Assembly: GCA_024280775.1 (NCBI GenBank)
Contig: JAJRPM010000012.1
Span: 62,001 to 126,000 of the forward strand
Direction of reading: 5' to 3'
Length of the DNA stretch: 64,000 nucleotides
Origin: Candidatus Zixiibacteriota bacterium
GTDB lineage: Bacteria > Zixibacteria > MSB-5A5 > GN15 > JACZUZ01
The notes beneath the pieces were generated by a model, which worked only from the letters and a program-made list of their open reading frames with translations, made no database searches and was not told the DNA's origin. A program made the position numbers and the translations under genes. Every line of letters begins with the position of its first letter. The first letter of the stretch is position 1. Of the stretch, positions 1-64,000 are shown one piece after another.

Positions 1-828
1 TCCACCGCAGGCGACTAGATTTTTTCGGGTGCGCGGATGCGCCGGGAAGACAACTTTGTAGTCCTGAGCTATTTGCTCAATAATATCTAATACTGAGTCA
101 AGCCCGGCTTGGTCATCGACATTCCCTGGACGGTGCATAGTTAACAAGGCATATTTCTGGGGTTGAAGATCCAGAGTTTCAAGGATGTTCGATTTGTCCG
201 CTGACGGAAGGAATTTTACAAGAGTATCAATCATGATATTTCCAACTAATTCAATTCTCTCGCGGGGAACGCCTTCTCTTTCGAGGTTGCGATCTGCATC
301 TTTCGAGGGAGTCAGTAACAAATCAGCCAGGCAGTCAGTCACCAAACGATTTAGCTCTTCGGGCATGGTGCGATCAAATGAACGCAGTCCTGCTTCTACA
401 TGCGCCACTGCGATACCGCGCTTGGCCGCTGTCACTGAAGCCGCCAGAGTCGAATTGATATCGCCAAAAACTACCACCATATCCGGGCTCTCTTCGGTGA
501 AGACTTTGTCACACTCTATCATCACCTTGGCGGTTTGCTCAGCGTGTGAACCAGAGCCAACACCTAGATGGATATGCGGGTTGGGAATACCCAGTTCTGT
601 GAAAAAGATATCGGACATCTTGCTGTCGTAGTGTTGGCCGGTGTGCATAATCAAGGTGTTGAACTTGTTACTACGTGAGGCCAACGCGCTGTATAGTGGC
701 GCTAGTTTCACAAAATTCGGACGAGCTCCGGCGACTAGAATTACTGTCTTGGGTGTAGAGTTATTTCCCTCTGTGGTCCGAATGTTTATCCGGTTGGAGT
801 CTGCTAATGACAGTCTTGATGATTTCAT
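1..828 (-). CDS. wecB: UDP-N-acetylglucosamine 2-epimerase (non-hydrolysing), 3' part cut by window edge
   Basis: Converts UDP-GlcNAc to UDP-ManNAc in the cytoplasm for surface polysaccharide synthesis. The visible 276 codons hold the family hallmarks: an N-terminal VAGARPNFVKLAPL stretch, HTGQHYD, the nucleotide-sugar loop GDINSTLA, HVEAGLRSFD followed by MPEELNR, and TMHRPGNVD near the cut. The start ATG at 828 is preceded by AAGGA at a good distance. It lies 15 nt after the Wzz-like gene on the same strand, so the two are probably co-transcribed. The C-terminal part lies left of base 1. Family assignment is secure; pairing with the dehydrogenase at 8.6 kb to make ManNAcA is inference. Confidence 0.95.
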   Translation of the reverse strand, partial: MKSSRLSLADSNRINIRTTEGNNSTPKTVILVAGARPNFVKLAPLYSALASRSNKFNTLIMHTGQHYDSKMSDIFFTELGIPNPHIHLGVGSGSHAEQTAKVMIECDKVFTEESPDMVVVFGDINSTLAASVTAAKRGIAVAHVEAGLRSFDRTMPEELNRLVTDCLADLLLTPSKDADRNLEREGVPRERIELVGNIMIDTLVKFLPSADKSNILETLDLQPQKYALLTMHRPGNVDDQAGLDSVLDIIEQIAQDYKVVFPAHPRTRKNLVACGG

Positions 829-843
829 TTGTATATCCTTTTC

Positions 844-2022
844 TCAGGAGCTGGTGGAGGTTTCCTGTGAGTGAGCAACAGCTATTGCCGCATCCGGCGC
901 TTCGGGCGTGACATTGGCAAACCTTTTTGCTAGACGCGGGTAGCTGGTGTTGATATCGTTACTTAGTTTCCGCCAGGAATCTCTCTCTGGGTCGGCTATT
1001 CTGGTCTTCAGCGATTCACGAATAATTATCAACCCGATTCCAAAGACACCTGCGATTAGCATCGCGAAAATGACTGTCAATGTTCTTTGCGGGGCTGATT
1101 TGACAAGCGGTACAGATGGTGTATCCAGAGCCTGAACCACCGGCAGATCTTTGCGTGACTCGCTCTTTGCCAGTTCATATTGCTGGGTTAACAGAGCAAA
1201 AGTTTTGAGCTTAATCTCTAAATCACGTTTGTGAATCAGCAAGCCCTTTTGAAGCGTCGGGTCATTTGATAGCGCCCAGTCACGGTTGACTGTTTGGAAT
1301 TCCTCCAGCGCATTCTCGGCGGATTCTAGTTCAGTTTCACTGACTTCTAATCTTTCACGAAGGAAATTCTCGTATTCGGTGGCGCGAGTTTTTCGTTGGG
1401 TGCGATTGAAGCTGTCGAGTTCATCGATGAACGCCTGACCTACCAGCGCCGACAGCTCGGGGTATTTTGTCGTTACATTCAAAGAAACGACACCGGTTTT
1501 GAATTCCGCGCTTACGCCAACGATTTTTGCCAAAGCTTTACGCGCTTTATCGAGATTCTCTTCCTCAAGGTACTCCTGCATGGTCAGCGAATGTTCCTGA
1601 CCATCAGAGTTGAAGACAAAGCGCTTTAGCAGGATTGTGTTTCGCAAACGTGCGCTGTTAAGCGTGGTGGGGAAAAGCTCCGAGGAACTTTCTCCGCCGC
1701 TACCGATTCCACCGGCTATATCCAGCATGGACATTCCAGTGATACCTTTGAGAGCTGACAGCGCTCCGCCGCTTTTGGAGGGAAGCAATGTTGCATTTGA
1801 AGTGTACTTGTTCGGAATGAACAAGGTGGCTACCGCTGTGACTATTCCGGCAGTCAGCGTTGCGCCGATTAGCCAGCGACGATTTAGAAACATCAGACGC
1901 AGAAATGAGAACATGTCAAAATTGACGGAGTCCGCATGGTTTTCAGATGCAGTTTTCGATGCCGCGATTGGTGATGAGAGAGTTGTTTTGGAACTCCCTT
2001 TGAAGCGTAATTGTCTTCCCAT
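844..2022 (-). CDS. Wzz-type polysaccharide chain-length determinant / copolymerase
   Basis: Inner-membrane polysaccharide copolymerase expected to set chain length or couple polymerisation to export. The layout is typical of the Wzz superfamily: an N-terminal transmembrane helix near residues 49-69 (after FLNRRW), a periplasmic helical region of about 250 residues with coiled-coil-like segments, a Pro-rich junction (VPLVKSAPQRT) and a second helix near residues 325-347. There is no C-terminal BY-kinase domain, so it is the stand-alone form. It lies directly upstream of wecB and downstream of the terminator that closes the export gene, so it probably has its own promoter in 2023-2284. Confidence 0.9.
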   Translation of the reverse strand: MGRQLRFKGSSKTTLSSPIAASKTASENHADSVNFDMFSFLRLMFLNRRWLIGATLTAGIVTAVATLFIPNKYTSNATLLPSKSGGALSALKGITGMSMLDIAGGIGSGGESSSELFPTTLNSARLRNTILLKRFVFNSDGQEHSLTMQEYLEEENLDKARKALAKIVGVSAEFKTGVVSLNVTTKYPELSALVGQAFIDELDSFNRTQRKTRATEYENFLRERLEVSETELESAENALEEFQTVNRDWALSNDPTLQKGLLIHKRDLEIKLKTFALLTQQYELAKSESRKDLPVVQALDTPSVPLVKSAPQRTLTVIFAMLIAGVFGIGLIIIRESLKTRIADPERDSWRKLSNDINTSYPRLAKRFANVTPEAPDAAIAVAHSQETSTSS

Positions 2023-2379
2023 GATCCAGACTTTCTATCTTCCGTGATAGTTCAAACGTCTACGGTGCAACTACTTGCAACTCCGGCGCCGATTGTCTCA
2101 TTCAGAAACCCTATTCCGTACTGTGTTGTGAGACATTAAGTTACGCACATGGTCCAGCCTGGTGCAGATGTCTTTTGCAAGCCTGGCTTGAGTTTCCCGG
2201 AGCTTTATTCCTTCGAGCGGGAAAAGATTTCTTTGGGGAGATTCGGGCTTTGCTTAGTAATTGGCTTAGTAATTGAGAGTGGATAAAAAAACCCGCCTGC
2301 CGCAAGAGCTGGGCTCTTGGCGACAGGCGGCCGGAAAAGTGAGGAAGAGTTTCACTCACAGGTAAGAATCTTTGATGTC
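2023..2379. other. Intergenic region between export gene and Wzz-like gene
   Basis: Holds a strong minus-strand terminator (listed separately) and, downstream of it, about 260 bases in which a promoter for the Wzz-wecB unit must lie if the terminator is efficient. I see no convincing coding sequence; the short open frames here lack family features and ribosome sites. Confidence 0.6.
2285..2331 (-). terminator. Rho-independent terminator after the SLBB export gene
   Basis: On the minus strand a GC-rich stem of about 17 bp (arms 2313-2330 and 2292-2309, core CCGCCTG paired with CAGGCGG, loop of three bases, one mismatch region) runs into a T tract of seven (2285-2291). It starts about 50 nt after the stop codon at 2380. 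Confidence 0.9.
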
Positions 2380-4782
2380 TTACAACTTGGTAATGATGAA
2401 CACTGAAGTCGCGAGTCCACTGACAATTGACACTACTGAACTTACTGACTGCATCAGGTTCTTGTCTTTCTTGATTTCGGTCGGCACTACAATCGCATCA
2501 CCTAACATAATCTCCTTCTTGCGAGCAGAGCCGCCACTGAAGACTCGTCCATCGGCGCGCACCAAACGCACACCTTTTTTGTCTGCTTGACGAGTATAAC
2601 CCCCGGCGCGATCTAGATAGTAACTGAGTCGTTTCTTAGCCTCATATCTAATAGTTCCATTGGCTCCGACAGCGCCGAGAACAGAAACACCGGGTGGTGT
2701 TTGCGGTACAAAAATCTTGTCTCCTGGCTGAAGTATCAAGTCACCTTCCTGGCCATCGCTCTCCACTAGCCGTGCCATATCCAGAATGATTCTATTCAAA
2801 CTCTTTTTGTCGAATCTTACCGGGTCTACTTCATGAACCTGTCCTAGAGAATCCTCACGCAATTCTCCATTCGAGCGCACCAGGCGATTCAGATTCTCAC
2901 TGAAGGTGGAGCTACTGATTGATTGACGTTCCAACACCAGCCCTGCGGGAAATGCCACCTCGGTGAAACCTCCGGTCCGCTGGAGAGCCGACCAGAGAGT
3001 TTCATCGCGAGATGCAAGTGTGTATTCACCGGGGAATCGGACTTCGCCTTCGATTGTGACACGACGATGCAATTCCCATTCGGGGATTTGCCGTATGGAG
3101 ACTATGTCATCTTCGGCAAGTAATGTGTGTTTTCTGCGATCTGACACCAAATCTACATATTTGATTGAGACTCCGCCGAGGCTGTCAGTGCATGCTATTT
3201 CTGCGCGACTCAAATAGGCTGCCCGGTTCATATTACCCGCTAAGAAAATCAGGTCTTCGAGTGTCATGCCGTCATATAGAAGATACTCACCCGGGCGACG
3301 CACTTCTCCGTCGATGGTGACATGTTTAACTCGTTCGATTTGATTTATTGCATACACATGCACTGAGTCACGGTCCATTAGTTGGATATCAAGAGAGGTA
3401 TCAGCGCCGTCTTTCATCAAATCACTGGCGTTTACCGCAATAACTTCTCTGTGATTATCCGGGAAAGTGCGAAAGACGTTCAGTCTTTCAAGATAAACGT
3501 CCTCCGGGCGTAACTGGGCGCGCTCCAAGAGCGTTTTCAGTGATAGCCCTTCGGAACGTTCAAATCTTCCTTCATGCTTGACCATTCCCGCTACAGCGAC
3601 ATAGTTACGTTGCACATCATACATTGTCTGCACGGTCAGATGGTCACCTGCGCGTATCGCAAAGTTTTTGTCATAGTCCTCCGAGGTTGCATCTAAGTCG
3701 ACGTCCATTAACCTTGGTTCATCTTTTTCGACAACACGCTGCAAGGTAACCTTACGCAAATACCCCTGAGCAGTAGCTCCTCCGGCTAGAGCCAGTATCT
3801 CTGCTCCGGTTTCTTCGCCTTGTAGTTCATAGATCGCCGGACGTTTGACTTCACCTTCGATTGCAACCTGCGCACCCACAATCGGCACAAAAATCGCATC
3901 ACCGGATTTCAGTCTGACGTCGATGCTGTTATCCCCACGCGCGAGAAAATCGTAGAGATCTATTTCCTGTTTGAGAGTTCCACCGCGCAGGAGCTTGATC
4001 TTGCGCAAAGAGCCACGCTCACTTGGACCACCGGCTTGGTAGAGGGCGTTGAATAGTGTAGTCAGCGAGCTGACAGTATAGGCTCCGGGTTTGTTTACCT
4101 CACCTACCACATACACGCGAATAGAGCGGATTTTCCCGAGAGTGATATTCATTTTGAATTCTGAATACACTTCGGAAAAAGTGTTGCGTAGGTTGGTCTG
4201 AAAGTCACTGACTGTCTTACCCCAGACAACCATCTCGCCAATCGGCGGGACAAAGACTTTGCCTTCGCGGTCGACTGTTAGATTCAGTTCACGTTCAACT
4301 CGTCCCCAAAGATAGATAATTACATTATCACCGGGACCAAGAACGTAATCTTCGGCATTGGCCAATTCGACTGGAGAGGTTAGCTCTGATGTTTGTCGAA
4401 AAAGATCATAGCCAAAAGGACGTAAGCTCTCACGCCTGTCTTTCACATTCAATTCGTTAGCTTCTCTATCCGCCGACTCATCTTCATTTGTTTGAGCGCT
4501 ATATTCTTCACCGTTTTGCACGGCGCGCAATGAATCCAGCAACCGGGTTTTCTCATCAGCTTTCGCTCCACGCTCTTTGTCGCTGAAAATCTCCTGCGAG
4601 GCATATTTGCGAGTGTTTCGTTTGGAGCTTGCGCCCTGCAATAGAAGATGAGCGGCTTGCGGATTCTTTTGTAGCTCTTTAATTTGGGCTTCACTCGGGA
4701 GCGTTTGGGCGCTGAGCGGTTTGAACCAATAGATTGAAACCAAGACTAGGATCATCGTGGCTAGAAGTAACTTCCTGTTCAT
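2380..4782 (-). CDS. Outer-membrane polysaccharide export protein with multiple SLBB domains (Wza/OPX-like)
   Basis: Predicted outer-membrane translocon for capsule or exopolysaccharide. A signal peptide (residues 1-25, cleavage after PLSA) is followed by a charged linker, a poly-export domain starting around YVLGPGDNVIIYLWG (about 145-160), then about six SLBB-type repeats each beginning with a V-x-GEV-x-x-P-G-x-Y type strand (for example VVGEVNKPGAY, IDGEVRRPGEY, IEGEVRFPGEY). At 800 residues it is much longer than Wza (about 380) and resembles multi-SLBB OPX proteins. The last 25 residues are hydrophobic. The start is supported by GGAAGG 7 nt upstream. Confidence 0.93.
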   Translation of the reverse strand: MNRKLLLATMILVLVSIYWFKPLSAQTLPSEAQIKELQKNPQAAHLLLQGASSKRNTRKYASQEIFSDKERGAKADEKTRLLDSLRAVQNGEEYSAQTNEDESADREANELNVKDRRESLRPFGYDLFRQTSELTSPVELANAEDYVLGPGDNVIIYLWGRVERELNLTVDREGKVFVPPIGEMVVWGKTVSDFQTNLRNTFSEVYSEFKMNITLGKIRSIRVYVVGEVNKPGAYTVSSLTTLFNALYQAGGPSERGSLRKIKLLRGGTLKQEIDLYDFLARGDNSIDVRLKSGDAIFVPIVGAQVAIEGEVKRPAIYELQGEETGAEILALAGGATAQGYLRKVTLQRVVEKDEPRLMDVDLDATSEDYDKNFAIRAGDHLTVQTMYDVQRNYVAVAGMVKHEGRFERSEGLSLKTLLERAQLRPEDVYLERLNVFRTFPDNHREVIAVNASDLMKDGADTSLDIQLMDRDSVHVYAINQIERVKHVTIDGEVRRPGEYLLYDGMTLEDLIFLAGNMNRAAYLSRAEIACTDSLGGVSIKYVDLVSDRRKHTLLAEDDIVSIRQIPEWELHRRVTIEGEVRFPGEYTLASRDETLWSALQRTGGFTEVAFPAGLVLERQSISSSTFSENLNRLVRSNGELREDSLGQVHEVDPVRFDKKSLNRIILDMARLVESDGQEGDLILQPGDKIFVPQTPPGVSVLGAVGANGTIRYEAKKRLSYYLDRAGGYTRQADKKGVRLVRADGRVFSGGSARKKEIMLGDAIVVPTEIKKDKNLMQSVSSVVSIVSGLATSVFIITKL

Positions 4783-5098
4783 ACTAAAACCTTCCGTGTT
4801 GAGTTTCTTTACTCATGCGATTTCGAATGCGGGACATTTTGGAAATCGCGCTTCACTTTTCCGAAGACTGGCTTATGCATCTTGGGCGCCGGAAAAATCC
4901 TCAGGCAGGTTTTCATTATGAAACAACGACTTAGCTCGTTTTGAGGACATCTCAATTATCTGAGAAACGATTCAAAAGGAAAAGAATTCCGATTGTGGCG
5001 GAAGGAATTGCAGTATTCAGTCTCTTGTCCGATAATGTAGTACAAGGAGATAGCGACTTTTTGCTATCAAGGGAATGGCAGTGAAATAGAGAGAGACA
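4783..5098. other. Divergent intergenic region
   Basis: Separates the minus-strand export gene from the plus-strand phosphohexomutase-like gene. It holds a plus-strand promoter candidate (5008-5036) and an inverted repeat GCGATTTC (4817-4824) / GAAATCGC (4842-4849) in the likely 5' leader of the export gene. Short minus-strand open frames at 4952-5263 overlap the start of the plus-strand gene and look like shadows. Confidence 0.5.
5008..5036 (+). promoter_or_regulatory. Sigma70-like promoter candidate for the phosphohexomutase-like gene
   Basis: TTGCAG (5008-5013) and GATAAT (5031-5036) are separated by 17 bases, 63 nt ahead of the start codon at 5099. Each box differs from consensus at one or two positions. 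Judged by eye only. Confidence 0.4.
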
Positions 5099-6226
5099 AT
5101 GAGCAACTTGCGACAAATGATTTTTGATGCGCCGGGATTTAGGGCGCGTATTGGACAGGGGATCAACGCCCGGGTGGTGACTGATTTCGGATGCGCTTTC
5201 GGGACGCTCTTTAAGAAGGGCGCTGTGGTTGTGGGCCGTGATGGCCGCGACACTGGCGAACACTATGCGCGCTCACTAATATCGGGTTTGAATTCTGTCG
5301 GGCATGAGGTCTATGCTTTGGGGATGATTCCTTCGGCCACTTTGGCTGTAGCCGCCAGAGAGCTCGGTTGCGCCGGGGCGATTTCGATTACACCTGGCGC
5401 ATACGATGCGCCATGGTCGGGGATGAAGTTTTTCGACAAGACCGGCCAGGCGCTTGATGGCGCGACATTTGGCAAACTCTTAACTGTGTATCGCTCGGGT
5501 AAATTCAAACACGTGGCACATTCGAGAATTGGTAAGTTCAAAATGGACTATTCCTGCATCGGCAGACATATCCAGCGAATCACCGAGATTCGGGCTATCA
5601 ATCTAATGGATATCAATCGCGCTCAGTTGCATGTGGTGGTTGATTGCGCCAATGCCAGCGGGGCGGCTATTGTGCCGGAGTTTTTGCGTTGTATTGGAGT
5701 GCGAGTGACTGAGATCAATTGTAATCTCGGCGCTGAATTCCCTCATTCACCCAATATCAGTTCCTCAAGCGCCTCGGCGCTGGGCAAGCGGGTTCGCAAG
5801 GAAAAGGCTGATCTGGGTGTTTTGGTAGATGCGGACGCTTCACATATAGCTTTGGTGGATAATAAGGGCAAGGCGCTCTCGATTGAGAACACTCAGATTA
5901 TGTGCCTTCGTCAAATCGTTAAGTCGGACTCAAAGGCCGCCAAAGCAATAATGGTCGAAAAGGGCAAATTATCATCGCTGAGAAAACTGGCTCAATCACT
6001 GGATATCAAAACCCGGGATTGGCCGGAATCTGCGAAACTGAAGAAGTCACCTGTCGGAATTCTAAAAAAGAACAGCTCGATTGCGGCTTTCAATTCTCAG
6101 GGCGGTTTACTTTATCCTAATGGCAATGTGACTCGCGACGCATTGGTTAACATATCGCTGGCGCTGTCGGACTTAACTTCGAGCCGTCTACCGCTTGACG
6201 AACATATTGCCAATCACAAGAACTGA
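5099..6226 (+). CDS. Degenerate alpha-D-phosphohexomutase (ManB/GlmM family), probable pseudoenzyme
   Basis: The fold is that of phosphomannomutase/phosphoglucosamine mutase, but every catalytic loop is altered. The phosphoserine loop (normally TASHNPxxYNG) reads TPGAYDAPWSG at 98-108, with Gly100 in place of the catalytic Ser. The metal loop (normally DGDADR) reads DADASH at 243-248. The sugar loop (normally GExSGH) reads NSQGGL near 331-336, still followed by the family-typical TRDALV. At 375 residues it also lacks the C-terminal phosphate-binding domain of the usual 450. The frame is open with a ribosome site (GAGAGAG), so it is maintained rather than decayed. A regulatory or binding role in the polysaccharide locus is inference. 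Confidence 0.85.
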   Translation: MSNLRQMIFDAPGFRARIGQGINARVVTDFGCAFGTLFKKGAVVVGRDGRDTGEHYARSLISGLNSVGHEVYALGMIPSATLAVAARELGCAGAISITPGAYDAPWSGMKFFDKTGQALDGATFGKLLTVYRSGKFKHVAHSRIGKFKMDYSCIGRHIQRITEIRAINLMDINRAQLHVVVDCANASGAAIVPEFLRCIGVRVTEINCNLGAEFPHSPNISSSSASALGKRVRKEKADLGVLVDADASHIALVDNKGKALSIENTQIMCLRQIVKSDSKAAKAIMVEKGKLSSLRKLAQSLDIKTRDWPESAKLKKSPVGILKKNSSIAAFNSQGGLLYPNGNVTRDALVNISLALSDLTSSRLPLDEHIANHKN

Positions 6227-6230
6227 GCGA

Positions 6231-6330
6231 CTGGCCCAAAGCTTGGGTGGCTGGCCCAAAGATTGGGTGGCTGGCCCAAGGATTGGGTGGCTGGCCCAAG
6301 GATTGGGTGGCTGGCCCAAAGATTGAGCCT
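6231..6330 (+). repeat. 20-bp tandem repeat, five copies
   Basis: Five head-to-tail 20-bp units (CTGGCCCAARGATTGGGTGG) start 5 nt after the stop codon of the phosphohexomutase-like gene; the last copy is diverged at its end. Each unit contains CCCAA-N3-TTGGG, able to form a small stem, and alternative pairing between copies is possible. It lies between two same-strand genes, 98 nt before gmd. Confidence 0.95.
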
Positions 6331-6400
6331 CTTGCCGCTCTTGGCGAAGTGTCCTATATTCGAAGGCCTTTCGTGACAAATAGTAAGAGTGAAACTGTGA

Positions 6401-7390
<990 letters not shown>

Positions 7391-7487
7391 ACAGAAAACA
7401 ATCAGCGACCGTCATCGCGCTTCATATTAACCTCAAGCAATCTCTGGCGCCTCAAAAACCTAAGCCTCAGCAACGAGCGCTTTCTTC

Positions 7488-8489
7488 ATGACAAATCCTA
7501 AACAAATCAAAATTAGCCCCAACCCGGGTGCAGCCTTGATAACTGGCGCAGGCGGTTTCGCAGGCTCGCATTTGGCAGATTTACTTTGTGCGCAAGGATA
7601 TGAGGTGCATGCGGCTCTGGCGCCAAAGCAAAGCGCTGAGAATATCTCCCACCTGAAACGACAGATCAATATCGTTCGTTTCGACTTGCGCAATCCGAAT
7701 AAGGTTAGTCGGGCAATTGAGAATATCCGCCCTAATTTGATTTTTCATCTGGCGGCATTCTCTTCGGTGGGACAGTCCTTTGAAAATGAGCGTCTGACCT
7801 ATGAGATTAACTTTCTCGGTAGCTTAAATCTTTTTGAAGCCGCCCAAAGCAAGCAAGCCAGGGAGCGCCTAAGAAAAATCGTGATTATCGGCTCGGCTGA
7901 CTCTTACGGGATTATTACCCCCAAGAACAAAACCCTGACCGAAGAAACCCGGCTAACACCGATTTCGCCCTACGGAGTGTCTAAAGCCGCAATGGAGCAA
8001 CTTGCTCAGTATCATATCAGGCGCTATCAGCTTCCAATTACTATTGTACGCCCGTTTAACCATACCGGCCCTCGCCAAAGCGCAACTTTTGCCCTGCCGG
8101 GCTTTGCAAAACAGATTGCGGGTATTATAGAGTTGGGGAGGAAGCCCCAGTTGAAAGTCGGGGCTCTTTCGGTTAAGCGGGATTTTAGTGATGTGCGAGA
8201 TGTTGTGGTCGGCTATGCTCTCGCCGCAGAAAAAGGAAAGCCCGGCGAGGTTTATCAGCTATGTTCCGGACGAGCGGTCACAATTGAAGCCGCGCTGAAG
8301 ACATTGATTCGACTTTCGGGTAAGAAAATAGTAACTAAGGTAGATCCCGCGCGTTTGAGACCGGCTGATATTCCGGTTTTGCGTGGTGATAATAGTAAAG
8401 CGGTTAAAGAATTAGGCTATGCCCCCCGATATACATTGCAGAGAACCTTATCTGATACGCTGGCCTTTTGGCGAGAGCGAATCAGATAG
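7488..8489 (+). CDS. NAD(P)-dependent sugar reductase, GDP-4-keto-6-deoxy-D-mannose reductase (Rmd)-like
   Basis: Extended SDR likely to reduce the Gmd product to GDP-D-rhamnose. It shows the cofactor loop TGAGGFAGSH (19-28), Tyr162/Lys166 in SPYGVSK and the RPFNHTGPRQ stretch (188-197) that marks the Rmd subgroup. Position directly after gmd supports the role. GDP-D-rhamnose rather than GDP-fucose is favoured because fucose synthase carries different motifs, but a 4-epimerase/reductase with another product is not excluded. The start lacks a strong ribosome site; an internal start is unlikely because the first beta strand begins at residue 15. Confidence 0.85.
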   Translation: MTNPKQIKISPNPGAALITGAGGFAGSHLADLLCAQGYEVHAALAPKQSAENISHLKRQINIVRFDLRNPNKVSRAIENIRPNLIFHLAAFSSVGQSFENERLTYEINFLGSLNLFEAAQSKQARERLRKIVIIGSADSYGIITPKNKTLTEETRLTPISPYGVSKAAMEQLAQYHIRRYQLPITIVRPFNHTGPRQSATFALPGFAKQIAGIIELGRKPQLKVGALSVKRDFSDVRDVVVGYALAAEKGKPGEVYQLCSGRAVTIEAALKTLIRLSGKKIVTKVDPARLRPADIPVLRGDNSKAVKELGYAPRYTLQRTLSDTLAFWRERIR

Positions 8490-8617
8490 GAAGTTCGACC
8501 CCGCTGAAGATTGTCAACAATAGTTGACTAAGGTCGTTGACCGGGGTTGATGAATAAGTTAAATCTGCAATGTCGTAAAAGATTGTTGCAAGAAATTGTT
8601 ACAAGGAAGGGCAAGTC

Positions 8618-10117
8618 ATGGGAACGACAATTACAAAAACTAAACCTAAAAACAAGAAATCCCCGGGACAGAATGATAAGTTGCAACGCATTAGCGTATC
8701 TAATGTCAACAACGCCACGCTGGATTCGGAATCTGAGACTGAAGCAAAAGCTGTGAAGACAAACATGAAGAAAAGTATGAAGAAATTGGCTCCCAATAAG
8801 AAGTCCGCCGGAGCTGAGAAACTCGCGGCTAAGATTAAGAACAAAACAGCCCGCATCGGTATTGTCGGACTCGGCTATGTCGGACTTCCTTTGGCGGTTG
8901 AATTCGCCGAACGTGGTTTCACTGTTACCGGTTTTGATATTTCCAAGCCGAAGGTGAAACTTATCAACGCTGGTAAGTCTGATATTGATGATATTTCCAG
9001 TGACAGAGTTAAGGCTATGGTCAAGGCTGGTCGCTTGAAAGCCACCGATGACGCGAAGCTAGTCGGCAAGGTTGACACAGTTTCTATTTGTGTCCCGACT
9101 CCATTATCCAAAACCAAAGACCCGGATATTAGCTACATTCTCGCGGCGGTCAAGTGGGTGCGTGACTATATGCACAAGGACATGTTGATTGTGCTTGAAT
9201 CAACAACCTATCCCGGAACTACAGATGAGATCATCTTACCTCGTCTTGAGGAAAGCGGTTACAAGGTCGGTAAGGATTTCTATTTGGCGTTTTCACCTGA
9301 GAGAATTGACCCAGGCAATCAGAGTTTTACCACTTTGAATACCCCGCGAATCGTTGGAGGTGTGACACCTCATTGCACCAAAATTGCCAAACTTTTCTAT
9401 GAGCAGATTATCTCAGGTGTGCATCCGGTGTCTTCAACTCAGTCTGCCGAGATGGTGAAATTGCTGGAGAATACTTTCCGTTCGGTGAATATCGGACTGG
9501 TTAATGAAGTGGCGCTGATGTGCGACAGGCTCGGACTCAATGTTTGGGAAATTATTGACGCGGCGGCTACTAAGCCTTTCGGGTTTATGCCTTTCTATCC
9601 CGGTCCGGGGCTTGGCGGTCATTGTATTCCGATTGACCCGCATTACTTATCGTGGAAACTCAAATCGCTTAACTACTATGCTCGCTTTATTGAGCTTGCC
9701 GGTGATGTAAACACCAGTATGCCTGAATATGTAGTTAGTCGTATCGCGCGGATGCTCAACAACTTTTCCAAATCGTTAAAGAACTCGCGCATTCTAATTC
9801 TAGGAGTCGCCTACAAGAGGAATATTCAGGATGTGCGTGAGTCTCCGGCTTTGGATGTAATCAAATTACTGGAAGACGCCGGAGTTAAGATTGTCTACAA
9901 TGATCCGTATGTACCGGAGATTACCTGGAATGACACTCGTCATCGTTCGACGAAGTTGAACAAAGCTATGGCGCAAAAGGCCGATTGTTGTGTTATTCTC
10001 ACCGACCACACTGATTACGATTATCAATGGGTAGTGGATAATTCCAAAGCTATCTTCGACACTCGTAATGCCACAGCCAAGGTCAAAAAAGGCCGTTCAA
10101 AAATCTCGCTTCTGTAA
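8618..10117 (+). CDS. UDP-sugar 6-dehydrogenase (UDP-GlcNAc/ManNAc type, WbpA/WecC-like) with Lys-rich N-terminal extension
   Basis: NAD-dependent oxidation of a UDP-hexosamine at C6 to the uronic acid, feeding polysaccharide synthesis. The NAD motif GIVGLGYVGLPLA begins at residue 81; ESTTYPGTT (194-202), SPERIDPGN (226-234) and the active-site GGHCIPIDPHYL with Cys336 follow. PERxxPG and HCIPxDP favour the N-acetylhexosamine dehydrogenases over Ugd. About 75 extra N-terminal residues, rich in Lys, Ser, Thr and Asn, precede the enzyme; the start at 8618 has a strong GGAAGG 8 nt upstream, so the extension is probably real. With WecB it could make UDP-ManNAcA. Confidence 0.9.
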   Translation: MGTTITKTKPKNKKSPGQNDKLQRISVSNVNNATLDSESETEAKAVKTNMKKSMKKLAPNKKSAGAEKLAAKIKNKTARIGIVGLGYVGLPLAVEFAERGFTVTGFDISKPKVKLINAGKSDIDDISSDRVKAMVKAGRLKATDDAKLVGKVDTVSICVPTPLSKTKDPDISYILAAVKWVRDYMHKDMLIVLESTTYPGTTDEIILPRLEESGYKVGKDFYLAFSPERIDPGNQSFTTLNTPRIVGGVTPHCTKIAKLFYEQIISGVHPVSSTQSAEMVKLLENTFRSVNIGLVNEVALMCDRLGLNVWEIIDAAATKPFGFMPFYPGPGLGGHCIPIDPHYLSWKLKSLNYYARFIELAGDVNTSMPEYVVSRIARMLNNFSKSLKNSRILILGVAYKRNIQDVRESPALDVIKLLEDAGVKIVYNDPYVPEITWNDTRHRSTKLNKAMAQKADCCVILTDHTDYDYQWVVDNSKAIFDTRNATAKVKKGRSKISLL

Positions 10118-10143
10118 GCGCTGAATAACATATTTGCATCCTC

Positions 10144-10180
10144 AGGCTACGTTCGAAATGTTTTCGGGCGTAGCCTTTGT
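10144..10180 (+). terminator. Probable terminator after the UDP-sugar dehydrogenase
   Basis: Arms AGGCTACG (10144-10151) and CGTAGCCT (10169-10176) flank a 17-base loop, followed by a short TTTGT. The T tract is weak. Confidence 0.5.
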
Positions 10181-10408
10181 ATATCAGCAACTTACACTGT
10201 TACGATATTGCCTCCATATCCAGATTCGTTGACAAAAACATCGTAGAAATCTCCTGCCTGAAGTTGAAACGTGGATATTTTTGTCCTCACTAATCGGAGC
10301 GAAGAATCAGCCGATACATAGAGAACAAACGGGTTAACCTCTAATAGCGGCTTCTCAATACCGGAAAAAATATCAGAAAACTAGCGTTAGAAGTTTTCTC
10401 AAGAAACC

Positions 10409-12277
10409 ATGTCGACGATTTCCAGAACCAGCTCAGAGCCGACTTTTCAGCAAGTCGCTTCAATTGTTTCACTGCTCCAAAAAGCGGTGAAGATAGTGTG
10501 CTTATATCCGCCGGCGAACCCAAGTTGCGCCAAGGCGATATTGCTATTCACAAACGAGCTGGGCGCATATCTGCAAAGCAATAATCATCTGCTGCTTTCA
10601 CTCGCCGAAGAAGGCTTCACATTTGAGCATGAATCAGTTGAGCCCAGCTTTGGAGATAGTCATCGGCTATCAAAGATATGCTATGATGCTGGAGTTAGTG
10701 AATTGGAATTCGGTCAGGAGTTTTCCGATGAAAGCGCTGATGAGGTTTTTGATATTTTCCGCAAGGTGATTAACAAAGACGATGGTGATTGGGAGTTGGG
10801 TGAGGCTCTGTGGGGAAAACAAATACCGGGATTCAATTTTGAAATAATCGAAGATCAATCATACTTGGAATTCGACAGCGAAATACGCAGAGAGTTTTTT
10901 GATAGTCAAGGAAAGGGTCTTGACTCGGGACATCTCAACGATAGCGATATCGCTAGCAACTCCTACAAATCAGTCTTTGACGAGCCGGACGACAACGACA
11001 ACGACAACGACAAAAACTGTATCATTAGAATGACCAGCGAAAAATCTGCGCAACTCGCGGCTGTGACAGCTACACTAGCTGATGACAAGACCGAAGAAGC
11101 CAAAGCAAAGGCTCTCAAGGAGGACGCATCAGTCAAGCCTCGTGATCTGCTGATGCGCGTCTATGAACTTGACAGCAAAGATGCTCACGAGACTGCAATG
11201 GCGCTGGCTAAAGACGCAATGTTCAATCCCGGCAAGGAGCTTTTGGGAATTCTTGATGACCTGTTGGAACAGGACAAACGTGTCAGTGAATTTGACACTA
11301 CGGTTCTGACTTGCGTCAAAGCGCACTCTTTCTTTATCGAACAGGGTTCATTGAGCGGAGCTACTGCGATACTTCACAAGTTACAGGAGCGCCGCGCACA
11401 GTTAAAGCAATCGGCCCCGGAATGGGAAGCAAAGATTGCTGAAGCGCTAAGCTCAATAGCTAGTCGTGAGCGAATGGGCGCGGTTTGTAGCATACTTAAC
11501 GATAATGACAGAATAACCGCCGCTGATTTCTCTGCTTATCTCGCGACTTTCGACTGGACGACTTACTCCACTTTGGTCGAAGTTCTCGGCGAACTGGAGC
11601 GCCAGGAACATCGCATGGCGCTTTGTGGTTTTCTCGAAGGGGCCAAGGAAGAGCATGTGGATTTAATAGCCAGCGGCTTATACGATAAACGTTGGTTTGT
11701 GGCGCGCAATACTGCAATAATCTTATCGAATTTCGATTGCTCCCGCTCCCACAAACACCTGTTGAAGACTTTGCATCACTCCGAACCCCGGGTCAGGATA
11801 GAAGTGGTTCGCGGCTGCAAGAAACATGACGGCGCCTTCAAGTCTGCGATTCTGCTGGAGGCAATCACTGACGAAGACTCGCAGATTAGCCATTTGGCGG
11901 TCGAGACAGCCCTGGCTCAGTCAGGTAGTGAGGCGTTTCCATTGTTCCAAACACTCCTTGATAAGCTTTTGACAGGTGAGATTCCAACATCTGCCGGAAC
12001 GCAAATTATCGGAGGATATTCTAGATCCGGGCAGAGTTTGGCTGTGGAAAAACTGGCTAAGTTAGCTGGTGATTGGCGGGTAATCGGACGAAGTCCATTT
12101 CAGGTTTTCAGAGAGAGCGCTATTAGAGCATTGCAAACGAATACATCTGTTGAATCTGATGCGGCCCTGTTGAAGCTTTCGAAAAGCTGGTGTAAAGAAG
12201 TCAAGAACCTTGCGAAAGCGGCTCTGGAAACGCAATCAGCCCTAGAAGCGCAATCAGCGAATCAGAAAGAGCACTAG
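10409..12277 (+). CDS. HEAT-repeat protein, partner of the downstream HD-GYP protein
   Basis: Function not recognised. Residues about 10-125 form a compact domain (QKAVKIVCLYPPANP onward) whose pattern of hydrophobic positions resembles the N-terminus of the HD-GYP protein encoded next. A Asp/Asn-rich linker near 190-203 comes from a 6-bp DNA microsatellite (10986-11012). Residues about 400-600 are alpha-helical HEAT-type repeats (for example HLLKTLHHSEPRVRIEVVRG). No signal peptide or membrane segment, so cytoplasmic. The stop codon overlaps a possible GTG start of the next gene, giving tight translational coupling. A scaffold or input role for the phosphodiesterase is inference. Confidence 0.85.
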   Translation: MSTISRTSSEPTFQQVASIVSLLQKAVKIVCLYPPANPSCAKAILLFTNELGAYLQSNNHLLLSLAEEGFTFEHESVEPSFGDSHRLSKICYDAGVSELEFGQEFSDESADEVFDIFRKVINKDDGDWELGEALWGKQIPGFNFEIIEDQSYLEFDSEIRREFFDSQGKGLDSGHLNDSDIASNSYKSVFDEPDDNDNDNDKNCIIRMTSEKSAQLAAVTATLADDKTEEAKAKALKEDASVKPRDLLMRVYELDSKDAHETAMALAKDAMFNPGKELLGILDDLLEQDKRVSEFDTTVLTCVKAHSFFIEQGSLSGATAILHKLQERRAQLKQSAPEWEAKIAEALSSIASRERMGAVCSILNDNDRITAADFSAYLATFDWTTYSTLVEVLGELERQEHRMALCGFLEGAKEEHVDLIASGLYDKRWFVARNTAIILSNFDCSRSHKHLLKTLHHSEPRVRIEVVRGCKKHDGAFKSAILLEAITDEDSQISHLAVETALAQSGSEAFPLFQTLLDKLLTGEIPTSAGTQIIGGYSRSGQSLAVEKLAKLAGDWRVIGRSPFQVFRESAIRALQTNTSVESDAALLKLSKSWCKEVKNLAKAALETQSALEAQSANQKEH

Positions 12278-12279
12278 TG

Positions 12280-13785
12280 ATGAACAACGCTTCAGCCAAA
12301 ATAGAATATCAAACCATCCGCGAGGAATCTCGGGGCGCTACCGCAGAAGTGACAAGACACTCTGTGGCGGCGTTAAAATTGTTCTTCGGTATCCCCAAGA
12401 CACTCCAAGTGGTAGGTAAGGACAATGACACATACAAAGGTCAATTAGAGAAGTTCTGGGAGCGCTTTTTAGGAATCACTACCGAAGAAGGGACGCTGAC
12501 TATTAAATTGATTGAGGGTCGCTTCTTTGTAAATGAGTCACTGTGTAAAATCACCAGAAAAACGCCGGCGCTGGACGAGGGCATAGCGCGTTGGCAGGAA
12601 CTCGGTATCGGTGGAATAGAAATTCGCTACGCACCGGAGTCAGATATCCTTGCGCGCTTCTTTGAGGCGCTAACAAAAACAACAAGCGCCAACACTGTAG
12701 GCACATTAGACACAGAAACTGCTATTGAGCAACTCCGCAAACTACTCCTGGATAATGATGTGTATGGGCTAAGAGTATTCAGCTCAGACGAAGTAGCGAA
12801 AGACAGTAACCCGATAGAGCAAAGGCGACTGCAAATGCGTCGTCAGGCCAGAACAGTGTTCTTCAAGTCACTGAGGGCGCTAAATGAAACAACTTCGAAT
12901 ACCTTCTCGGGGAGAGAAACACAGCTTAGAGAAACCAGCAATGTGGTTCGCTCTATGGTTGATCAGGTCATCGAGGATGACTCAGCTCTAATCGAAATGA
13001 CTGCTATCAAGGATTTCGATGATTATACTTTTGCTCATAGTGTCAATGTGTGCATTTACTCCCTTTCTATTGGGGTGAGATTGAATTTCGATAGAAACCG
13101 ATTGAGCCAACTGGGATTCGCGGCTCTGTTTCATGATATCGGAAAGGTAAAGCTCCCGGCGGAAGTGGTGAAGAAACCGGGAATCTTCACTGAAAGTGAT
13201 TGGGTGCATATGCGCAACCACCCAACTATTGGAGCTAAGTCACTATTGACGACATTCGCAATCGACTCCCAGATGATACGCGCGGCTCTGGTGGCGTTTG
13301 AGCATCATATCAACCTTGATAATACCGGCTATCCAAAGCGCACTAAGGACCGTGAATTGAATCTCTTTACACGCATCATCACAGTCGCTGACACATTTGA
13401 CGCGCTGACCTCAGGCCGGATATATATCACCGACCCGATTCCGCCGGTCGAAGTCCTGCGCAAGATGATGTATCGCATGCGTAACAAGTTCGATCATTTG
13501 ATTTTGAAAATCTTCATCAACAATGTAGGACTTTTTCCGGCGGGGTCATTGACGCTATTGAGCAATTCACAGATTGCTATTGTAGAGAAGAACAATCCGA
13601 AAACTCCTGCGGCTCCGGTGGTAAGAGTTATTGGAGATAAGTTCGGACTCAAAGACACTGTCACTATTGTTGATCTATCCAGCCCCGAAAACTCAGGAAT
13701 CACAATCAAGCGATTCCTGGATCCCAAGGAAACCAATATCGATGTAAAGCGCTATATCTATCAAGATATACCGTTGGCAAATTGA
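12280..13785 (+). CDS. HD-GYP domain phosphodiesterase (probable cyclic-di-GMP hydrolase)
   Basis: The C-terminal half carries an HD-GYP domain with all metal ligands visible: His253, HD at 285-286 in FHDIGK, His314 in RNHP, HH at 342-343 and Asp371 in VADTFDAL, with the GYP motif at 350-352 (variant HHINLDNTGYP instead of HHExxDGxGYP). The first 240 residues form a domain without recognised family that resembles the N-terminus of the upstream HEAT protein. A GTG at 12277 is an alternative start overlapping the upstream stop; the ATG at 12280 is preferred. It probably degrades cyclic-di-GMP and so would affect polysaccharide or pilus output; substrate is inferred from the family. Confidence 0.93.
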   Translation: MNNASAKIEYQTIREESRGATAEVTRHSVAALKLFFGIPKTLQVVGKDNDTYKGQLEKFWERFLGITTEEGTLTIKLIEGRFFVNESLCKITRKTPALDEGIARWQELGIGGIEIRYAPESDILARFFEALTKTTSANTVGTLDTETAIEQLRKLLLDNDVYGLRVFSSDEVAKDSNPIEQRRLQMRRQARTVFFKSLRALNETTSNTFSGRETQLRETSNVVRSMVDQVIEDDSALIEMTAIKDFDDYTFAHSVNVCIYSLSIGVRLNFDRNRLSQLGFAALFHDIGKVKLPAEVVKKPGIFTESDWVHMRNHPTIGAKSLLTTFAIDSQMIRAALVAFEHHINLDNTGYPKRTKDRELNLFTRIITVADTFDALTSGRIYITDPIPPVEVLRKMMYRMRNKFDHLILKIFINNVGLFPAGSLTLLSNSQIAIVEKNNPKTPAAPVVRVIGDKFGLKDTVTIVDLSSPENSGITIKRFLDPKETNIDVKRYIYQDIPLAN

Positions 13786-13823
13786 TTCCTGAATTACACT
13801 ATTTTATTCAAACTAATACGAAT

Positions 13824-14453
13824 CTAGAAGCGCCAGGTCACCTTTGCTGCGAACCCGGAAATTGGGTGGCTTTCAGTTGCGGTAGGCTCCAAATCGAACG
13901 AGAGCTTTTTTTTGGGATTAGGGAATTTTGACAGGTGCGCGTCTACCAGAGCATCAATCATAGAGGCAAAAATCACAGTCCCGGTTAGCCAGGCATTTAG
14001 ATTTCGACTTTCACGAACATTTTCGAATTTTGCGAAAAGCTCACCGCGAAGGATTATGTCGTCCTCGGCCTCAAATGCGGCGCGCGCACTTACAGTTTGA
14101 TTGCGAAAGTCCAGCCAACGTAGGAAGAGATACGTTTCTCCGCCGATAATTAACGCGGCTTTTAGATACTTGCGATTGCCGATTTGACCGAGCCCGGGAA
14201 CCAGAAGCGATTTGAACATTGCGGTTGTCGGACTTTGCCTGCCTTTGTCCTTGTTCGGTTGGGTGGTCCATCCTTCGTATTTGCCGGAAGATTTCGCTTC
14301 AGAGCTATCTGTAGTCTCAGCAAGAATAAACATATCCCGCGCCTCCGAGACCGAGAGGCCTTCGGAGAAACAAGTCTTGCCGAACTGAGGAACAATAATT
14401 ATCAGAGAGAATACTAGAATCGAATAGCCGCTCTTTAGCAAATACTGTTTCAT
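13824..14453 (-). CDS. DUF5683-like membrane protein
   Basis: Secreted or membrane protein of unknown function. A signal peptide or anchor (residues about 9-24) precedes a polar stretch; the DUF5683 signature AMFKSLLVPGLGQIGNRKY near 78-96 is followed by a hydrophobic segment, a charged region and another hydrophobic segment (TGTVIFASMIDALVDAH). Such proteins are common in FCB bacteria. Convergent with the HD-GYP gene (38 nt between stops) and 39 nt downstream of the lipid kinase on the same strand, so probably co-transcribed with it. Confidence 0.8.
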   Translation of the reverse strand: MKQYLLKSGYSILVFSLIIIVPQFGKTCFSEGLSVSEARDMFILAETTDSSEAKSSGKYEGWTTQPNKDKGRQSPTTAMFKSLLVPGLGQIGNRKYLKAALIIGGETYLFLRWLDFRNQTVSARAAFEAEDDIILRGELFAKFENVRESRNLNAWLTGTVIFASMIDALVDAHLSKFPNPKKKLSFDLEPTATESHPISGFAAKVTWRF

Positions 14454-14492
14454 AGATTCTTTTTGCTTAAAGCAATTTGCAGTTGCAAACTA

Positions 14493-15575
14493 TTATTCTC
14501 GGGTTTCTTTTTCAGGATGGCAGACACGTATTTGCTCGTCTTGGATACCGATTTCCAGATTGTTGGTTGGGGTGGAGATTAGTTCGCCATCGAGATACAA
14601 CATGCGTCCTTTGGTGGAGCCAATTATTATTTCCTCCCCGCGATATAATCTGATGCCATTGTCAAAACGATGACTCCCTTTGTATACCTCACGAATGAAT
14701 TTCGACGGCGGCTCGTTGTCTTCACCCATATCCAATGTGACTTCCAGCTTATGGTCGTCAGGAATAGCTGTCGGCGACAGGTTCAAGCCCAGGCAATAGG
14801 GCAAAATACTCACAGTTATCATAATCGGCTCGAGGTCGAACCGGTAGGCGTCAATTCGCACCGGGGTTCTGTGTCGTTCGATTCCCGCGGCAACTTTTGA
14901 AGTTAGCCGTGACCAACCTATTCCAAAACGCGGCAGGGAACGCTCTGCGAGAGCTTCACAAAGCGCTGGCAACAGACCCAGTCCAACAGAAGTGAAGAAT
15001 GGTTGCCCGGCCACCACTCCGCAATCAATTGAACGAGTCGCGCCGCTTTTGAAACTTGCGATAGCTAATGACAGCGATGGTTTTCCGATTAAGGATGTGA
15101 AGAAGCTGTTGCACTTACCTTGCGGAAGAACCGCCAGACGTACATCCGAACCGATCAAGGCTCTCGCGACAAGATTAACTGCGCCATCACCTCCTACTGC
15201 TACCAGGGCCAAAGGCCGTTTGCTGGCGGCCTCTACAGCGGCGCTGGCCATTTCGGTAGTGGTGCCGGGATGCAATGTCTGCACTTCGTAGCCACTGGAG
15301 CTTAGTTGTTGCGCGAAATCTGTAACGGCCCTCGATTGATACTTGCCAGCCTTTGAGTTCACCAGAATCGTAACTCTCTTGCGCGGCCGTTGCGATTTTG
15401 ACCTGGAGGTGCGGGGTTTGACCGAACGGCCACGTCCTTGACTTCTGCCTTGGTAGCTCCCGCGGGGTTTACGTTCGGGTTTCCTCGAACTCTTATCTAT
15501 TGAACTGCGACTTCTGCTGGCAGGTTTTTCAGAGCGTTTGGGAGAGCCACCGGACTTTGAATCTTTGTTTTCCAT
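14493..15575 (-). CDS. Diacylglycerol-kinase-family lipid kinase with basic N-terminal extension
   Basis: Expected to phosphorylate a lipid (diacylglycerol, sphingosine-like or undecaprenol-type) at the cytoplasmic membrane face. The DAGK catalytic core starts near residue 67 with VTILVNSKAGK, then VGGDGAVN (127-134) and LPQGKCNSF (150-158, variant of LPxGTxNDF), and the C-terminal YLDGE. The preceding 66 residues are almost entirely Ser, Arg, Lys, Pro and Gly with no hydrophobic content, suggesting a disordered tail that binds acidic lipids or nucleic acid. The core length is normal. Which lipid is used cannot be told from sequence. Confidence 0.88.
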   Translation of the reverse strand: MENKDSKSGGSPKRSEKPASRSRSSIDKSSRKPERKPRGSYQGRSQGRGRSVKPRTSRSKSQRPRKRVTILVNSKAGKYQSRAVTDFAQQLSSSGYEVQTLHPGTTTEMASAAVEAASKRPLALVAVGGDGAVNLVARALIGSDVRLAVLPQGKCNSFFTSLIGKPSLSLAIASFKSGATRSIDCGVVAGQPFFTSVGLGLLPALCEALAERSLPRFGIGWSRLTSKVAAGIERHRTPVRIDAYRFDLEPIMITVSILPYCLGLNLSPTAIPDDHKLEVTLDMGEDNEPPSKFIREVYKGSHRFDNGIRLYRGEEIIIGSTKGRMLYLDGELISTPTNNLEIGIQDEQIRVCHPEKETRE

Positions 15576-15823
15576 GCTATTTGACCATCTTAACTGAATC
15601 TCGTATGAAGTATTTGAAATGCCATATATTGATTTCGACTATCTCGACTGTACATTAGCGACGAGAGTAGTATACGCCATTGAATAACTGGCGCGGATTC
15701 CTAATGTAGCGCTTATACTTTGCAGAACGCCAGCTATGATGAAATAAATGGCTATAGAATATAGCATTGGAATAAACACCCTAGGCGCCGAAAACTGAAG
15801 ATAGACTCTGCCCGGCATTAGAT

Positions 15824-16675
15824 ATGGAAAACACCGCAATTACAAGACCTGATTTCTCAGGGCGTATTCGAAACGCCGGGCTTTCTTTTGGGTTTCTGAT
15901 ATTGGTCTATTCACCGGTTTTGCTGGATTTGGTCTCTGATTGGTGGAATGACTCGAATTATTCCCATGGCTTCCTGATTCCGCTGGTTTCAGGATTCCTA
16001 CTTTGGAAAAAGAAGGACCTTTTGATCAATTCTGTGGGCGCCAGCTCGAAAGCGGGACTACCGTTGCTGGCGATGGCTCTGTTACTTTTTGTGCTAGGGA
16101 GCGCTGGAGCTGAGTATTTTACGGTTAGAGTTTCTTTCATTTTTGCGCTGGCGGGGTTAGTTCTATTTCACTTTGGAACCTCATTTTTGCGCAATATCTG
16201 GTTTGAATTGGTTTTCCTGTTTTTCATGATTCCACTTCCGTATGTTATCTATTATTCCCTGACATTCCCCATGCAACTATTCGCCACCAAAGTCTCGCTC
16301 AAGGCTCTGGCAATTATCGGAATCCCGGCGGTGCAACAGGGGAATATCATCCATCTCAGCGGAATCTCGCTGGAAGTGGCCGAGGCCTGTTCGGGGATTC
16401 GCAGTATGCTCTCTCTTTTGGCTTTGGGGGCTATGTATGCGTATTTCAGTCAAAAAGGCCCTATCAAGCGCAGTGTGCTATTCCTCTCCACTATTCCGAT
16501 TACGGTGATTGTTAACTCTGCCCGAGTGTTTATCACAGCGGTTCTGGCATACACTCTCGGGGCAGGGGTAACAGAGGAGCCGTTGCATAGCCTGATGGGG
16601 CTTTCGGTTTTCGTAATGGCTTTTGTCATTTTATTTTTGGTCAATGCGCTACTCACTAGAAAGAAGTCTAACTGA
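15824..16675 (+). CDS. xrt: Exosortase
   Basis: Polytopic inner-membrane transpeptidase-like enzyme that processes C-terminal sorting signals of secreted proteins. The conserved triad is visible: Cys189 in EACSGIRS, Arg234 in NSARV and His255 in LHSLMG; the N-terminal NYSHGFLIPL motif is also typical. About eight membrane helices are expected. Its stop overlaps the start of the epsI-like gene (TGATG), so the two are translationally coupled. No protein in this window ends with an obvious PEP-CTERM type signal, so its substrates are elsewhere. The subtype is not determined. Confidence 0.93.
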   Translation: MENTAITRPDFSGRIRNAGLSFGFLILVYSPVLLDLVSDWWNDSNYSHGFLIPLVSGFLLWKKKDLLINSVGASSKAGLPLLAMALLLFVLGSAGAEYFTVRVSFIFALAGLVLFHFGTSFLRNIWFELVFLFFMIPLPYVIYYSLTFPMQLFATKVSLKALAIIGIPAVQQGNIIHLSGISLEVAEACSGIRSMLSLLALGAMYAYFSQKGPIKRSVLFLSTIPITVIVNSARVFITAVLAYTLGAGVTEEPLHSLMGLSVFVMAFVILFLVNALLTRKKSN

Positions 16676-17352
16676 TGAGTAAAGCTGATTCACACTCACG
16701 GAATCTGAGAATCTCATGGGCGCCACTGGCCCTGATACTCGTCGGTGGAGTATTGGGGTTGTTTCTGCGCTATTATGAAGTCAAAGCGAGCCGGGGGCCG
16801 GAGTTCGAAGCTATTCCGCTGGAGTTTTCAGATTATATCGGTGACGAGCGGCGATTCTCCGAGTCGACTTATGATATTCTCCAGGCCGACACTACTACCT
16901 TGCGGCGTTATCAGGACAAAGCTGGAAATGTATATTGGCTATTTGTGGCCTATTTCAAAGAGCAAAAATATGGCTCGCAAATCCATAGTCCGCGTCAATG
17001 TCTCCCCGGCGGCGGCTGGCGAATCGACTCGATTGATCCCTACTCCTTGGCTCTTTCGGCGGGACTGACTCAGCCTATCAATGTGCTGACTATTGAGCGT
17101 CAGAAGGCCAGGCAAATAATGTTCTATTGGTTTGAGACTCGTTCGGGTTCTATTCGTGGTGAATTTGCGCTGAAATTTGATTTGGTTAAGAACGCCTTGA
17201 TGTTTCGTCCCACTGACGCCGGCTTTGTACGTCTTACGGTGCAAAGCTCCGATGGAAGAACCGAAACCGCCAAGGAGTTAGGCGCTAGATTCCTGCAGAA
17301 TCTTGAATCATCATTGAAAAACGCTTTACCGTTTGCCACTGCTAGTTCATAG
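16675..17352 (+). CDS. epsI: Exosortase-associated EpsI-family protein
   Basis: EpsI proteins accompany exosortases in exopolysaccharide loci; the biochemical role is unsettled. One N-terminal membrane helix (residues about 14-32), then a periplasmic domain with the diagnostic HSPRQCLPGGGW motif (about 104-115) and a C-terminal YWFETRSG segment. Length 225 is normal. Overlaps the exosortase stop by one base and is separated from the UbiA gene by 56 nt, so all three probably form an operon. Confidence 0.9.
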   Translation: MSKADSHSRNLRISWAPLALILVGGVLGLFLRYYEVKASRGPEFEAIPLEFSDYIGDERRFSESTYDILQADTTTLRRYQDKAGNVYWLFVAYFKEQKYGSQIHSPRQCLPGGGWRIDSIDPYSLALSAGLTQPINVLTIERQKARQIMFYWFETRSGSIRGEFALKFDLVKNALMFRPTDAGFVRLTVQSSDGRTETAKELGARFLQNLESSLKNALPFATASS

Positions 17353-17408
17353 AGCCAGATATTTGACGACTGGCGCGCTTTGACTAAACCTATTACTTTG
17401 GCGCTGAT

Positions 17409-18284
17409 ATGATGAAGGCCTACCTAAGACTCCTGCGTCCCAGCCACTGGGTAAAGAACGGCTTGCTCTTTGGCGGTTTGATATTCGGCGGGCAAGCCCT
17501 CGATAGCCATGCGCTAATACAATCTGCGATTGCCTTTGCGACATTCTGCGCTTTGTCTTCTTTTGTATATGTAATCAATGATATGCGGGACCGGGAAAGC
17601 GATCGCGCCCACCCGCTGAAACGCTTACGTCCTATTGCCTCAGGAGAAGTCTCTATTGGCGCCGCCGCAGGAATTGCGGTTGTGTTGGGAATAATTAGCG
17701 CAATCGGCGCCTTCCATTTTGGACAACTCTTTGCAATCATTTCGGCGGGCTATATTGTCAACAGTGTCTTGTATTCGCTGTTTCTTAAGCGTTTGGTAAT
17801 CATTGATGTGATGGTGATTGCTATTGGGTTTGTCTTACGCGCCTGGGCAGGATCGGCGGCTATTGGAGTTCACTTCGACGCCGGGCTTTCGGTTTGTACA
17901 TTCCTGCTGGCGTTATTCCTCGGATTCGGAAAACGTCGTCACGAATTACTATTGCTAAACAAAGATGACGCCAGCGCACATCGCATTAGCCTCAATAGCT
18001 ATTCCGCGCCTCTGTTGGATCAACTTATTACTATTGTCAGCGCCGCAGTGGTTATCACCTATATCATGTTTGTCATTTCACCTGATATACAAGCCAAGCT
18101 GAATTCTCCTCATCTTTGGCTGACAACTCCATTCGTGTTTTATGGCGTTTTTCGCTATCTTTATTTGGTGCATATGAAGGAAAGCGGGGGCTCTCCTACT
18201 CGTCTGCTTCTAACAGATCGTCCTTTGCTGGTGGATGTAATCCTCTGGCTCGCGGCGGTTGTCCTGTTGCTGTATCCGATTTGA
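17409..18284 (+). CDS. UbiA-family transferase, decaprenyl-phosphate phosphoribosyltransferase-like
   Basis: Integral membrane enzyme of the UbiA superfamily. The first Asp-rich motif is NDMRDRESDRAHPLKRLRP (residues about 57-75), the form found in DPPR synthases that transfer phosphoribose from PRPP to polyprenyl phosphate. The second motif region around residues 130-140 (LVIIDVMVIAIGFVLRAWAG) also fits. About eight or nine helices; 291 residues, normal. A second ATG directly follows the first. Neighbours are exosortase/epsI and a type III polyketide synthase; product use for a lipid-linked pentose or for prenylating a polyketide is inference. Confidence 0.87.
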   Translation: MMKAYLRLLRPSHWVKNGLLFGGLIFGGQALDSHALIQSAIAFATFCALSSFVYVINDMRDRESDRAHPLKRLRPIASGEVSIGAAAGIAVVLGIISAIGAFHFGQLFAIISAGYIVNSVLYSLFLKRLVIIDVMVIAIGFVLRAWAGSAAIGVHFDAGLSVCTFLLALFLGFGKRRHELLLLNKDDASAHRISLNSYSAPLLDQLITIVSAAVVITYIMFVISPDIQAKLNSPHLWLTTPFVFYGVFRYLYLVHMKESGGSPTRLLLTDRPLLVDVILWLAAVVLLLYPI

Positions 18285-18384
18285 TTCTGTATCGCTTACA
18301 CTTGTATAAGAACAAGCAAGACTTTGCTGACACCTAATGCGTAATTGGGCTTTCACGGGTAATTAACCCTATCGAGAGAATTTA

Positions 18385-19452
18385 ATGAACACAAGTAATC
18401 ACGCTCGAATAGTAGGTGTGCAGTCAAACCCTCCTCCGTTTCGTATTACTCAAGACGAAGTTCAGGCTTTCGCCAAACAATTCTTTGGTGGAAGACTCAA
18501 AGGACTGGAGCGAATGCTCGCTTCATTTTCCAATGCGGAAATCGACTCACGCAACCTTTGTGTGCCGATAAGCTGGTTTACTGAGCCAAAAACTCTTGAG
18601 GAAAAAAACAACACCTATATCAAGCAAAGTGTAGAACTTTCCTCTGTAGCGATTACTAATTTGCTACAGCGCTTTGATCTGCAACCACGTGACATTGATT
18701 TTCTGATTTTTGTTTCGTCAACAGGATTGGCGACTCCTTCCATTGATGCGCGACTAATAGGCAAGCTTGGTTTTCGACCGAACACCAAACGTATTCCGAT
18801 TTGGGGACTCGGTTGTGGCGGAGGCGCTATGGGAATTGCGCATGTCAATGACATTTTACGAGGTAATCCGAAGGCGAAAGCTTTGTTGGTGAATGTGGAA
18901 CTATGTTCGCTGACATTTCAGTTTAGTGATTTTTCAAAGAGCAATTTGATTGCTACCGCGCTCTTTTCCGACGGTGTGACAGCGGCTCTATTTGCCGGAG
19001 CTGATTCTGAGTTGCCGGGGCTTTCGATTCTTGCGGGCGGGACAACTTTGTGGCCGGACTCACTGGATGTTATGGGTTGGAATTTGCAAAACGACGGCAT
19101 GCAGGTTGTTTTGTCTCAGTCTATCCCGACGATTGTGAAAGAGAAAATGAATTCCTGTCTGGTAGAGTTTTTGGCCAAGCGCCAATTGAAACTCGACGAT
19201 ATTGACCATTTCATTATTCACCCGGGGGGCAAGAAAGTTCTGGAAGCGTATACCGAAGCGTTGGGAAAACCGGCTAGCGCATTTGCGCTTTCTGCGGATA
19301 TTATTCGTGAGTTTGGCAATTGTTCCTCGGCGACTGTGATGCTGGCGCTCGAACGTTTCCTGGCACAACAGGATTTCAACTCCGGCGAATTGGCTCTGCT
19401 AACTGCTCTAGGCCCGGGCTTCTCAGCCGGTAATGTCTTGCTACAGTTATAG
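18385..19452 (+). CDS. Type III polyketide synthase (chalcone/stilbene synthase family)
   Basis: Homodimeric ketosynthase making alkylpyrones, alkylresorcinols or similar from acyl-CoA starters and malonyl-CoA. Thiolase fold with the complete Cys-His-Asn triad: Cys144 in WGLGCGGG, His279 in IIHPGG and Asn312 in FGNCSSATV; the C-terminal GPGFSAGNVLL loop is also typical. Length 355 matches bacterial members such as BpsA. It follows the UbiA gene by 100 nt on the same strand. The methyltransferase often linked to such genes is not next to it. Product unknown. Confidence 0.92.
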   Translation: MNTSNHARIVGVQSNPPPFRITQDEVQAFAKQFFGGRLKGLERMLASFSNAEIDSRNLCVPISWFTEPKTLEEKNNTYIKQSVELSSVAITNLLQRFDLQPRDIDFLIFVSSTGLATPSIDARLIGKLGFRPNTKRIPIWGLGCGGGAMGIAHVNDILRGNPKAKALLVNVELCSLTFQFSDFSKSNLIATALFSDGVTAALFAGADSELPGLSILAGGTTLWPDSLDVMGWNLQNDGMQVVLSQSIPTIVKEKMNSCLVEFLAKRQLKLDDIDHFIIHPGGKKVLEAYTEALGKPASAFALSADIIREFGNCSSATVMLALERFLAQQDFNSGELALLTALGPGFSAGNVLLQL

Positions 19453-19744
19453 ACTTTTCATCCCTATCTTTTTCGAAGTAGCATTTTCTCCCAAACAGTT
19501 TTTCTTACTCTCTGGTTCTTTTTCCAGGAATATCTATTAGTTCTCCAATGTCAGAGTATGGGGCTGGGCCCATAGTTATGACCTATAGAGTTCATCTGTG
19601 AACAGAGATAGGAGTTGCTATTCAGTGACTTTTCTCTTCGGTCGATAATCATATCAGAGAACAAGATAGCCCGAATGGGATGTGGATTCCATATGAAGGC
19701 TCGGGGTGGCTAATCCAGGGAACGAGTCCAGGAAATAATTCGAT

Positions 19745-22060
19745 ATGAAATACAACGACAACGACCTCAACAACTCAATGTTCAATTTCGATTTCATCAG
19801 GGCGGATGAATCGAGTCAAAAGCAAGAAACGCCTGAGCCAATACATAGTGACACCAGCAAAGCTGTGAATGGAGTTGGTTCGGTGAAGGAATTTCAGAAG
19901 CTGACAACCGATTCAGATTCCAACAAGGGAAACGTTGCCTGTTCGATAGATGAGTTAGTAAAATTTGATGTTGAAATGGAAAAGGACGCTACATCCTATT
20001 TCACTCTCACTACCATGCAAGAGTTCAATATTGCCCCGGCGCATTTCAACTCCGCGAACGCCACGCTAACTGTTCTCTGCAAAGGACATCCCGATGAAGT
20101 CCTCTCGCTTAGATTGGAGGCCATGTCGATTTACCACAAGCCGGTGCGTATAGTGTTACAATCAGAAACACTGGATATAATTACATCTCTCATCGAGCGT
20201 ATCAAGAATAGTTCCATTGAAGAGGATAGCTCTACAGAGCCTTGGGATGACAATGTAAATACAAGCGCCACTGGAATTGAAAACTGCGAGTTAAATGACT
20301 CTTTTGCATGTGAGATATTCTTGGATGCAGAAAGCAAGTTTAACGTTGATGCCAGTAGTGATGATGTTTTTCAGCAACACGATTCGCCCGGTGAAACTTT
20401 TGAGGAAATGGCGCATACGGACGAGACTCAAGCTTCTGCTAATTCAGTTACCAGAAGAGCGCTGTTTGTGACTCCTGAGGCTTCTCTTAGTCCGCATTTG
20501 TTGTTTGCGATTCATGCAGAGAAAATCAGCCCGGTTATTGCATCTGATTGTGAGGAGGCGCTCGAAAAGATATCTAGCCAAGACATCAGTGAGGCGCTGA
20601 TTCATAACTCGCTTAGAGGCGCATCGCAAGAACTGGCGCTTGCGTTAGGCAAACGTCCCAACCCGATACCGGTGCGATATTTCAATTCAGAAGCCGGGCT
20701 ACTTGCCGGCGAGGTGTATGACCATCAATTGCTGGAGCTTTGCGAAAAGAGCCTTCTTTTTGGCGCCTATCTTCACAACACGCAAGACGCCGCAAGCTCC
20801 CTGGAGGATGCTCTGGATACACATGGCGCTGCAGTCGCCAAATTGTGTCGTGAGTTTTCAGAACACTACTCTCTGGCGCCTAATCTGCACCTTGCGCTAC
20901 TCTCTGCGGCCTACTGGCATGACTTGGCCAGATGCGATCTAAAAAATCCGGAAGACTACCAACATAGTGATATTATTTCTCTCTCTGCTAAGAGGATGGA
21001 GGCGCTTGGGTATCCCGCCGAGGTGATTAGTCTGCTGAGAGTGATGGCGAGTCCTAATCAAGCGCCTGAAAGCACAAATAGTGACACTCTGCTCGCTGGT
21101 AACATACTGGCTGTGTCCAATCACTATTGCCACAATTGGTTGAGCGATGCGCCATTTATCAGCTCTCAGATATCCGAGATGCGTAATGACATGCAGGACT
21201 TCAAAAACAACCTGTCACTTCCAGAAGTAGCCGACAAGTTATTTGACATCATACCGATAGACTCGGAAGCCGAACTCAATCAAACTGATGTTTTCAATGT
21301 GCATATTCTGGATATAACTTCTGACAGCGAATCTAACTACAGCGTTAAAATCTGTGATGCCTTACAGAGCGCTGGTTTCGACTCTACTGTTTCGCATACA
21401 GCCAATGAATGTGTGGAGAGCTGGATAGATTCAAAACCGCAGGCGCTAATGATATTGCAGTCAGGTAGCGTCCAACAAATGACTGATACTCTCTTCACGC
21501 TGGCTTTGGGAGGGATACAGTTTGACCGTGTTCTTACTATAGCGCTAACCACTGCGGACAAATTGGATCAAGCTTTTTGGTCGATAAAACACGGACTTGA
21601 AGATGTATTTCCGTTATCAATCAGTCCTGATGTTCTAATTGCAAAAATCTCTCGGGCGCAGAAACGTCAACAGGACGTCGACGACGCATGCCTGTCAATT
21701 CTTCAGGATATGGGCACTCACGGCTCATTGGAGGATATGAATCTAATAAAGTTGCTTGAGGCCTCACGTGATAGTTCAAAACCACTGAGGCTCAGCGCTA
21801 CTGCCCGCGGAAGACAATTCGTCGCCTATGTGCACAACAATACCGTCATCAGCGCCACCTGCGATGAATACACCGGCATTGACGCTATTGCCGCCAGCAT
21901 TGCCTGGTCAAAAGGGATTTGGAGTATCGACCCGATTGATGAAAATGAATTGCCACCGTCTAATCTGGGGATGAAGCTTGATTCAGTAATGCTGGAGGCT
22001 TGTTTGCAGTGTGACAACTCAGCCCGTAACTCATCTGCAGGCCCTGCCAGGAATAGCTGA
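19745..22060 (+). CDS. Multidomain signalling protein: MshEN-like, receiver-like, HD-like and DUF4388 segments
   Basis: No single family recognised; 771 residues without membrane segments. After a disordered 80 residues, about 88-155 resembles the T2SSE/MshEN N-terminal domain (IAPAHFNSANATLTVLCKG), which binds cyclic-di-GMP in some proteins. About 238-330 looks like a divergent receiver domain, about 360-440 like an HD domain with AYWHDLARCD and a further His in YQHSD but no HHExxDGxGYP, about 520-640 like a second receiver fold, and about 655-735 like DUF4388/PATAN (GSLEDMNLIKLLE). Phosphoacceptor Asp residues are not obvious. Convergent with the usher gene, 12 nt apart. Assignments are by pattern only. 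Confidence 0.75.
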   Translation: MKYNDNDLNNSMFNFDFIRADESSQKQETPEPIHSDTSKAVNGVGSVKEFQKLTTDSDSNKGNVACSIDELVKFDVEMEKDATSYFTLTTMQEFNIAPAHFNSANATLTVLCKGHPDEVLSLRLEAMSIYHKPVRIVLQSETLDIITSLIERIKNSSIEEDSSTEPWDDNVNTSATGIENCELNDSFACEIFLDAESKFNVDASSDDVFQQHDSPGETFEEMAHTDETQASANSVTRRALFVTPEASLSPHLLFAIHAEKISPVIASDCEEALEKISSQDISEALIHNSLRGASQELALALGKRPNPIPVRYFNSEAGLLAGEVYDHQLLELCEKSLLFGAYLHNTQDAASSLEDALDTHGAAVAKLCREFSEHYSLAPNLHLALLSAAYWHDLARCDLKNPEDYQHSDIISLSAKRMEALGYPAEVISLLRVMASPNQAPESTNSDTLLAGNILAVSNHYCHNWLSDAPFISSQISEMRNDMQDFKNNLSLPEVADKLFDIIPIDSEAELNQTDVFNVHILDITSDSESNYSVKICDALQSAGFDSTVSHTANECVESWIDSKPQALMILQSGSVQQMTDTLFTLALGGIQFDRVLTIALTTADKLDQAFWSIKHGLEDVFPLSISPDVLIAKISRAQKRQQDVDDACLSILQDMGTHGSLEDMNLIKLLEASRDSSKPLRLSATARGRQFVAYVHNNTVISATCDEYTGIDAIAASIAWSKGIWSIDPIDENELPPSNLGMKLDSVMLEACLQCDNSARNSSAGPARNS

Positions 22061-22072
22061 GTTCTTTGGCGC

Positions 22073-24781
22073 CTAATTATTGTCGGTTTCTACTTCTTTC
22101 AAGGCTGGAGAAAGCAGAAAGTCGATAGCTTCAATTGTCGAGCCACCCGGTTCGGGTTTGATTTCGAATTCAATTGACTGTGGGGTAGATTTGTAGCCAT
22201 AGGATTCAAGTTGACTAGGCTCCACATATGCGCGATAGCGTCCGGGTAGAAGACCCAGGTGATAGTATTCGCCATCATTAAAAGTTGCAACCTGAGTCAT
22301 AATATCACGCGAGATATTAAAAATCACTAACTTGATTCCTCCAACTCCAACCGGGCCAACATCGGTAGTTCTTCTAATAGAGCCACTGATGTCACTAGCG
22401 GTTACAACCGGAACCTTGATTGAGGTAACCATATTGGGATTAACTGCGACACGATAGTTCTCATGCAGTGGCTTCAACTGCGGATCATCAAGGCTGTACT
22501 CATCAATTTTGACAATGTATTCATCATAGGGCCGCAATCTGCTGTAGTAATACAAGTCATCACCACGTTTAGGCGCTCCACCTGCGCCGTCGATTTTTGC
22601 TCGAAGTCCTTTCAGCTCTTCTTCTCCTTCATCTTGCTGACCATTGTAGTTGTCATCAAGAAACGGCTTCACCACCGCAGCGCCGAGACCGACGCCATTG
22701 TTTCTATCAAAATAGACCGAGCCGGAATTCTGATCATAGTGAATTGAGCCGCGATATAGTTGATTGACACTTACGCCACCCGCCGATGTAATAGAGCGCG
22801 AGGTAAGCGAGGCGAAATCAGTTAGCATACTGAATGTCAGCATGGCGGTATTTGTTTTCAAGGCCGGGTTGCGTTCAAGCGCAAGAGTCACCTGCCCGGT
22901 TTTAAGGACACGACGACTTAAGAAAAGTCCATACTTAGTCAGCCCGCCTCTGGAGTGATTGTATTCAATACGTAGTTGAGGCCGCAATACTCGGGAGAGA
23001 GTGATAGTTGCAAACAACTGGCTGGAGATATCGTCTGAGCTGGAAACCAGAGATGAATTGATTTTGTACTTTCCCAGATAGTTCAGATTTATGCGAGGCA
23101 GTGATGCATTGAATCCATAGTTCATATTAGTGGTTTTGAAAGTCGGGAATTTGTCTATGCTGGTATGGAAGCGCACACCTACATTTTGATTCCAAATCTT
23201 GAACGGGCTGGAAACTGAAACTGTCAACTTGTCTATTTGCCGCAAGATATTTCGTTTTGAGGTTGAATCGAAATTTGTGTAGTTAACTGCAAGGTTTATG
23301 TTCGACTGGGTGTAACTAAGCCCAAAGTTTTTTTCATTCTTGGGGGACATAGATGTATTGAGTGTCAAATTGGACAACAGTTGAAGCGCCAACTCACCGG
23401 TGAACAATGTCTTTTCGTTTTCTGTCGGGGTCAAAGGCAAGTCCGCTCCAGCGCCGATGGTTAGATTCGACATTAGGCCATAAGAAACGCTGGCGTTGCT
23501 ATAGACACCTGAAGTATCGAAGATTTCTTGTTCCCCTACGCCAATATCATAATCGAATTGCCCACTAGGAATGAGATTGAACGGTATCCGACGATAACGC
23601 TCCTCTGTGCGCACTTCACCGTTGGGCCCGTACATTTTGAGAATAATCACCGATGCGCCATAGAACACATCCAGATTAAAGTCATATCTCCCTTCGGCAT
23701 CAGTGGTGGTAAAGTCCTTCAGCCGACCATCGACATATAACTCAACCTCCCAATTCGGCCCTAAATCTCCCGAGAGATTGACCGTCTCGAAGAACTTTCT
23801 TTGTGTTAGGGGCTTATTGGTGATTCGCCCACCGCGAATAGCTCGTGACAGACTTGATCCTACAAATACATCGCCGAGTTCCACTTGTGATAGCGCTGCT
23901 TTGTTATCAAAAAAACGTCGCCAGCGTATACGTAGTTGTTTGGAGTCGAAACCCTGCCGGGTATCACCTGCCATAGCGACATCAATATCCCCGCCGCCGA
24001 GCATTCCACCAATTGTAAGATTAGCGAATTGCTCTGCTCCACCGATTGGGTTTGCGGAAAGTGACCAGTCTGCCACTCCTGCGGCGAGATAACCACTCTC
24101 ACGAGCCAGAGTATGCACATCAGATACTTCAACCTCTTTGGCGCGTAGTTTCTTGTGAGCTAACTCTCGCTTGATTCTTTGGTAAGTGGGGAAACTTTTG
24201 TCCAGCGGCAGAAACACACGAAGCTCACCGAAATAGAATTTCATCGCGAATCCGAAATAGGGTTCGAATAAATCGACCCGCAAGTAGATTTCACCATTGG
24301 AGAAATGGAATTCAGAGCCAGCTAGAGGACCATCATAGAACGGAGAGCGAGCTTTGTGTCGTGTGATATCCAGTTCGAATTTTTCGGATTTTGAATTTAA
24401 GTAACCGGTTATACGTCCCTTGCTCTCAGAGAGTGAAGCATGCATGCCCAAGACGTCCAGGACTTTTAGAACCGGCATATAGATATCTGTTCCGTCGTAC
24501 TGTGCAAACAGGTCAACATTCAGAAGTCGTTGCACTTCAAAGTTGACCACAATTTCTTCGAACTCAGGTTGTTCAAACTCAGGAGTTGTTTCAAGATTAG
24601 ATGTAGTTGGTGAGACAGTAGCGCTGGTTTCCTGTGGTTGGCCAAAAACTGTAGTGTGACTTGATAGCACAGAAATAGCTATCACCGTTAGCAACAATTT
24701 TGGGCTGGAGACGCCGAACCCAAAGCGCTGCTGTCGATGCGCTCGTAAGAGAAAATCTCTGATGGAATGCGCTATTGTCAT
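22073..24781 (-). CDS. Outer-membrane usher-like protein of a chaperone-usher cluster
   Basis: Predicted pore through which subunits are assembled into a surface fibre. After a signal peptide comes an N-terminal domain (residues about 60-150), then a long beta-rich region typical of the barrel, interrupted by a plug-like Ig segment (EVELYVDGRLKDFTTTD, with TTDAEGRYDFNL). The C-terminus has an SdrD-like loop FLDDNYNGQQDEGEEE and a carboxypeptidase-regulatory/CnaB-like domain ending at PGRYRAYVEP. A GTG at 24796 is an alternative start; the ATG at 24781 has GAGG 5 nt upstream. Starts 31 nt after the chaperone gene. It is a divergent, alternative-type usher, not the classical FimD form. Confidence 0.85.
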   Translation of the reverse strand: MTIAHSIRDFLLRAHRQQRFGFGVSSPKLLLTVIAISVLSSHTTVFGQPQETSATVSPTTSNLETTPEFEQPEFEEIVVNFEVQRLLNVDLFAQYDGTDIYMPVLKVLDVLGMHASLSESKGRITGYLNSKSEKFELDITRHKARSPFYDGPLAGSEFHFSNGEIYLRVDLFEPYFGFAMKFYFGELRVFLPLDKSFPTYQRIKRELAHKKLRAKEVEVSDVHTLARESGYLAAGVADWSLSANPIGGAEQFANLTIGGMLGGGDIDVAMAGDTRQGFDSKQLRIRWRRFFDNKAALSQVELGDVFVGSSLSRAIRGGRITNKPLTQRKFFETVNLSGDLGPNWEVELYVDGRLKDFTTTDAEGRYDFNLDVFYGASVIILKMYGPNGEVRTEERYRRIPFNLIPSGQFDYDIGVGEQEIFDTSGVYSNASVSYGLMSNLTIGAGADLPLTPTENEKTLFTGELALQLLSNLTLNTSMSPKNEKNFGLSYTQSNINLAVNYTNFDSTSKRNILRQIDKLTVSVSSPFKIWNQNVGVRFHTSIDKFPTFKTTNMNYGFNASLPRINLNYLGKYKINSSLVSSSDDISSQLFATITLSRVLRPQLRIEYNHSRGGLTKYGLFLSRRVLKTGQVTLALERNPALKTNTAMLTFSMLTDFASLTSRSITSAGGVSVNQLYRGSIHYDQNSGSVYFDRNNGVGLGAAVVKPFLDDNYNGQQDEGEEELKGLRAKIDGAGGAPKRGDDLYYYSRLRPYDEYIVKIDEYSLDDPQLKPLHENYRVAVNPNMVTSIKVPVVTASDISGSIRRTTDVGPVGVGGIKLVIFNISRDIMTQVATFNDGEYYHLGLLPGRYRAYVEPSQLESYGYKSTPQSIEFEIKPEPGGSTIEAIDFLLSPALKEVETDNN

Positions 24782-24812
24782 CGTCACCTCACTCACCGAG
24801 GGGAGAGCTGAT

Positions 24813-25778
24813 TTACTGAACTGCTAGAGCTCTTGAGAGATCGTTGCCCGGGAGAATATCTTCAGCGGGAATATCCTTACGTCCCGATGTAGAAATCCCG
24901 ATTTCGACGTGATACGGTCTGGTGAAATCTCCATCGGTCAACGGAAGCTCAAGGCGACGTGTCAATTGGCGGTAGACAGCCAGTTGCACTGAAGTGTGGC
25001 TGATTTCTTTATCTGATGCATCGAGTAAACGACAGGCAAGAGTCCCAACATAGGAGCAATTGCTATTGGTTTTCATCGCCACCATTACGGATACTTTTTC
25101 ACCCTCTATTGTGGCGCTAGTCTCAGTGAGTTCCAGCTGTGGGGTCAGATTGCCTTTGCGATATTTTAGCATAATCGCAGTTTGCATAATCATGTTTAGC
25201 TTGGTGGTGATAGCGCCCTCTTCGGTAGGGGCAGGCAAGCTGGTTTCACCATCCTGCGAGCGGACTACCACGCGAGACCAGTATTCGCCCTCGGGTAGGT
25301 CTTTTGGGGGTCTGGCGCGAAATCGTACAACCTGCGAGCTATTAGGCTGAAGAACCATCTTGCGGGGGAAGGCTTTCACCCAGCCCAAAGCAGAATTTGG
25401 ATCAGTTACCGAACTATCGCTGAGGCGAACTGTGACATTCCCCAAGCTATCAGAAGTAGGGAGTCCAAAACTGAAGAACACTGTGACTTCCTGCGGCTTG
25501 TCAGTCGGATTCTGCACAGTTATTCGTCCAGTTCGTCCTTTGTCGGATATGAATACGACAGTTGGCGCAACCAGGACACCGGCTCCCGCACGTAGGGCGA
25601 GAATCGACAGGAATAACAGGCTCAGTAAAGTGTATTTACCCAACAGAAATCCCCGTCGAGTAGTGTTGGTACAACACTCGCCGGGGATTTCCTTCAGATT
25701 TGAAGGCACATTACTTAAAGGCTTTTGTGTCAAAGACTTTTCTGTCAAAAGCTCTGTGTTCAGCATGGTACTTAACAT
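24813..25778 (-). CDS. Periplasmic pilus chaperone (PapD-like)
   Basis: Two Ig-like domains that would hold pilus subunits in the periplasm by donor-strand complementation. The mature domain begins with AGVLVAPTVVFISD; the strand pattern RTGRITVQNPTDKPQEVTV and the G1-strand region VLQPNSSQVVRFRARPP are typical of fimbrial chaperones. With the ATG at 25778 the signal peptide would be preceded by about 45 polar residues. Much of that stretch is encoded by a long perfect-looking hairpin (25646-25691), and an in-frame TTG at 25643 with GGGGA upstream would give a normal signal peptide starting at the LGKYTLLSLL segment. The true start is therefore uncertain. Confidence 0.85.
   Translation of the reverse strand: MLSTMLNTELLTEKSLTQKPLSNVPSNLKEIPGECCTNTTRRGFLLGKYTLLSLLFLSILALRAGAGVLVAPTVVFISDKGRTGRITVQNPTDKPQEVTVFFSFGLPTSDSLGNVTVRLSDSSVTDPNSALGWVKAFPRKMVLQPNSSQVVRFRARPPKDLPEGEYWSRVVVRSQDGETSLPAPTEEGAITTKLNMIMQTAIMLKYRKGNLTPQLELTETSATIEGEKVSVMVAMKTNSNCSYVGTLACRLLDASDKEISHTSVQLAVYRQLTRRLELPLTDGDFTRPYHVEIGISTSGRKDIPAEDILPGNDLSRALAVQ
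25646..25691 (-). promoter_or_regulatory. Long stem-loop at the start of the chaperone gene
   Basis: GAAATCCCCG-T-CGAGT-A-GTGTTG pairs with CAACAC-T-CG-C-CGGGGATTTC around a loop of a few bases, giving a stem of about 20 bp with two mismatches. No T run follows, so it is not a standard terminator. It lies between the subunit genes and the chaperone/usher genes and covers a possible Shine-Dalgarno (GGGGA). Confidence 0.75.
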
Positions 25779-25921
25779 CCTATGTTTTCTTTTGGTGTTT
25801 CACCCGTCACCGACATCCATGCGGCTCTGGTCGTTTCTTCACGAAACAAATATGTCACGTTTTGGAATCTAGTTGTACAAAAACTTTACCCCTAAATTTC
25901 CGGTACTCCTACTTCACTAAA

Positions 25922-26482
25922 TCAGGTGCCGTTGTAAGCGACAGTCAAGATAATATCGCCTGTGTATGCTCCTGCAGTCTGATCAACAGTCGGAAGAACT
26001 TTTCCACCGAGGAACAAAGCCGCCTGGCCGCCGCCACCCATGGTGGTAGCCGCATTGATGTTATGCGGATCGGTATTCTGCCAACCAGTTCCGAAGGTTG
26101 TCGGAGTTGCGTTGGTTGTGGAATCCACAGAAGCGTCAGTGGCGCTAAAGGAAATAACCATACGATCGTCGCCTGTGGCCGTAGACATATAGTCTGGCAA
26201 CTGCATGTACATCGAAAGACCAGAGAGTCCCTGACCAGTGATTGTAAAAATGCCAGCCGCGGCGTTTGCATTTGAAATGGATTTACTCACGCCCTGAAAT
26301 ACATTGCCGAAAACCAAAGCGGCTGTCGAGGTCACTACCAATACAGCTTGTACCGAAGCTGTGGCAGAACCATTGGCAACATCCTGTGCATTGGCAACTG
26401 ACGGTTTCAACACACTGGCAAACCCTACGATAGTAGCGATGCTCACTAGGCGTGCTAGACTCTTACTAATTGAATTTCTCAT
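25922..26482 (-). CDS. DUF4402-like secreted subunit 1 (putative pilin)
   Basis: Putative structural subunit of the chaperone-usher fibre. Signal peptide with cleavage near VANAQ (about residue 33). The mature protein starts with an alternating hydrophobic strand (ATASVQAVLVVTS) followed by the DUF4402 core ALVFGNVFQG, and ends with GAYTGDIILTVAYNGT, with an aromatic residue close to the C-terminus as in donor-strand pilins. Close paralogue of the next gene. Ribosome site GGAGAG before ATG 26482. Confidence 0.85.
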   Translation of the reverse strand: MRNSISKSLARLVSIATIVGFASVLKPSVANAQDVANGSATASVQAVLVVTSTAALVFGNVFQGVSKSISNANAAAGIFTITGQGLSGLSMYMQLPDYMSTATGDDRMVISFSATDASVDSTTNATPTTFGTGWQNTDPHNINAATTMGGGGQAALFLGGKVLPTVDQTAGAYTGDIILTVAYNGT

Positions 26483-26627
26483 TACTCTCTCTCCCCCGGG
26501 GAAACCCTAGATTGGAACTAATATGTATGTTTACATTCTATTTTCTGTGTACTGCTTCTTGTAACTCAAATACTATTTCTTTGCGTTTTGCGCTCGTCAC
26601 CGGCTAACCAGCTCAGGAGACTAAACA

Positions 26628-27188
26628 TCAGGTGCCGTTATACGAAACGGTCAATATGACGTCTCCGGTATATGCTCCGGCTGTCTGGTCAACGGTCGGC
26701 ATAACTTTTCCACCGAGGAAAATTGCCGCCTGTCCACCGCCACCCATTGTTGTAGCGGAAGCAAAATTATGCGGATTGGTATTCTGCCAACCAACTCCAA
26801 AAGCCGCCGGGTTAACATTGGTGGTCGAATCAACTGAGGCGTCAGTTGTGCTAAATGCTACCACCAAACGATCATCGCCAGTTGCTGTAGACAAGTAGTC
26901 GGGCAACTGCATAAAAATCGCCAAGCCAGCTAATCCCTGACCGGTGATAGTAAAGACACCTGCATTCGCATTAGAATTGGCGATTGATGTTGGCACGCCT
27001 TGAAAGACTGTACCAAAGGCCAAAGCGCTGGTAGAGGTGACTGTCAAAACTGCCTGCACCGTGGCTGTTGCTTGACCTACTGCAACATCCTGGGCTTTCA
27101 CATTCCCTGACGACAGTCCCAGAGCAACCGTACAAATGGCGATAAAAAGCGCCTTCGGCCTGAAAATCCGTTTCAACTCTGCGTTCAT
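26628..27188 (-). CDS. DUF4402-like secreted subunit 2 (putative pilin)
   Basis: Nearly collinear with subunit 1 over the whole mature region (VQAVLTVTSTSALAFGTVFQGV, STATGDDR, TTMGGGGQAA, GAYTGDVILTVSYNGT), so a recent tandem duplication. Signal peptide ends near VKAQ. An upstream ATG at 27197 would sit one base from GGAG; the ATG at 27188 has GGAG 10 nt upstream and is preferred. No Cys in the mature part. Confidence 0.85.
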   Translation of the reverse strand: MNAELKRIFRPKALFIAICTVALGLSSGNVKAQDVAVGQATATVQAVLTVTSTSALAFGTVFQGVPTSIANSNANAGVFTITGQGLAGLAIFMQLPDYLSTATGDDRLVVAFSTTDASVDSTTNVNPAAFGVGWQNTNPHNFASATTMGGGGQAAIFLGGKVMPTVDQTAGAYTGDVILTVSYNGT

Positions 27189-27661
27189 TGCGTTCATACT
27201 CCGATGTTTAAACCTGTTATATCAACTTCTACTGCCAGGACTCTCTCACTGATGGAAGAGCTCAATAAATGGGCTATCCGACATACGTGATAAGATTTCG
27301 TCCACACTCTGTTTATTCGACACACAGTTCAAAACCTTTACAGTTCAGAACAACAATTTATTGCAAAGTGCAATACCGCCAATTGCGAAATGAATTTTCG
27401 GGGGCTGTCCTGATTGAGTTATTTGTATACCGAAGAAATGAAGAGGCAGACCAATTGAGAGCTTTCGCGCCGATTTGACTCGTATCTAATTTAGCGCCAA
27501 CGAGTTGCTCGTATTGAGCCAGACCTCAGGAGTTTTCAATACTGCGGGGATTGTGCCCAGGATGACATTGCTAGCTGGATGAGATGAATAGAGGAACAAT
27601 GCGAGAAAGGAAATAGTGGAGAATACTCAGTTGTTTCAATTTGAAAAGAGTCGAAATCAGA
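27189..27661. other. Long spacer inside the subunit gene cluster
   Basis: 473 bases separate subunits 2 and 3 on the minus strand, far more than other gaps in the cluster. I see no convincing gene (a 69-codon plus-strand frame at 27269 has no recognisable features) and no terminator. A second promoter for the distal half of the cluster may lie here. Confidence 0.5.
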
Positions 27662-28264
27662 TCAGGTTCCGTCATAGGCCACGCTGACAATAACATCACC
27701 GCTATAGGCTCCGGCCTTTTGATTCACTGCAGGAATTGCCCGACCGCCTATATATATGTTTGTCTGTCCACCCGAACCGATTACCACCGCCGCTGGAACA
27801 TTGCGCGGGTTTACGTTCTGCCATCCATCACCTGCTACTACAGTCGAGGGAGTAGTGTTGTTGGTGTCTACTGTGGCGTCTGTAGGGGAAAAGGCGATGG
27901 TCATACGGTCTGAGCCATCGGCAAGCGCCATATAATCTGGCATGACCATTGAGATAGTCAGACCAGCTGACGGGGCGCCGGTGATATTGAATATTCCGGA
28001 GAAGGCGTCTACATTGTTACCTATAGACTTCGCCACACCTTGAAACATGTTTCCGAATTGCAGATTCTGAGAGGCAAGAACCGCTAAAGTCGCTTGCACA
28101 TTGGCAATGGCAAGACCATTGGCCACATCCTGCGCTTTGGCCTCTTTCGAAAAGCCACAAGCAATACCCAGTGTCAAAATAAGAGCGCTCGCAGTTGAGA
28201 AGGCCTTGATACGAAATCTACCGGCGTTATCATATTGCGATATTTGGTTCATTGTTGCGTTCAT
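27662..28264 (-). CDS. DUF4402-like secreted subunit 3 (putative pilin)
   Basis: Same architecture as subunits 1 and 2: signal peptide ending at AKAQ, then DVANGLAIANVQATLAV, LQFGNMFQGVAKSI, and the C-terminal GAYSGDVIVSVAYDGT. The frame is open for 60 codons further upstream (to 28444), but the ATG at 28264 has GAAGGAG ten bases before it and begins a normal signal peptide, so it is chosen; a second ATG follows at 28252. More diverged than subunits 1 and 2. Confidence 0.82.
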   Translation of the reverse strand: MNATMNQISQYDNAGRFRIKAFSTASALILTLGIACGFSKEAKAQDVANGLAIANVQATLAVLASQNLQFGNMFQGVAKSIGNNVDAFSGIFNITGAPSAGLTISMVMPDYMALADGSDRMTIAFSPTDATVDTNNTTPSTVVAGDGWQNVNPRNVPAAVVIGSGGQTNIYIGGRAIPAVNQKAGAYSGDVIVSVAYDGT

Positions 28265-28511
28265 TGTTGCAGCGCTCCTTCGGAGTGTATATTCATGTAT
28301 AGCTCGTACGACAAAGGCGTTCTTAGTACATGATTCGACTACTACTTTCGGAGGTTTACGGCGCTGAATCCACTTTGTCGCCTGTAGTAGAAATCTGTTA
28401 CAGAGGTGAGCGTTAGATAGAGCGCCTCCAATAGCTTTGCGCAAATCCTATAGCAAAATGCTATGGATATTGCGCCATACTGCGTTCAATAAAACGTCAG
28501 TTGACTATTGG

Positions 28512-29030
28512 CTAATTTCCGGTATACACAACTGTCATCACTATTACGGCAGTGTAATTCCCGGCGACTTGGCTGAGTTTTGGAATCGCCATTCCGCCTA
28601 GCCAAAGTGTGATGCCATTGGAGCCTAATCGATAGGTAATTGTGTGCCAGGGGTCAATATTATCTAACGAAGGAGCGGCCTGGTCGGGAGTGGCGCTGGA
28701 ATCCAGGGCCGCATCGGTTTCTGTGAAAACCAACTGCATGTTACTGCCAAGATCATTCATGAAAGTTGGGAGTGACAGGTCTATGGTCAGCTCCAACCCT
28801 GCGGTTCCAGAAATCAGAAATTCCGCGGCGCCACCGGCTATTCGTTTGCTAACTGTCTTTGGTATACCTGGGAAGATATTACCGAAGACTAGATTGTTGT
28901 TCACGGTAATATTCTGGCTTCTGACAAGTGTAGGCGCTGAATATATCGTTAAGGAGCTAAGGAGAACCAAGCGAAAAATCATTCGCCTCGACCTGCGTCC
29001 TCTAATCCTTACCAGCTTCGCTTTATTCAT
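28512..29030 (-). CDS. DUF4402-like secreted subunit 4 (putative pilin)
   Basis: Shorter variant. Basic N-terminus, hydrophobic segment and possible cleavage at VRSQ, then NITVNNNLVFGNIFPGIPKTV, i.e. the DUF4402 core with a shortened N-terminal strand, and the C-terminal GNYTAVIVMTVVYTGN. ATG at 29030 has only a weak ribosome site; an internal ATG at residue 17 with GAGGCGA upstream would give a shorter signal peptide. The short N-terminal extension might mark an end subunit. Confidence 0.78.
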   Translation of the reverse strand: MNKAKLVRIRGRRSRRMIFRLVLLSSLTIYSAPTLVRSQNITVNNNLVFGNIFPGIPKTVSKRIAGGAAEFLISGTAGLELTIDLSLPTFMNDLGSNMQLVFTETDAALDSSATPDQAAPSLDNIDPWHTITYRLGSNGITLWLGGMAIPKLSQVAGNYTAVIVMTVVYTGN

Positions 29031-29116
29031 GTTCTCGCCCTGTGTTACTTACACCACAAAAGGAAAGATTAGATGAATCGGTGTTGTTAGTCAAAGATAA
29101 ACTGCGAGCACTAAAC

Positions 29117-29509
29117 TCAGTTTTCGGTGAGAATGATTGTCAGCAGGGAAGGCTCTGAAGTGGAATGCTTCGAGAAAAGTTCGTTAATCAGTTTATTATT
29201 CAAATAGTCTATTGCGATAAATCCGTGATCATTAGCGCGCAGAGTAGTGGCATATTGGTTTCCAGAGCTTTCCACAAATATGTATGCCGATGTATTGCGC
29301 GGCGCGAGCATGAAACGTCCGGTATGATTAGAGAATCCGGTCACTCCAAGTGGCTGTGCGACAGAGGCAGTTGCGCGAATTGAGGCGCTTTGGCTTCTGG
29401 CGTTCAGACCACGAGGAAATAGAGCGAGGGTCGCAAAAGCTAGCGCTCCCAAAAGGGGGACAAGTATAGGCTGTCTAATAGAAGAGAAAGTTGAAGCAGG
29501 ATGTTTCAT
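29117..29509 (-). CDS. Small secreted protein in the pilus cluster, atypical subunit
   Basis: 130 residues. The signal peptide and first mature strand (SQSASIRATASVAQPLGVTG) resemble subunit 6 (QESASIQATATIIAG), but the DUF4402 LxFGxxxxG core is absent; instead there is a short beta-rich region ending in SLLTIILTEN. It may be a truncated or specialised subunit (adaptor, tip or terminator). The frame extends 12 codons upstream to 29545, but ATG 29509 with GGAAA upstream fits better. Confidence 0.7.
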   Translation of the reverse strand: MKHPASTFSSIRQPILVPLLGALAFATLALFPRGLNARSQSASIRATASVAQPLGVTGFSNHTGRFMLAPRNTSAYIFVESSGNQYATTLRANDHGFIAIDYLNNKLINELFSKHSTSEPSLLTIILTEN

Positions 29510-29648
29510 TTTGGTTTCCGAATAACGCTTTGATACAAATATCAAAGCCGCTACTTCAAGAAACCGCAGAAAGCAAATCTGTCAAGCGCAAATTTTGAGC
29601 GCTTTAACAGAGGCAAACCAGAATAGGATGAAGCTCGATAATCTTAAA

Positions 29649-30185
29649 TCAATTACCGGTATAGGCGATTGTCATTGTTACATCGGAGGCATAGTCCCCG
29701 CCGGTTTGGGTCAATCGAGGCATCACTGTCCCGCCTATCCATAGATTCATTGTCCCGACACCGCTGACTCTTCTGGCAACCGGTCCATTGGGGTCAAATA
29801 CCCCTGCCGGAGCCGCCTGACCTCCACCTGTTCCATCGTCATAGGATGCGTCAGTGGAGTTAAAGACCATTCGCATACCAGTAGGGTTTGTGGTGTGTTG
29901 CAAAGAATCTGGCAGAGTAAGGGTAACCGAAATCTCCGAATTAACAGTTCCGTTGCTGATTTGCCATTCACCTGCAAAACCGCTGGTGGCTTTATCTACC
30001 GATTTGTTTACTCCCGGCAGGACTGTCCCGAAAACCAGGTCATTGGTTCCGATTATTGTGATACCGGCGATAATTGTGGCGGTGGCCTGAATTGAGGCGC
30101 TTTCCTGAGCCTGCGCCGTTTGCCTATTGAGTATCCCAAAAGCTCCCGCCAACAAGAGAGCTACTACTATTGCCTGTCTTTTCAT
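29649..30185 (-). CDS. DUF4402-like secreted subunit 6 (putative pilin), first gene of the cluster
   Basis: Signal peptide MKRQAIVVALLLAGAF ending near AQAQ, strand ASIQATATIIAGITI, core NDLVFGTVLPGVNKSV, and C-terminal GDYASDVTMTIAYTGN. The start at ATG 30185 has AGAGGA just upstream; the open frame continues to 30266 but that would bury the signal peptide. As the 5'-most gene of the minus-strand run its promoter should lie in 30186-30490. Confidence 0.82.
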   Translation of the reverse strand: MKRQAIVVALLLAGAFGILNRQTAQAQESASIQATATIIAGITIIGTNDLVFGTVLPGVNKSVDKATSGFAGEWQISNGTVNSEISVTLTLPDSLQHTTNPTGMRMVFNSTDASYDDGTGGGQAAPAGVFDPNGPVARRVSGVGTMNLWIGGTVMPRLTQTGGDYASDVTMTIAYTGN

Positions 30186-30497
30186 GATTCCTCTTCCAAT
30201 CTCAAAATTCATTTTCACCAGAAAACTAATCCCGGATTGGTCAAAGCAAGGTCGGCGCCCGACCATCTAAACACCTACCCACCAGCCGCTTAGGCGCAGT
30301 TCACTTATTGAATAGAGTAGAGATTGATTCCCATATTATGGGATTCATCCGATAGCTCATCAGGTGTTTCCCATTGCCTGATTCGCGCTCATTCCCGTCG
30401 AAACCCAAATCGCTGATTTCCGGCCAGCTCATTAAGTGTGGGGATTGTCCGATACAAATAAGTGGGAGCTGTTCAAAAACTGGACAGCAAAGAAGAA

Positions 30498-32012
30498 ATG
30501 AAAATAGCAAGAAACAGATCACAGGTTGGCAAGCGCTATTCCTTGACGGGTCTCATTTTGATGATGGCCCTAGTTGTGGGGCTGGCTAGCTCTGTGTCGT
30601 CTCAGCAATTGCTTTGGTCCGGGAATTACGGCGGCCAGTTCAATGAGTCTGGCAACTCCGGCTCTATGACCGCCGACGGAGGATTCATCGCGATTGGATC
30701 AACATTCTCCTTCGGGGCCGGAGATCATGATATATATATAGTAAGAACTGATTCACTCGGAGTTGCGCTTTGGAATAGAACCTATGGCGGGGTTTTGACC
30801 GACTATGGCTATGACATTCGTCAAACAGCCGATGGTGGATTCATTGTAGTGGGGATGACAAAATCGTATGGCGAGCCGAATGGCGATATACTCTTGCTAA
30901 AAATTGATTCTCTGGGAGCGGAGGTGTGGTCTAAGACATTTGGCGGGGCCAAACGTGATGAGGGTTGGTCTGTCAGATTGACCAGTGACGGCGGATTCAT
31001 TATTTGCGGTATCACCAATTCATTCGGCGCAGGATATTCGGATATGTATTTTATCCGCACCGATTCATTGGGCAACACACTTTGGAGCAAAACATTCGGT
31101 GGGCCCGGTGGTGACACTGGCTGTGCGGTGCGCATCGCCGCTGACGGTTCATTTTATGGAATCGGCTCAACCGGGTCATTCGGATTGGGCTATAGCAGTC
31201 TCTATGTAGTTCACATCTCTGCCGCAGGTGATTCACTTTGGGCAAACACTTATGGCGACAGGGCAGATTTTGGCTACTCGCTGGAAATCACCCGTGACGG
31301 AGGATTGGCTCTGGCTGGCTCTTCGCAAGGTGATATGTATTTGGTGCGCACTGATGCGACTGGCTTTGTGATGTGGCAGACTACTTTCGGCGGTTCGAAA
31401 GACGATAGGGCGTATACTGTAAGTGAAACACCTGATGGTGGATTTCTTATCGCCGGTGTGACTGAATCATTTGGCGCAGGGAAGATTGACATTCAGGTTT
31501 TGCGAGTAGATAGAAGTGGTTGGAAAATCTGGTCCGGGACTTACGGTGGAAGTAGCTCGGATTACTGTCGCTCAATGACTCTGATAAATAATCAGGATGT
31601 AATTGTTGTCGGGCACACCTGGTCGTTTTCGTCAGGTGGTTCTGATATGTATGTGCTAAAAGTTCAGGGAGATGCATTAACTGATGTGCATCAAGTGGAA
31701 ACTCCGGTATTACCGACAGACTACGCGCTCGGAGCCAACTATCCGAATCCATTCAATCCCGAGACAACAATTCCTTTCGAATTATCTCGCGCGGCAAAAG
31801 TTAAAGTCGCTATCTACAATATCCTTGGACAACGTTTGATTACTTTAGTCGATGAACGTCTCAGTCCTGGCTCCTATACTGTCCAATGGAACGGCAAGAC
31901 CGACGGCGAAGTCGGCGTCGCCAGCGGTGTGTATTTCTATCGCCTGGATGCAGTATCCGATAACAACACCAAACTTGTCTCCGCTACGCGCAAGATGGTC
32001 TTACTTAAGTAA
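30498..32012 (+). CDS. Secreted seven-bladed propeller protein with C-terminal FlgD/T9SS-like sorting domain
   Basis: After a signal peptide (cleavage near VSSQQ) seven repeats of about 50 residues follow, each with the pattern W-x-x-T-Y/F-GG ... DGGF-x-x-x-G-x-T-x-S-F-G ... D-x-Y-x-x-R-x-DSLG, consistent with a beta propeller. The last 80 residues begin NYPNPFNPETTIPFEL and end RKMVLLK: the FlgD-type Ig/sorting domain used by many FCB bacteria for secretion. The frame also opens at GTG 30462, but ATG 30498 with AAAGAAG upstream starts a normal signal peptide. Function of the propeller unknown. Confidence 0.88.
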   Translation: MKIARNRSQVGKRYSLTGLILMMALVVGLASSVSSQQLLWSGNYGGQFNESGNSGSMTADGGFIAIGSTFSFGAGDHDIYIVRTDSLGVALWNRTYGGVLTDYGYDIRQTADGGFIVVGMTKSYGEPNGDILLLKIDSLGAEVWSKTFGGAKRDEGWSVRLTSDGGFIICGITNSFGAGYSDMYFIRTDSLGNTLWSKTFGGPGGDTGCAVRIAADGSFYGIGSTGSFGLGYSSLYVVHISAAGDSLWANTYGDRADFGYSLEITRDGGLALAGSSQGDMYLVRTDATGFVMWQTTFGGSKDDRAYTVSETPDGGFLIAGVTESFGAGKIDIQVLRVDRSGWKIWSGTYGGSSSDYCRSMTLINNQDVIVVGHTWSFSSGGSDMYVLKVQGDALTDVHQVETPVLPTDYALGANYPNPFNPETTIPFELSRAAKVKVAIYNILGQRLITLVDERLSPGSYTVQWNGKTDGEVGVASGVYFYRLDAVSDNNTKLVSATRKMVLLK

Positions 32013-32057
32013 GCTAGCGCCTCTTCCGCCAAAACTGTAGGACGATTCTAATACATT

Positions 32058-32137
32058 TGTCACCCTGAGAGTAGCGAAGGGTCTGGTCCAAACAAACTAT
32101 CTGCATCACCCTGCAGGATACTTCGCTTCGCATGACA
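32058..32137. repeat. Dispersed intergenic repeat, inverted pair
   Basis: TGTCACCCTGAGAGTAGCGA followed by AGGGTCT (32058-32084) is mirrored by a reverse copy ending at 32137 (CTTCGCTTCGCATGACA). A related copy lies at 53449. Resembles the TGTCATTCTGAGCGAAGCGA-type repeats scattered in many bacterial genomes. Confidence 0.6.
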
Positions 32138-32282
32138 TAGGTGTTTGGCGTAGGTGTTGCCGCAATTATTGTTATTGACTCTACCATATCGTATCTTCAT
32201 AATGTAGAGCAACGAAGTTGTACACTTGGCAATATGTAGCCCATATGAGCAAATCTACTCAAATATTGAAAGAAACAATTCA

Positions 32283-33536
32283 ATGCGAATAGCAGTAATT
32301 GGCGGCGGAGCCGCAGGTTTCTTTGGAGCGCTGTCGGCCAGTTTTCATTATCCGAATGCGCAAATCGCCATTTATGAGGCGACCCAGAAGCCATTGGAAA
32401 AAGTTCGCATCTCTGGAGGCGGGCGTTGCAATGTGACTCATCACTGTTTCGATCCGGCTGAATTGTGCGCCAACTACCCAAGAGGTTTCAAAGAATTGCG
32501 CGGCCCATTCAATCGTTTTGGACCTGGTGACACTGTCGAATGGTTTGAAAATCAGGGGGTGAAGCTAAAAGTTGAACCTGATGGCAGAATGTTTCCAACC
32601 AGCGACAACTCGGAGACTATTATCTCAGCCCTGCGTAACGCAGCCGCTGAGTCGAATATTGAGATACACCTTGGCGCTAGAGTTAAAAGTATTACAGCGA
32701 TAAAGAAGGACTCTAGCGCTAATGTGTTCACTATAACATTTCACGATAGATCTCAAATTGAATGCGACAGAATACTATTGTCTACCGGAAGCAGTCCGCA
32801 GGGCTATCGCTTTGCCAGCGAGCTAGGGCACGAAATCATACCCGGGGCGCCCTCTTTGTTTACTTTCAAAATCAAAGACGAACGACTGACTGAATTGGCC
32901 GGAGTTAGCTTTGAGAGTGTCTCATTAAAGCTGGTGGTCGGCAACAAGCATACTTTCAAAGCTAGAAAAACCTTCAAACAGTCCGGCCCGGCGCTTATCA
33001 CTCATTGGGGACTCAGCGGGCCGGCGGTTCTAAAACTTTCTGCATGGGGCGCCAGGGCGCTCAATGAACAAAAGTACCAGGCTGAATTGATTATCAATTT
33101 CTTACCAGAATCAAACACCATTAAAATCCGAAAGGAATTTGACCAACGAAAACAACATCATCCCAGAAAGCGTATAATTGGTGATAATCCATTCCCGATT
33201 CCCAATCGCTATTGGAAGCGCATTGTCAGTTTGAGTGTAATCGACGAGAAAACAACCTGGGCTAATCTAACGTCCAATTCCGTCACAGCGCTTACTAACG
33301 AACTCGCGCAAGCGTCGTTCAAAGTCAACGGTAAAGGCATCTTTAAGGAAGAATTCGTAACCTGCGGCGGAGTCAAACTCAGCGAGGTTGATTTCAAGAC
33401 TCTTCAAAGCAAAATCTGTTCGGGACTGTTTTTCGCCGGTGAGATTCTGGATATTGACGGTATTACCGGTGGTTTTAATTTTCAAAACGCCTGGACCACC
33501 AGTTGGATTGCTGGCTCTTCTATGGGCTTAAGCTAA
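32283..33536 (+). CDS. NAD(P)/FAD-dependent oxidoreductase, YhiN/HI0933 family
   Basis: Cytoplasmic flavoprotein of unknown substrate. FAD-binding GGGAAGFFGALSA at the N-terminus, the family hallmark KVRISGGGRCNVTH (about 40-53), the STGSSPQGY segment, and the C-terminal FAGEILDIDGITGGFNFQNAW motif that closes the FAD site. The open frame reaches back to 32226, but ATG 32283 starts directly with the first beta strand. Length 417 is normal. No functional partner nearby. Confidence 0.93.
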   Translation: MRIAVIGGGAAGFFGALSASFHYPNAQIAIYEATQKPLEKVRISGGGRCNVTHHCFDPAELCANYPRGFKELRGPFNRFGPGDTVEWFENQGVKLKVEPDGRMFPTSDNSETIISALRNAAAESNIEIHLGARVKSITAIKKDSSANVFTITFHDRSQIECDRILLSTGSSPQGYRFASELGHEIIPGAPSLFTFKIKDERLTELAGVSFESVSLKLVVGNKHTFKARKTFKQSGPALITHWGLSGPAVLKLSAWGARALNEQKYQAELIINFLPESNTIKIRKEFDQRKQHHPRKRIIGDNPFPIPNRYWKRIVSLSVIDEKTTWANLTSNSVTALTNELAQASFKVNGKGIFKEEFVTCGGVKLSEVDFKTLQSKICSGLFFAGEILDIDGITGGFNFQNAWTTSWIAGSSMGLS

Positions 33537-33880
33537 CCTCGATTATCAAGACTACGATGACTCTCTCAAAACTTGTCGTAATCCTTCACACTTATCATCT
33601 TATCATCTACTGTTGAGACCTCTCCTACAATAAATCTTCATGGACCCTTCAAGTCCTATTGCTTTTTTACAAAACCAAACCTTCTAAAAAAAGTTTCAAA
33701 CAGCGGAACAAGTTTCACCCTTCCGGTGGTTATGGAATAATGGGCAGGAACATAATCGTCAAGATTCGTTTGTTATCACGATTTGATGTTATTTGCCGCG
33801 TCAACGTGAATCAAATTATGCAGGTCAACTAAGAGCTAAACTAAACCTAATCAGCAACATTTATCAGGTAGGGAGGTGTT
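33537..33880. other. Intergenic region ahead of the cytochrome lipoprotein genes
   Basis: 344 AT-rich bases with no coding signal that I can support. GGGAGG near 33870 serves as ribosome site for the next gene; the promoter of the cytochrome pair probably lies here but I cannot place it. Confidence 0.5.
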
Positions 33881-34435
33881 ATGACACACCGCGCAAGCGC
33901 CATTTTTGGCGGAGTTTTTGTTTTATTCACTGTAACATCATGTTCCATGATGGGGAGCATGATGGCCCCGATGATGGGCATGGGCGACAAAATGAGCGCC
34001 ATGAAGAATATGGACCGGGTATTGGCTATGCCACCGGATGAAATGAAGAAGTATGCGAATGCCAAAGAGCAGGCCTCATGGGAGCACGGCAAGGCGATGT
34101 TCAATGACGCAGAGCTTGGCGGCGCGAAGATGGGCTCTTCCTGCAATTCCTGTCATCCCGGTGGAGGCACAACAGGTGGGGAAGCGCAAGTTCCGATGCG
34201 CAAATTCAAAATGCCAATCCCGACACTAATTGGCGCCTCTGGCACATTCCCGAAATACAAAATCCCCAATGACGATGTTATTACTCTTCAGCAGATGAAT
34301 AATAACTGCAACAAGATGTTCATGGGCGGCAATGGCTTGGCGCTGAACACTCCTGACTCCTGGGATTTGGAAAAGTATGTTGCTTCACTGAGCAACGGTG
34401 AAGAAGTCTCTGTCGGCGGGCAGATGTCCGAATAA
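33881..34435 (+). CDS. Cytochrome c lipoprotein 1, methionine-rich
   Basis: Predicted periplasm-facing lipoprotein: lipobox VTSC with Cys21. Right behind it is a Met-rich stretch, 12 Met between residues 23 and 55. One heme site CNSCH (88-92) followed by PGGGTTGGEA, then MPIPTLIGAS and a C-terminal DLEKYVASLSNGEEV helix typical of class I cytochrome c. The next gene is a paralogue 36 nt away, so both are in one operon. Role: single-electron carrier at the membrane; a copper-related role for the Met-rich segment is inference. Confidence 0.88.
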   Translation: MTHRASAIFGGVFVLFTVTSCSMMGSMMAPMMGMGDKMSAMKNMDRVLAMPPDEMKKYANAKEQASWEHGKAMFNDAELGGAKMGSSCNSCHPGGGTTGGEAQVPMRKFKMPIPTLIGASGTFPKYKIPNDDVITLQQMNNNCNKMFMGGNGLALNTPDSWDLEKYVASLSNGEEVSVGGQMSE

Positions 34436-34471
34436 CACAACTAAACGATTAAGAACCAGGATACATATATA

Positions 34472-35041
34472 ATGAAATTATCAACAAAGATAGCCGCATT
34501 GGCTGTTCCGGTTTTCGCGCTAGTGGCGCTGACTGTGAGCTGTGGAACAACTTCACGTTACAAAGCCGATGAATTCGGGGCCAAACAAGAAGGCAAGATG
34601 GATGTCGCTCTGGCAAATATCGACCGTGCGATGGGCGATATGGAAGCCACCAAAAAACGCGCAATGGCCAAGCAGGCCGAGGTGTTACGTTTGGGCAAGG
34701 AGCTATACAACGATACTGAACTAGGAACCAATGGCCAATCCTGCAATTCCTGCCATCCCGGTGGTGGAACAACCGGCGGTGAGGCGGAGATTGCCAAAAA
34801 AATGGGACATGGACCATACAAATTGCCTATCCCAAGTTTAGTTGGAGCTTCTGCGCGGTTTCCGAAATATAAGATTCCAACTGATGAAGTTATCACGCTC
34901 GCGCAAATGGACAACAACTGTATTCGAATGTTCTTAGCCGGCAAGCGCCTGCCATTGAACAGCCCGGAGTCGTTCTATTTGGCGACCTATGTTTCTTCCT
35001 TGAGTAATGGTGATGATATTCAAGTGGCCGGCTCAAAATAG
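34472..35041 (+). CDS. Cytochrome c lipoprotein 2
   Basis: Paralogue of the preceding gene. Lipobox LTVSC with Cys24, then a charged helical spacer without the Met-rich segment, heme site CNSCH (91-95) with the same PGGGTTGGEA sequel, PIPSLVGASARFPKYKIP, and the C-terminal LATYVSSLSNGDD. A strong terminator follows at 35082, closing the pair. Likely a membrane-anchored electron carrier; partners unknown, perhaps the triheme cytochrome downstream. Confidence 0.88.
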   Translation: MKLSTKIAALAVPVFALVALTVSCGTTSRYKADEFGAKQEGKMDVALANIDRAMGDMEATKKRAMAKQAEVLRLGKELYNDTELGTNGQSCNSCHPGGGTTGGEAEIAKKMGHGPYKLPIPSLVGASARFPKYKIPTDEVITLAQMDNNCIRMFLAGKRLPLNSPESFYLATYVSSLSNGDDIQVAGSK

Positions 35042-35081
35042 TAGAATCTAAAGTTCTACCTATTGCTTAGTCTTGCAACTT

Positions 35082-35120
35082 GCAACGACTCGGAACTTGT
35101 TCCGGGTCGTTGCTTTTTTT
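35082..35120 (+). terminator. Rho-independent terminator after the cytochrome lipoprotein pair
   Basis: GCAACGACTCGGAAC pairs with GTTCCGGGTCGTTGC around a short loop, followed by a run of seven T. One mismatch. Confidence 0.93.
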
Positions 35121-35340
35121 GTAACATCATTTTTTTGAATACTTTTGCTAACTGAGAAACAAAAACAGTGTTTCATTGTTTATGCCAAGGAGTCACTCAC
35201 CTAATGGAAAGGCGAAGCAATTGAGCCGATTGAGCTTTTGTAATTCTCTTGCCTGATGTGAGTGGTCTCAGGAAGATATAGACCTCACGGTCAAAGGTCA
35301 TTTAAGTTACAATTATCAAAGAGTAAAGGGGAAGTAGGGA

Positions 35341-36405
35341 GTGACAATAAGTATTGCACACAACTTAGCAAGGCACACCCGAAGATTCACAATAGCGCTG
35401 GCGCTGTTGACACTGGCGCTTGCGCAATTCGGCCCATTGAGTTCGAAGTCTTTCGCAGCTAGCGATGACGATTCGGAGCTGTTGAAAGCGGCGCAGGAGT
35501 TTTCCAACAGCGCTTTGGCTAAACAAAAAAACTGTATCACCTGCCACACTATTGGTGAAAACGGTGGCACAGTCGGCCCGATTCTAAATCAGATTTCCAA
35601 TCGTCGCACCGAAGAATGGTTACGTAAATGGTTCTCTGACCCTAATTCGTTGAAGCCCGGAACCAAGATGCCAAACTTTGGATTCTCTCCGGCGGAGTTG
35701 GATGACCTAATCAAACATCTGACCAAGATGAAACGCACAATCAACAGTGAAGAAATCTTAGCGGCTAACTCAGACCCGATTGTTGCCGGCGGGGAGCTGT
35801 TCAAAGCTTATGATTGCTTAGGTTGTCATCGCATAGGTGATGAGGGAAGATTTGTAGGTCCGAACTTAACTTGGGTTGGCATGCGCAAGTCACAAGAATG
35901 GGAAGCAACCTGGTTGGCTGATCCTCCGGCCTACAAGCCCGGGACCTTTATGCCGAACTTCCATTTGAAGCCCAACGAAATAGAAGCGCTGACGGCGTTC
36001 TTACATTCTCAGCAGGGGCAGGCAAATGACAAGGCCCGCAAATGGGAAAGCATGACTTCGTTTATTCTGGATGCGCGTCCGCGTGAAAGAGGACGATTAG
36101 TCGCTGAGCGAGTCGCCTGCTGGAGTTGTCACGGCGAAGGGCTTACCGGCGGGATTAAGAACCCGAACGCCAAACCCGATGAATTGGTGCCGAATATCAG
36201 TAGCGCATCACTCGATCTTGCTGAAGAAGTACTTAGAGGGATTATCCTTAACGGAAAAGCCGCAGAAAAACTAGACCCGGCGGGCGCAGAGCCTCCTTTT
36301 TCCTGTCCTTCATGGAAAAAAGCCCTCACCGATAGTGAATTAGATGATTTACTTGCGTATCTTGAGAGCATTGTCCCTGAGAGTGAATTGTGGGAATTTG
36401 AATAG
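35341..36405 (+). CDS. Triheme cytochrome c
   Basis: Secreted electron-transfer protein with three heme sites: CITCH (65-69), CLGCH (159-163) and CWSCH (260-264). The first two modules each have a distal Met in KPGTKMPNF (Met110) and KPGTFMPNF (Met204), so they look like a tandem duplication of a class I domain; the third is different. Signal peptide residues about 15-40 ending SFAA. The start is GTG with GGGGAAG/AGGGA upstream. The cupredoxin-like gene follows 50 nt later, probably in the same transcript. Confidence 0.9.
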   Translation: MTISIAHNLARHTRRFTIALALLTLALAQFGPLSSKSFAASDDDSELLKAAQEFSNSALAKQKNCITCHTIGENGGTVGPILNQISNRRTEEWLRKWFSDPNSLKPGTKMPNFGFSPAELDDLIKHLTKMKRTINSEEILAANSDPIVAGGELFKAYDCLGCHRIGDEGRFVGPNLTWVGMRKSQEWEATWLADPPAYKPGTFMPNFHLKPNEIEALTAFLHSQQGQANDKARKWESMTSFILDARPRERGRLVAERVACWSCHGEGLTGGIKNPNAKPDELVPNISSASLDLAEEVLRGIILNGKAAEKLDPAGAEPPFSCPSWKKALTDSELDDLLAYLESIVPESELWEFE

Positions 36406-36455
36406 ATGTAAGTAACCCAAACAAATATCTTATACGATACACAAAGAGGTGTAAC

Positions 36456-37253
36456 ATGGAATTCACAAGAACAATCAAGAACGGTCTGACACTAGCAATG
36501 TCAGTAACACTTGCGGCGCTGTTATTAGTTCTAGGATTACCGCCGGTGTCAGTTTCAGCCGGTGACAATGACTACGAAGTCATCGAGGTGGACAATGGCG
36601 GTTCGGCTTCGGGAGTTGTGCGCTTCGACAGCAAATATCCGAAGCGCAAAAAGATCCGCATAAGCAAGGACAACGAAACCTGCGGCACAATCAAACGCTC
36701 CGAGAAGTTTCTAGTCTCCAAAGAGAACAAGGGACTTAAGAATGTGCTGGTGACGATTGAAGGTATCACCACCGGAAAAGCGCCACATATATCCGAGGCG
36801 ATAACCCTGCAACAAAAGGGCTGCACATACATTCCGCATTTCCAGGTTGCGGAGATCGGGCCGGAGGGTGTGAATTTGAAACTCATCAATGACGACGGAA
36901 TCTTTCATAATATTCATACGTATTTCGGTGACTCTACTGTTTTCAACGTGCCGCAACTCGGAACCCAACATGAGATTTCGCAACCACTTACTGCGCCGGG
37001 TGTAATCAAAGTTAATTGCGATGTGCACGACTGGATGTCAGCTGATATTGTGCTATTGCACAACAGTCCATATTATGCTGTGACAGATGAGAATGGTGAG
37101 TTTCTGATTGACGATATTCCGCCGGGGACATATACGGTGAAAGCTTGGCATGAGGCGCTCGGAACTATGACCAAGGAGGTCACTATCTCCGATGGCGAAA
37201 ACTCACCTATCGACTTTGTGATTAAGGGCAAATCTAAGAAAAAGAAGAAGTAA
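36456..37253 (+). CDS. Periplasmic cupredoxin-like protein with C-terminal CnaB-like domain
   Basis: Signal peptide (cleavage near VSAG, residue 36), then a beta-barrel domain with type 1 copper ligand pattern: His151 or His154 in FHNIHTY, then Cys188, His191 and Met194 in NCDVHDWM. Residues about 205-258 form a carboxypeptidase-regulatory/CnaB-like fold (DENGEFLIDDIPPGTYTVKAWHE). The protein ends in a Lys-rich tail. Similar two-domain proteins accompany multiheme cytochromes. Likely accepts or donates electrons with the triheme cytochrome upstream. A terminator follows at 37275. Confidence 0.85.
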   Translation: MEFTRTIKNGLTLAMSVTLAALLLVLGLPPVSVSAGDNDYEVIEVDNGGSASGVVRFDSKYPKRKKIRISKDNETCGTIKRSEKFLVSKENKGLKNVLVTIEGITTGKAPHISEAITLQQKGCTYIPHFQVAEIGPEGVNLKLINDDGIFHNIHTYFGDSTVFNVPQLGTQHEISQPLTAPGVIKVNCDVHDWMSADIVLLHNSPYYAVTDENGEFLIDDIPPGTYTVKAWHEALGTMTKEVTISDGENSPIDFVIKGKSKKKKK

Positions 37254-37274
37254 GCCAAACAATTGACCAAAACA

Positions 37275-37327
37275 AGACTCCTCTGAAATCTCACATTATG
37301 ACAATGTGTTCGGAGGAGTCTTTTTTT
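37275..37327 (+). terminator. Rho-independent terminator after the cupredoxin-like gene
   Basis: AGACTCCTC (37275-37283) pairs with GAGGAGTCT (37313-37321) and a T7 tract follows. On the minus strand the tail is TTGTTTTGG, so it may also serve the convergent DUF2892 gene. Confidence 0.9.
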
Positions 37328-37361
37328 AGTTTGGTAACTCTTTCAAGTTATTCAGATTTTA

Positions 37362-37586
37362 CTATGCGCCGTGTGGTCTGCTGGCATTGGAGTTGGAGTT
37401 GGAACCAACTCCTAATTTCCGCAATAGGTCATCCATCAAACACCAGCCACTAAACCCGGATTGAAAAAGATTTAGCCCGACAAAAGCGGTGAAAAGAAAC
37501 CAACGCGCATCAACCCAATGGCCCAGCGCCAGTGACAGCATAATAAATGAACCTGCAATCACTCTAATCATACGTTCTCTACTCAT
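37362..37586 (-). CDS. DUF2892 family small membrane protein
   Basis: 74 residues with two hydrophobic helices. ERMIRVIAGSFIMLSLALG and FSGWCLMDDLLRKLG match the DUF2892 (YgaP C-terminal-like) pattern, where a single Cys sits after the second helix. Located 63 nt downstream of the DUF1302-like gene, possibly the tail of that operon. Function of the family is not settled. Confidence 0.8.
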   Translation of the reverse strand: MSRERMIRVIAGSFIMLSLALGHWVDARWFLFTAFVGLNLFQSGFSGWCLMDDLLRKLGVGSNSNSNASRPHGA

Positions 37587-37649
37587 TATATACCCCCAAT
37601 ACTACTTGTAAAGTGAAACTGTGTTAACACCTGATGACTTTGAGACATC

Positions 37650-38936
37650 TCAAAAGCTACGTCTCATGCGCAGGTATGCATTACTATTGTCCTGAAACTG
37701 TCCAAACATTGTATTTGCTTGATCACCGTCAATCCAATTAGCTCCCAGGCTTATCTTAAGGTTATCTGAAAAAGTGTATTCTAGTGACGGGCGTAGATAG
37801 TAATCTTCGTCGCTGATTCCCCAGAACCCAAAGAAGCTCAACTTCAATGTCTGATACCAAAGTAGTTTGCTAATGCGAATTGTAACTGTATGTCGCAGTT
37901 CATCTGGAACGCTACCTCCATTGTTGACGAACGCGGCGGCGAATGCATCATAATCTGTAATCAAGTCACCAATCCACTGTCCGGAAACAGATAGATCATT
38001 CCCCAAACTTTTCTCTGCGCCGAATAATCCGCGAATTGAGGTGTTCGGCAATGACGGGTTTGTACCTTTGCTGTCGCTTTCGCTGTTGTATAACGCTCCT
38101 TCAAGGTTCACCAACACCCCCTTAACAGAAGAACGAAGTGAGGCTCCAATTGACGACATACGCGGAGCGAAGAGCATAGTGTCGGCTGTAGCTCCCAACG
38201 GCTGTCCGTAAAATCCTCGATAGGCATACAGCGCCCATTCGGCTGATCCCCTGTAACCTGATATACGAGCAAACAGCTCGGCATTGCCAAGTGTATTCGC
38301 CGGCTCCACAACACCTGGCGCATCGATAGCTCCGACTGTGCGCCCTAAGAACGGATTGAATGTTGACAGTCGCTCACCAGTCGGCAAATTATCCATAGTG
38401 TAATTCGGAGCTACCAGAAACTCAAAGGTAGTGCCGCCTTTGAAGAATGACAGCCGGGCCAAATCCTGCGGGCGTTTCAAATATGAGAGCTCTTGTCCGG
38501 TGAAAAACGCTACCCAATCTTTGGCAAACAGGTCATTTACAAAAACCAAATCACCAGTGCCCCAGGTTGCCACCTGGCGGCCTACTTTCACATCCATCCA
38601 TTTCGCCACGTATAGTTTGAGATATGCCTCACGAATCTCAATTGACACATCTTTCTTAAGCGCATAGTCAGAGAGAAAGTCCATGCGGATAAAGAATTCC
38701 TCCCTGTCACTGGAGCCGGACAAACGCAATTGCGTTCGGGCGTCACCTCGCGGGTAATCACGATTCTGAAATGACTTTCCTCCATCTAATGCGACATTGC
38801 GCTCAACTCTGAGCGCATGTGTCACTTCACTAAATCCGTCGATATACACTTCAGCGCTAGTTGAAGTTGCCAACAGTCCTAAACTCACAGTAACCGCCAA
38901 AAACGTTGTCTTAGTCTTGTTGATGTAGTTTCTCAT
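37650..38936 (-). CDS. Outer-membrane beta-barrel protein (DUF1302-like)
   Basis: Signal peptide (cleavage near TSAEV), then repeated amphipathic beta strands and a C-terminal aromatic residue (RMRRSF), as expected for an outer-membrane barrel. The N-terminal VKVGRQVATWGTGDLVFVND segment is typical of the DUF1302 group that travels with RND-superfamily exporters and LolA-like proteins. Third gene of the operon at 42191-37650; start has GGAGAG. Probably the outer-membrane partner of the exporter; substrate unknown. Confidence 0.82.
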   Translation of the reverse strand: MRNYINKTKTTFLAVTVSLGLLATSTSAEVYIDGFSEVTHALRVERNVALDGGKSFQNRDYPRGDARTQLRLSGSSDREEFFIRMDFLSDYALKKDVSIEIREAYLKLYVAKWMDVKVGRQVATWGTGDLVFVNDLFAKDWVAFFTGQELSYLKRPQDLARLSFFKGGTTFEFLVAPNYTMDNLPTGERLSTFNPFLGRTVGAIDAPGVVEPANTLGNAELFARISGYRGSAEWALYAYRGFYGQPLGATADTMLFAPRMSSIGASLRSSVKGVLVNLEGALYNSESDSKGTNPSLPNTSIRGLFGAEKSLGNDLSVSGQWIGDLITDYDAFAAAFVNNGGSVPDELRHTVTIRISKLLWYQTLKLSFFGFWGISDEDYYLRPSLEYTFSDNLKISLGANWIDGDQANTMFGQFQDNSNAYLRMRRSF

Positions 38937-38978
38937 TGTCGTACTCTCCGAATTGCTTATTTGGTAAACTATATCAGC

Positions 38979-39809
38979 CTACCGCAATGAACGCGGTGGA
39001 TTTTTCAACAAGCGCTCGTTGTAATCACCCGGCTTGAGCTCTACGTCAAATGTGACTTCTCGGAACTCAATTGTTGTAGTGTGCTTTTTCTTGGTATTTT
39101 TCATTGTTCGAGTCACAGCTGTTGGAATGCCCTCGATTGTTTCGACTTTGTCGATTGTGAAAACCCGAATCAGTTTATCTTTAGCGTTGTAATACTCTTC
39201 CTTGACTGGCAACAAGTTCGTTGGATTTACCCAGGTTTTGCGATAGGCATAGTCTGACTTCTTGGGATTGAGCGGCGTTGACTTCACAATTTTCATCTCC
39301 GCACCATTGTACTCTTCCTCACCTATGTACTCGTGCTTATCGAGAATAGGAAGTCGTCCCGAGACATCCTCATAGGTAAAGTCCGAACCGACAAACGACT
39401 CTTGTTTGTTATCAGAAGCAATGCGCTTCACCAAGTCAACCGAAGGCACATACAACCAGCGGTCGTCATCACCGTTGGCATGCTTCAGTGTCAGCACCGT
39501 TGTCCTGCGTACATCTGAGGGCTTAGTGAAATACACGTAGTAATTCTGATCACCCATGTCCTCAATGTCAGTGCGCAACATCCAGAATTCACGCACTCGG
39601 GTTCTGTTCCTCTTGTCTGTCAGCGTCATTTTAACATGCGCCTTACCGCCGTCAGCGGCATAGTAATATCTCTTGTGCACCTTGTTCATAAGTTCGGTTG
39701 CGCTTAGCTCATTGGCCAACACCTGAGCTCCAAAGAAACCTGCTATTAGCGCAGTCGAACCCAACAGCAAGATTCCTGCTTTCAGTCTGTTCTTGATTGT
39801 GTGTCTCAT
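38979..39809 (-). CDS. LolA-like outer membrane lipoprotein-sorting family protein
   Basis: Periplasmic protein with signal peptide (cleavage near VLANE) and an eleven-stranded LolA/LppX-type fold expected: EFWMLRTDIEDMGDQNYYVYF, RRTTVLTLKH, LYVPSVDLVKRI, FVGSDFTYEDVSGR. This subgroup regularly pairs with MMPL-type exporters, so it may carry a lipid or hydrophobic substrate between inner and outer membrane. 15 nt after the exporter gene and 42 nt before the barrel gene. Confidence 0.87.
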   Translation of the reverse strand: MRHTIKNRLKAGILLLGSTALIAGFFGAQVLANELSATELMNKVHKRYYYAADGGKAHVKMTLTDKRNRTRVREFWMLRTDIEDMGDQNYYVYFTKPSDVRRTTVLTLKHANGDDDRWLYVPSVDLVKRIASDNKQESFVGSDFTYEDVSGRLPILDKHEYIGEEEYNGAEMKIVKSTPLNPKKSDYAYRKTWVNPTNLLPVKEEYYNAKDKLIRVFTIDKVETIEGIPTAVTRTMKNTKKKHTTTIEFREVTFDVELKPGDYNERLLKNPPRSLR

Positions 39810-39824
39810 TAGTATTTCCCCCGT

Positions 39825-42191
39825 TTATGTATTTATTATCTTGTTTACAGCGCTGCTTCCCTGCCCGGTGTTTTTCTTGCTTCCCCAGGTTTCAAATGCT
39901 TTGTCACCACGCAGACGAACCAAAGCCGGTAAAATAATCAATGCGCCCACCCCTGAGATACCCATGATAGCCAGAAAGAATGCGCCGACTGTTATGTAGG
40001 GCACCAAAGATGACGTTAACAGCGGAGTGAAACCCAGCGATATAATCACTATGTTCCGCGCAATCGCTCGTGACGGTTCCCCGAAAAGCTCACGCAAGGT
40101 CGCTTGCGCGTCACCAAGTTCTTTATATATGTCCTGACCGCGTTTTAGAAAATGTATCGCGAAATCAATCGACAAACCCAAAGTGAGCGAGGACAACACC
40201 GCTATCGGCATATCATATTGCTTACCGGAGAAGCCCACTGCGCCATATACCATTGCGATAGTTACAGATAGTGGAATCATTGAAATCAATCCTAACGGTA
40301 CAGAGCGAAGCAGGAATATCATCATTATCGCTACAATGATAAACGAACCCAGTAACGCTTCAAGCATACCGTTAACAATCTTGTCCTGCCAAACAACGTT
40401 GATGTAGCTGAGTCCGGCCCAATCAAAACTCATCCCGGCAGGTGCGGGATTGTTGGCAACATATTCATCCGCCGAAGCGATGACTTCAGATACCGCACGG
40501 TTGTCACCCTCACGAAGTTGCATCCAAACCAGCGCCTTGTCGCCCTCGGGAGTTATGAATTTATACAAATCCTCCGGATCACCACCGGAAATCTCATAGA
40601 GGAATAGCTCCTGTGCGATTTCATCCTCGGACTCAGGAATAGCGTACTTAGCGCTGTCTCGGCTGTGTAGCTCAAAGCGAACTTTCTTAATGATGTCTGT
40701 CACACCGGTGGTGGAGCCAACATTTGGCAGTGAATCCAAATGGTTTTGGAGACCCTGCATATAGTTTAGAGTCTCGGCGTTTTTGACTGAACCCTTTTCG
40801 GTGTCGGTTGCGTCGAACTCCAGATAGGTCATATAGGTTCCGGCGAGATGTTTCTTGAGTGTGCGCTCGGCGACTCGCAGCGGATGATCATATTTGAACC
40901 AACGAATCGGATTGTCATTGACCACAATCTTGCTGATTCCTATAGCGGCTACTCCTAACAATACAAATGAAGTCCCGACTATCAATACTCGTCTGCGCAA
41001 AGTCCAGGCTCCGAGCCGGGGCAACACCCTTGCTAACAGAGTATCCTCGTCACCCTGCCTGCCGAATGTCTCTAAAGTTTTCTTGGAAACTAACACTGAG
41101 TAGGCCGGATTGACTGTCATAGACAGGAACCAGGCCACAACGACTCCAAAGGCCACAAACCCGCCGAACACTTGCACCGGCGGAATATCAGCAAGCATTA
41201 GTGAAGCAAACCCCACGAAGGTTGTCAGGGAAGTGAATAGCATCGGGCCGTAAAGCTCATTCATGGTCGAAGTAATAGCTTTACGACGGCTCTTGGTTGT
41301 CTGATATTTGTCGTGGAACTCTGAAAGTATGTGCACCGAATCCAACACCGCGATTGGCATCAGAAAAATCGCAATCATTGAACTCATTATGTGAAGCGTG
41401 AAACCAAGTGTCACAAGCAGTCCCATAGTCCAGGCGATTGTCATCATCGCTACAATCATCGGCGCTAATACAACCTTTACTTTTCTAAAGAAAAACCATA
41501 GAAGCAGGAATATCAAAACGCCGGCCATTGGAGCGCTGATTCCCATTTGCACAAACATTTCCTGACCGAAGGTGTCCTCAGCGACAGGCAGTCCCGCAAT
41601 TAGCGGTGTCGGGAAACCACCGAGAGAATCGATATCGGCTTTGATGGCCTCAGATACCGCATGCGCAAAGCTCTTATCTTCCAGCGGAATGTAAAGCGCT
41701 ACCGTCTTGCCATCCGGTGAGGCAAGCTTGCCCGCCAACACTGGGTTTTCATTTATTCTCACTGCCAACGGTGGCTGTTCACCGACAATATTCTTTCTAT
41801 CCTTGCTTAAACTCGCAACTACTAGAGCGCCTTCGGCGTTTTGATAAATCTCATCGACTGTCGAAGGGGCCATGATGTCATCAACCACCACACCTTCCAT
41901 ATCTTCAATCAAACTCACAAGCTCGCTGAGTTTTTCTTCAAACTCTGGAGTCAAAACCGGTTGTTCTTCATTGGAGAATCCTACTACCAGGAAATCTGAC
42001 AAATTGAACTCTGCTTTGATACGTGAATGAACAACTCTCACCGTCTCATTGGCATCGAGCATGTTTTCAGGATCAGTGTCTATGATTGCTTTAGGAATTT
42101 GCAGCGCCATTACGATGGTGATGAGTGTGGTAATAATCATCACCAATCGGGGATGGCTAATCGAAAAATCTACCAATTTGCTTTTGGACAT
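39825..42191 (-). CDS. RND/MMPL-superfamily exporter
   Basis: Inner-membrane transporter of 788 residues with two homologous halves, each one helix, a large periplasmic loop and five more helices (12 in all). The conserved segments GLSIDFAIHFLKRG in the second half and PIAVLDSVHILSEFHD in the first carry the Asp/His positions used for proton coupling in this family. First gene of a three-gene operon with the LolA-like and barrel proteins. Such systems export lipids, hopanoids or sterol-like molecules; substrate not determinable here. Confidence 0.92.
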   Translation of the reverse strand: MSKSKLVDFSISHPRLVMIITTLITIVMALQIPKAIIDTDPENMLDANETVRVVHSRIKAEFNLSDFLVVGFSNEEQPVLTPEFEEKLSELVSLIEDMEGVVVDDIMAPSTVDEIYQNAEGALVVASLSKDRKNIVGEQPPLAVRINENPVLAGKLASPDGKTVALYIPLEDKSFAHAVSEAIKADIDSLGGFPTPLIAGLPVAEDTFGQEMFVQMGISAPMAGVLIFLLLWFFFRKVKVVLAPMIVAMMTIAWTMGLLVTLGFTLHIMSSMIAIFLMPIAVLDSVHILSEFHDKYQTTKSRRKAITSTMNELYGPMLFTSLTTFVGFASLMLADIPPVQVFGGFVAFGVVVAWFLSMTVNPAYSVLVSKKTLETFGRQGDEDTLLARVLPRLGAWTLRRRVLIVGTSFVLLGVAAIGISKIVVNDNPIRWFKYDHPLRVAERTLKKHLAGTYMTYLEFDATDTEKGSVKNAETLNYMQGLQNHLDSLPNVGSTTGVTDIIKKVRFELHSRDSAKYAIPESEDEIAQELFLYEISGGDPEDLYKFITPEGDKALVWMQLREGDNRAVSEVIASADEYVANNPAPAGMSFDWAGLSYINVVWQDKIVNGMLEALLGSFIIVAIMMIFLLRSVPLGLISMIPLSVTIAMVYGAVGFSGKQYDMPIAVLSSLTLGLSIDFAIHFLKRGQDIYKELGDAQATLRELFGEPSRAIARNIVIISLGFTPLLTSSLVPYITVGAFFLAIMGISGVGALIILPALVRLRGDKAFETWGSKKNTGQGSSAVNKIINT

Positions 42192-42480
42192 ATCGTTGTC
42201 TTTCTCTTTGATTCAATCAGTGGATTACTTCTCTCACTTGAAAAGTACTGCTATTGCCTCTTCAATCGCAACTTGAGCAAAAGGCCCACAAGCGACAAAC
42301 TCGTAGTCGCCGCGGTATGTTGAATATGAACCTCCGGGAATGATTTGGTCGCAATGTTTTTTTGTAGCAGGAAAACTTTATTGGACGTAAATCTGCGCCA
42401 GATTAGAGACAAAAATCAGTCGTGCTATCCCTTTGCAAGACAATGAGCTACTAAGAAATGAGGTCGATGATTTAGCGGCG

Positions 42481-42747
42481 TTATTCGTGGGATTTGCGGG
42501 ATTTTGAGTCTTTGTCATCCCATTTCTTAGCAACTGCCGCACGGAGTTTTGCGCTGAGAGCGTCGGGGAGACGCTCCTCTTTATCAGAACAATAAACGCG
42601 CACTGTTTTGGTCAATGAATCGAGCATCACACGACAATTCGGACAATCTGTCAGATGCTTCTCCAGCTCGACACAAAGCTCTTCGGCGAGCTCATCATCA
42701 ATATAGTCTGATAATTCGCTAAGCATTCTTTTACAATCACGAGCCAT
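42481..42747 (-). CDS. Zinc-finger anti-sigma factor
   Basis: 88 residues with the ZAS motif HLTDCPNC (His-x3-Cys-x2-Cys) and the preceding CKRMLSELSDYIDDEL helix. No transmembrane helix follows, so it is a soluble anti-sigma factor. ATG 42747 overlaps the end of the sigma gene by 11 nt, giving translational coupling. The C-terminus is strongly charged. Confidence 0.9.
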   Translation of the reverse strand: MARDCKRMLSELSDYIDDELAEELCVELEKHLTDCPNCRVMLDSLTKTVRVYCSDKEERLPDALSAKLRAAVAKKWDDKDSKSRKSHE

Positions 42748-43345
42748 GAGCTTCTCTCTCCTTCCGACCAAAATGCGGCGCCAAAGATTTTCTCAGCGCC
42801 AATCTGGCGCGCACCGCGCGTGACTTCACCGCAGTTTCCGAAAGCCCCAGCGCCTTGGCTGTCTCCTTTGTAGAAAAACCTTCTGCGTCTCTCAGCAGAA
42901 AAACAGTCTTGTATTTCAAGGGCAATTCTTCCAAAGCGTTATCCAGTAAAGTTCTTAGCTCTTTCTGTTCGAAGACCTCCTGCGGATCACGCCACTCCAC
43001 TAAGTCAGCGGATTCTGAGCCGTGGTTATGCGCCCCGGCGGGAATTACATCATCCCAGTTAATTTCTTTGCGGGATTTGCTTTGCCGAATCTCGTTACGC
43101 GCCAAATTCAGAGCAATGCTCATCATCCAGGTCGAAAACCGGGATTCACCGCGAAACTTCTCAAATCCATCAACTGCTTTAAGCGCTGTCTGACTAAGTA
43201 GATCTTCAGCTTGCTCCTTGTTGCCTGTTAGGCGAGTTAACAAACGCAACGCCATTGGCGCGGCGTCCTCCACCAGCTTCCAAAACGCCTCGCGATCTCC
43301 ATCTCGGGCGCTATCGATTAGCGCCTGTTCTGTTTCCTTAGACAT
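42737..43345 (-). CDS. ECF-type RNA polymerase sigma factor
   Basis: Region 2 (DLLSQTALKAVDGFEKFRGESRF followed by STWMMSIALN) and region 4 (ALEELPLKYKTVFLLRDAEGFS, then LGLSETAVKSR) are clear; 202 residues. Overlaps its anti-sigma gene. Located 98 nt downstream of phoU on the same strand; it could be read through from the pst operon or have its own promoter. Target genes unknown; the RND exporter operon lies directly downstream. Confidence 0.93.
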   Translation of the reverse strand: MSKETEQALIDSARDGDREAFWKLVEDAAPMALRLLTRLTGNKEQAEDLLSQTALKAVDGFEKFRGESRFSTWMMSIALNLARNEIRQSKSRKEINWDDVIPAGAHNHGSESADLVEWRDPQEVFEQKELRTLLDNALEELPLKYKTVFLLRDAEGFSTKETAKALGLSETAVKSRAVRARLALRKSLAPHFGRKEREAHGS

Positions 43346-43443
43346 ACAGAGCTAATATCGGTCGCAAAGTTTTTGGAAACAAGCTTTTTGACGGCAAGTA
43401 TCAATAAATCAAGTGAATGTGAAATAGAAAGTTGGGCTACGAC

Positions 43444-44106
43444 TTATCTATCTGAGGCTGGATGTCTGACAATTTCGCCACTAATCATATAAATAACATC
43501 CTCGGCGATATTGGTAGTGTGATCGGCAATTCTTTCGAGGTGTCGCGCAACACCCAGATAGTAAACCAGTCCGTCGATGTCATTGGGGTTTTCAACAATC
43601 GCGATTTTGATTTTTCGGTAGGCTTCACGATTCATTTCGTCAATCGTATCATCTTCATTCATCACCTCCAGCGCTAATTCACCGTTGCCGTCGATTAGTG
43701 AGGTCAGACTGTTACGAAGCATATGTTGGGTGATTTTGCCCATTTCAATTACATCAAACGGAGCTAAAATCTCTGGCATGTTCGCTAACTTCCTGGCGCG
43801 TTTGGCTATATTCGACGCCAAGTCACCTATACGCTCCAGGTCATTGTTGATTTTCAATACTGCGACTATGAAGCGCAAGTCGACTGCGACCGGTTGATGT
43901 AAGGCCATGATTTTCAGGCAATCTTCTTCGATATCAACTTCGCCTCTGTCAATCTCGCCATCAGCGGCGATTACTTCTTCTGCGATTGATGCGTCGCGTT
44001 GGCTGACAGCTACAACAGCTAGATTTACTTGCTTTTCGACTAGCGCTGATAGTGACAAGACACTTTTCTTTAGACGATCAAGTTCTCTTTTCAAATGTGC
44101 CGGCAT
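43444..44106 (-). CDS. phoU: Phosphate transport regulator PhoU
   Basis: Two three-helix bundles, each with the E/D-x3-D-x-ER-type metal motif: NNDLERIGDLASNIAKRA (first) and ARHLERIADHTTNIAEDV (second). PhoU links the Pst transporter to PhoR and represses the Pho regulon when phosphate is plentiful. Last gene of the pst cluster, 75 nt after pstB. 220 residues, normal length. Confidence 0.96.
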   Translation of the reverse strand: MPAHLKRELDRLKKSVLSLSALVEKQVNLAVVAVSQRDASIAEEVIAADGEIDRGEVDIEEDCLKIMALHQPVAVDLRFIVAVLKINNDLERIGDLASNIAKRARKLANMPEILAPFDVIEMGKITQHMLRNSLTSLIDGNGELALEVMNEDDTIDEMNREAYRKIKIAIVENPNDIDGLVYYLGVARHLERIADHTTNIAEDVIYMISGEIVRHPASDR

Positions 44107-44181
44107 GCTCTTGGTATCCTCTTTATTTCTTCCTAGAAGGACAGAATAGTCGATTCCGATTTTAGCTATCGTGATTCTTCA

Positions 44182-44988
44182 TCACCCGAAACGCCCGGTG
44201 ATATAATCTTCGGTTTGCTGAACTGTTGGATTAGTGAAAATTTGTTTGGTCGGTCCTATTTCAATAAGACGGCCTTCATAGAAAAACGCCGTGCGACTTG
44301 AAACTCTAGCAGCCTGTTGCATATTGTGCGTGACGATTACAATCGTAAAGTCCTTACGAAGTTCATCAATCAAATCTTCAACTCTCGCAGTAGACCGCGG
44401 GTCCAAAGCCGAAGCCGGTTCATCCATCAGCAGAATCTCCGGGTCAACCGCCAGAGCTCGCGCAATACATAGCCGTTGTTGTTGGCCACCGGATAAATCC
44501 AGTGCGCTTTTGTTCAGCCTGTCTTTTACTTCATCCCAGAGACCAGAGCGCACCAGACATTTTTCTACCACTTCGGCAAGAACATCCGGGTTCTTCTCGC
44601 CGTGAATACGCGGGCCATAAGCAATGTTATCAAATATACTCTTGGGAAATGGATTCGATTTTTGGAATACCATTCCCACTCTCTTGCGTAAAGCCACGAC
44701 ATCCGCTCCGGAACGATAGATGTCCTCGCCATCGATTAGCATCTCACCAGTGACCCGCGCTCCGTCAATTATGTCATTCATCCGATTCAAGCAACGCAGG
44801 AAAGTTGATTTGCCGCAACCCGATGGTCCAATAAGCGCCGTAACTCGCTTGGTAGGAATATCGAATGTAATATCATGTAGAGCCTGGAACTCTCCATAGA
44901 ATACGGAGAGATCCGTGACACTCACTTGTGCTTTTGTCTTGTTCTTGTTGTTCTTGATATTATTGGTCATATCGCTTATATCACTCAA
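44182..44988 (-). CDS. pstB: Phosphate ABC transporter ATPase PstB
   Basis: Walker [10 protein letters not shown], PstB-typical RCLNRMND, signature LSGGQQQRL, Walker [14 protein letters not shown] and the switch His in [12 protein letters not shown]. Overlaps the end of pstA by 4 nt (ATGA). N-terminus has about 20 extra residues. Drives phosphate import with PstCA. Confidence 0.97.
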
Positions 44989-45842
44989 TGTAGTGATTTG
45001 AACTTTTTCTGGAAACGGCTTCGCAAAATTATTGCTCCCAGATTGAATACTAAAACTATCACCAGCAAAACTAATGCTGTGCCATATTGCATCGGTCTCA
45101 CTAGCTCTATATCAGGATGTTGTGTCGCTAGTACATAAAGGTGATAAGGTAGAGCCATCACCTGATCGAAAATTGAATTAGGCAAAGTCGGCAGGAAAAA
45201 CGCCGCCACAGTCAATAGAATCGGCGCTGTCTCTCCGGCGGCCCTGCCAATACCCAAGATGGCGCCGGTCATCATTCCTGGAAGCGCATAAGGAAGAACG
45301 TTAGTCCTAATTGCTGTCCATTGGGTGCACCCCAACGCCAGGCTTCCTTCTCGATAGGAACGCGGAACTGCGCGTAACGCCTCTTCGCTTGTCACTATTA
45401 TCGTCGGAAGGATCATCAAAGCTAGAGTGAGGCTTCCGGCGATAATCGAAGCTCCGAAATCAAAATACAAAACAAACAAACCTAGTCCAAATAGTCCAAA
45501 AACAATCGACGGCACACCGGCGAGAGTGACAATTGCCAGACGCACTGTTTCAATAAACTTACCCTGCTTTCCATACTCGGTTAGGTAAATAGCGCTGGCA
45601 ATTCCCAATGGCAGAGCGACAATGATGGCTCCTGTCACTAAAGCTACAGTGCCAACAATAGCTGGAAAAATCCCGCCTTCAGCCCCGCCGTTGCTCGGGA
45701 AACCGCTTAGAAACTCCCAGCTGATTACTCCTATACCGTTGCGAATTATATCGAAAATAATATAGGCAATAACCGCAGTTATGGAATATGTCACCAGGCG
45801 CATCGCCCAATTGAAAAGAGTTTCAGCTCGATTGCTTTTCAT
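44985..45842 (-). CDS. pstA: Phosphate ABC transporter permease PstA
   Basis: Six membrane helices and the inner-membrane permease motif [33 protein letters not shown] in the N-terminal part is PstA-typical. Overlaps pstC and pstB by 4 nt each, indicating a single translationally coupled unit. Confidence 0.95.
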
Positions 45843-46705
45843 GATTTATTCCCGAAACGTCTATATATCGACCGTGAAAAAACATTCAGACCAAAGGTGA
45901 ATACCAATAATACTATTCCAACAATAAACAACGCCCGATAGTGATCGCTACCGAATGCCACCTCGCCCATTTCCGCGGCGATTGTCGCAGTCATAGTGCG
46001 CACCGACTCTAAAGGAGATAACGTTATTTGCGCGGCATTGCCGGTCACCATCAGCACCACCATAGTTTCACCGATTACTCGCCCCATACCCAAGGCAACC
46101 GCCGCGACTATACCCGATAGCGACGAGGGCAAAACCACCCGCCAAAGCGTTTGCAAACGCGAAGCCCCCATCGCTAGTGACGCCTGACGATAGGACTTCG
46201 GACAACTTTTGATAGCGTCTTCGGAAATAGCGATGATAGTCGGTATCGCCATTAGCGCCAGTAGTATTGCGCCGCTTAGCGCATTCAGTCCGGAGTATAG
46301 TCCAAATACACTCTTGACAATAGGCGCCAGAATAATCAGACCAAAAAAACCAATGACCACCGAAGGAATTCCAGCTAGGATTTCAATAAACGGCTTTAGA
46401 AACTCTCTTTCACGCGGCTTGGCAATTTCAGCTATGTAAATCGCGCCGAAAACTCCAAATGGAACCGCTATCGCAGTAGCGAGAAAAGTCACCAGCAGTG
46501 AGCCTGTCAGTAACGGATATAGTCCATAACGTTCATTTACAAATGAAACCGGAATCCAGCGCGTATCAAACAGCTTACCTATTCCCGGCGAGACAAGAAA
46601 CTCTCCACCTTCCCTGAACAGGAAGAGAAAGATAAGCGCCACAGCAATGACGCTTACCGAAGCTGACCCCAGCAATCCTAATCGTATAGCTTTCTCTTTC
46701 CACAT
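45839..46705 (-). CDS. pstC: Phosphate ABC transporter permease PstC
   Basis: PstC-typical RWIPVSFVNERYGLYPLLTGSL, IYIAEIAKPRERE and the permease motif EDAIKSCPKSYRQASLAMG. 288 residues with six helices. Separated from pstS by 146 nt that contain a long stem-loop. Confidence 0.95.
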   Translation of the reverse strand: MWKEKAIRLGLLGSASVSVIAVALIFLFLFREGGEFLVSPGIGKLFDTRWIPVSFVNERYGLYPLLTGSLLVTFLATAIAVPFGVFGAIYIAEIAKPREREFLKPFIEILAGIPSVVIGFFGLIILAPIVKSVFGLYSGLNALSGAILLALMAIPTIIAISEDAIKSCPKSYRQASLAMGASRLQTLWRVVLPSSLSGIVAAVALGMGRVIGETMVVLMVTGNAAQITLSPLESVRTMTATIAAEMGEVAFGSDHYRALFIVGIVLLVFTFGLNVFSRSIYRRFGNKS

Positions 46706-46730
46706 AACAACTCTACCTTGAGGTATTCAC

Positions 46731-46790
46731 TAGAAAACTCTTCCTGTCAAAGCTACCCTAAAGTACGCTCAACAGGAAGAGAGTTTTCTA
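46731..46790 (-). promoter_or_regulatory. Long stem-loop between pstS and pstC
   Basis: TAGAAAACTCTTCCTGT (46731-46747) pairs with ACAGGAAGAGAGTTTTCTA (46772-46790) with a 2-nt bulge. No T tract follows. It could stabilise the pstS message or reduce read-through into pstCAB, giving more binding protein than permease. Confidence 0.75.
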
Positions 46791-46851
46791 ATTGCGCTAC
46801 GCTTATAGCGCTAGTGTTTCTTTTCGAGCAATGCTCTCATCATGACGCTGT

Positions 46852-47724
46852 TTACGACGCTGACTTGCCAGTCGGTACAAATCCAGTCTTGCGAACAATC
46901 TCTTGTCCGACTTTGGAGTCTGCAAAATCCAGGAATGACTGAATCAGGTCATTCGGCTCTCCGTTAGTGTAGAACTGTAATGGTCGAGCGATTGCATATT
47001 TCCCGCTGGAGACTGTCTTTTCGCTGGGGTAGACAGCCATTAGTGAATCAGCCGCTTTGACACCCAAAGTCTTGATCTTCCCCTTGGCGCCCAACGCATA
47101 CCCAAGTCCAACATAGCCGATTGTCCACTGGTCATCAGAGACCGATTGAACAATTGACGCATTAGCCGGCATCAAGCGCGCCTTGGGCGTATAGTCTTGC
47201 TTTTTCAAAACATGTTCCTGGAAGAACACATAGGTGCCCGAGCTGGACTCACGGGAAAGAACAACGACTTTCTTGTCAGGGCCACCAACTTGATTCCAGT
47301 TGGTGTACTCTCCTGTGTAAATTGCTCCGATTTGATTGATGCTCAGAACATTGACCGGATTCTTCGGGTTGACCACAACTGAGATTCCATCACGAGCCAC
47401 AACGAACTCTGTTGGCGTGATTCCTTTTTTCTCAGCGAACTTAATTTCTTTGCCCTTGATTTTGCGGGAAGCCATGCACATATCTGTTGAGCCGTTCAAT
47501 AGCGCGGCTATTCCAGTGCCTGAACCACCACCAGTAACTGAGATATTGACATCCGGATGAACTTTCATGAAAGCCTCAGCCCAGTTCGACACCAAATGCA
47601 CCATAGTATCAGAACCCTTGATGGTCAAACTCTTCTTTTCTCCAGCGTTCCCAAGAGAAATACTCTGCACAACAATGAATACTGCGAGCAGCGCTGTTGA
47701 GATTATTAGTTTCGCTTTTTTCAT
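46852..47724 (-). CDS. pstS: Periplasmic phosphate-binding protein PstS
   Basis: Signal peptide ending near GNAGE, then the phosphate-binding loops IKGSDTMV, GGGSGTGIAALLNGSTD and SRESSSGTYVFF. The frame opens 18 codons upstream (47778), but ATG 47724 is preceded by GGAG at 7 nt and starts a normal signal peptide. A Pho-box candidate lies at 47829-47845. 290 residues. Confidence 0.95.
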   Translation of the reverse strand: MKKAKLIISTALLAVFIVVQSISLGNAGEKKSLTIKGSDTMVHLVSNWAEAFMKVHPDVNISVTGGGSGTGIAALLNGSTDMCMASRKIKGKEIKFAEKKGITPTEFVVARDGISVVVNPKNPVNVLSINQIGAIYTGEYTNWNQVGGPDKKVVVLSRESSSGTYVFFQEHVLKKQDYTPKARLMPANASIVQSVSDDQWTIGYVGLGYALGAKGKIKTLGVKAADSLMAVYPSEKTVSSGKYAIARPLQFYTNGEPNDLIQSFLDFADSKVGQEIVRKTGFVPTGKSAS

Positions 47725-47780
47725 TCTTAACTCCAGTTTTGTGTGATGATAGTGAACTTGTTCTTTCTCTTGACGCATCT

Positions 47781-47804
47781 CTCAGCAACGGATCCTTTGC
47801 TGAG
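47781..47804. other. Inverted repeat between porin and pstS genes
   Basis: CTCAGCAA (47781-47788) and TTGCTGAG (47797-47804) around eight bases. No T run. It falls in the pstS leader, downstream of the Pho-box candidate. Confidence 0.5.
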
Positions 47805-47828
47805 ACACTGTCGAACTTATTCCTATGA

Positions 47829-47845
47829 TGTTATCATCATGTTAG
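47829..47845 (-). promoter_or_regulatory. Pho-box candidate upstream of pstS
   Basis: Minus strand CTAACA-N5-ATAACA: two six-base direct repeats with 11-bp periodicity. Matches the boxes found before the porin and phoB, and resembles the PhoP/PhoB TTAACA-type repeat. Confidence 0.7.
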
Positions 47846-47882
47846 TTTCATATTCAATTTTGACGATTCTTTGAGGCGCTCT

Positions 47883-49031
47883 TTATAGTTTGAAGATTGC
47901 ATCAAGCTGAAAGCGCTTGTAGTCTTTGGTAGATGAAAGACCTGTGTTGTTTACAAAGTATGTCGTTGCCCCATAGACCTTCTTTCCGAGCTTTACCTTT
48001 AGCGCAAACTCATGCCCCTGCGCATCGGTGCCACCGCCGCCAAAGTCTGAGTCAGCGAACACACCCAGAACAGCGTCACGTTCGGTCCTGCGATAGCTGT
48101 AACTAGCTTTCCAGGAGCCAACCTTTTTGGAGCCACTGCTTACACTAGCTCCGGCAAGCCAAGCCATATTGTTGTCACTGGGATCAGTATTGTTAGCGTA
48201 ATCAAAGTAACCTTTCAATCCCAAAGAGCCCGCTTTGGTTGCAACCTCACCGAATACCTCGACAATGTTGTAGTCGTACATATAGTTGCCCGAACCGTCA
48301 AGAGTGTTCCCGAATCCCTCCATAGCCTCGAAAATTGTAGCGCGACCCTGCAGATTGCTATAATCAAAGAATCCAGCGCCACCAGTCACAGAGGTCTTTC
48401 CATTCGCCGACGACACTTTCACTCCGGCCTGCGCCGCGCGCAAACCTGCATCAACTGTCTTGCTCTCTTCATTGAGCCAAAAGCCAGCGGCGGTTATGAA
48501 AAACTCAACCGAGCCGGATTTGTGTTTGTAGCTGGCGGCGAGACCTTCGGGGCGCAGGTCACCATCCCAAAACAACTCCGTCTTACCCGGCTTGTGGAAA
48601 GGCATCTTTATTTTTCCGCCACTAACCGAAAGTCCCGGAGCTTTTTTCGGCGCCCAGCTGAATGACGCTATATCCAAGTTTATCTGCTTGGTGGAGAAAC
48701 CTCCATCGAGAGTCTGGTTGGTCGAAACCGGATCACCCGAACCACTAGCCAGCGAGAAGTTCAATTTCACATCACTGCCAACATCAGCCTTGATTCCGAA
48801 TCTAGCGCGCACACGTTGACGGTTACGCTGAGGTTTTCCTTCTTTGTCCACCAGCTCGTGACGATAGCGCAGATCTCCATGCACCGACACCTTCTCAGTC
48901 CAGTCTCCGTCGGCTAATGCTGGGGATTGAAGCATTAGTCCTGCAATAATTGCAACTGCTGCACTCTTTGCGGCGCTCGTTGCGGCGCTCGTTGCGGTTC
49001 TCGTTGTGAGTCTCTTTGTGATTCTCTTCAT
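47883..49031 (-). CDS. Putative outer-membrane porin of the Pho regulon
   Basis: Signal peptide ending ALADG, then a 16- to 18-strand type barrel: VSVHGDLRYRHELVDKEG, ARFGIKADV, and a C-terminal RFQLDAIFKL strand. Resembles the putative porin family seen next to pst genes. Placed between phoR and pstS with a Pho box at 49149, so it probably admits phosphate or phospho-compounds in starvation. The n-region of the signal peptide is built from a 12-bp tandem repeat. Two starts are possible; ATG 49031 has AAGGA at 7 nt, ATG 49046 a weaker site. Confidence 0.85.
   Translation of the reverse strand: MKRITKRLTTRTATSAATSAAKSAAVAIIAGLMLQSPALADGDWTEKVSVHGDLRYRHELVDKEGKPQRNRQRVRARFGIKADVGSDVKLNFSLASGSGDPVSTNQTLDGGFSTKQINLDIASFSWAPKKAPGLSVSGGKIKMPFHKPGKTELFWDGDLRPEGLAASYKHKSGSVEFFITAAGFWLNEESKTVDAGLRAAQAGVKVSSANGKTSVTGGAGFFDYSNLQGRATIFEAMEGFGNTLDGSGNYMYDYNIVEVFGEVATKAGSLGLKGYFDYANNTDPSDNNMAWLAGASVSSGSKKVGSWKASYSYRRTERDAVLGVFADSDFGGGGTDAQGHEFALKVKLGKKVYGATTYFVNNTGLSSTKDYKRFQLDAIFKL
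48969..49028 (-). repeat. 12-bp degenerate tandem repeat inside the porin signal peptide
   Basis: Five units of 12 bp (TGCGGCGCTCGT twice identical, then diverging copies) encode the tetrads KRIT/KRLT/TRTA/TSAA/TSAA at the start of the porin. Suggests growth of the n-region by slippage. Confidence 0.8.
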
Positions 49032-49148
49032 CTCTTCTTCCTTCATATCTCTCAGTTGGTTTAGTTCTTCATTAGGCCTTCATTTGAAACAGCGTCCAAG
49101 GGAACAACCCATTGGCCCATTGGCGCGACGGCAAGTAAATCAAGAAAA

Positions 49149-49165
49149 TGTTAGGGAATTGTTAG
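49149..49165 (-). promoter_or_regulatory. Pho-box candidate upstream of the porin gene
   Basis: Minus strand CTAACA-N5-CTAACA, a perfect direct repeat with 11-bp periodicity, about 115 nt before the porin start. Confidence 0.78.
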
Positions 49166-49269
49166 CGTTTGAATCAATTATGAATAATCTGAGGTTTATT
49201 TGAAGTAAGAGAATCTCACGAGCTATTCACAAAGGGAGTAATTATTGCAACAGTAATGATAGCAAAGAC

Positions 49270-51072
49270 TTATGTGCCCTGGTGAGTCTTGGGTAATCGC
49301 AGAGTAAAAGAGCTTCCTTTTCCATAATCGCTGGACACCTCAACCTGACCCTTGTGGGCCAAAGCAATATGCTTAACTATGGCCAGACCCAACCCCGATC
49401 CGCCGACTCCTCTGTTGCGCGCATTATCAGTGCGATAGAAACGCTCAAACAAGCGAGGCAGGTGTTTTTCCACAATACCGGCCCCCTGGTCAGAGATTCT
49501 CAAGACTACCTCCGGCCTGCCTTCACGAACAACTTCTTCCGCCTCGATAGTTACCGTAGAATTCGGTGAGCTGTACTTGATAGCGTTATCTAATAGATTT
49601 GACAAAGCCTGTTCGAGCAATCTTGAGTTCGCCGAGATGGTCAACCCCTCGGCGAGCATTGTTTTGAGCCCTATACTTTTCTTGTCCGCCTGGTCTTGGC
49701 AGACATTCACCGCGGCTTTGACAATCATGCCCACAGAAACAGTTTCGTATTCAATCTCGGACCCTTGTTCTATTCTTGATAGAATCAATAAATCGTCGAT
49801 AATCTCTTCCAACCGATTAGACTGTTCAGAAACTATGCAAAGGAATTTCATCTGATCGGTGGAAAAACTATCTTTGTCGAATAGCAGTGTTTCGATATAA
49901 CCTTTGATTGAGGTTATGGGAGTCTTCAGCTCATGCGAGACATTGGCCACAAATTCCCGACGCATCAATTCGAGTTTGCGCAACTTGGATATATCATGTA
50001 GCATTATCACTACACCCATTCGTTGTTTTGAATCATCCCGCAAAGGTACGCCATGAACCAAAAGAATTCTACCGTCGGGTAAGGTGAGCTCTTCTGCTAT
50101 AGTGTCATTGGTTTGACTAAGAATCACCATATGTGCAATTTTTTCCAGATCACTGTTGCGCGCTGTTTCTTGCAAAGTCAAACCCGTCAAATCATTTTTC
50201 TCTATGAGAAATAATTCGCGAGCGACACGGTTCGCGCTTACAATTTTCTCGCGCATATCCAACGCAAAGACGCCTTCAGACATGCTTTGTATAATTGCGA
50301 ATTGTTCGTTTCTCTGTCGCGACACCTCGCGGACTTCCTCATCAAACCCCAGGCTCAGCTTATTCACCGCGCGAAACAATTTCGAAATCTCCTCGGCTGA
50401 CTGCTCTGCATGAGCTTGCATCAAATCAACAGCGCTTCTGTCATCCGCCCATTGAGTCAGAATCTCAAGAGGCTTTGTGATGCGCCGTGATATTCCTATA
50501 GACACAAGCGCAACCAGCGCCAGGGCAACAAGCGACGCTAGCGCCATCGCGCGATACACTTTATTGGCAATAATACTATAGGATTCAACAGGGGCAGACA
50601 AACGTATCACGCCAATAATTGTAGAATCGGCTTGGACTGTTCGGTAGATAGGCTCCGCAACGAACAACATTTCTCTTTGGGACATTGCGTCAATTCGGAC
50701 GTCTTTGCCAGTCTTGCCGTTGAGAGCCGCCATAAATTCGACTCGTTTTTCAATCGACGGCAGATGTTCTGTTTTTCGCTCGCTGTCGCCGACTATCACA
50801 CCCGAAGGCAGGACAATCGTCACTCGAAATCCGTCAACAGCGCCAAGTCGCTTGCTCAAGCTATCCACAGAAGCCGGAGTCGAGTTTGCTATCCAGGGAT
50901 GAAGAATTTCTTTGAGAATATGCAGGCGGGTAAGAATTCTTTGATCCTGATCGGGATGATTCTCATTTTCAAAGCTGGAAATAAAAAGAGCGCCGGAGAC
51001 CACGATTGACGCCAGCGCTACAAGCAAGTATGAGGGAAACAAACTCCAAAGGAGGCGATGTTTTTTTTTCAT
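49270..51072 (-). CDS. phoR: Phosphate sensor histidine kinase PhoR-like
   Basis: Two membrane helices (residues about 7-30 and 173-195) enclose a periplasmic sensor domain; HAMP (RRITKPLEIL), a PAS domain (IIQSMSEGVFALD), HisKA with VSHELKTPITS and HATPase with NLLDNAIKYSS and GSGLGLAIVKH follow. The periplasmic loop is longer than in E. coli PhoR and resembles Gram-positive and FCB forms. 27 nt after phoB. Position beside pst genes supports phosphate sensing. Confidence 0.93.
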   Translation of the reverse strand: MKKKHRLLWSLFPSYLLVALASIVVSGALFISSFENENHPDQDQRILTRLHILKEILHPWIANSTPASVDSLSKRLGAVDGFRVTIVLPSGVIVGDSERKTEHLPSIEKRVEFMAALNGKTGKDVRIDAMSQREMLFVAEPIYRTVQADSTIIGVIRLSAPVESYSIIANKVYRAMALASLVALALVALVSIGISRRITKPLEILTQWADDRSAVDLMQAHAEQSAEEISKLFRAVNKLSLGFDEEVREVSRQRNEQFAIIQSMSEGVFALDMREKIVSANRVARELFLIEKNDLTGLTLQETARNSDLEKIAHMVILSQTNDTIAEELTLPDGRILLVHGVPLRDDSKQRMGVVIMLHDISKLRKLELMRREFVANVSHELKTPITSIKGYIETLLFDKDSFSTDQMKFLCIVSEQSNRLEEIIDDLLILSRIEQGSEIEYETVSVGMIVKAAVNVCQDQADKKSIGLKTMLAEGLTISANSRLLEQALSNLLDNAIKYSSPNSTVTIEAEEVVREGRPEVVLRISDQGAGIVEKHLPRLFERFYRTDNARNRGVGGSGLGLAIVKHIALAHKGQVEVSSDYGKGSSFTLRLPKTHQGT

Positions 51073-51099
51073 TCGTTTCTACCTCAGCCTCAGTCCAAG

Positions 51100-51804
51100 T
51101 CAGCCGGAGAATCGATAGCCAACCCCGCGAACAGTTTGTATCAGCGCCCCGGCAGAGCCAAGCTTGCGACGCAACGATACAATTTGCACATCTACCGAGC
51201 GGTCAGTCACCGGATGATTCTCTCCATGCACACTATCGACAATCTGATAGCGAGTCAAAACCCAGCCGGGTTTCCGCGCCAACAAATGCAGTATACGGAA
51301 TTCGGTAACGGTTAAATCCAGCGGCTCATTGTCGACCAAAGCAATGTGCTTTCCGGCATGTAATGTCAGGTTATCGAAAGTCATTATCTTGGAATCATCG
51401 GATTCGACACCTTTAGCGCGACGCAAACAGGCTCGCACTCGGGCTATCAAAATCCGAGGGCTAAAAGGCTTGGTGATATAGTCATCAGCCCCAAGCTCCA
51501 AGCCTGCTACAATATCAGACTCTTCTCCTTTGGCTGTCAACATAATCACCGGAATAGCTTTGGTATCCGAATCGGATTTCACAATACGGCAAATGTCCAG
51601 TCCACTGAGACCGGGAAGCATCAAATCCAACAGCGCCAAATCCGGGCGTTGTTCACGGAATGCGCTCGGAGCATCGTTGCCGTCACTGACCACAGTAACC
51701 CGGTAACCTTCACGTTCGAGATTGTACTGAATCAAAGAGGCGATTTCTTCCTCGTCCTCGATTATCAGTATTCGTTCTTTTTTGGGTTGGGATATTTTAT
51801 TCAT
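51100..51804 (-). CDS. phoB: Response regulator PhoB-like
   Basis: Receiver domain with Asp60 as phosphoacceptor (LLDLMLPG), Lys92 in LTAKGEE, and an OmpR-type winged helix (VTEFRILHLLARKPGWVLTR). 234 residues. Binds Pho boxes; one candidate sits directly upstream at 51828-51844, suggesting autoregulation. No clear Shine-Dalgarno precedes ATG 51804, so a leaderless or short-leader mRNA is possible. Confidence 0.95.
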   Translation of the reverse strand: MNKISQPKKERILIIEDEEEIASLIQYNLEREGYRVTVVSDGNDAPSAFREQRPDLALLDLMLPGLSGLDICRIVKSDSDTKAIPVIMLTAKGEESDIVAGLELGADDYITKPFSPRILIARVRACLRRAKGVESDDSKIMTFDNLTLHAGKHIALVDNEPLDLTVTEFRILHLLARKPGWVLTRYQIVDSVHGENHPVTDRSVDVQIVSLRRKLGSAGALIQTVRGVGYRFSG

Positions 51805-51827
51805 AGTATGCCATGCTACTATACATG

Positions 51828-51844
51828 TGTTAAGGTTAAGTTAG
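51828..51844 (-). promoter_or_regulatory. Pho-box candidate upstream of phoB
   Basis: Minus strand CTAACT-N5-TTAACA, same 11-bp spacing as the other two boxes. A TATAGT at 51823-51818 just downstream could be the -10 element. Confidence 0.6.
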
Positions 51845-52111
51845 CATCAGGCTCGAAATGTGTAAAGATGTCGCTCCAATGTTCTCTCCTGCATTACTCT
51901 TCTCCCTATCAAACTCAAACAGTAAATACAACGCCTGCCGCAATTAAGCAACTACTAATCAACAGCTTACCAGTCGGCCGTTTCGACACCAACTCAAGAA
52001 CTGCGACTCAGAGGAAGATATCTTCTCATGGGTTCCCCCAGTAGATTGGCTCACGCCAGCCCCAACCTTCCTATTCTTGCAGATTGATTGGAGTTAGATT
52101 ATGCTTGCACA

Positions 52112-53425
52112 ATGCGCGACTACAGAGACACCTCGGAACCTTTCCCAAACTCCCCAACGACTACTAGTTTGATTGCCACCTGTACGCTAACCTTGATTGT
52201 CTTTTGTCTATTTCTTTCTGCTTGCACTCAGAAAGAGTCCCAACAAACCCAAACCAATGATACGACAGATTTAACTCCCAGCGCTTTTCTAACCAAACAC
52301 TGGCTAAGGCCTCTACCAGGGCAGGGCGAAGCCCCTGAATCCTATAGCGACCGGGAAAAGTCATTGCTTCCCAAAGACTGTGGCGAATGTCATGTCCCAC
52401 AATACCAGGATTGGCTTGGAAGCCTGCATAGTAAGGCTATGGGTCCGGGCTTGATGGGGCAGTTGGTAGATTTCGAAGCAACTGACAGCGCATCGCAACA
52501 AGACTGCCTGCATTGCCATGCGCCGCTGGCCGAACAGGGGCTCGCATTGCGCAAACAACTGGTGGCAATCTCACTCGGAACATTCGATATCGACAGCATC
52601 GGAAAATCCGACAAAGGCCTGCATGAATATGGCCTAACTTGCGCGGCTTGCCACATGCGCGGCTACAATATCTATGGCCCGCCCCGCAACCCGGGTTTGC
52701 CGCCGCCGGATTCCAGCCAACTGGGATCACATAATTACTTTACTGAGGAAGTAGACTTCGAGAGTTCAGAATTTTGCGCGGCATGTCATCAATTCGATGA
52801 TGACGGCTACAGAATCTCAGGTAAGCTAGTCGAGAACACATATCAGGAATGGAAGCAAAGTCGTTACGCCAGCGCGGGTATGACATGCCAGAAGTGTCAC
52901 ATGCCTGATAGACGTCATCTTTGGCGCGGAATACATGATTTGGAAACAACTCGCAATGGTGTCACTATTGAAGCTGGCGACCAAATTCTTCACGCCGATA
53001 CAATCTCTGTCACACTGACTCTTACCAACACCAACACCGGTCATAATTTCCCGACATACTTGACTCCAAAAGTATATCTGCAGGCCTACCAAATCGACAA
53101 GAGCGGCGAGATAGTCGAGCAGACATTTCAACAGGAAACAATCGGCTGGGAAGTCCCCGGTTCGCTAGTCGAAGAAGAATTCGACACTAGATTAGCGCCT
53201 GATGAAAGTCTCTCTTTGTCATACCGGGCGCAAAGAAGTCCTGAAGCTGTGGACTTAGTTCTGCGTGTGATGGTCGACCCGGACAATTTCTATCGGAATT
53301 TCTATGAAGCGAAACTAGAGGGCGGCTACACTAATCTAGGAACCCAGCAAATCCTCGAAGCCTACCAGGCCAGTCAAGTGTCATTCTATCCGCTCTTCGA
53401 AACTGTACGGCGAATAGACCGCTAG
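52112..53425 (+). CDS. Pentaheme cytochrome c lipoprotein
   Basis: Signal peptide with lipobox LSAC, then five heme sites: CGECH, CLHCH, CAACH, CAACH and CQKCH, all in the N-terminal two thirds, with additional His residues (HSKAMGPG, HNYFTEE) that may be distal ligands. The last 150 residues form a beta-sandwich-like domain (SVTLTLTNTNTGHNFPTYL) found in the cytochrome c554/hydroxylamine-type family. Start uncertain: TTG 52088 and ATG 52112 are in frame and neither has a well-spaced ribosome site, whereas GGAG is placed for an ATG at 52101 in another frame (see findings). Electron acceptor unknown. Confidence 0.88.
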   Translation: MRDYRDTSEPFPNSPTTTSLIATCTLTLIVFCLFLSACTQKESQQTQTNDTTDLTPSAFLTKHWLRPLPGQGEAPESYSDREKSLLPKDCGECHVPQYQDWLGSLHSKAMGPGLMGQLVDFEATDSASQQDCLHCHAPLAEQGLALRKQLVAISLGTFDIDSIGKSDKGLHEYGLTCAACHMRGYNIYGPPRNPGLPPPDSSQLGSHNYFTEEVDFESSEFCAACHQFDDDGYRISGKLVENTYQEWKQSRYASAGMTCQKCHMPDRRHLWRGIHDLETTRNGVTIEAGDQILHADTISVTLTLTNTNTGHNFPTYLTPKVYLQAYQIDKSGEIVEQTFQQETIGWEVPGSLVEEEFDTRLAPDESLSLSYRAQRSPEAVDLVLRVMVDPDNFYRNFYEAKLEGGYTNLGTQQILEAYQASQVSFYPLFETVRRIDR

Positions 53426-53448
53426 GAATACTTCAACGGTGTTATCAT

Positions 53449-53480
53449 TGTCATTCTGGGTATAGCGAAGCATCTTCTTC
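53449..53480. repeat. Dispersed intergenic repeat, second copy
   Basis: TGTCATTCTGGGTATAGCGA followed by AGCATCT shares the TGTCAYYCTGRR-N2-TAGCGAAG core with 32058-32084. Both copies lie just after plus-strand genes. Confidence 0.5.
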
Positions 53481-53494
53481 GGTTCGTTCTGCTA

Positions 53495-53523
53495 ACAAAA
53501 AACGGACTCAAAAAGAGTCCGTT
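53495..53523 (-). terminator. Rho-independent terminator after the two-TM protein gene
   Basis: On the minus strand AACGGACTC pairs with GAGTCCGTT across five T, followed by T7. A second perfect inverted repeat, AACTCAGCAAG/CTTGCTGAGTT with a one-base loop, lies at 53542-53564 between it and the gene. Confidence 0.8.
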
Positions 53524-53595
53524 CAAAAGTTCTATATATCAAACTCAGCAAGACTTGCTGAGTTCTCGTCTTCGGGAGGCGAGCATATCAAGTCG

Positions 53596-53931
53596 TCACT
53601 CCCGCCGCCGCATGAACCACCAAAAGACAATGGCGAAAGCCCATACCGGCGCCAACACTGTCGCCACCGAAACTGCATTCTTATCCAACAGTCCATTGGG
53701 TGTAGGAATCAACCCCAAACGGAATTCATCACGTTTGATGGTCTCTTTAATAATGTCGTTCTCATACATCCCGGTTCCGGCAAGCGGATCATCAGCGTCG
53801 AGCTTTCGCTCAATCTCTTCGACGACCTGATACTTGGTGTATGAATCACCTCCGGTCGCTTGCCAGGTGATGAGGGTCGCGACTGTAACTATTCCTGCGA
53901 TTGCAAATACGATTTTCGGTGGTTTAGTCAT
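53596..53931 (-). CDS. Small protein with two membrane helices, unknown function
   Basis: 111 residues: helix near 7-24, a charged periplasm- or cytosol-facing middle with GTGMYENDIIKETIKRDEFRLG, and a second helix near 87-107 ending in MRRRE. No family recognised. The gene is flanked by terminators on the same strand, so monocistronic. Ribosome site before ATG is weak. Confidence 0.7.
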   Translation of the reverse strand: MTKPPKIVFAIAGIVTVATLITWQATGGDSYTKYQVVEEIERKLDADDPLAGTGMYENDIIKETIKRDEFRLGLIPTPNGLLDKNAVSVATVLAPVWAFAIVFWWFMRRRE

Positions 53932-53992
53932 TTCGTAATTCCTAGCGCTTTGCTTGCTAAAATCATCTTAGTTCTGTTCAAGCTGTGAGAGA

Positions 53993-54025
53993 AAGCCACT
54001 CCTCACCAATGGTAAGGAGTGGCTT
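53993..54025 (-). terminator. Terminator after the YceI-like gene
   Basis: AAGCCACTCCT pairs with AGGAGTGGCTT, extended by ACC/GGT toward the loop; the minus-strand tail is TTTCTCTC. Confidence 0.7.
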
Positions 54026-54061
54026 GATTCAATCTCGCCATAAAAATAGCGACCTCTTTGA

Positions 54062-54877
54062 TTACTTTCCGCAAGGGTTGCAGGGATTACAGGGATTACA
54101 TGGATTCATCGCCTTGTGGCCGCCACATGGATTGCAGGGGTTGCAAGGATTGCAGGGGTTACATGGATTCCCTCCACCACCTGCCTTGTCTGAACCATAG
54201 AAACTAACTGCGATAGTGACAGACTCGCCAACTTTGGCGCCGACTACTTTGCTGTATTTCTTCGAAGGAACGCCAAAGTCCTTTAGCGCCACATCAAAAC
54301 TAACCCGTCCTACCAGTAAGTTTCCACCACCGGGAGCCTGCATCTTGGTCATTCCAGATTCTTTCAAGAATGTGAAACGCGCCGGAACTTCCATTGACTT
54401 GGTTTTACCATGCAAAGAAAAATCACCGACAACAGTCGCTTCAAAAGTCATCGAGCCCTTTTTCTTGCTGACCTCTTTCATGTTTTTGAGCTTCTTAATA
54501 TTGAAAGTGATATTCGGGTGCTTGCCGGCATCGAGCCAGTCGGCGCTGATAAGATGCTTATCGCGCATTGGAATACCGGTCTTCAAACTGGAAACTGGAA
54601 TAGACAATTTTCCAGAACCGCCAGCTTTGGGGTTGCAGGGGTTGAACATAATATAGCCAGAGAGCTCACTGGATACTCCAACAATTTGCTCTAGCGGAGC
54701 TTCACTGGTGAACGAGGCCGTATTCTTCGGCCCTGAAACTACAAACTTCTTCCCCTTCATTTTGCAGGGATTGCAAGGGTTACAGGGATTGCCCTTCGCC
54801 GAGGCGATTGAGCCCAGCGCGGCGGTGAGGGCCATCGCTAGGGCCAGCGCGGTTGTTGCGGTACGTATGATTCTCAT
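54062..54877 (-). CDS. YceI-family periplasmic protein flanked by (Asn-Pro-Cys) repeats
   Basis: Signal peptide ending IASAK, then [10 protein letters not shown], a YceI-type lipocalin-like domain ([54 protein letters not shown]), and a C-terminal tail with nine more NPC units in two blocks. Thirteen Cys in all. YceI proteins bind isoprenoid-like lipids; the NPC blocks look like a metal- or redox-active tail, but no known family with this combination is recalled. The frame opens upstream to 54958; ATG 54877 starts the signal peptide and has AAGGA upstream. Another block member, [10 protein letters not shown], lies within the domain. Confidence 0.88.
54068..54172. repeat. 9-bp repeats encoding the C-terminal NPC blocks
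   Basis: GGGTTGCAG/GGATTACAG-type 9-mers in two groups (54071-54106 and 54125-54170); a third group at 54762-54791 encodes the N-terminal block. Synonymous differences between units show that the peptide motif is kept by selection rather than by very recent expansion. Confidence 0.85.
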
Positions 54878-55435
54878 CGTTTCAATTTTTCCTTTCAGGA
54901 AACGGTTGAGGGTGATAAATACTTCTGTGCTACATTTTTTAATTTTTGTTATTTTCATTTCTACAGTTCGCTAATTCCTAAAAGCCTTCAAGCACAAACC
55001 TCTATTCCATCGGACTCGTATGAGAAACACGAATGGGGTTCTAATGTTCCGCAATAATCTTCGTGAGAATCATTGCCTGTCTAAATTGATACTTATTCCT
55101 AGAGAAAGAATGTGGAAGCCCCGCAGTGGATGCCAGCTTTATCTGGGTCATAATTCATACCAAGCTGAATCTGACTTTTGTCCCGGGCCGCTCGCTTGAA
55201 CTGCTGAGTAAAACTGGACACATTCACCCGAGATTCAGCAAACCAGTAACTCACAATCACTTGCGCCAACAAAACATACCAAGAAGGTAGATTGTCAATC
55301 ACTGAGCGCCAATAAGAATTTTTTTGTATACTCCTGTAGGATACCTCATTTGCCGTTCATTTTTTCGACAAAGACTAAGAGGTATCGGTGCAGTTTTAGG
55401 GATAATTACAAAAGCACAAAAGGCATGGAGGCTAT
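54878..55435. other. Intergenic region between the YceI-like and yajQ genes
   Basis: Divergent promoters for both genes must lie here. A minus-strand frame of 67 codons (55099-55302, GTG start) has some protein-like character but no ribosome site or family and is not called. Nothing else recognised. Confidence 0.45.
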
Positions 55436-55933
55436 ATGGCGGCAAAATTTTCATTCGATGTTATCTCAAAAGTGGACTTGCAGGAAGTCTCAAACGCTAT
55501 CAATCAGGCTACACGTGAGGTCTCACAACGCTATGACCTCAAAGACAGCAAAACCACTATCGAACTAAATCAGGCTGACAACAATATAGTCGTCGCCAGC
55601 GATAGCGAGTTTTCCCTCAAGAGCACAGTGGACATTCTTGAGACACGCATGGTTAAGCGCAATGTGCCTCTGAAGGCTCTTTCCTTTGGTAAAGTCGAGG
55701 ATGCATCGGCTGGCACAGTTCGCCAAAAAATTGATATTCAATCCGGCATCACCAAAGAAAAATGCAAAGAGATTGTGAAAATCATCAAGGCCGCCAAATT
55801 GAAAGTGCAAGCGACTATTCAGGATGAGCAAGTGCGAATCACCAGCGCCAAGAAAGACGACCTGCAGGAAGTTCAACAACTTCTCAAAGAAAGCTCTTTG
55901 GATATACATATGGAATTCGGTAATTATCGCTAG
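55436..55933 (+). CDS. yajQ: YajQ-family cyclic-di-GMP-binding protein
   Basis: 165 residues with two ferredoxin-like domains; begins AAKFSFDVISKVDLQEVSNAIN, contains YDLKDSKT and RQKIDIQSGITKE, and ends in the conserved EFGNYR. Members bind cyclic-di-GMP or nucleic acids and act in signalling. Its stop codon overlaps by 4 nt the convergent membrane-protein gene. Confidence 0.95.
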   Translation: MAAKFSFDVISKVDLQEVSNAINQATREVSQRYDLKDSKTTIELNQADNNIVVASDSEFSLKSTVDILETRMVKRNVPLKALSFGKVEDASAGTVRQKIDIQSGITKEKCKEIVKIIKAAKLKVQATIQDEQVRITSAKKDDLQEVQQLLKESSLDIHMEFGNYR

Positions 55934-56421
55934 CGCTTAGATGTGAGCCCCCTGTCGCGAAGTAGCTTGAATGTCATTATATGTGACACCAGTAGCCCCG
56001 GAACTATGAACGCCGGTATCCAGTACGCCGCGCCCATATAGGCGGTGGCATTGTTGAGCACGCCAATAGTGACAGCATATAGTAAATCTACCAGTCCTAC
56101 AATATTGACCAGCCATATCAAGGCAATTGCGCTACGTGACTTGTTACGAAGCGCTATCAATGCAATGCCCGCTAGTATCGCAGTGAGCAAATCTCCGTAC
56201 GCCGCAGGTATTGAAAATGCTTCGGGCATCCCGGCCTTGGCGACATCACTTGAGATGAACATCAACCCCAGGAAACGAGCTGAGTTCAAAATCAAGATTG
56301 GCGTGAAGGCTTCAATTAGCGTAAGTCGTTTCAATCCCGGAAAAACATACCATTTTGCCATTAGCGAAAACAATATGATGTTACCAATCATAATTGGCGT
56401 AATTAGTGGAATCTGTTCCAT
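55930..56421 (-). CDS. Membrane protein of unknown function, about five helices
   Basis: 163 residues, mostly hydrophobic, with hydrophilic breaks MAKWYVFPGLKRL and RNKSRSA. No motif identifies substrate or reaction. Downstream of the SRPBCC gene on the same strand (78 nt gap), so possibly co-transcribed. Confidence 0.75.
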   Translation of the reverse strand: MEQIPLITPIMIGNIILFSLMAKWYVFPGLKRLTLIEAFTPILILNSARFLGLMFISSDVAKAGMPEAFSIPAAYGDLLTAILAGIALIALRNKSRSAIALIWLVNIVGLVDLLYAVTIGVLNNATAYMGAAYWIPAFIVPGLLVSHIMTFKLLRDRGLTSKR

Positions 56422-56499
56422 TTTCTTTCTCTCGTATTATTTGTCCACCCAAAGGGAAGCCTACCAGCAGGGCTGATAGGCTTCTTCGTCGGGCGCCTC

Positions 56500-56949
56500 T
56501 TAAGAAGTTTCCAGTTCGCGTTTAAGTCCCCTTAGTATCGCAGGAACCACCTTGCTGAACTTGGGTTTGACCAACATCACATTCATCAATGAACCAACCG
56601 GCCCATACTTCATGTCATACTCAAGTGTCAATCCGACAATCGTCCCGTCACCATCACTACGCACATACTGCGTGCCAGTCGCTTTCTTGAATGGCGGCAT
56701 TTTTTTGCCGTCATGCATCTCCAGCGTAAACGATTCACCCTCTCTCCAGTTAATTGCGCGTTCACTGATAACGCCCCCGCCTTTGAATTCGCAAGTGCGT
56801 GTGGCCCCTATTCCTTTGCGTGACTCAGAGATGTAATACGATTTCTCCACCATCGGATTGAAGCTCTCAATAGCGCCAAGATTCGCCAGTACCGCCCAAA
56901 CCTTTTCTTTCGGGGCATTGATTCTGATTTCAGATGTTATTTGTGTCAT
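56500..56949 (-). CDS. SRPBCC/polyketide-cyclase-like lipid-binding protein
   Basis: 149 residues; begins with the typical TSEIRINAPKEKVWAVLANLGAIESFNP strand-helix of the START-like fold and continues with CEFKGGGVISERAINWREG. Such proteins bind hydrophobic ligands; specific role unknown. Between the SDR gene (49 nt) and the membrane protein, same strand. Confidence 0.9.
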   Translation of the reverse strand: MTQITSEIRINAPKEKVWAVLANLGAIESFNPMVEKSYYISESRKGIGATRTCEFKGGGVISERAINWREGESFTLEMHDGKKMPPFKKATGTQYVRSDGDGTIVGLTLEYDMKYGPVGSLMNVMLVKPKFSKVVPAILRGLKRELETS

Positions 56950-56998
56950 TGTTTCTTCTCAGTTTCTAGTGTTTCAAACACTGATCATTAGGTAGCCT

Positions 56999-57805
56999 CT
57001 AAAGCTGTGTCATTCCTCCATCGGCTATTAGCTCAATGCCAGTGATGTAGGATGAATCGCTTGAGGCAAGAAACAGCGCCGCCTTGGCCATCTCTTCTGC
57101 AGACCCAAAGCGCTTCATCGGGTGTTGACCTATCATCCATTCTCCGAATTTCTCGACCTCTTCTTTGGGCATATCAAACTTTTCGAAAAGTGGCGTATCA
57201 ATTGGACCGGGACTGAGCGTGTTTACCCGTATGCCACGGGGTAGAAGTTCGGTCGATAGTGTGCGCGCCAAAGAACGCAATGCGGCTTTTGTGGCGCTAT
57301 ATACACTTGACCCCGGCAAACCTATCTGTGTCACAGCCGAGGCAATCAGCACGATAGTTGCACCCTCAGACAATAATGGCAGCGCTTGCTGAATCGTGAA
57401 ATACGCTCCTTTAACGTTGATATTGAAGATACTGTCAAAGTGCTCTTCGTCGACCGCTTCAATCGGCAAAAACTGCGCGATTCCGGCGTTGACAATTAAA
57501 GTGTCGATTTTCCCAAAAGACTCTTTGGTTTGGACGTAGAGTCTTTCAAGATCAGCGATGTTGGTGACATTGCCTTTCACTGCTAGCGCTTTGTCATTGA
57601 GATTCTCACGGACAATCTCTGCGGTCTTTTCGTTTCTTCCGAAAACGACGATGCTCGCTCCTTGGGCTTCGAACTCTTTGGCGATAGCCAAACCGATTCC
57701 GCTGGAGCCACCGGTGATAACTGCGACTTTGTTTTCGAGCTTGCCTTTGTGGCTGGTTACTAACGACTCTTCATTCCGACTGGTTGGTATGGTACTTGTT
57801 GACAT
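56999..57805 (-). CDS. Short-chain dehydrogenase/reductase
   Basis: Classical SDR: cofactor motif TGGSSGIG (31-38), NAG at 106-108, catalytic Ser156, Tyr169 and Lys173 (SVYSATK), and PGPIDTPLF. About 20 extra N-terminal residues. NAD(P)(H)-dependent oxidoreductase with unknown substrate. 83 nt downstream of the TetR gene, a common pairing for regulator and target. Confidence 0.94.
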   Translation of the reverse strand: MSTSTIPTSRNEESLVTSHKGKLENKVAVITGGSSGIGLAIAKEFEAQGASIVVFGRNEKTAEIVRENLNDKALAVKGNVTNIADLERLYVQTKESFGKIDTLIVNAGIAQFLPIEAVDEEHFDSIFNINVKGAYFTIQQALPLLSEGATIVLIASAVTQIGLPGSSVYSATKAALRSLARTLSTELLPRGIRVNTLSPGPIDTPLFEKFDMPKEEVEKFGEWMIGQHPMKRFGSAEEMAKAALFLASSDSSYITGIELIADGGMTQL

Positions 57806-57888
57806 TGCGCTACTCCTTGTTAGGTAAATGGTTAATAAGATTAATGCTTTGGTTATCTGTTTGCTTGATTGAATCTGTGTGCTGGATA

Positions 57889-58530
57889 CTACGTGGTCTG
57901 TTTCTCGGATCGCAATGAATTCAGATAGAAAAACAGCTCAGGACCGGCTAGCTCAGTAACTTCGTGACTCTGACTATTCTTCACCAATCCGGCAAAGCCC
58001 TCCAAGATGGCGACAACAAACGCCGCGACACTTTTGGGATTCACAAACTCCGCCACCTGTCCGTTTACTTTCCCGCGCCGCAGAGCCTCAGTCAACGCCT
58101 CGCGCCAGGCATCGATAGGAGCCGATAATTTGCGCCGGAATTTCTCATCCAGCGGCGACATCTCCTGACAGAGATTATTCCACGGACATCCGTTCTTGGC
58201 AAAATCATCTGAGGTTTCCGCTGGCAAAGAGGAAACTATCTCTAAGATGGTGTCAATCGGATTCTCCGATTTGCCCAGCGGCTCCACCCATACTCTATGG
58301 AAGAAGGGAGTGATGATGTCATCAACTACGGCATAGCCCAATTCTAGTTTGTTAGCGAAGTGATGATACAAAGCGCCCTTTGTGACACCCGCGCGATTCA
58401 AAATATTCTCCAGGCTTGCCGACTGAAATCCATTTACATAGATTTCCTCATACGCCGACTGAAGAATCGCCTCTCGTGTCTTGTCGGGGTCTCGCTTTGA
58501 GCTTTTGCTTTTCAGATTAGTCTGATTCAC
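57889..58530 (-). CDS. TetR-family transcriptional regulator
   Basis: N-terminal HTH (SLENILNRAGVTKGALYHHFANK) and an all-helical ligand domain with WNNLCQEMSPLDEKFRRKL, resembling the LmrA/YxaF-type subgroup. Probably represses itself and the downstream SDR gene. An operator candidate is at 58601-58618. Confidence 0.93.
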   Translation of the reverse strand: MNQTNLKSKSSKRDPDKTREAILQSAYEEIYVNGFQSASLENILNRAGVTKGALYHHFANKLELGYAVVDDIITPFFHRVWVEPLGKSENPIDTILEIVSSLPAETSDDFAKNGCPWNNLCQEMSPLDEKFRRKLSAPIDAWREALTEALRRGKVNGQVAEFVNPKSVAAFVVAILEGFAGLVKNSQSHEVTELAGPELFFYLNSLRSEKQTT

Positions 58531-58600
58531 TTGATTGTCACTTTGTAACGGTACTATCTCTATTCTTTGATTTCTATCTTCTCAACCAGGCGACAAACAT

Positions 58601-58618
58601 TCGTACCGGTTGGTATGA
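58601..58618. promoter_or_regulatory. Operator candidate for the TetR regulator
   Basis: CGTACC-GGTT-GGTATG, with ACC/GGT half-sites as in operators of related TetR proteins, about 70 nt upstream of the regulator start. Confidence 0.45.
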
Positions 58619-58760
58619 TATACGCTGTAAGTCACGAAAATGTTCCACTCCCGTCAATAACATATTCTTGCTGCCTTGTGTTGCTAGCGTTAATCATATA
58701 CTCGACAGGTACATAGTCTACATAAATACTTACTGATTGCAAAGAAACATGATTCAGCTT

Positions 58761-59258
58761 TTAACTAGTTGATTGCGATTTTTCAGGAATCGAGCTACCA
58801 TTTAGGATACGTGAAAACTCCGTGGCAAGATATTTTTTGAACTGTGGCTTCACATGTTCGAGATACGATCCAGTCGCCTTGTCCTTTCGTTTCCCATTGA
58901 ACCAAATACTTCTCTTCCCCTTATTCTTACCCGTCTTGTTTTGGTGTGACTCCTGAATAAATTCCTCTGAAGTTAATATCCACATGTTTTCCATTCTTTC
59001 AGAGAAGAATACAAACCAATAGTTGTCACGAGGATTATGCGAAATCGCGGCAAAAAGGGCGGCGTCGCCCTCAATTACTGTTTTGGACCTAGCCTTGATT
59101 TGAATTTCAACGAACTCTCCATCAGGACGCCTCACAACAGCATCGATCCCCATATCATCTACTAGAGGAATGTACACATCGAGGCCTTGACGCAACATTT
59201 CGCCAATCACCCAAAACTCAATACGTTTTCCAAAGCTTGCATTGTTCCGAAAGCTCAT
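58761..59258 (-). CDS. PD-(D/E)XK-like protein, DUF4365-type
   Basis: 165 residues. N-terminal helix FGKRIEFWVIGEMLRQGLDVY, then GIDAVVRRPDGEFVEIQIKARS with Asp39, Glu51, Gln53 and Lys55 placed as in the restriction-endonuclease-like fold. No partner methylase or defence gene is next to it; it follows the transketolase-like gene by 20 nt and may be co-transcribed. Nuclease activity is not shown; it may be only a fold relative. Confidence 0.78.
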   Translation of the reverse strand: MSFRNNASFGKRIEFWVIGEMLRQGLDVYIPLVDDMGIDAVVRRPDGEFVEIQIKARSKTVIEGDAALFAAISHNPRDNYWFVFFSERMENMWILTSEEFIQESHQNKTGKNKGKRSIWFNGKRKDKATGSYLEHVKPQFKKYLATEFSRILNGSSIPEKSQSTS

Positions 59259-59278
59259 CCTGTCCTTGTTCTTCTCGC

Positions 59279-61900
59279 TTAGTATAAACCCTGTCGCACT
59301 CTATCATCATGAAGAATGCCCCAAGTATATGCTGGCCCCTGAACCATCGAGTTGATCCTCCCGGGGCCATCGATGGGCACTAAAGCTAGCGCCTTTTCGA
59401 AGTCCCGCTTGGGTATAGACCAATCTGTACGACTTGGAATTATCGTTTCCGATGTTCCAGTATTGACTACTTCATAGGTAAATGGGAGTTTCGTCTTCGT
59501 ATAGAACTCTTTACCTTGGAACTGAACTATTCTCTTCCACACTTTGGCAATCATAATACCCCTCACAAACCCTTCAATCGCAGTCAACTGCGCCCGGGCA
59601 TCCAGACCGGCTTCCTCGATACACATCTCGCCGGTGCCACTTCCGAGATATTCGCCGTGCTTGTGTGGATACAGTGTTGCTTCGCGGCCTTTTGGGGAGG
59701 TCACCCAGCGATAGGTGGTTGGCAGAGTGAAGCCGGAAATCATCATGGCGCTTCCTGCGGTTGTAGCGGAATAAATCTCTGCGCGCTCTGTTGAATCAAG
59801 CCGGTCGAACAGTTCCACGCTTGCGATATAATACACATCCACTTTCAAGCCACGTTCTTTGAGCTTGGGCAATACACCACTTACAAATACATTTGCGACA
59901 TCAGAGCCTTGATAGACTATCGAAGCCTGCGCTTCTCCGTCACAGGCATACAGCTTGTAAACACCTTTCACCGAAGCTTCAGCCGGAGCCAAACCAAGCG
60001 CCGCTCTATCAAAAACAGTTTCGTTAGGGCGCGTAACAAAAGGCGCCATCACAGCCGGGCGTGCTTTGAGAGCGGTTACAGTCAATGGCCAAAGTTCATT
60101 CGGGTCCCAAGGAGTCAGGGTAATCATTGTCCCGCGCGGATAATTCTCCTGAAACATCTGCAAAGTATTCGGCTCGGCATGTGTCGGGCCGTCCTCACCG
60201 GTTTTGATTCCAGTGTGACCGCATAAAACAATGAATGTCTTGAACTGTTCATCGGGGTTACGGTGACGAATTGTTTGTTGCGCAATACTATGTGTGCGGG
60301 CGCTGATGACAGTCAATGGAACCATAAAAGCGCCGTAGGAGGAGCCAATACCAATATGCTGACCTATAGTCGAAATGCCTGAACAGATGCCACCGATTGC
60401 ATCTTCGCAAATACCACCGGCGGAAAGAATTCGTGACTGCGGATTTTTCTGCGCATGCCAAAACCCTTCGCCAAATCCGTCACCGATGTTGGTAGTGTTG
60501 GTAGAGCCATAAACATCAGCCGACGCCGCCAGCAGGGCGCCTTTGGTTGTGTGATTGATTGAATTGAGAGCATGCGCCAGCGCCCCGCGTAATGTTTGCT
60601 GTGAGCCGTTCTTGTAGCTACAAATTTCCGGACGTTTCTCCGGACTAAGATTATCATTGTCATAAAACAAAGCGAGATCAGGCATACCTCTGCCGCTCTT
60701 AGGTAGAGATGACTGATGCGCCTGATTGCGTTTCATCAAGAACTCTCCTAGCGCTGAGGTGTTCTCACTTTGAGATTCAAAGGCCTGACGAATCACCAGC
60801 AGTGAATCATAGAAAGCTTGCTCTCTAGTCTCGGCAGTCTTCTCACCTTCAAATCGCGGAAAACTCAAACCAAATTCTTTTTCAAAAGGCTCCAGCGCTT
60901 GAAGATACTCATCGCTATAGAATTTGTGTCCACCACCGTGAGATTTTTTCCCTTCAACACCGTAACGCCAGCCTTTGGTTGTGCGATACACAATAGCGCT
61001 AGGAGACTGAGAATTGCGCGATTGTTCCAGCGCCAGTTGTTGCGCGGCGGTCACTTGCTGGAAATCAAATCCATCGGCTACATAAATGACATTGAACCCC
61101 TGTGTAAGCAATAACTCGCGCGGATCCCATTGCACATAGTCACCGGCGCTTGAGCCATCACGTGTCACCGAGTTAGAATCAATCGCCGCTTGATTCCAGT
61201 CTACATGCATAACAAAATTGTTCAACCCTGAAGATGCCGCCGAAGCCAGCGCTTCGCTTACCCGACCGGGGGTCATCCCACCTTCGCCTTCGACTATGTG
61301 TACATACGGCGCGCTATCTCCATACAAATCTTTTAACGCCAGTGACATTCCCACCGATGCTGTCACACCAACTCCGCTAGGACCGGTAGAGAGCCAAACA
61401 AACGGAGTTTGCGGAGTAGGGTGGCCGTCAAGCGCTTTGCAATGAAATTTGGTAAACAATGGCGTAGTAATAGTCGGGTTCTTGCGAAAACCAAGTAAAT
61501 CTTCGAGGCGCATCTGTTGCAAAACATCCGGCAGTAACTCCGGATGCGCAACTCGCATGATTTCATTACGACAAGCCCACATAGCGTACATCCCCAGCGC
61601 CTTGTGCCCCGCAGTAAAAATCAAATAATCGGAAGTCTTGTCATTAGGGTCGCTGAAATTGTAACGCATATTCTGATATAACAAAGACTCAACAATTCGT
61701 CCGCAGGAAACACTACCTCCGGGGTGGCCAGAAGATGAATGATTAAACATCACCGCGCATAAGGTGCGATATATCAAATCCAGCGCTGATAGCGCTGAGA
61801 CTTCTTTGGCGCTAAGGACATCCTTGCCGCCTGCGGTAACCTGCTGAAAATATGTCCCACGCTCAGCGAGATTAAGCTCGAAAGTTGTTTCTTGTTTCAT
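59279..61900 (-). CDS. Large thiamine-diphosphate enzyme of the transketolase / E1 family
   Basis: About 870 residues, longer than transketolase (about 660) and near the length of AceE. N-terminal SSSGHPGGSVSCGRIVESLLY and AGHKALGMYA; the ThDP motif normally GDG...N reads GEGGMTPGRVSEAL with a Glu for the metal-binding Asp, then VDWNQAAID. Central HTGIKTGEDGPTHAEPNTL and RPNETVFDR match the pyrimidine and C-terminal domains. Chosen start ATG 61900 is 16 nt after the aminotransferase stop; an upstream start at 61969 would overlap that gene by 53 nt. Substrate unknown; no E2/E3 genes adjacent. Confidence 0.88.
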   Translation of the reverse strand: MKQETTFELNLAERGTYFQQVTAGGKDVLSAKEVSALSALDLIYRTLCAVMFNHSSSGHPGGSVSCGRIVESLLYQNMRYNFSDPNDKTSDYLIFTAGHKALGMYAMWACRNEIMRVAHPELLPDVLQQMRLEDLLGFRKNPTITTPLFTKFHCKALDGHPTPQTPFVWLSTGPSGVGVTASVGMSLALKDLYGDSAPYVHIVEGEGGMTPGRVSEALASAASSGLNNFVMHVDWNQAAIDSNSVTRDGSSAGDYVQWDPRELLLTQGFNVIYVADGFDFQQVTAAQQLALEQSRNSQSPSAIVYRTTKGWRYGVEGKKSHGGGHKFYSDEYLQALEPFEKEFGLSFPRFEGEKTAETREQAFYDSLLVIRQAFESQSENTSALGEFLMKRNQAHQSSLPKSGRGMPDLALFYDNDNLSPEKRPEICSYKNGSQQTLRGALAHALNSINHTTKGALLAASADVYGSTNTTNIGDGFGEGFWHAQKNPQSRILSAGGICEDAIGGICSGISTIGQHIGIGSSYGAFMVPLTVISARTHSIAQQTIRHRNPDEQFKTFIVLCGHTGIKTGEDGPTHAEPNTLQMFQENYPRGTMITLTPWDPNELWPLTVTALKARPAVMAPFVTRPNETVFDRAALGLAPAEASVKGVYKLYACDGEAQASIVYQGSDVANVFVSGVLPKLKERGLKVDVYYIASVELFDRLDSTERAEIYSATTAGSAMMISGFTLPTTYRWVTSPKGREATLYPHKHGEYLGSGTGEMCIEEAGLDARAQLTAIEGFVRGIMIAKVWKRIVQFQGKEFYTKTKLPFTYEVVNTGTSETIIPSRTDWSIPKRDFEKALALVPIDGPGRINSMVQGPAYTWGILHDDRVRQGLY

Positions 61901-61916
61901 ACTACTAGTCGCGCCC

Positions 61917-63215
61917 CTAGAAGAGCCGCTGTCCTGCTTTGATAAAGTCATTGAATCCGTCATTGTCATCCACCGCCTTTTCCATTCGGTCTAGCGCCAG
62001 TTGTAGTTCATCGAGCGCCGTGGCTATTGACAGGCGCAAATAATGTTGCCCCGCTGTTCCGATTTGTCCGAATGATTTCCTGTCCATGGTTGCAACACCA
62101 TGCTTGAACAGCAGGAACATCTGAAACAACGTCGAGGGGCTGGTTTTGTTCTGTATGTCTTTAGGTAAAGTCTCAAAATGCTTTTCAATTTCTAACGCTG
62201 TCACTATGCCTGCGATATTCGGGAAAACATAGAATGCGCCTTTAGGATTCTGGCAGGTGACACCCGGCGCCTTGTTCAAGCGCCCGACCACCATATCGCG
62301 ACGCTCCTGAAAAGCGCTAACCATCTCGGCGATTGATTCGGCGCTCTTGGGAGAAGTCAGCGCCACTCGCGCTCCCTCCTGATTGTAGGGCGGAATACAG
62401 GAGAAATAGTTGATATTCAAATTCGTAAATATCTTGGCTTCGTCAATTGAAGGAAACACCGCCCAACCAATTCGCCCGCCGGTCCATGAAAATGACTTCG
62501 AAGCGCCACTAGCGATGATTGTCTTTTCCCGCATACCGGCAATCGAGGCAATGCTCACATGCTCTTCGCCGTCGAAAAGGATATTTTCGTATATCTCATC
62601 AGAATACACTCGCACATTGGGGTCGCATTTAGACTTGATAACCTCAGCTATCTCTTCCAACTGCTTAAGAGTTGCAACGCCACCGGTGGGATTCGACGGG
62701 AAGTTAAGATAGATTAGTTTAGTCCTTGAGCTTATCAGCTCCGCCAGATCCGAAGCGCTGACACTGAACCCCAATTCCTCACGCAAATGCAAAGGCTTTG
62801 GCACAGCTCCTACATAGCGGATGAATGATTCGTAGATCGGAAAACCGGGACTAGGATAAATCACCTCATCACCGGGATTACAATAAACCTGTTGAGAAAG
62901 GCCAATTGGCGGCTTGCCACCTGGAAACACCACAACTTGTTGTGGTGAAACTGATATCTTACGAGTGGATTCAATAGTTCCGGCTATAGCCTCGCGCAGT
63001 GACAGAATCCCCTGTGGATCGGTGTAATGAACATTATCCAAATCAAGCTGGCGCTTGACTTCATCACGAATATGCGCCGGAAGCGGAAAATCCGGCTCCC
63101 CGATATTGCAACGGACTACGTGAAGACCCGTTTCCTCTACTTCTCGAATATAAGGGCCGACTTTGAAGGCGTTTTCGGTATGAATCAATGATGTCCTATC
63201 TGATATGAGATTCAT
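61917..63215 (-). CDS. Class I/II PLP aminotransferase
   Basis: Fold type I aminotransferase with FPSNPTGG, YSDEIYEN and the PLP lysine in SGASKSFSWTGGRIGW. Resembles the aspartate/aromatic aminotransferase group; 432 residues is slightly long. Forms a probable operon with the transketolase-like gene. Amino donor and acceptor cannot be told from sequence. Confidence 0.93.
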   Translation of the reverse strand: MNLISDRTSLIHTENAFKVGPYIREVEETGLHVVRCNIGEPDFPLPAHIRDEVKRQLDLDNVHYTDPQGILSLREAIAGTIESTRKISVSPQQVVVFPGGKPPIGLSQQVYCNPGDEVIYPSPGFPIYESFIRYVGAVPKPLHLREELGFSVSASDLAELISSRTKLIYLNFPSNPTGGVATLKQLEEIAEVIKSKCDPNVRVYSDEIYENILFDGEEHVSIASIAGMREKTIIASGASKSFSWTGGRIGWAVFPSIDEAKIFTNLNINYFSCIPPYNQEGARVALTSPKSAESIAEMVSAFQERRDMVVGRLNKAPGVTCQNPKGAFYVFPNIAGIVTALEIEKHFETLPKDIQNKTSPSTLFQMFLLFKHGVATMDRKSFGQIGTAGQHYLRLSIATALDELQLALDRMEKAVDDNDGFNDFIKAGQRLF

Positions 63216-63417
63216 AACATTTTCCTTACAATTGCCGTTTTGAATTGCCCCTTAACTCATTTAGAGGGCAAAACTTGCAAGAAAACTACAACAGCTCTGA
63301 CTGGATGTCAAACTTCTAGCGGGCTTTGACTGCCGGTGAACAACTTGTATAATCCACAGCAGAACTGTTGAAAGATACAGAATCCAGGTATTGTGGAATT
63401 TGAGGAATATGTCATAA

Positions 63418-64000
63418 ATGAACTATCAGAAAACAACTGCTGACTTGCCGGATATCTATGACATTTGGGATTATTCAAATCCAGACGAAACGCGAAAGCG
63501 CTTCAATGAACTTGCGTCGCAGGCAAAAGAAAGCGACGATGTGTCGTACCAATTGCAACTACAAACCCAAATCGCGCGCACTTACTCGCTTGAAGGTAAA
63601 TTCGACAGCGCACACGCGATTCTTGATGAAGTTAAACCCCAACTAACAGAGAATCTGCCACTGGTTCGCATTCGCTATCTCCTTGAGCGAGGCAGAACAT
63701 TCAATTCCGACGGAGACAAAACCACAGCTCTAACTTTCTTCACTGACGCATACACTCTCAGCTCTGAAGATCATCAGGACTTTTTTGCCGTCGACGCCGC
63801 GCACATGATTGCAATAGCTACACCGGAGTCCGCCAACAAAGAGAAATGGAATCTCATTGGTGTAGAAATCGCCGAAAAATCAAAAGACAAACAAGCGCAT
63901 AACTGGCTAGGCTCACTCTATAACAATATTGGCTGGGATTATTTTGATAAGGAGCGATACCCCGAAGCTCTGGCTAAATTTGAGGAGGCGCTGGTCTTTC
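63418..64000 (+). CDS. TPR-repeat protein, 3' end cut by window
   Basis: Visible 194 codons start with NYQKTTADLPDIYDIWDYSNP and contain helical repeats (IARTYSLEGKFDSAHAILDEV, NNIGWDYFDKERYPEALAKFEEAL) of the tetratricopeptide type. No signal peptide, so probably cytoplasmic. Function unknown; the C-terminal part lies beyond 64000. Divergent from the aminotransferase gene. Confidence 0.85.
   Translation, partial: MNYQKTTADLPDIYDIWDYSNPDETRKRFNELASQAKESDDVSYQLQLQTQIARTYSLEGKFDSAHAILDEVKPQLTENLPLVRIRYLLERGRTFNSDGDKTTALTFFTDAYTLSSEDHQDFFAVDAAHMIAIATPESANKEKWNLIGVEIAEKSKDKQAHNWLGSLYNNIGWDYFDKERYPEALAKFEEALVF

Follow-up and report, generated by a model that had tools for sequence, protein, structure and literature searches.

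Gene content of the locus

The window analysed is a stretch of 64 000 nucleotides from a genome of Candidatus Zixiibacteriota, a phylum of the FCB group (contig JAJRPM010000012.1), and all positions given here are window positions. Between 22073 and 30185 its minus strand carries eight consecutive genes, whose starts and signal peptides are plausible. These encode six small proteins, S1 (29649–30185), S2 (29117–29509), S3 (28512–29030), S4 (27662–28264), S5 (26628–27197) and S6 (25922–26482), followed by a periplasmic PapD-like chaperone (24813–25778) and an usher of 907 amino acids (22073–24796). The start of S4 was revised from 28444 to 28264, with a ribosome-binding site (AAGGAG) at 28280–28275. 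Two further features belong to the description of the locus: a promoter-like element upstream of S5 (GTAAAGGTTTTGAACTGTGTGTCGAAT; 27315–27341, minus strand) and, on the plus strand, a divergent gene (30462–32012) for a secreted beta-propeller-type repeat protein that bears a type IX secretion tail and is a possible partner of the operon. Searches of NCBIfam with the eight operon proteins returned nothing of use, and Rfam had no match within window positions 22000–31000.

A first-pass annotation, made without database searches, had described eight same-strand genes for six small secreted proteins, a PapD-like chaperone and an usher, and this description held. It had further attributed to five of the small proteins an LxFGxxxxG core and a C-terminal end of the form Y-x-G-N/T, both of which are exact in S1, S3, S4, S5 and S6, and a shared N-terminal alternating strand, which was confirmed for S1, S4, S5 and S6 but not for S3, where this arm is missing. 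S2, which it designated atypical, is short and has no Pfam match, but does have the N-terminal strand. Absent from that annotation were the armless S3, the element upstream of S5 and the divergently oriented propeller gene.

Subunits and their N-terminal arm

Five of the six window subunits match Pfam DUF4402 (PF14352), all below threshold (E = 0.04 to 2e-4; 15.0 to 22.6 bits against a cut-off of 25.2). No match to the Pfam Fimbrial or spore-coat-U families was found for any window subunit. Subunits of the same class elsewhere are genuine DUF4402 proteins, with Pfam matches at E ≤ 0.01 for 66 of 71 (best 1e-33).

The mature S5 protein was modelled with AlphaFold2 (131-sequence input; pLDDT 94.9). 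In this model residues 1–16 lie outside any strand, the first strand spans residues 17–22, and beyond the last strand (146–151) there are three more residues but no other strand. A Foldseek search of the PDB returned chaperone–usher pilins (FimI, PapE, Caf1, CsuA/B, FimA, CfaB) as 40 of the top 50 matches. These matches are borderline (E about 1.8e-3 to 3e-2, none ≤ 0.001; best probability 1.00; TM about 0.3–0.56), ten GH123 sandwich domains are found within the same top 50, and a subunit sequence profile searched against the PDB did not reach known pilins significantly. As far as the model can tell, then, the incomplete Ig fold and free N-terminal arm of a pilin are both present, with structural support that is borderline by E-value. 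Complete Ig folds had been named beforehand as an outcome that would refute a pilin reading; it was not met, the S5 model being pilin-like with its arm outside the strands.

An alignment of 88 subunits shows small or hydrophobic residues at alternate places in the arm (G6, A8, A10, V12, L16, V18), with mostly T, Q or S at the odd places; mean hydropathy is 2.4 at positions 6, 8 to 18 and 0.2 at positions 5, 7 to 17. Such an alternation is as expected for a donor strand. Residues 11–20 of the S5 arm carry high pLDDT in the monomer model, and the arm is therefore possibly partly packed there.

Phylum-wide, the distance from the cleavage site (before Q) to the LxFG core in S1, S4, S5 and S6 is 23 residues in 88 of 107 proteins. 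The corresponding distance in S3 is 8 residues in 21 of 30, and 7 to 13 in nearly all others. S2 consists of an arm (SASIxATATVxxPLG), a middle that is hypervariable and barely alignable, and a last strand (VTLIxTEN) ending in TEN; its position and both of its ends are kept in 15 other loci.

The chaperone and the usher

The first-pass annotation had called the chaperone PapD-like and the system non-classical. The window protein itself has no Pfam chaperone match, but its homologues do match PapD_N, and the non-classical label is supported by the diagnostic arginine described below. Chaperones of the superfamily carry an invariant proline (PMC4654587), which in the window chaperone is Pro138; the strand-F1 arginine of non-classical chaperones (Arg89 of CsuC/EcpB) is Arg152. 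Neither residue varies among 21 near homologues, and in the wider family, represented by 73 chaperones across many phyla, all 73 have the aligned proline and 64 the arginine (with lysine in 3 more). The classical Arg8/Lys112 pair is missing from the window chaperone, which has Val74 and Met203 at these places (aligned by eye). In the wider family an arginine occupies the Arg8 place in 61 of 68 chaperones; Lys112 is not kept. Tyr269 and Arg274 are also conserved, in the opposite order to the second-domain anchor of non-classical chaperones (Arg174 and Tyr196 of CsuC), although the alignment to CsuC is unreliable. A chaperone profile found EcpB as a weak match spanning just the proline/arginine stretch; against the PDB its best match was a WxL-interacting protein (E = 0.009), with FimC and PapD behind at 0.1–0.2. 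Judged by conserved residues, the chaperone is not classical and by the main marker it is non-classical. It cannot be assigned to the archaic class from the present data because the pilin family differs.

The usher comprises an N-terminal domain (about residues 80–230), a barrel (about 237–688) interrupted by a plug (336–404), and SdrD_B-like C-terminal domains (about 700–897). The SdrD-like character of the C-terminus had been proposed earlier and held, the SdrD_B match exceeding the Pfam cut-off. In the AlphaFold2 model (45-sequence input; pLDDT 81) the secondary structure gives 6 strands in 237–326 and 18 in 414–688, 24 in total, with the strand-rich insert 336–404 between them; a plug placed after strand 6 is the plan of FimD and PapC. 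The first 17 Foldseek matches in the PDB are all FimD or PapC (E = 1.2e-27 to 5.6e-13). The predicted fold confirms the earlier identification of this protein as an usher, and the architecture that marks ushers of the superfamily, a 24-strand barrel with a plug after strand 6, is met in the model. The Pfam Usher model (PF00577) matched in none of 131 Zixiibacteriota genomes, with E. coli positive as a control; a PF00577 match is a criterion for detecting ushers and does not bear on mechanism. A sequence profile of the usher did not reach known ushers significantly in the PDB, and the window usher has no match to TcfC or CooC_C, although two distant relatives give weak TcfC and CooC_C matches.

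Conservation, co-occurrence and range

A homologue of the usher was found in 64 of 133 Zixiibacteriota genomes, representing 44 of 85 genera. The order S1, S2, S3, S4, S5, S6, chaperone, usher recurs (more than 30 neighbourhoods were examined), with losses of S1, S2 or S4 and duplications of S3 among the variants. Since about half of the 133 Zixiibacteriota genomes have this gene order, the arrangement is far beyond chance. Some genomes carry a smaller second type (L051, L052, L054), in which a chaperone and an usher accompany two or three DUF4402 genes; here DUF4402 is matched at 8e-20, and the L051 chaperone matches PapD_N at 3e-6, above the Pfam cut-off. Comparison of window and smaller-type proteins by phmmer gave E = 1e-9 for the chaperone and 9e-43 for the usher, so that the divergent proteins of the window are bridged to known families.

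DUF4402 was matched above cut-off in 46 of 131 Zixiibacteriota genomes. Of 56 DUF4402-positive genomes, 55 also encode the usher (Fisher P ~ 7e-26); in the 56th the DUF4402 match is a partial one inside a 4732-residue frame. A scan of GTDB genomes yielded 124 usher relatives, and 63 of the best 80 are flanked by both chaperone and DUF4402 genes; among those with enough upstream sequence, both are present at 50 of 55 loci. Related chaperone–DUF4402–usher clusters thus span about a dozen phyla. Their proteobacterial hosts include Alpha-, Gamma- and Deltaproteobacteria (Sphingobium, Marinobacter, Vibrio splendidus, Desulfobotulus); among the others are Lujinxingia, Nitrospinota, Nitrospirae, Fibrobacter, Elusimicrobia, Eisenbacteria, Thermoanaerobaculia, Balneolia, Ignavibacteriae and Latescibacterota. 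A lack of co-occurrence of DUF4402, chaperone and usher genes elsewhere was the other outcome that would have told against the pilin reading, and it is not what was found: the genes do co-occur in 55 of the 56 DUF4402-positive Zixiibacteriota genomes and in most loci of other phyla.

Promoter-like element and divergent gene

In most operons a long gap precedes S5, and it holds an element whose consensus, derived from conservation in aligned gaps, is GTTAAG-N4-TGNAC-N5-GACGATT. It splits the operon into S1–S4 and S5–S6–chaperone–usher. With no mismatch allowed, the element occurs exactly once per genome in 10 of 12 genomes, always at the S5 site. A looser pattern picks it up ahead of the paired pilin genes at 20 of 33 loci; over 604 kb this pattern gave 23 forward matches and 4 reverse ones. 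The spacing of its two blocks is like that of a sigma-28 promoter and FliA is encoded in the genome; however, reading the element as a target of this flagellar sigma factor was rejected, since the three flagellin genes lack it and it occurs once per genome. On these grounds we treat it as operon-specific, its reader being unknown.

The product of the divergent gene carries a type IX secretion signal (Por_Secre_tail, 3.7e-6). SprA is encoded in the same genome, which makes the presence of type IX secretion likely. The divergent gene lies beside the operon in 16 of 31 loci; all 16 are among the 23 in which S1 comes first, and none is among the 8 without S1 (one-sided hypergeometric P ~ 8e-4). 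No conserved regulator genes were found flanking the operon, the propeller gene being the sole frequent neighbour. A functional tie between the propeller protein and the putative fibre is possible but remains a hypothesis only.

Comparison with known chaperone–usher systems

Chaperone–usher pili are among the best-studied bacterial adhesion organelles, and E. coli builds pili by such strand-swapping machinery. The window system shares with classical pili (type 1 Fim, P pili, Caf1) a plugged usher of 24 strands, a pilin-like subunit with an incomplete Ig fold, a PapD-like chaperone and one armless subunit. It differs from them in an usher that has no PF00577 match and ends in SdrD_B-like domains, in a chaperone without the Arg8/Lys112 pair, and in subunits that match DUF4402 and not the Fimbrial family. 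With archaic pili (Csu of A. baumannii) it shares the chaperone proline and non-classical arginine (Pro59 and Arg89 of CsuC) and a subunit fold match to CsuA/B, but its subunits are not of the spore-coat-U family and the class is present in many phyla beyond the reported archaic range of Proteobacteria, Cyanobacteria and Deinococcus-Thermus (PMC4654587). Alternative pili (Ecp, CFA/I) have the same chaperone arginine, and the weak profile match to EcpB and the weak TcfC and CooC_C matches of the two distant ushers point the same way; however, the window usher matches neither TcfC nor CooC_C and its subunits are DUF4402. Classical and alternative systems are limited to beta- and gammaproteobacteria (PMC4654587). 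DUF4402 is annotated as a family without assigned function, whereas here it is placed in a pathway.

Proposed assembly pathway

We consider it likely that the cluster represents a class of chaperone–usher pilus unrecognised in the databases searched, building a surface fibre from DUF4402-like pilins, as the first-pass annotation had suggested. Gene content, conservation, the usher and pilin-like folds, the chaperone residues, the armless S3 and co-occurrence were computed directly; strand exchange, the fibre, the roles of S3 as tip and of S5 and S6 as rod, and adhesion are inferred. From their signal peptides, the subunits would cross to the periplasm. Model and alignment predict each to be an Ig-like domain lacking its last strand and preceded by an arm of 15–16 residues with the alternation G-x-A-x-A-x-V. 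The chaperone, to judge by its conserved residues, would donate a strand and clamp the subunit C-terminus through the conserved arginine. At the 24-strand usher, by homology, the arm of the next subunit would displace the chaperone strand. Without an arm S3 cannot attach to a preceding subunit, and must be first in such a fibre; receiving a strand only, it is the likely tip or initiating subunit. Single-domain capping subunits without an N-terminal extension are known (AggB and AafB; PMC5029526). S1, S2 and S4 may be minor or adaptor subunits, and S5 and S6, which have their own promoter-like element and adjoin the assembly genes, may form the rod. The end product would probably be an adhesive fibre. 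Strand exchange is not shown, as there is no model of a subunit–chaperone or subunit–subunit complex.

Alternative explanations

One alternative is that the system is a far-diverged member of the archaic (sigma) class and not a separate one. This is possible, and the choice between a fourth class and an archaic branch remains open. It is favoured by the diagnostic non-classical arginine, by CsuA/B among the subunit fold matches and by the breadth of the archaic class, the most widely distributed one (PMC4654587). Against it, the subunits match DUF4402 only and none is of the spore-coat-U family, PF00577 detects no usher of the phylum while its E. coli control is positive, and the wider-family chaperones mostly (61 of 68) have an arginine at the Arg8 place, which is reportedly absent from archaic chaperones. 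In addition, the best usher folds are the classical FimD and PapC; no archaic usher is among the listed matches, although the presence of archaic ushers in the PDB was not checked. Another alternative is that the small proteins stand alone as Ig-like surface or secreted proteins, with the PapD-like protein acting as a holdase and the barrel exporting them singly, without strand exchange or a fibre. The borderline subunit fold matches, the high pLDDT in parts of the monomer arm and the absence of a complex model would permit this. We regard it as very unlikely, however, since a FimD-like plugged barrel is not known to have any role other than strand-exchange assembly, and both the loss of the arm alone in one subunit per operon and the pairing of chaperone and subunit families across phyla fit polymer assembly.

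Within the preferred reading of a DUF4402 pilus, the place of S3 may be questioned. Its short arm could mean that it caps or anchors the base of the fibre, or S2 could begin the fibre. This too is possible: of the two proteins S2 is the less usual, its hypervariable middle being such as might suit an adhesin, and there are no functional data for S3. Opposed to this are the consideration that an armless subunit can only come first, the precedent of AggB and AafB (PMC5029526), and, for S2, the retention of its arm.

Implications

Neither DUF4402 nor the chaperone–DUF4402–usher arrangement was found in the open-access literature searched (subscription papers were not covered). New here are the armless S3, the S2 arm around a hypervariable middle, the element before S5 and the propeller gene that accompanies S1. 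A bolder reading joins several claims: a fourth class across about a dozen phyla that the usher model has missed, DUF4402 as its pilin family and, in Zixiibacteriota, an armless DUF4402 tip, a hypervariable mini-pilin (S2) and a cooperating type IX-exported propeller protein. Taken jointly, we would lean slightly against all of this being right; if it were, two unrelated secretion routes would build one surface structure.

On the more restricted reading of a probable DUF4402 pilus, the chaperone–usher mechanism would extend into the FCB group and into several further phyla. The generic RefSeq label 'carboxypeptidase regulatory-like domain-containing protein', borne by plasmid homologues of the usher, could be replaced by one that states a function. 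Because the wider chaperone family has both an arginine at the classical place and the non-classical one, it bears on the ancestral features of these chaperones. DUF4402 proteins, for their part, gain a probable and testable function.

Neighbouring genes and an upstream element

Divergent from the operon lies a gene for a secreted propeller-type protein with a type IX secretion tail (window 30462-32012), which adjoins the subunit gene S1 in 16 of the 31 loci and is missing wherever S1 is missing. Downstream of the usher gene, a convergent gene (window 19745-22060) has a weak match to DUF4388. A promoter-like element (window 27315-27341) lies upstream of S5, one of the inferred rod subunit genes; it is found there across the phylum, and its exact form occurs once per genome.

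Variants of the cluster

A stop breaks the reading frame of the usher in G075, the sister species (locus L032:10007-12664); this copy may be inactive, or a sequencing error may lie behind the stop. A usher homologue from Marinobacter (L129:7908-11075) carries a C-terminal SPOR domain (4.5e-14). The gene for S3, the subunit without an N-terminal arm, is duplicated in tandem in one genus (loci L041, L043 and L067), and the two copies would mean two tip-like subunits, an inference in which the role of S3 as tip is itself a prediction. Some Zixiibacteriota possess a second, smaller DUF4402-chaperone-usher cluster of the widespread type (L051, L052, L053 and L054), which in genomes G034 and G035 is present alongside the eight-gene type.

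Possible relationship of the chaperone to WxL systems

The top PDB match of the chaperone profile (built on alignment A8) was the WxL-interacting protein EfmWxLIP1 (E = 0.009). It is possible that chaperone-usher chaperones and the WxL systems of Gram-positive bacteria are distantly linked.
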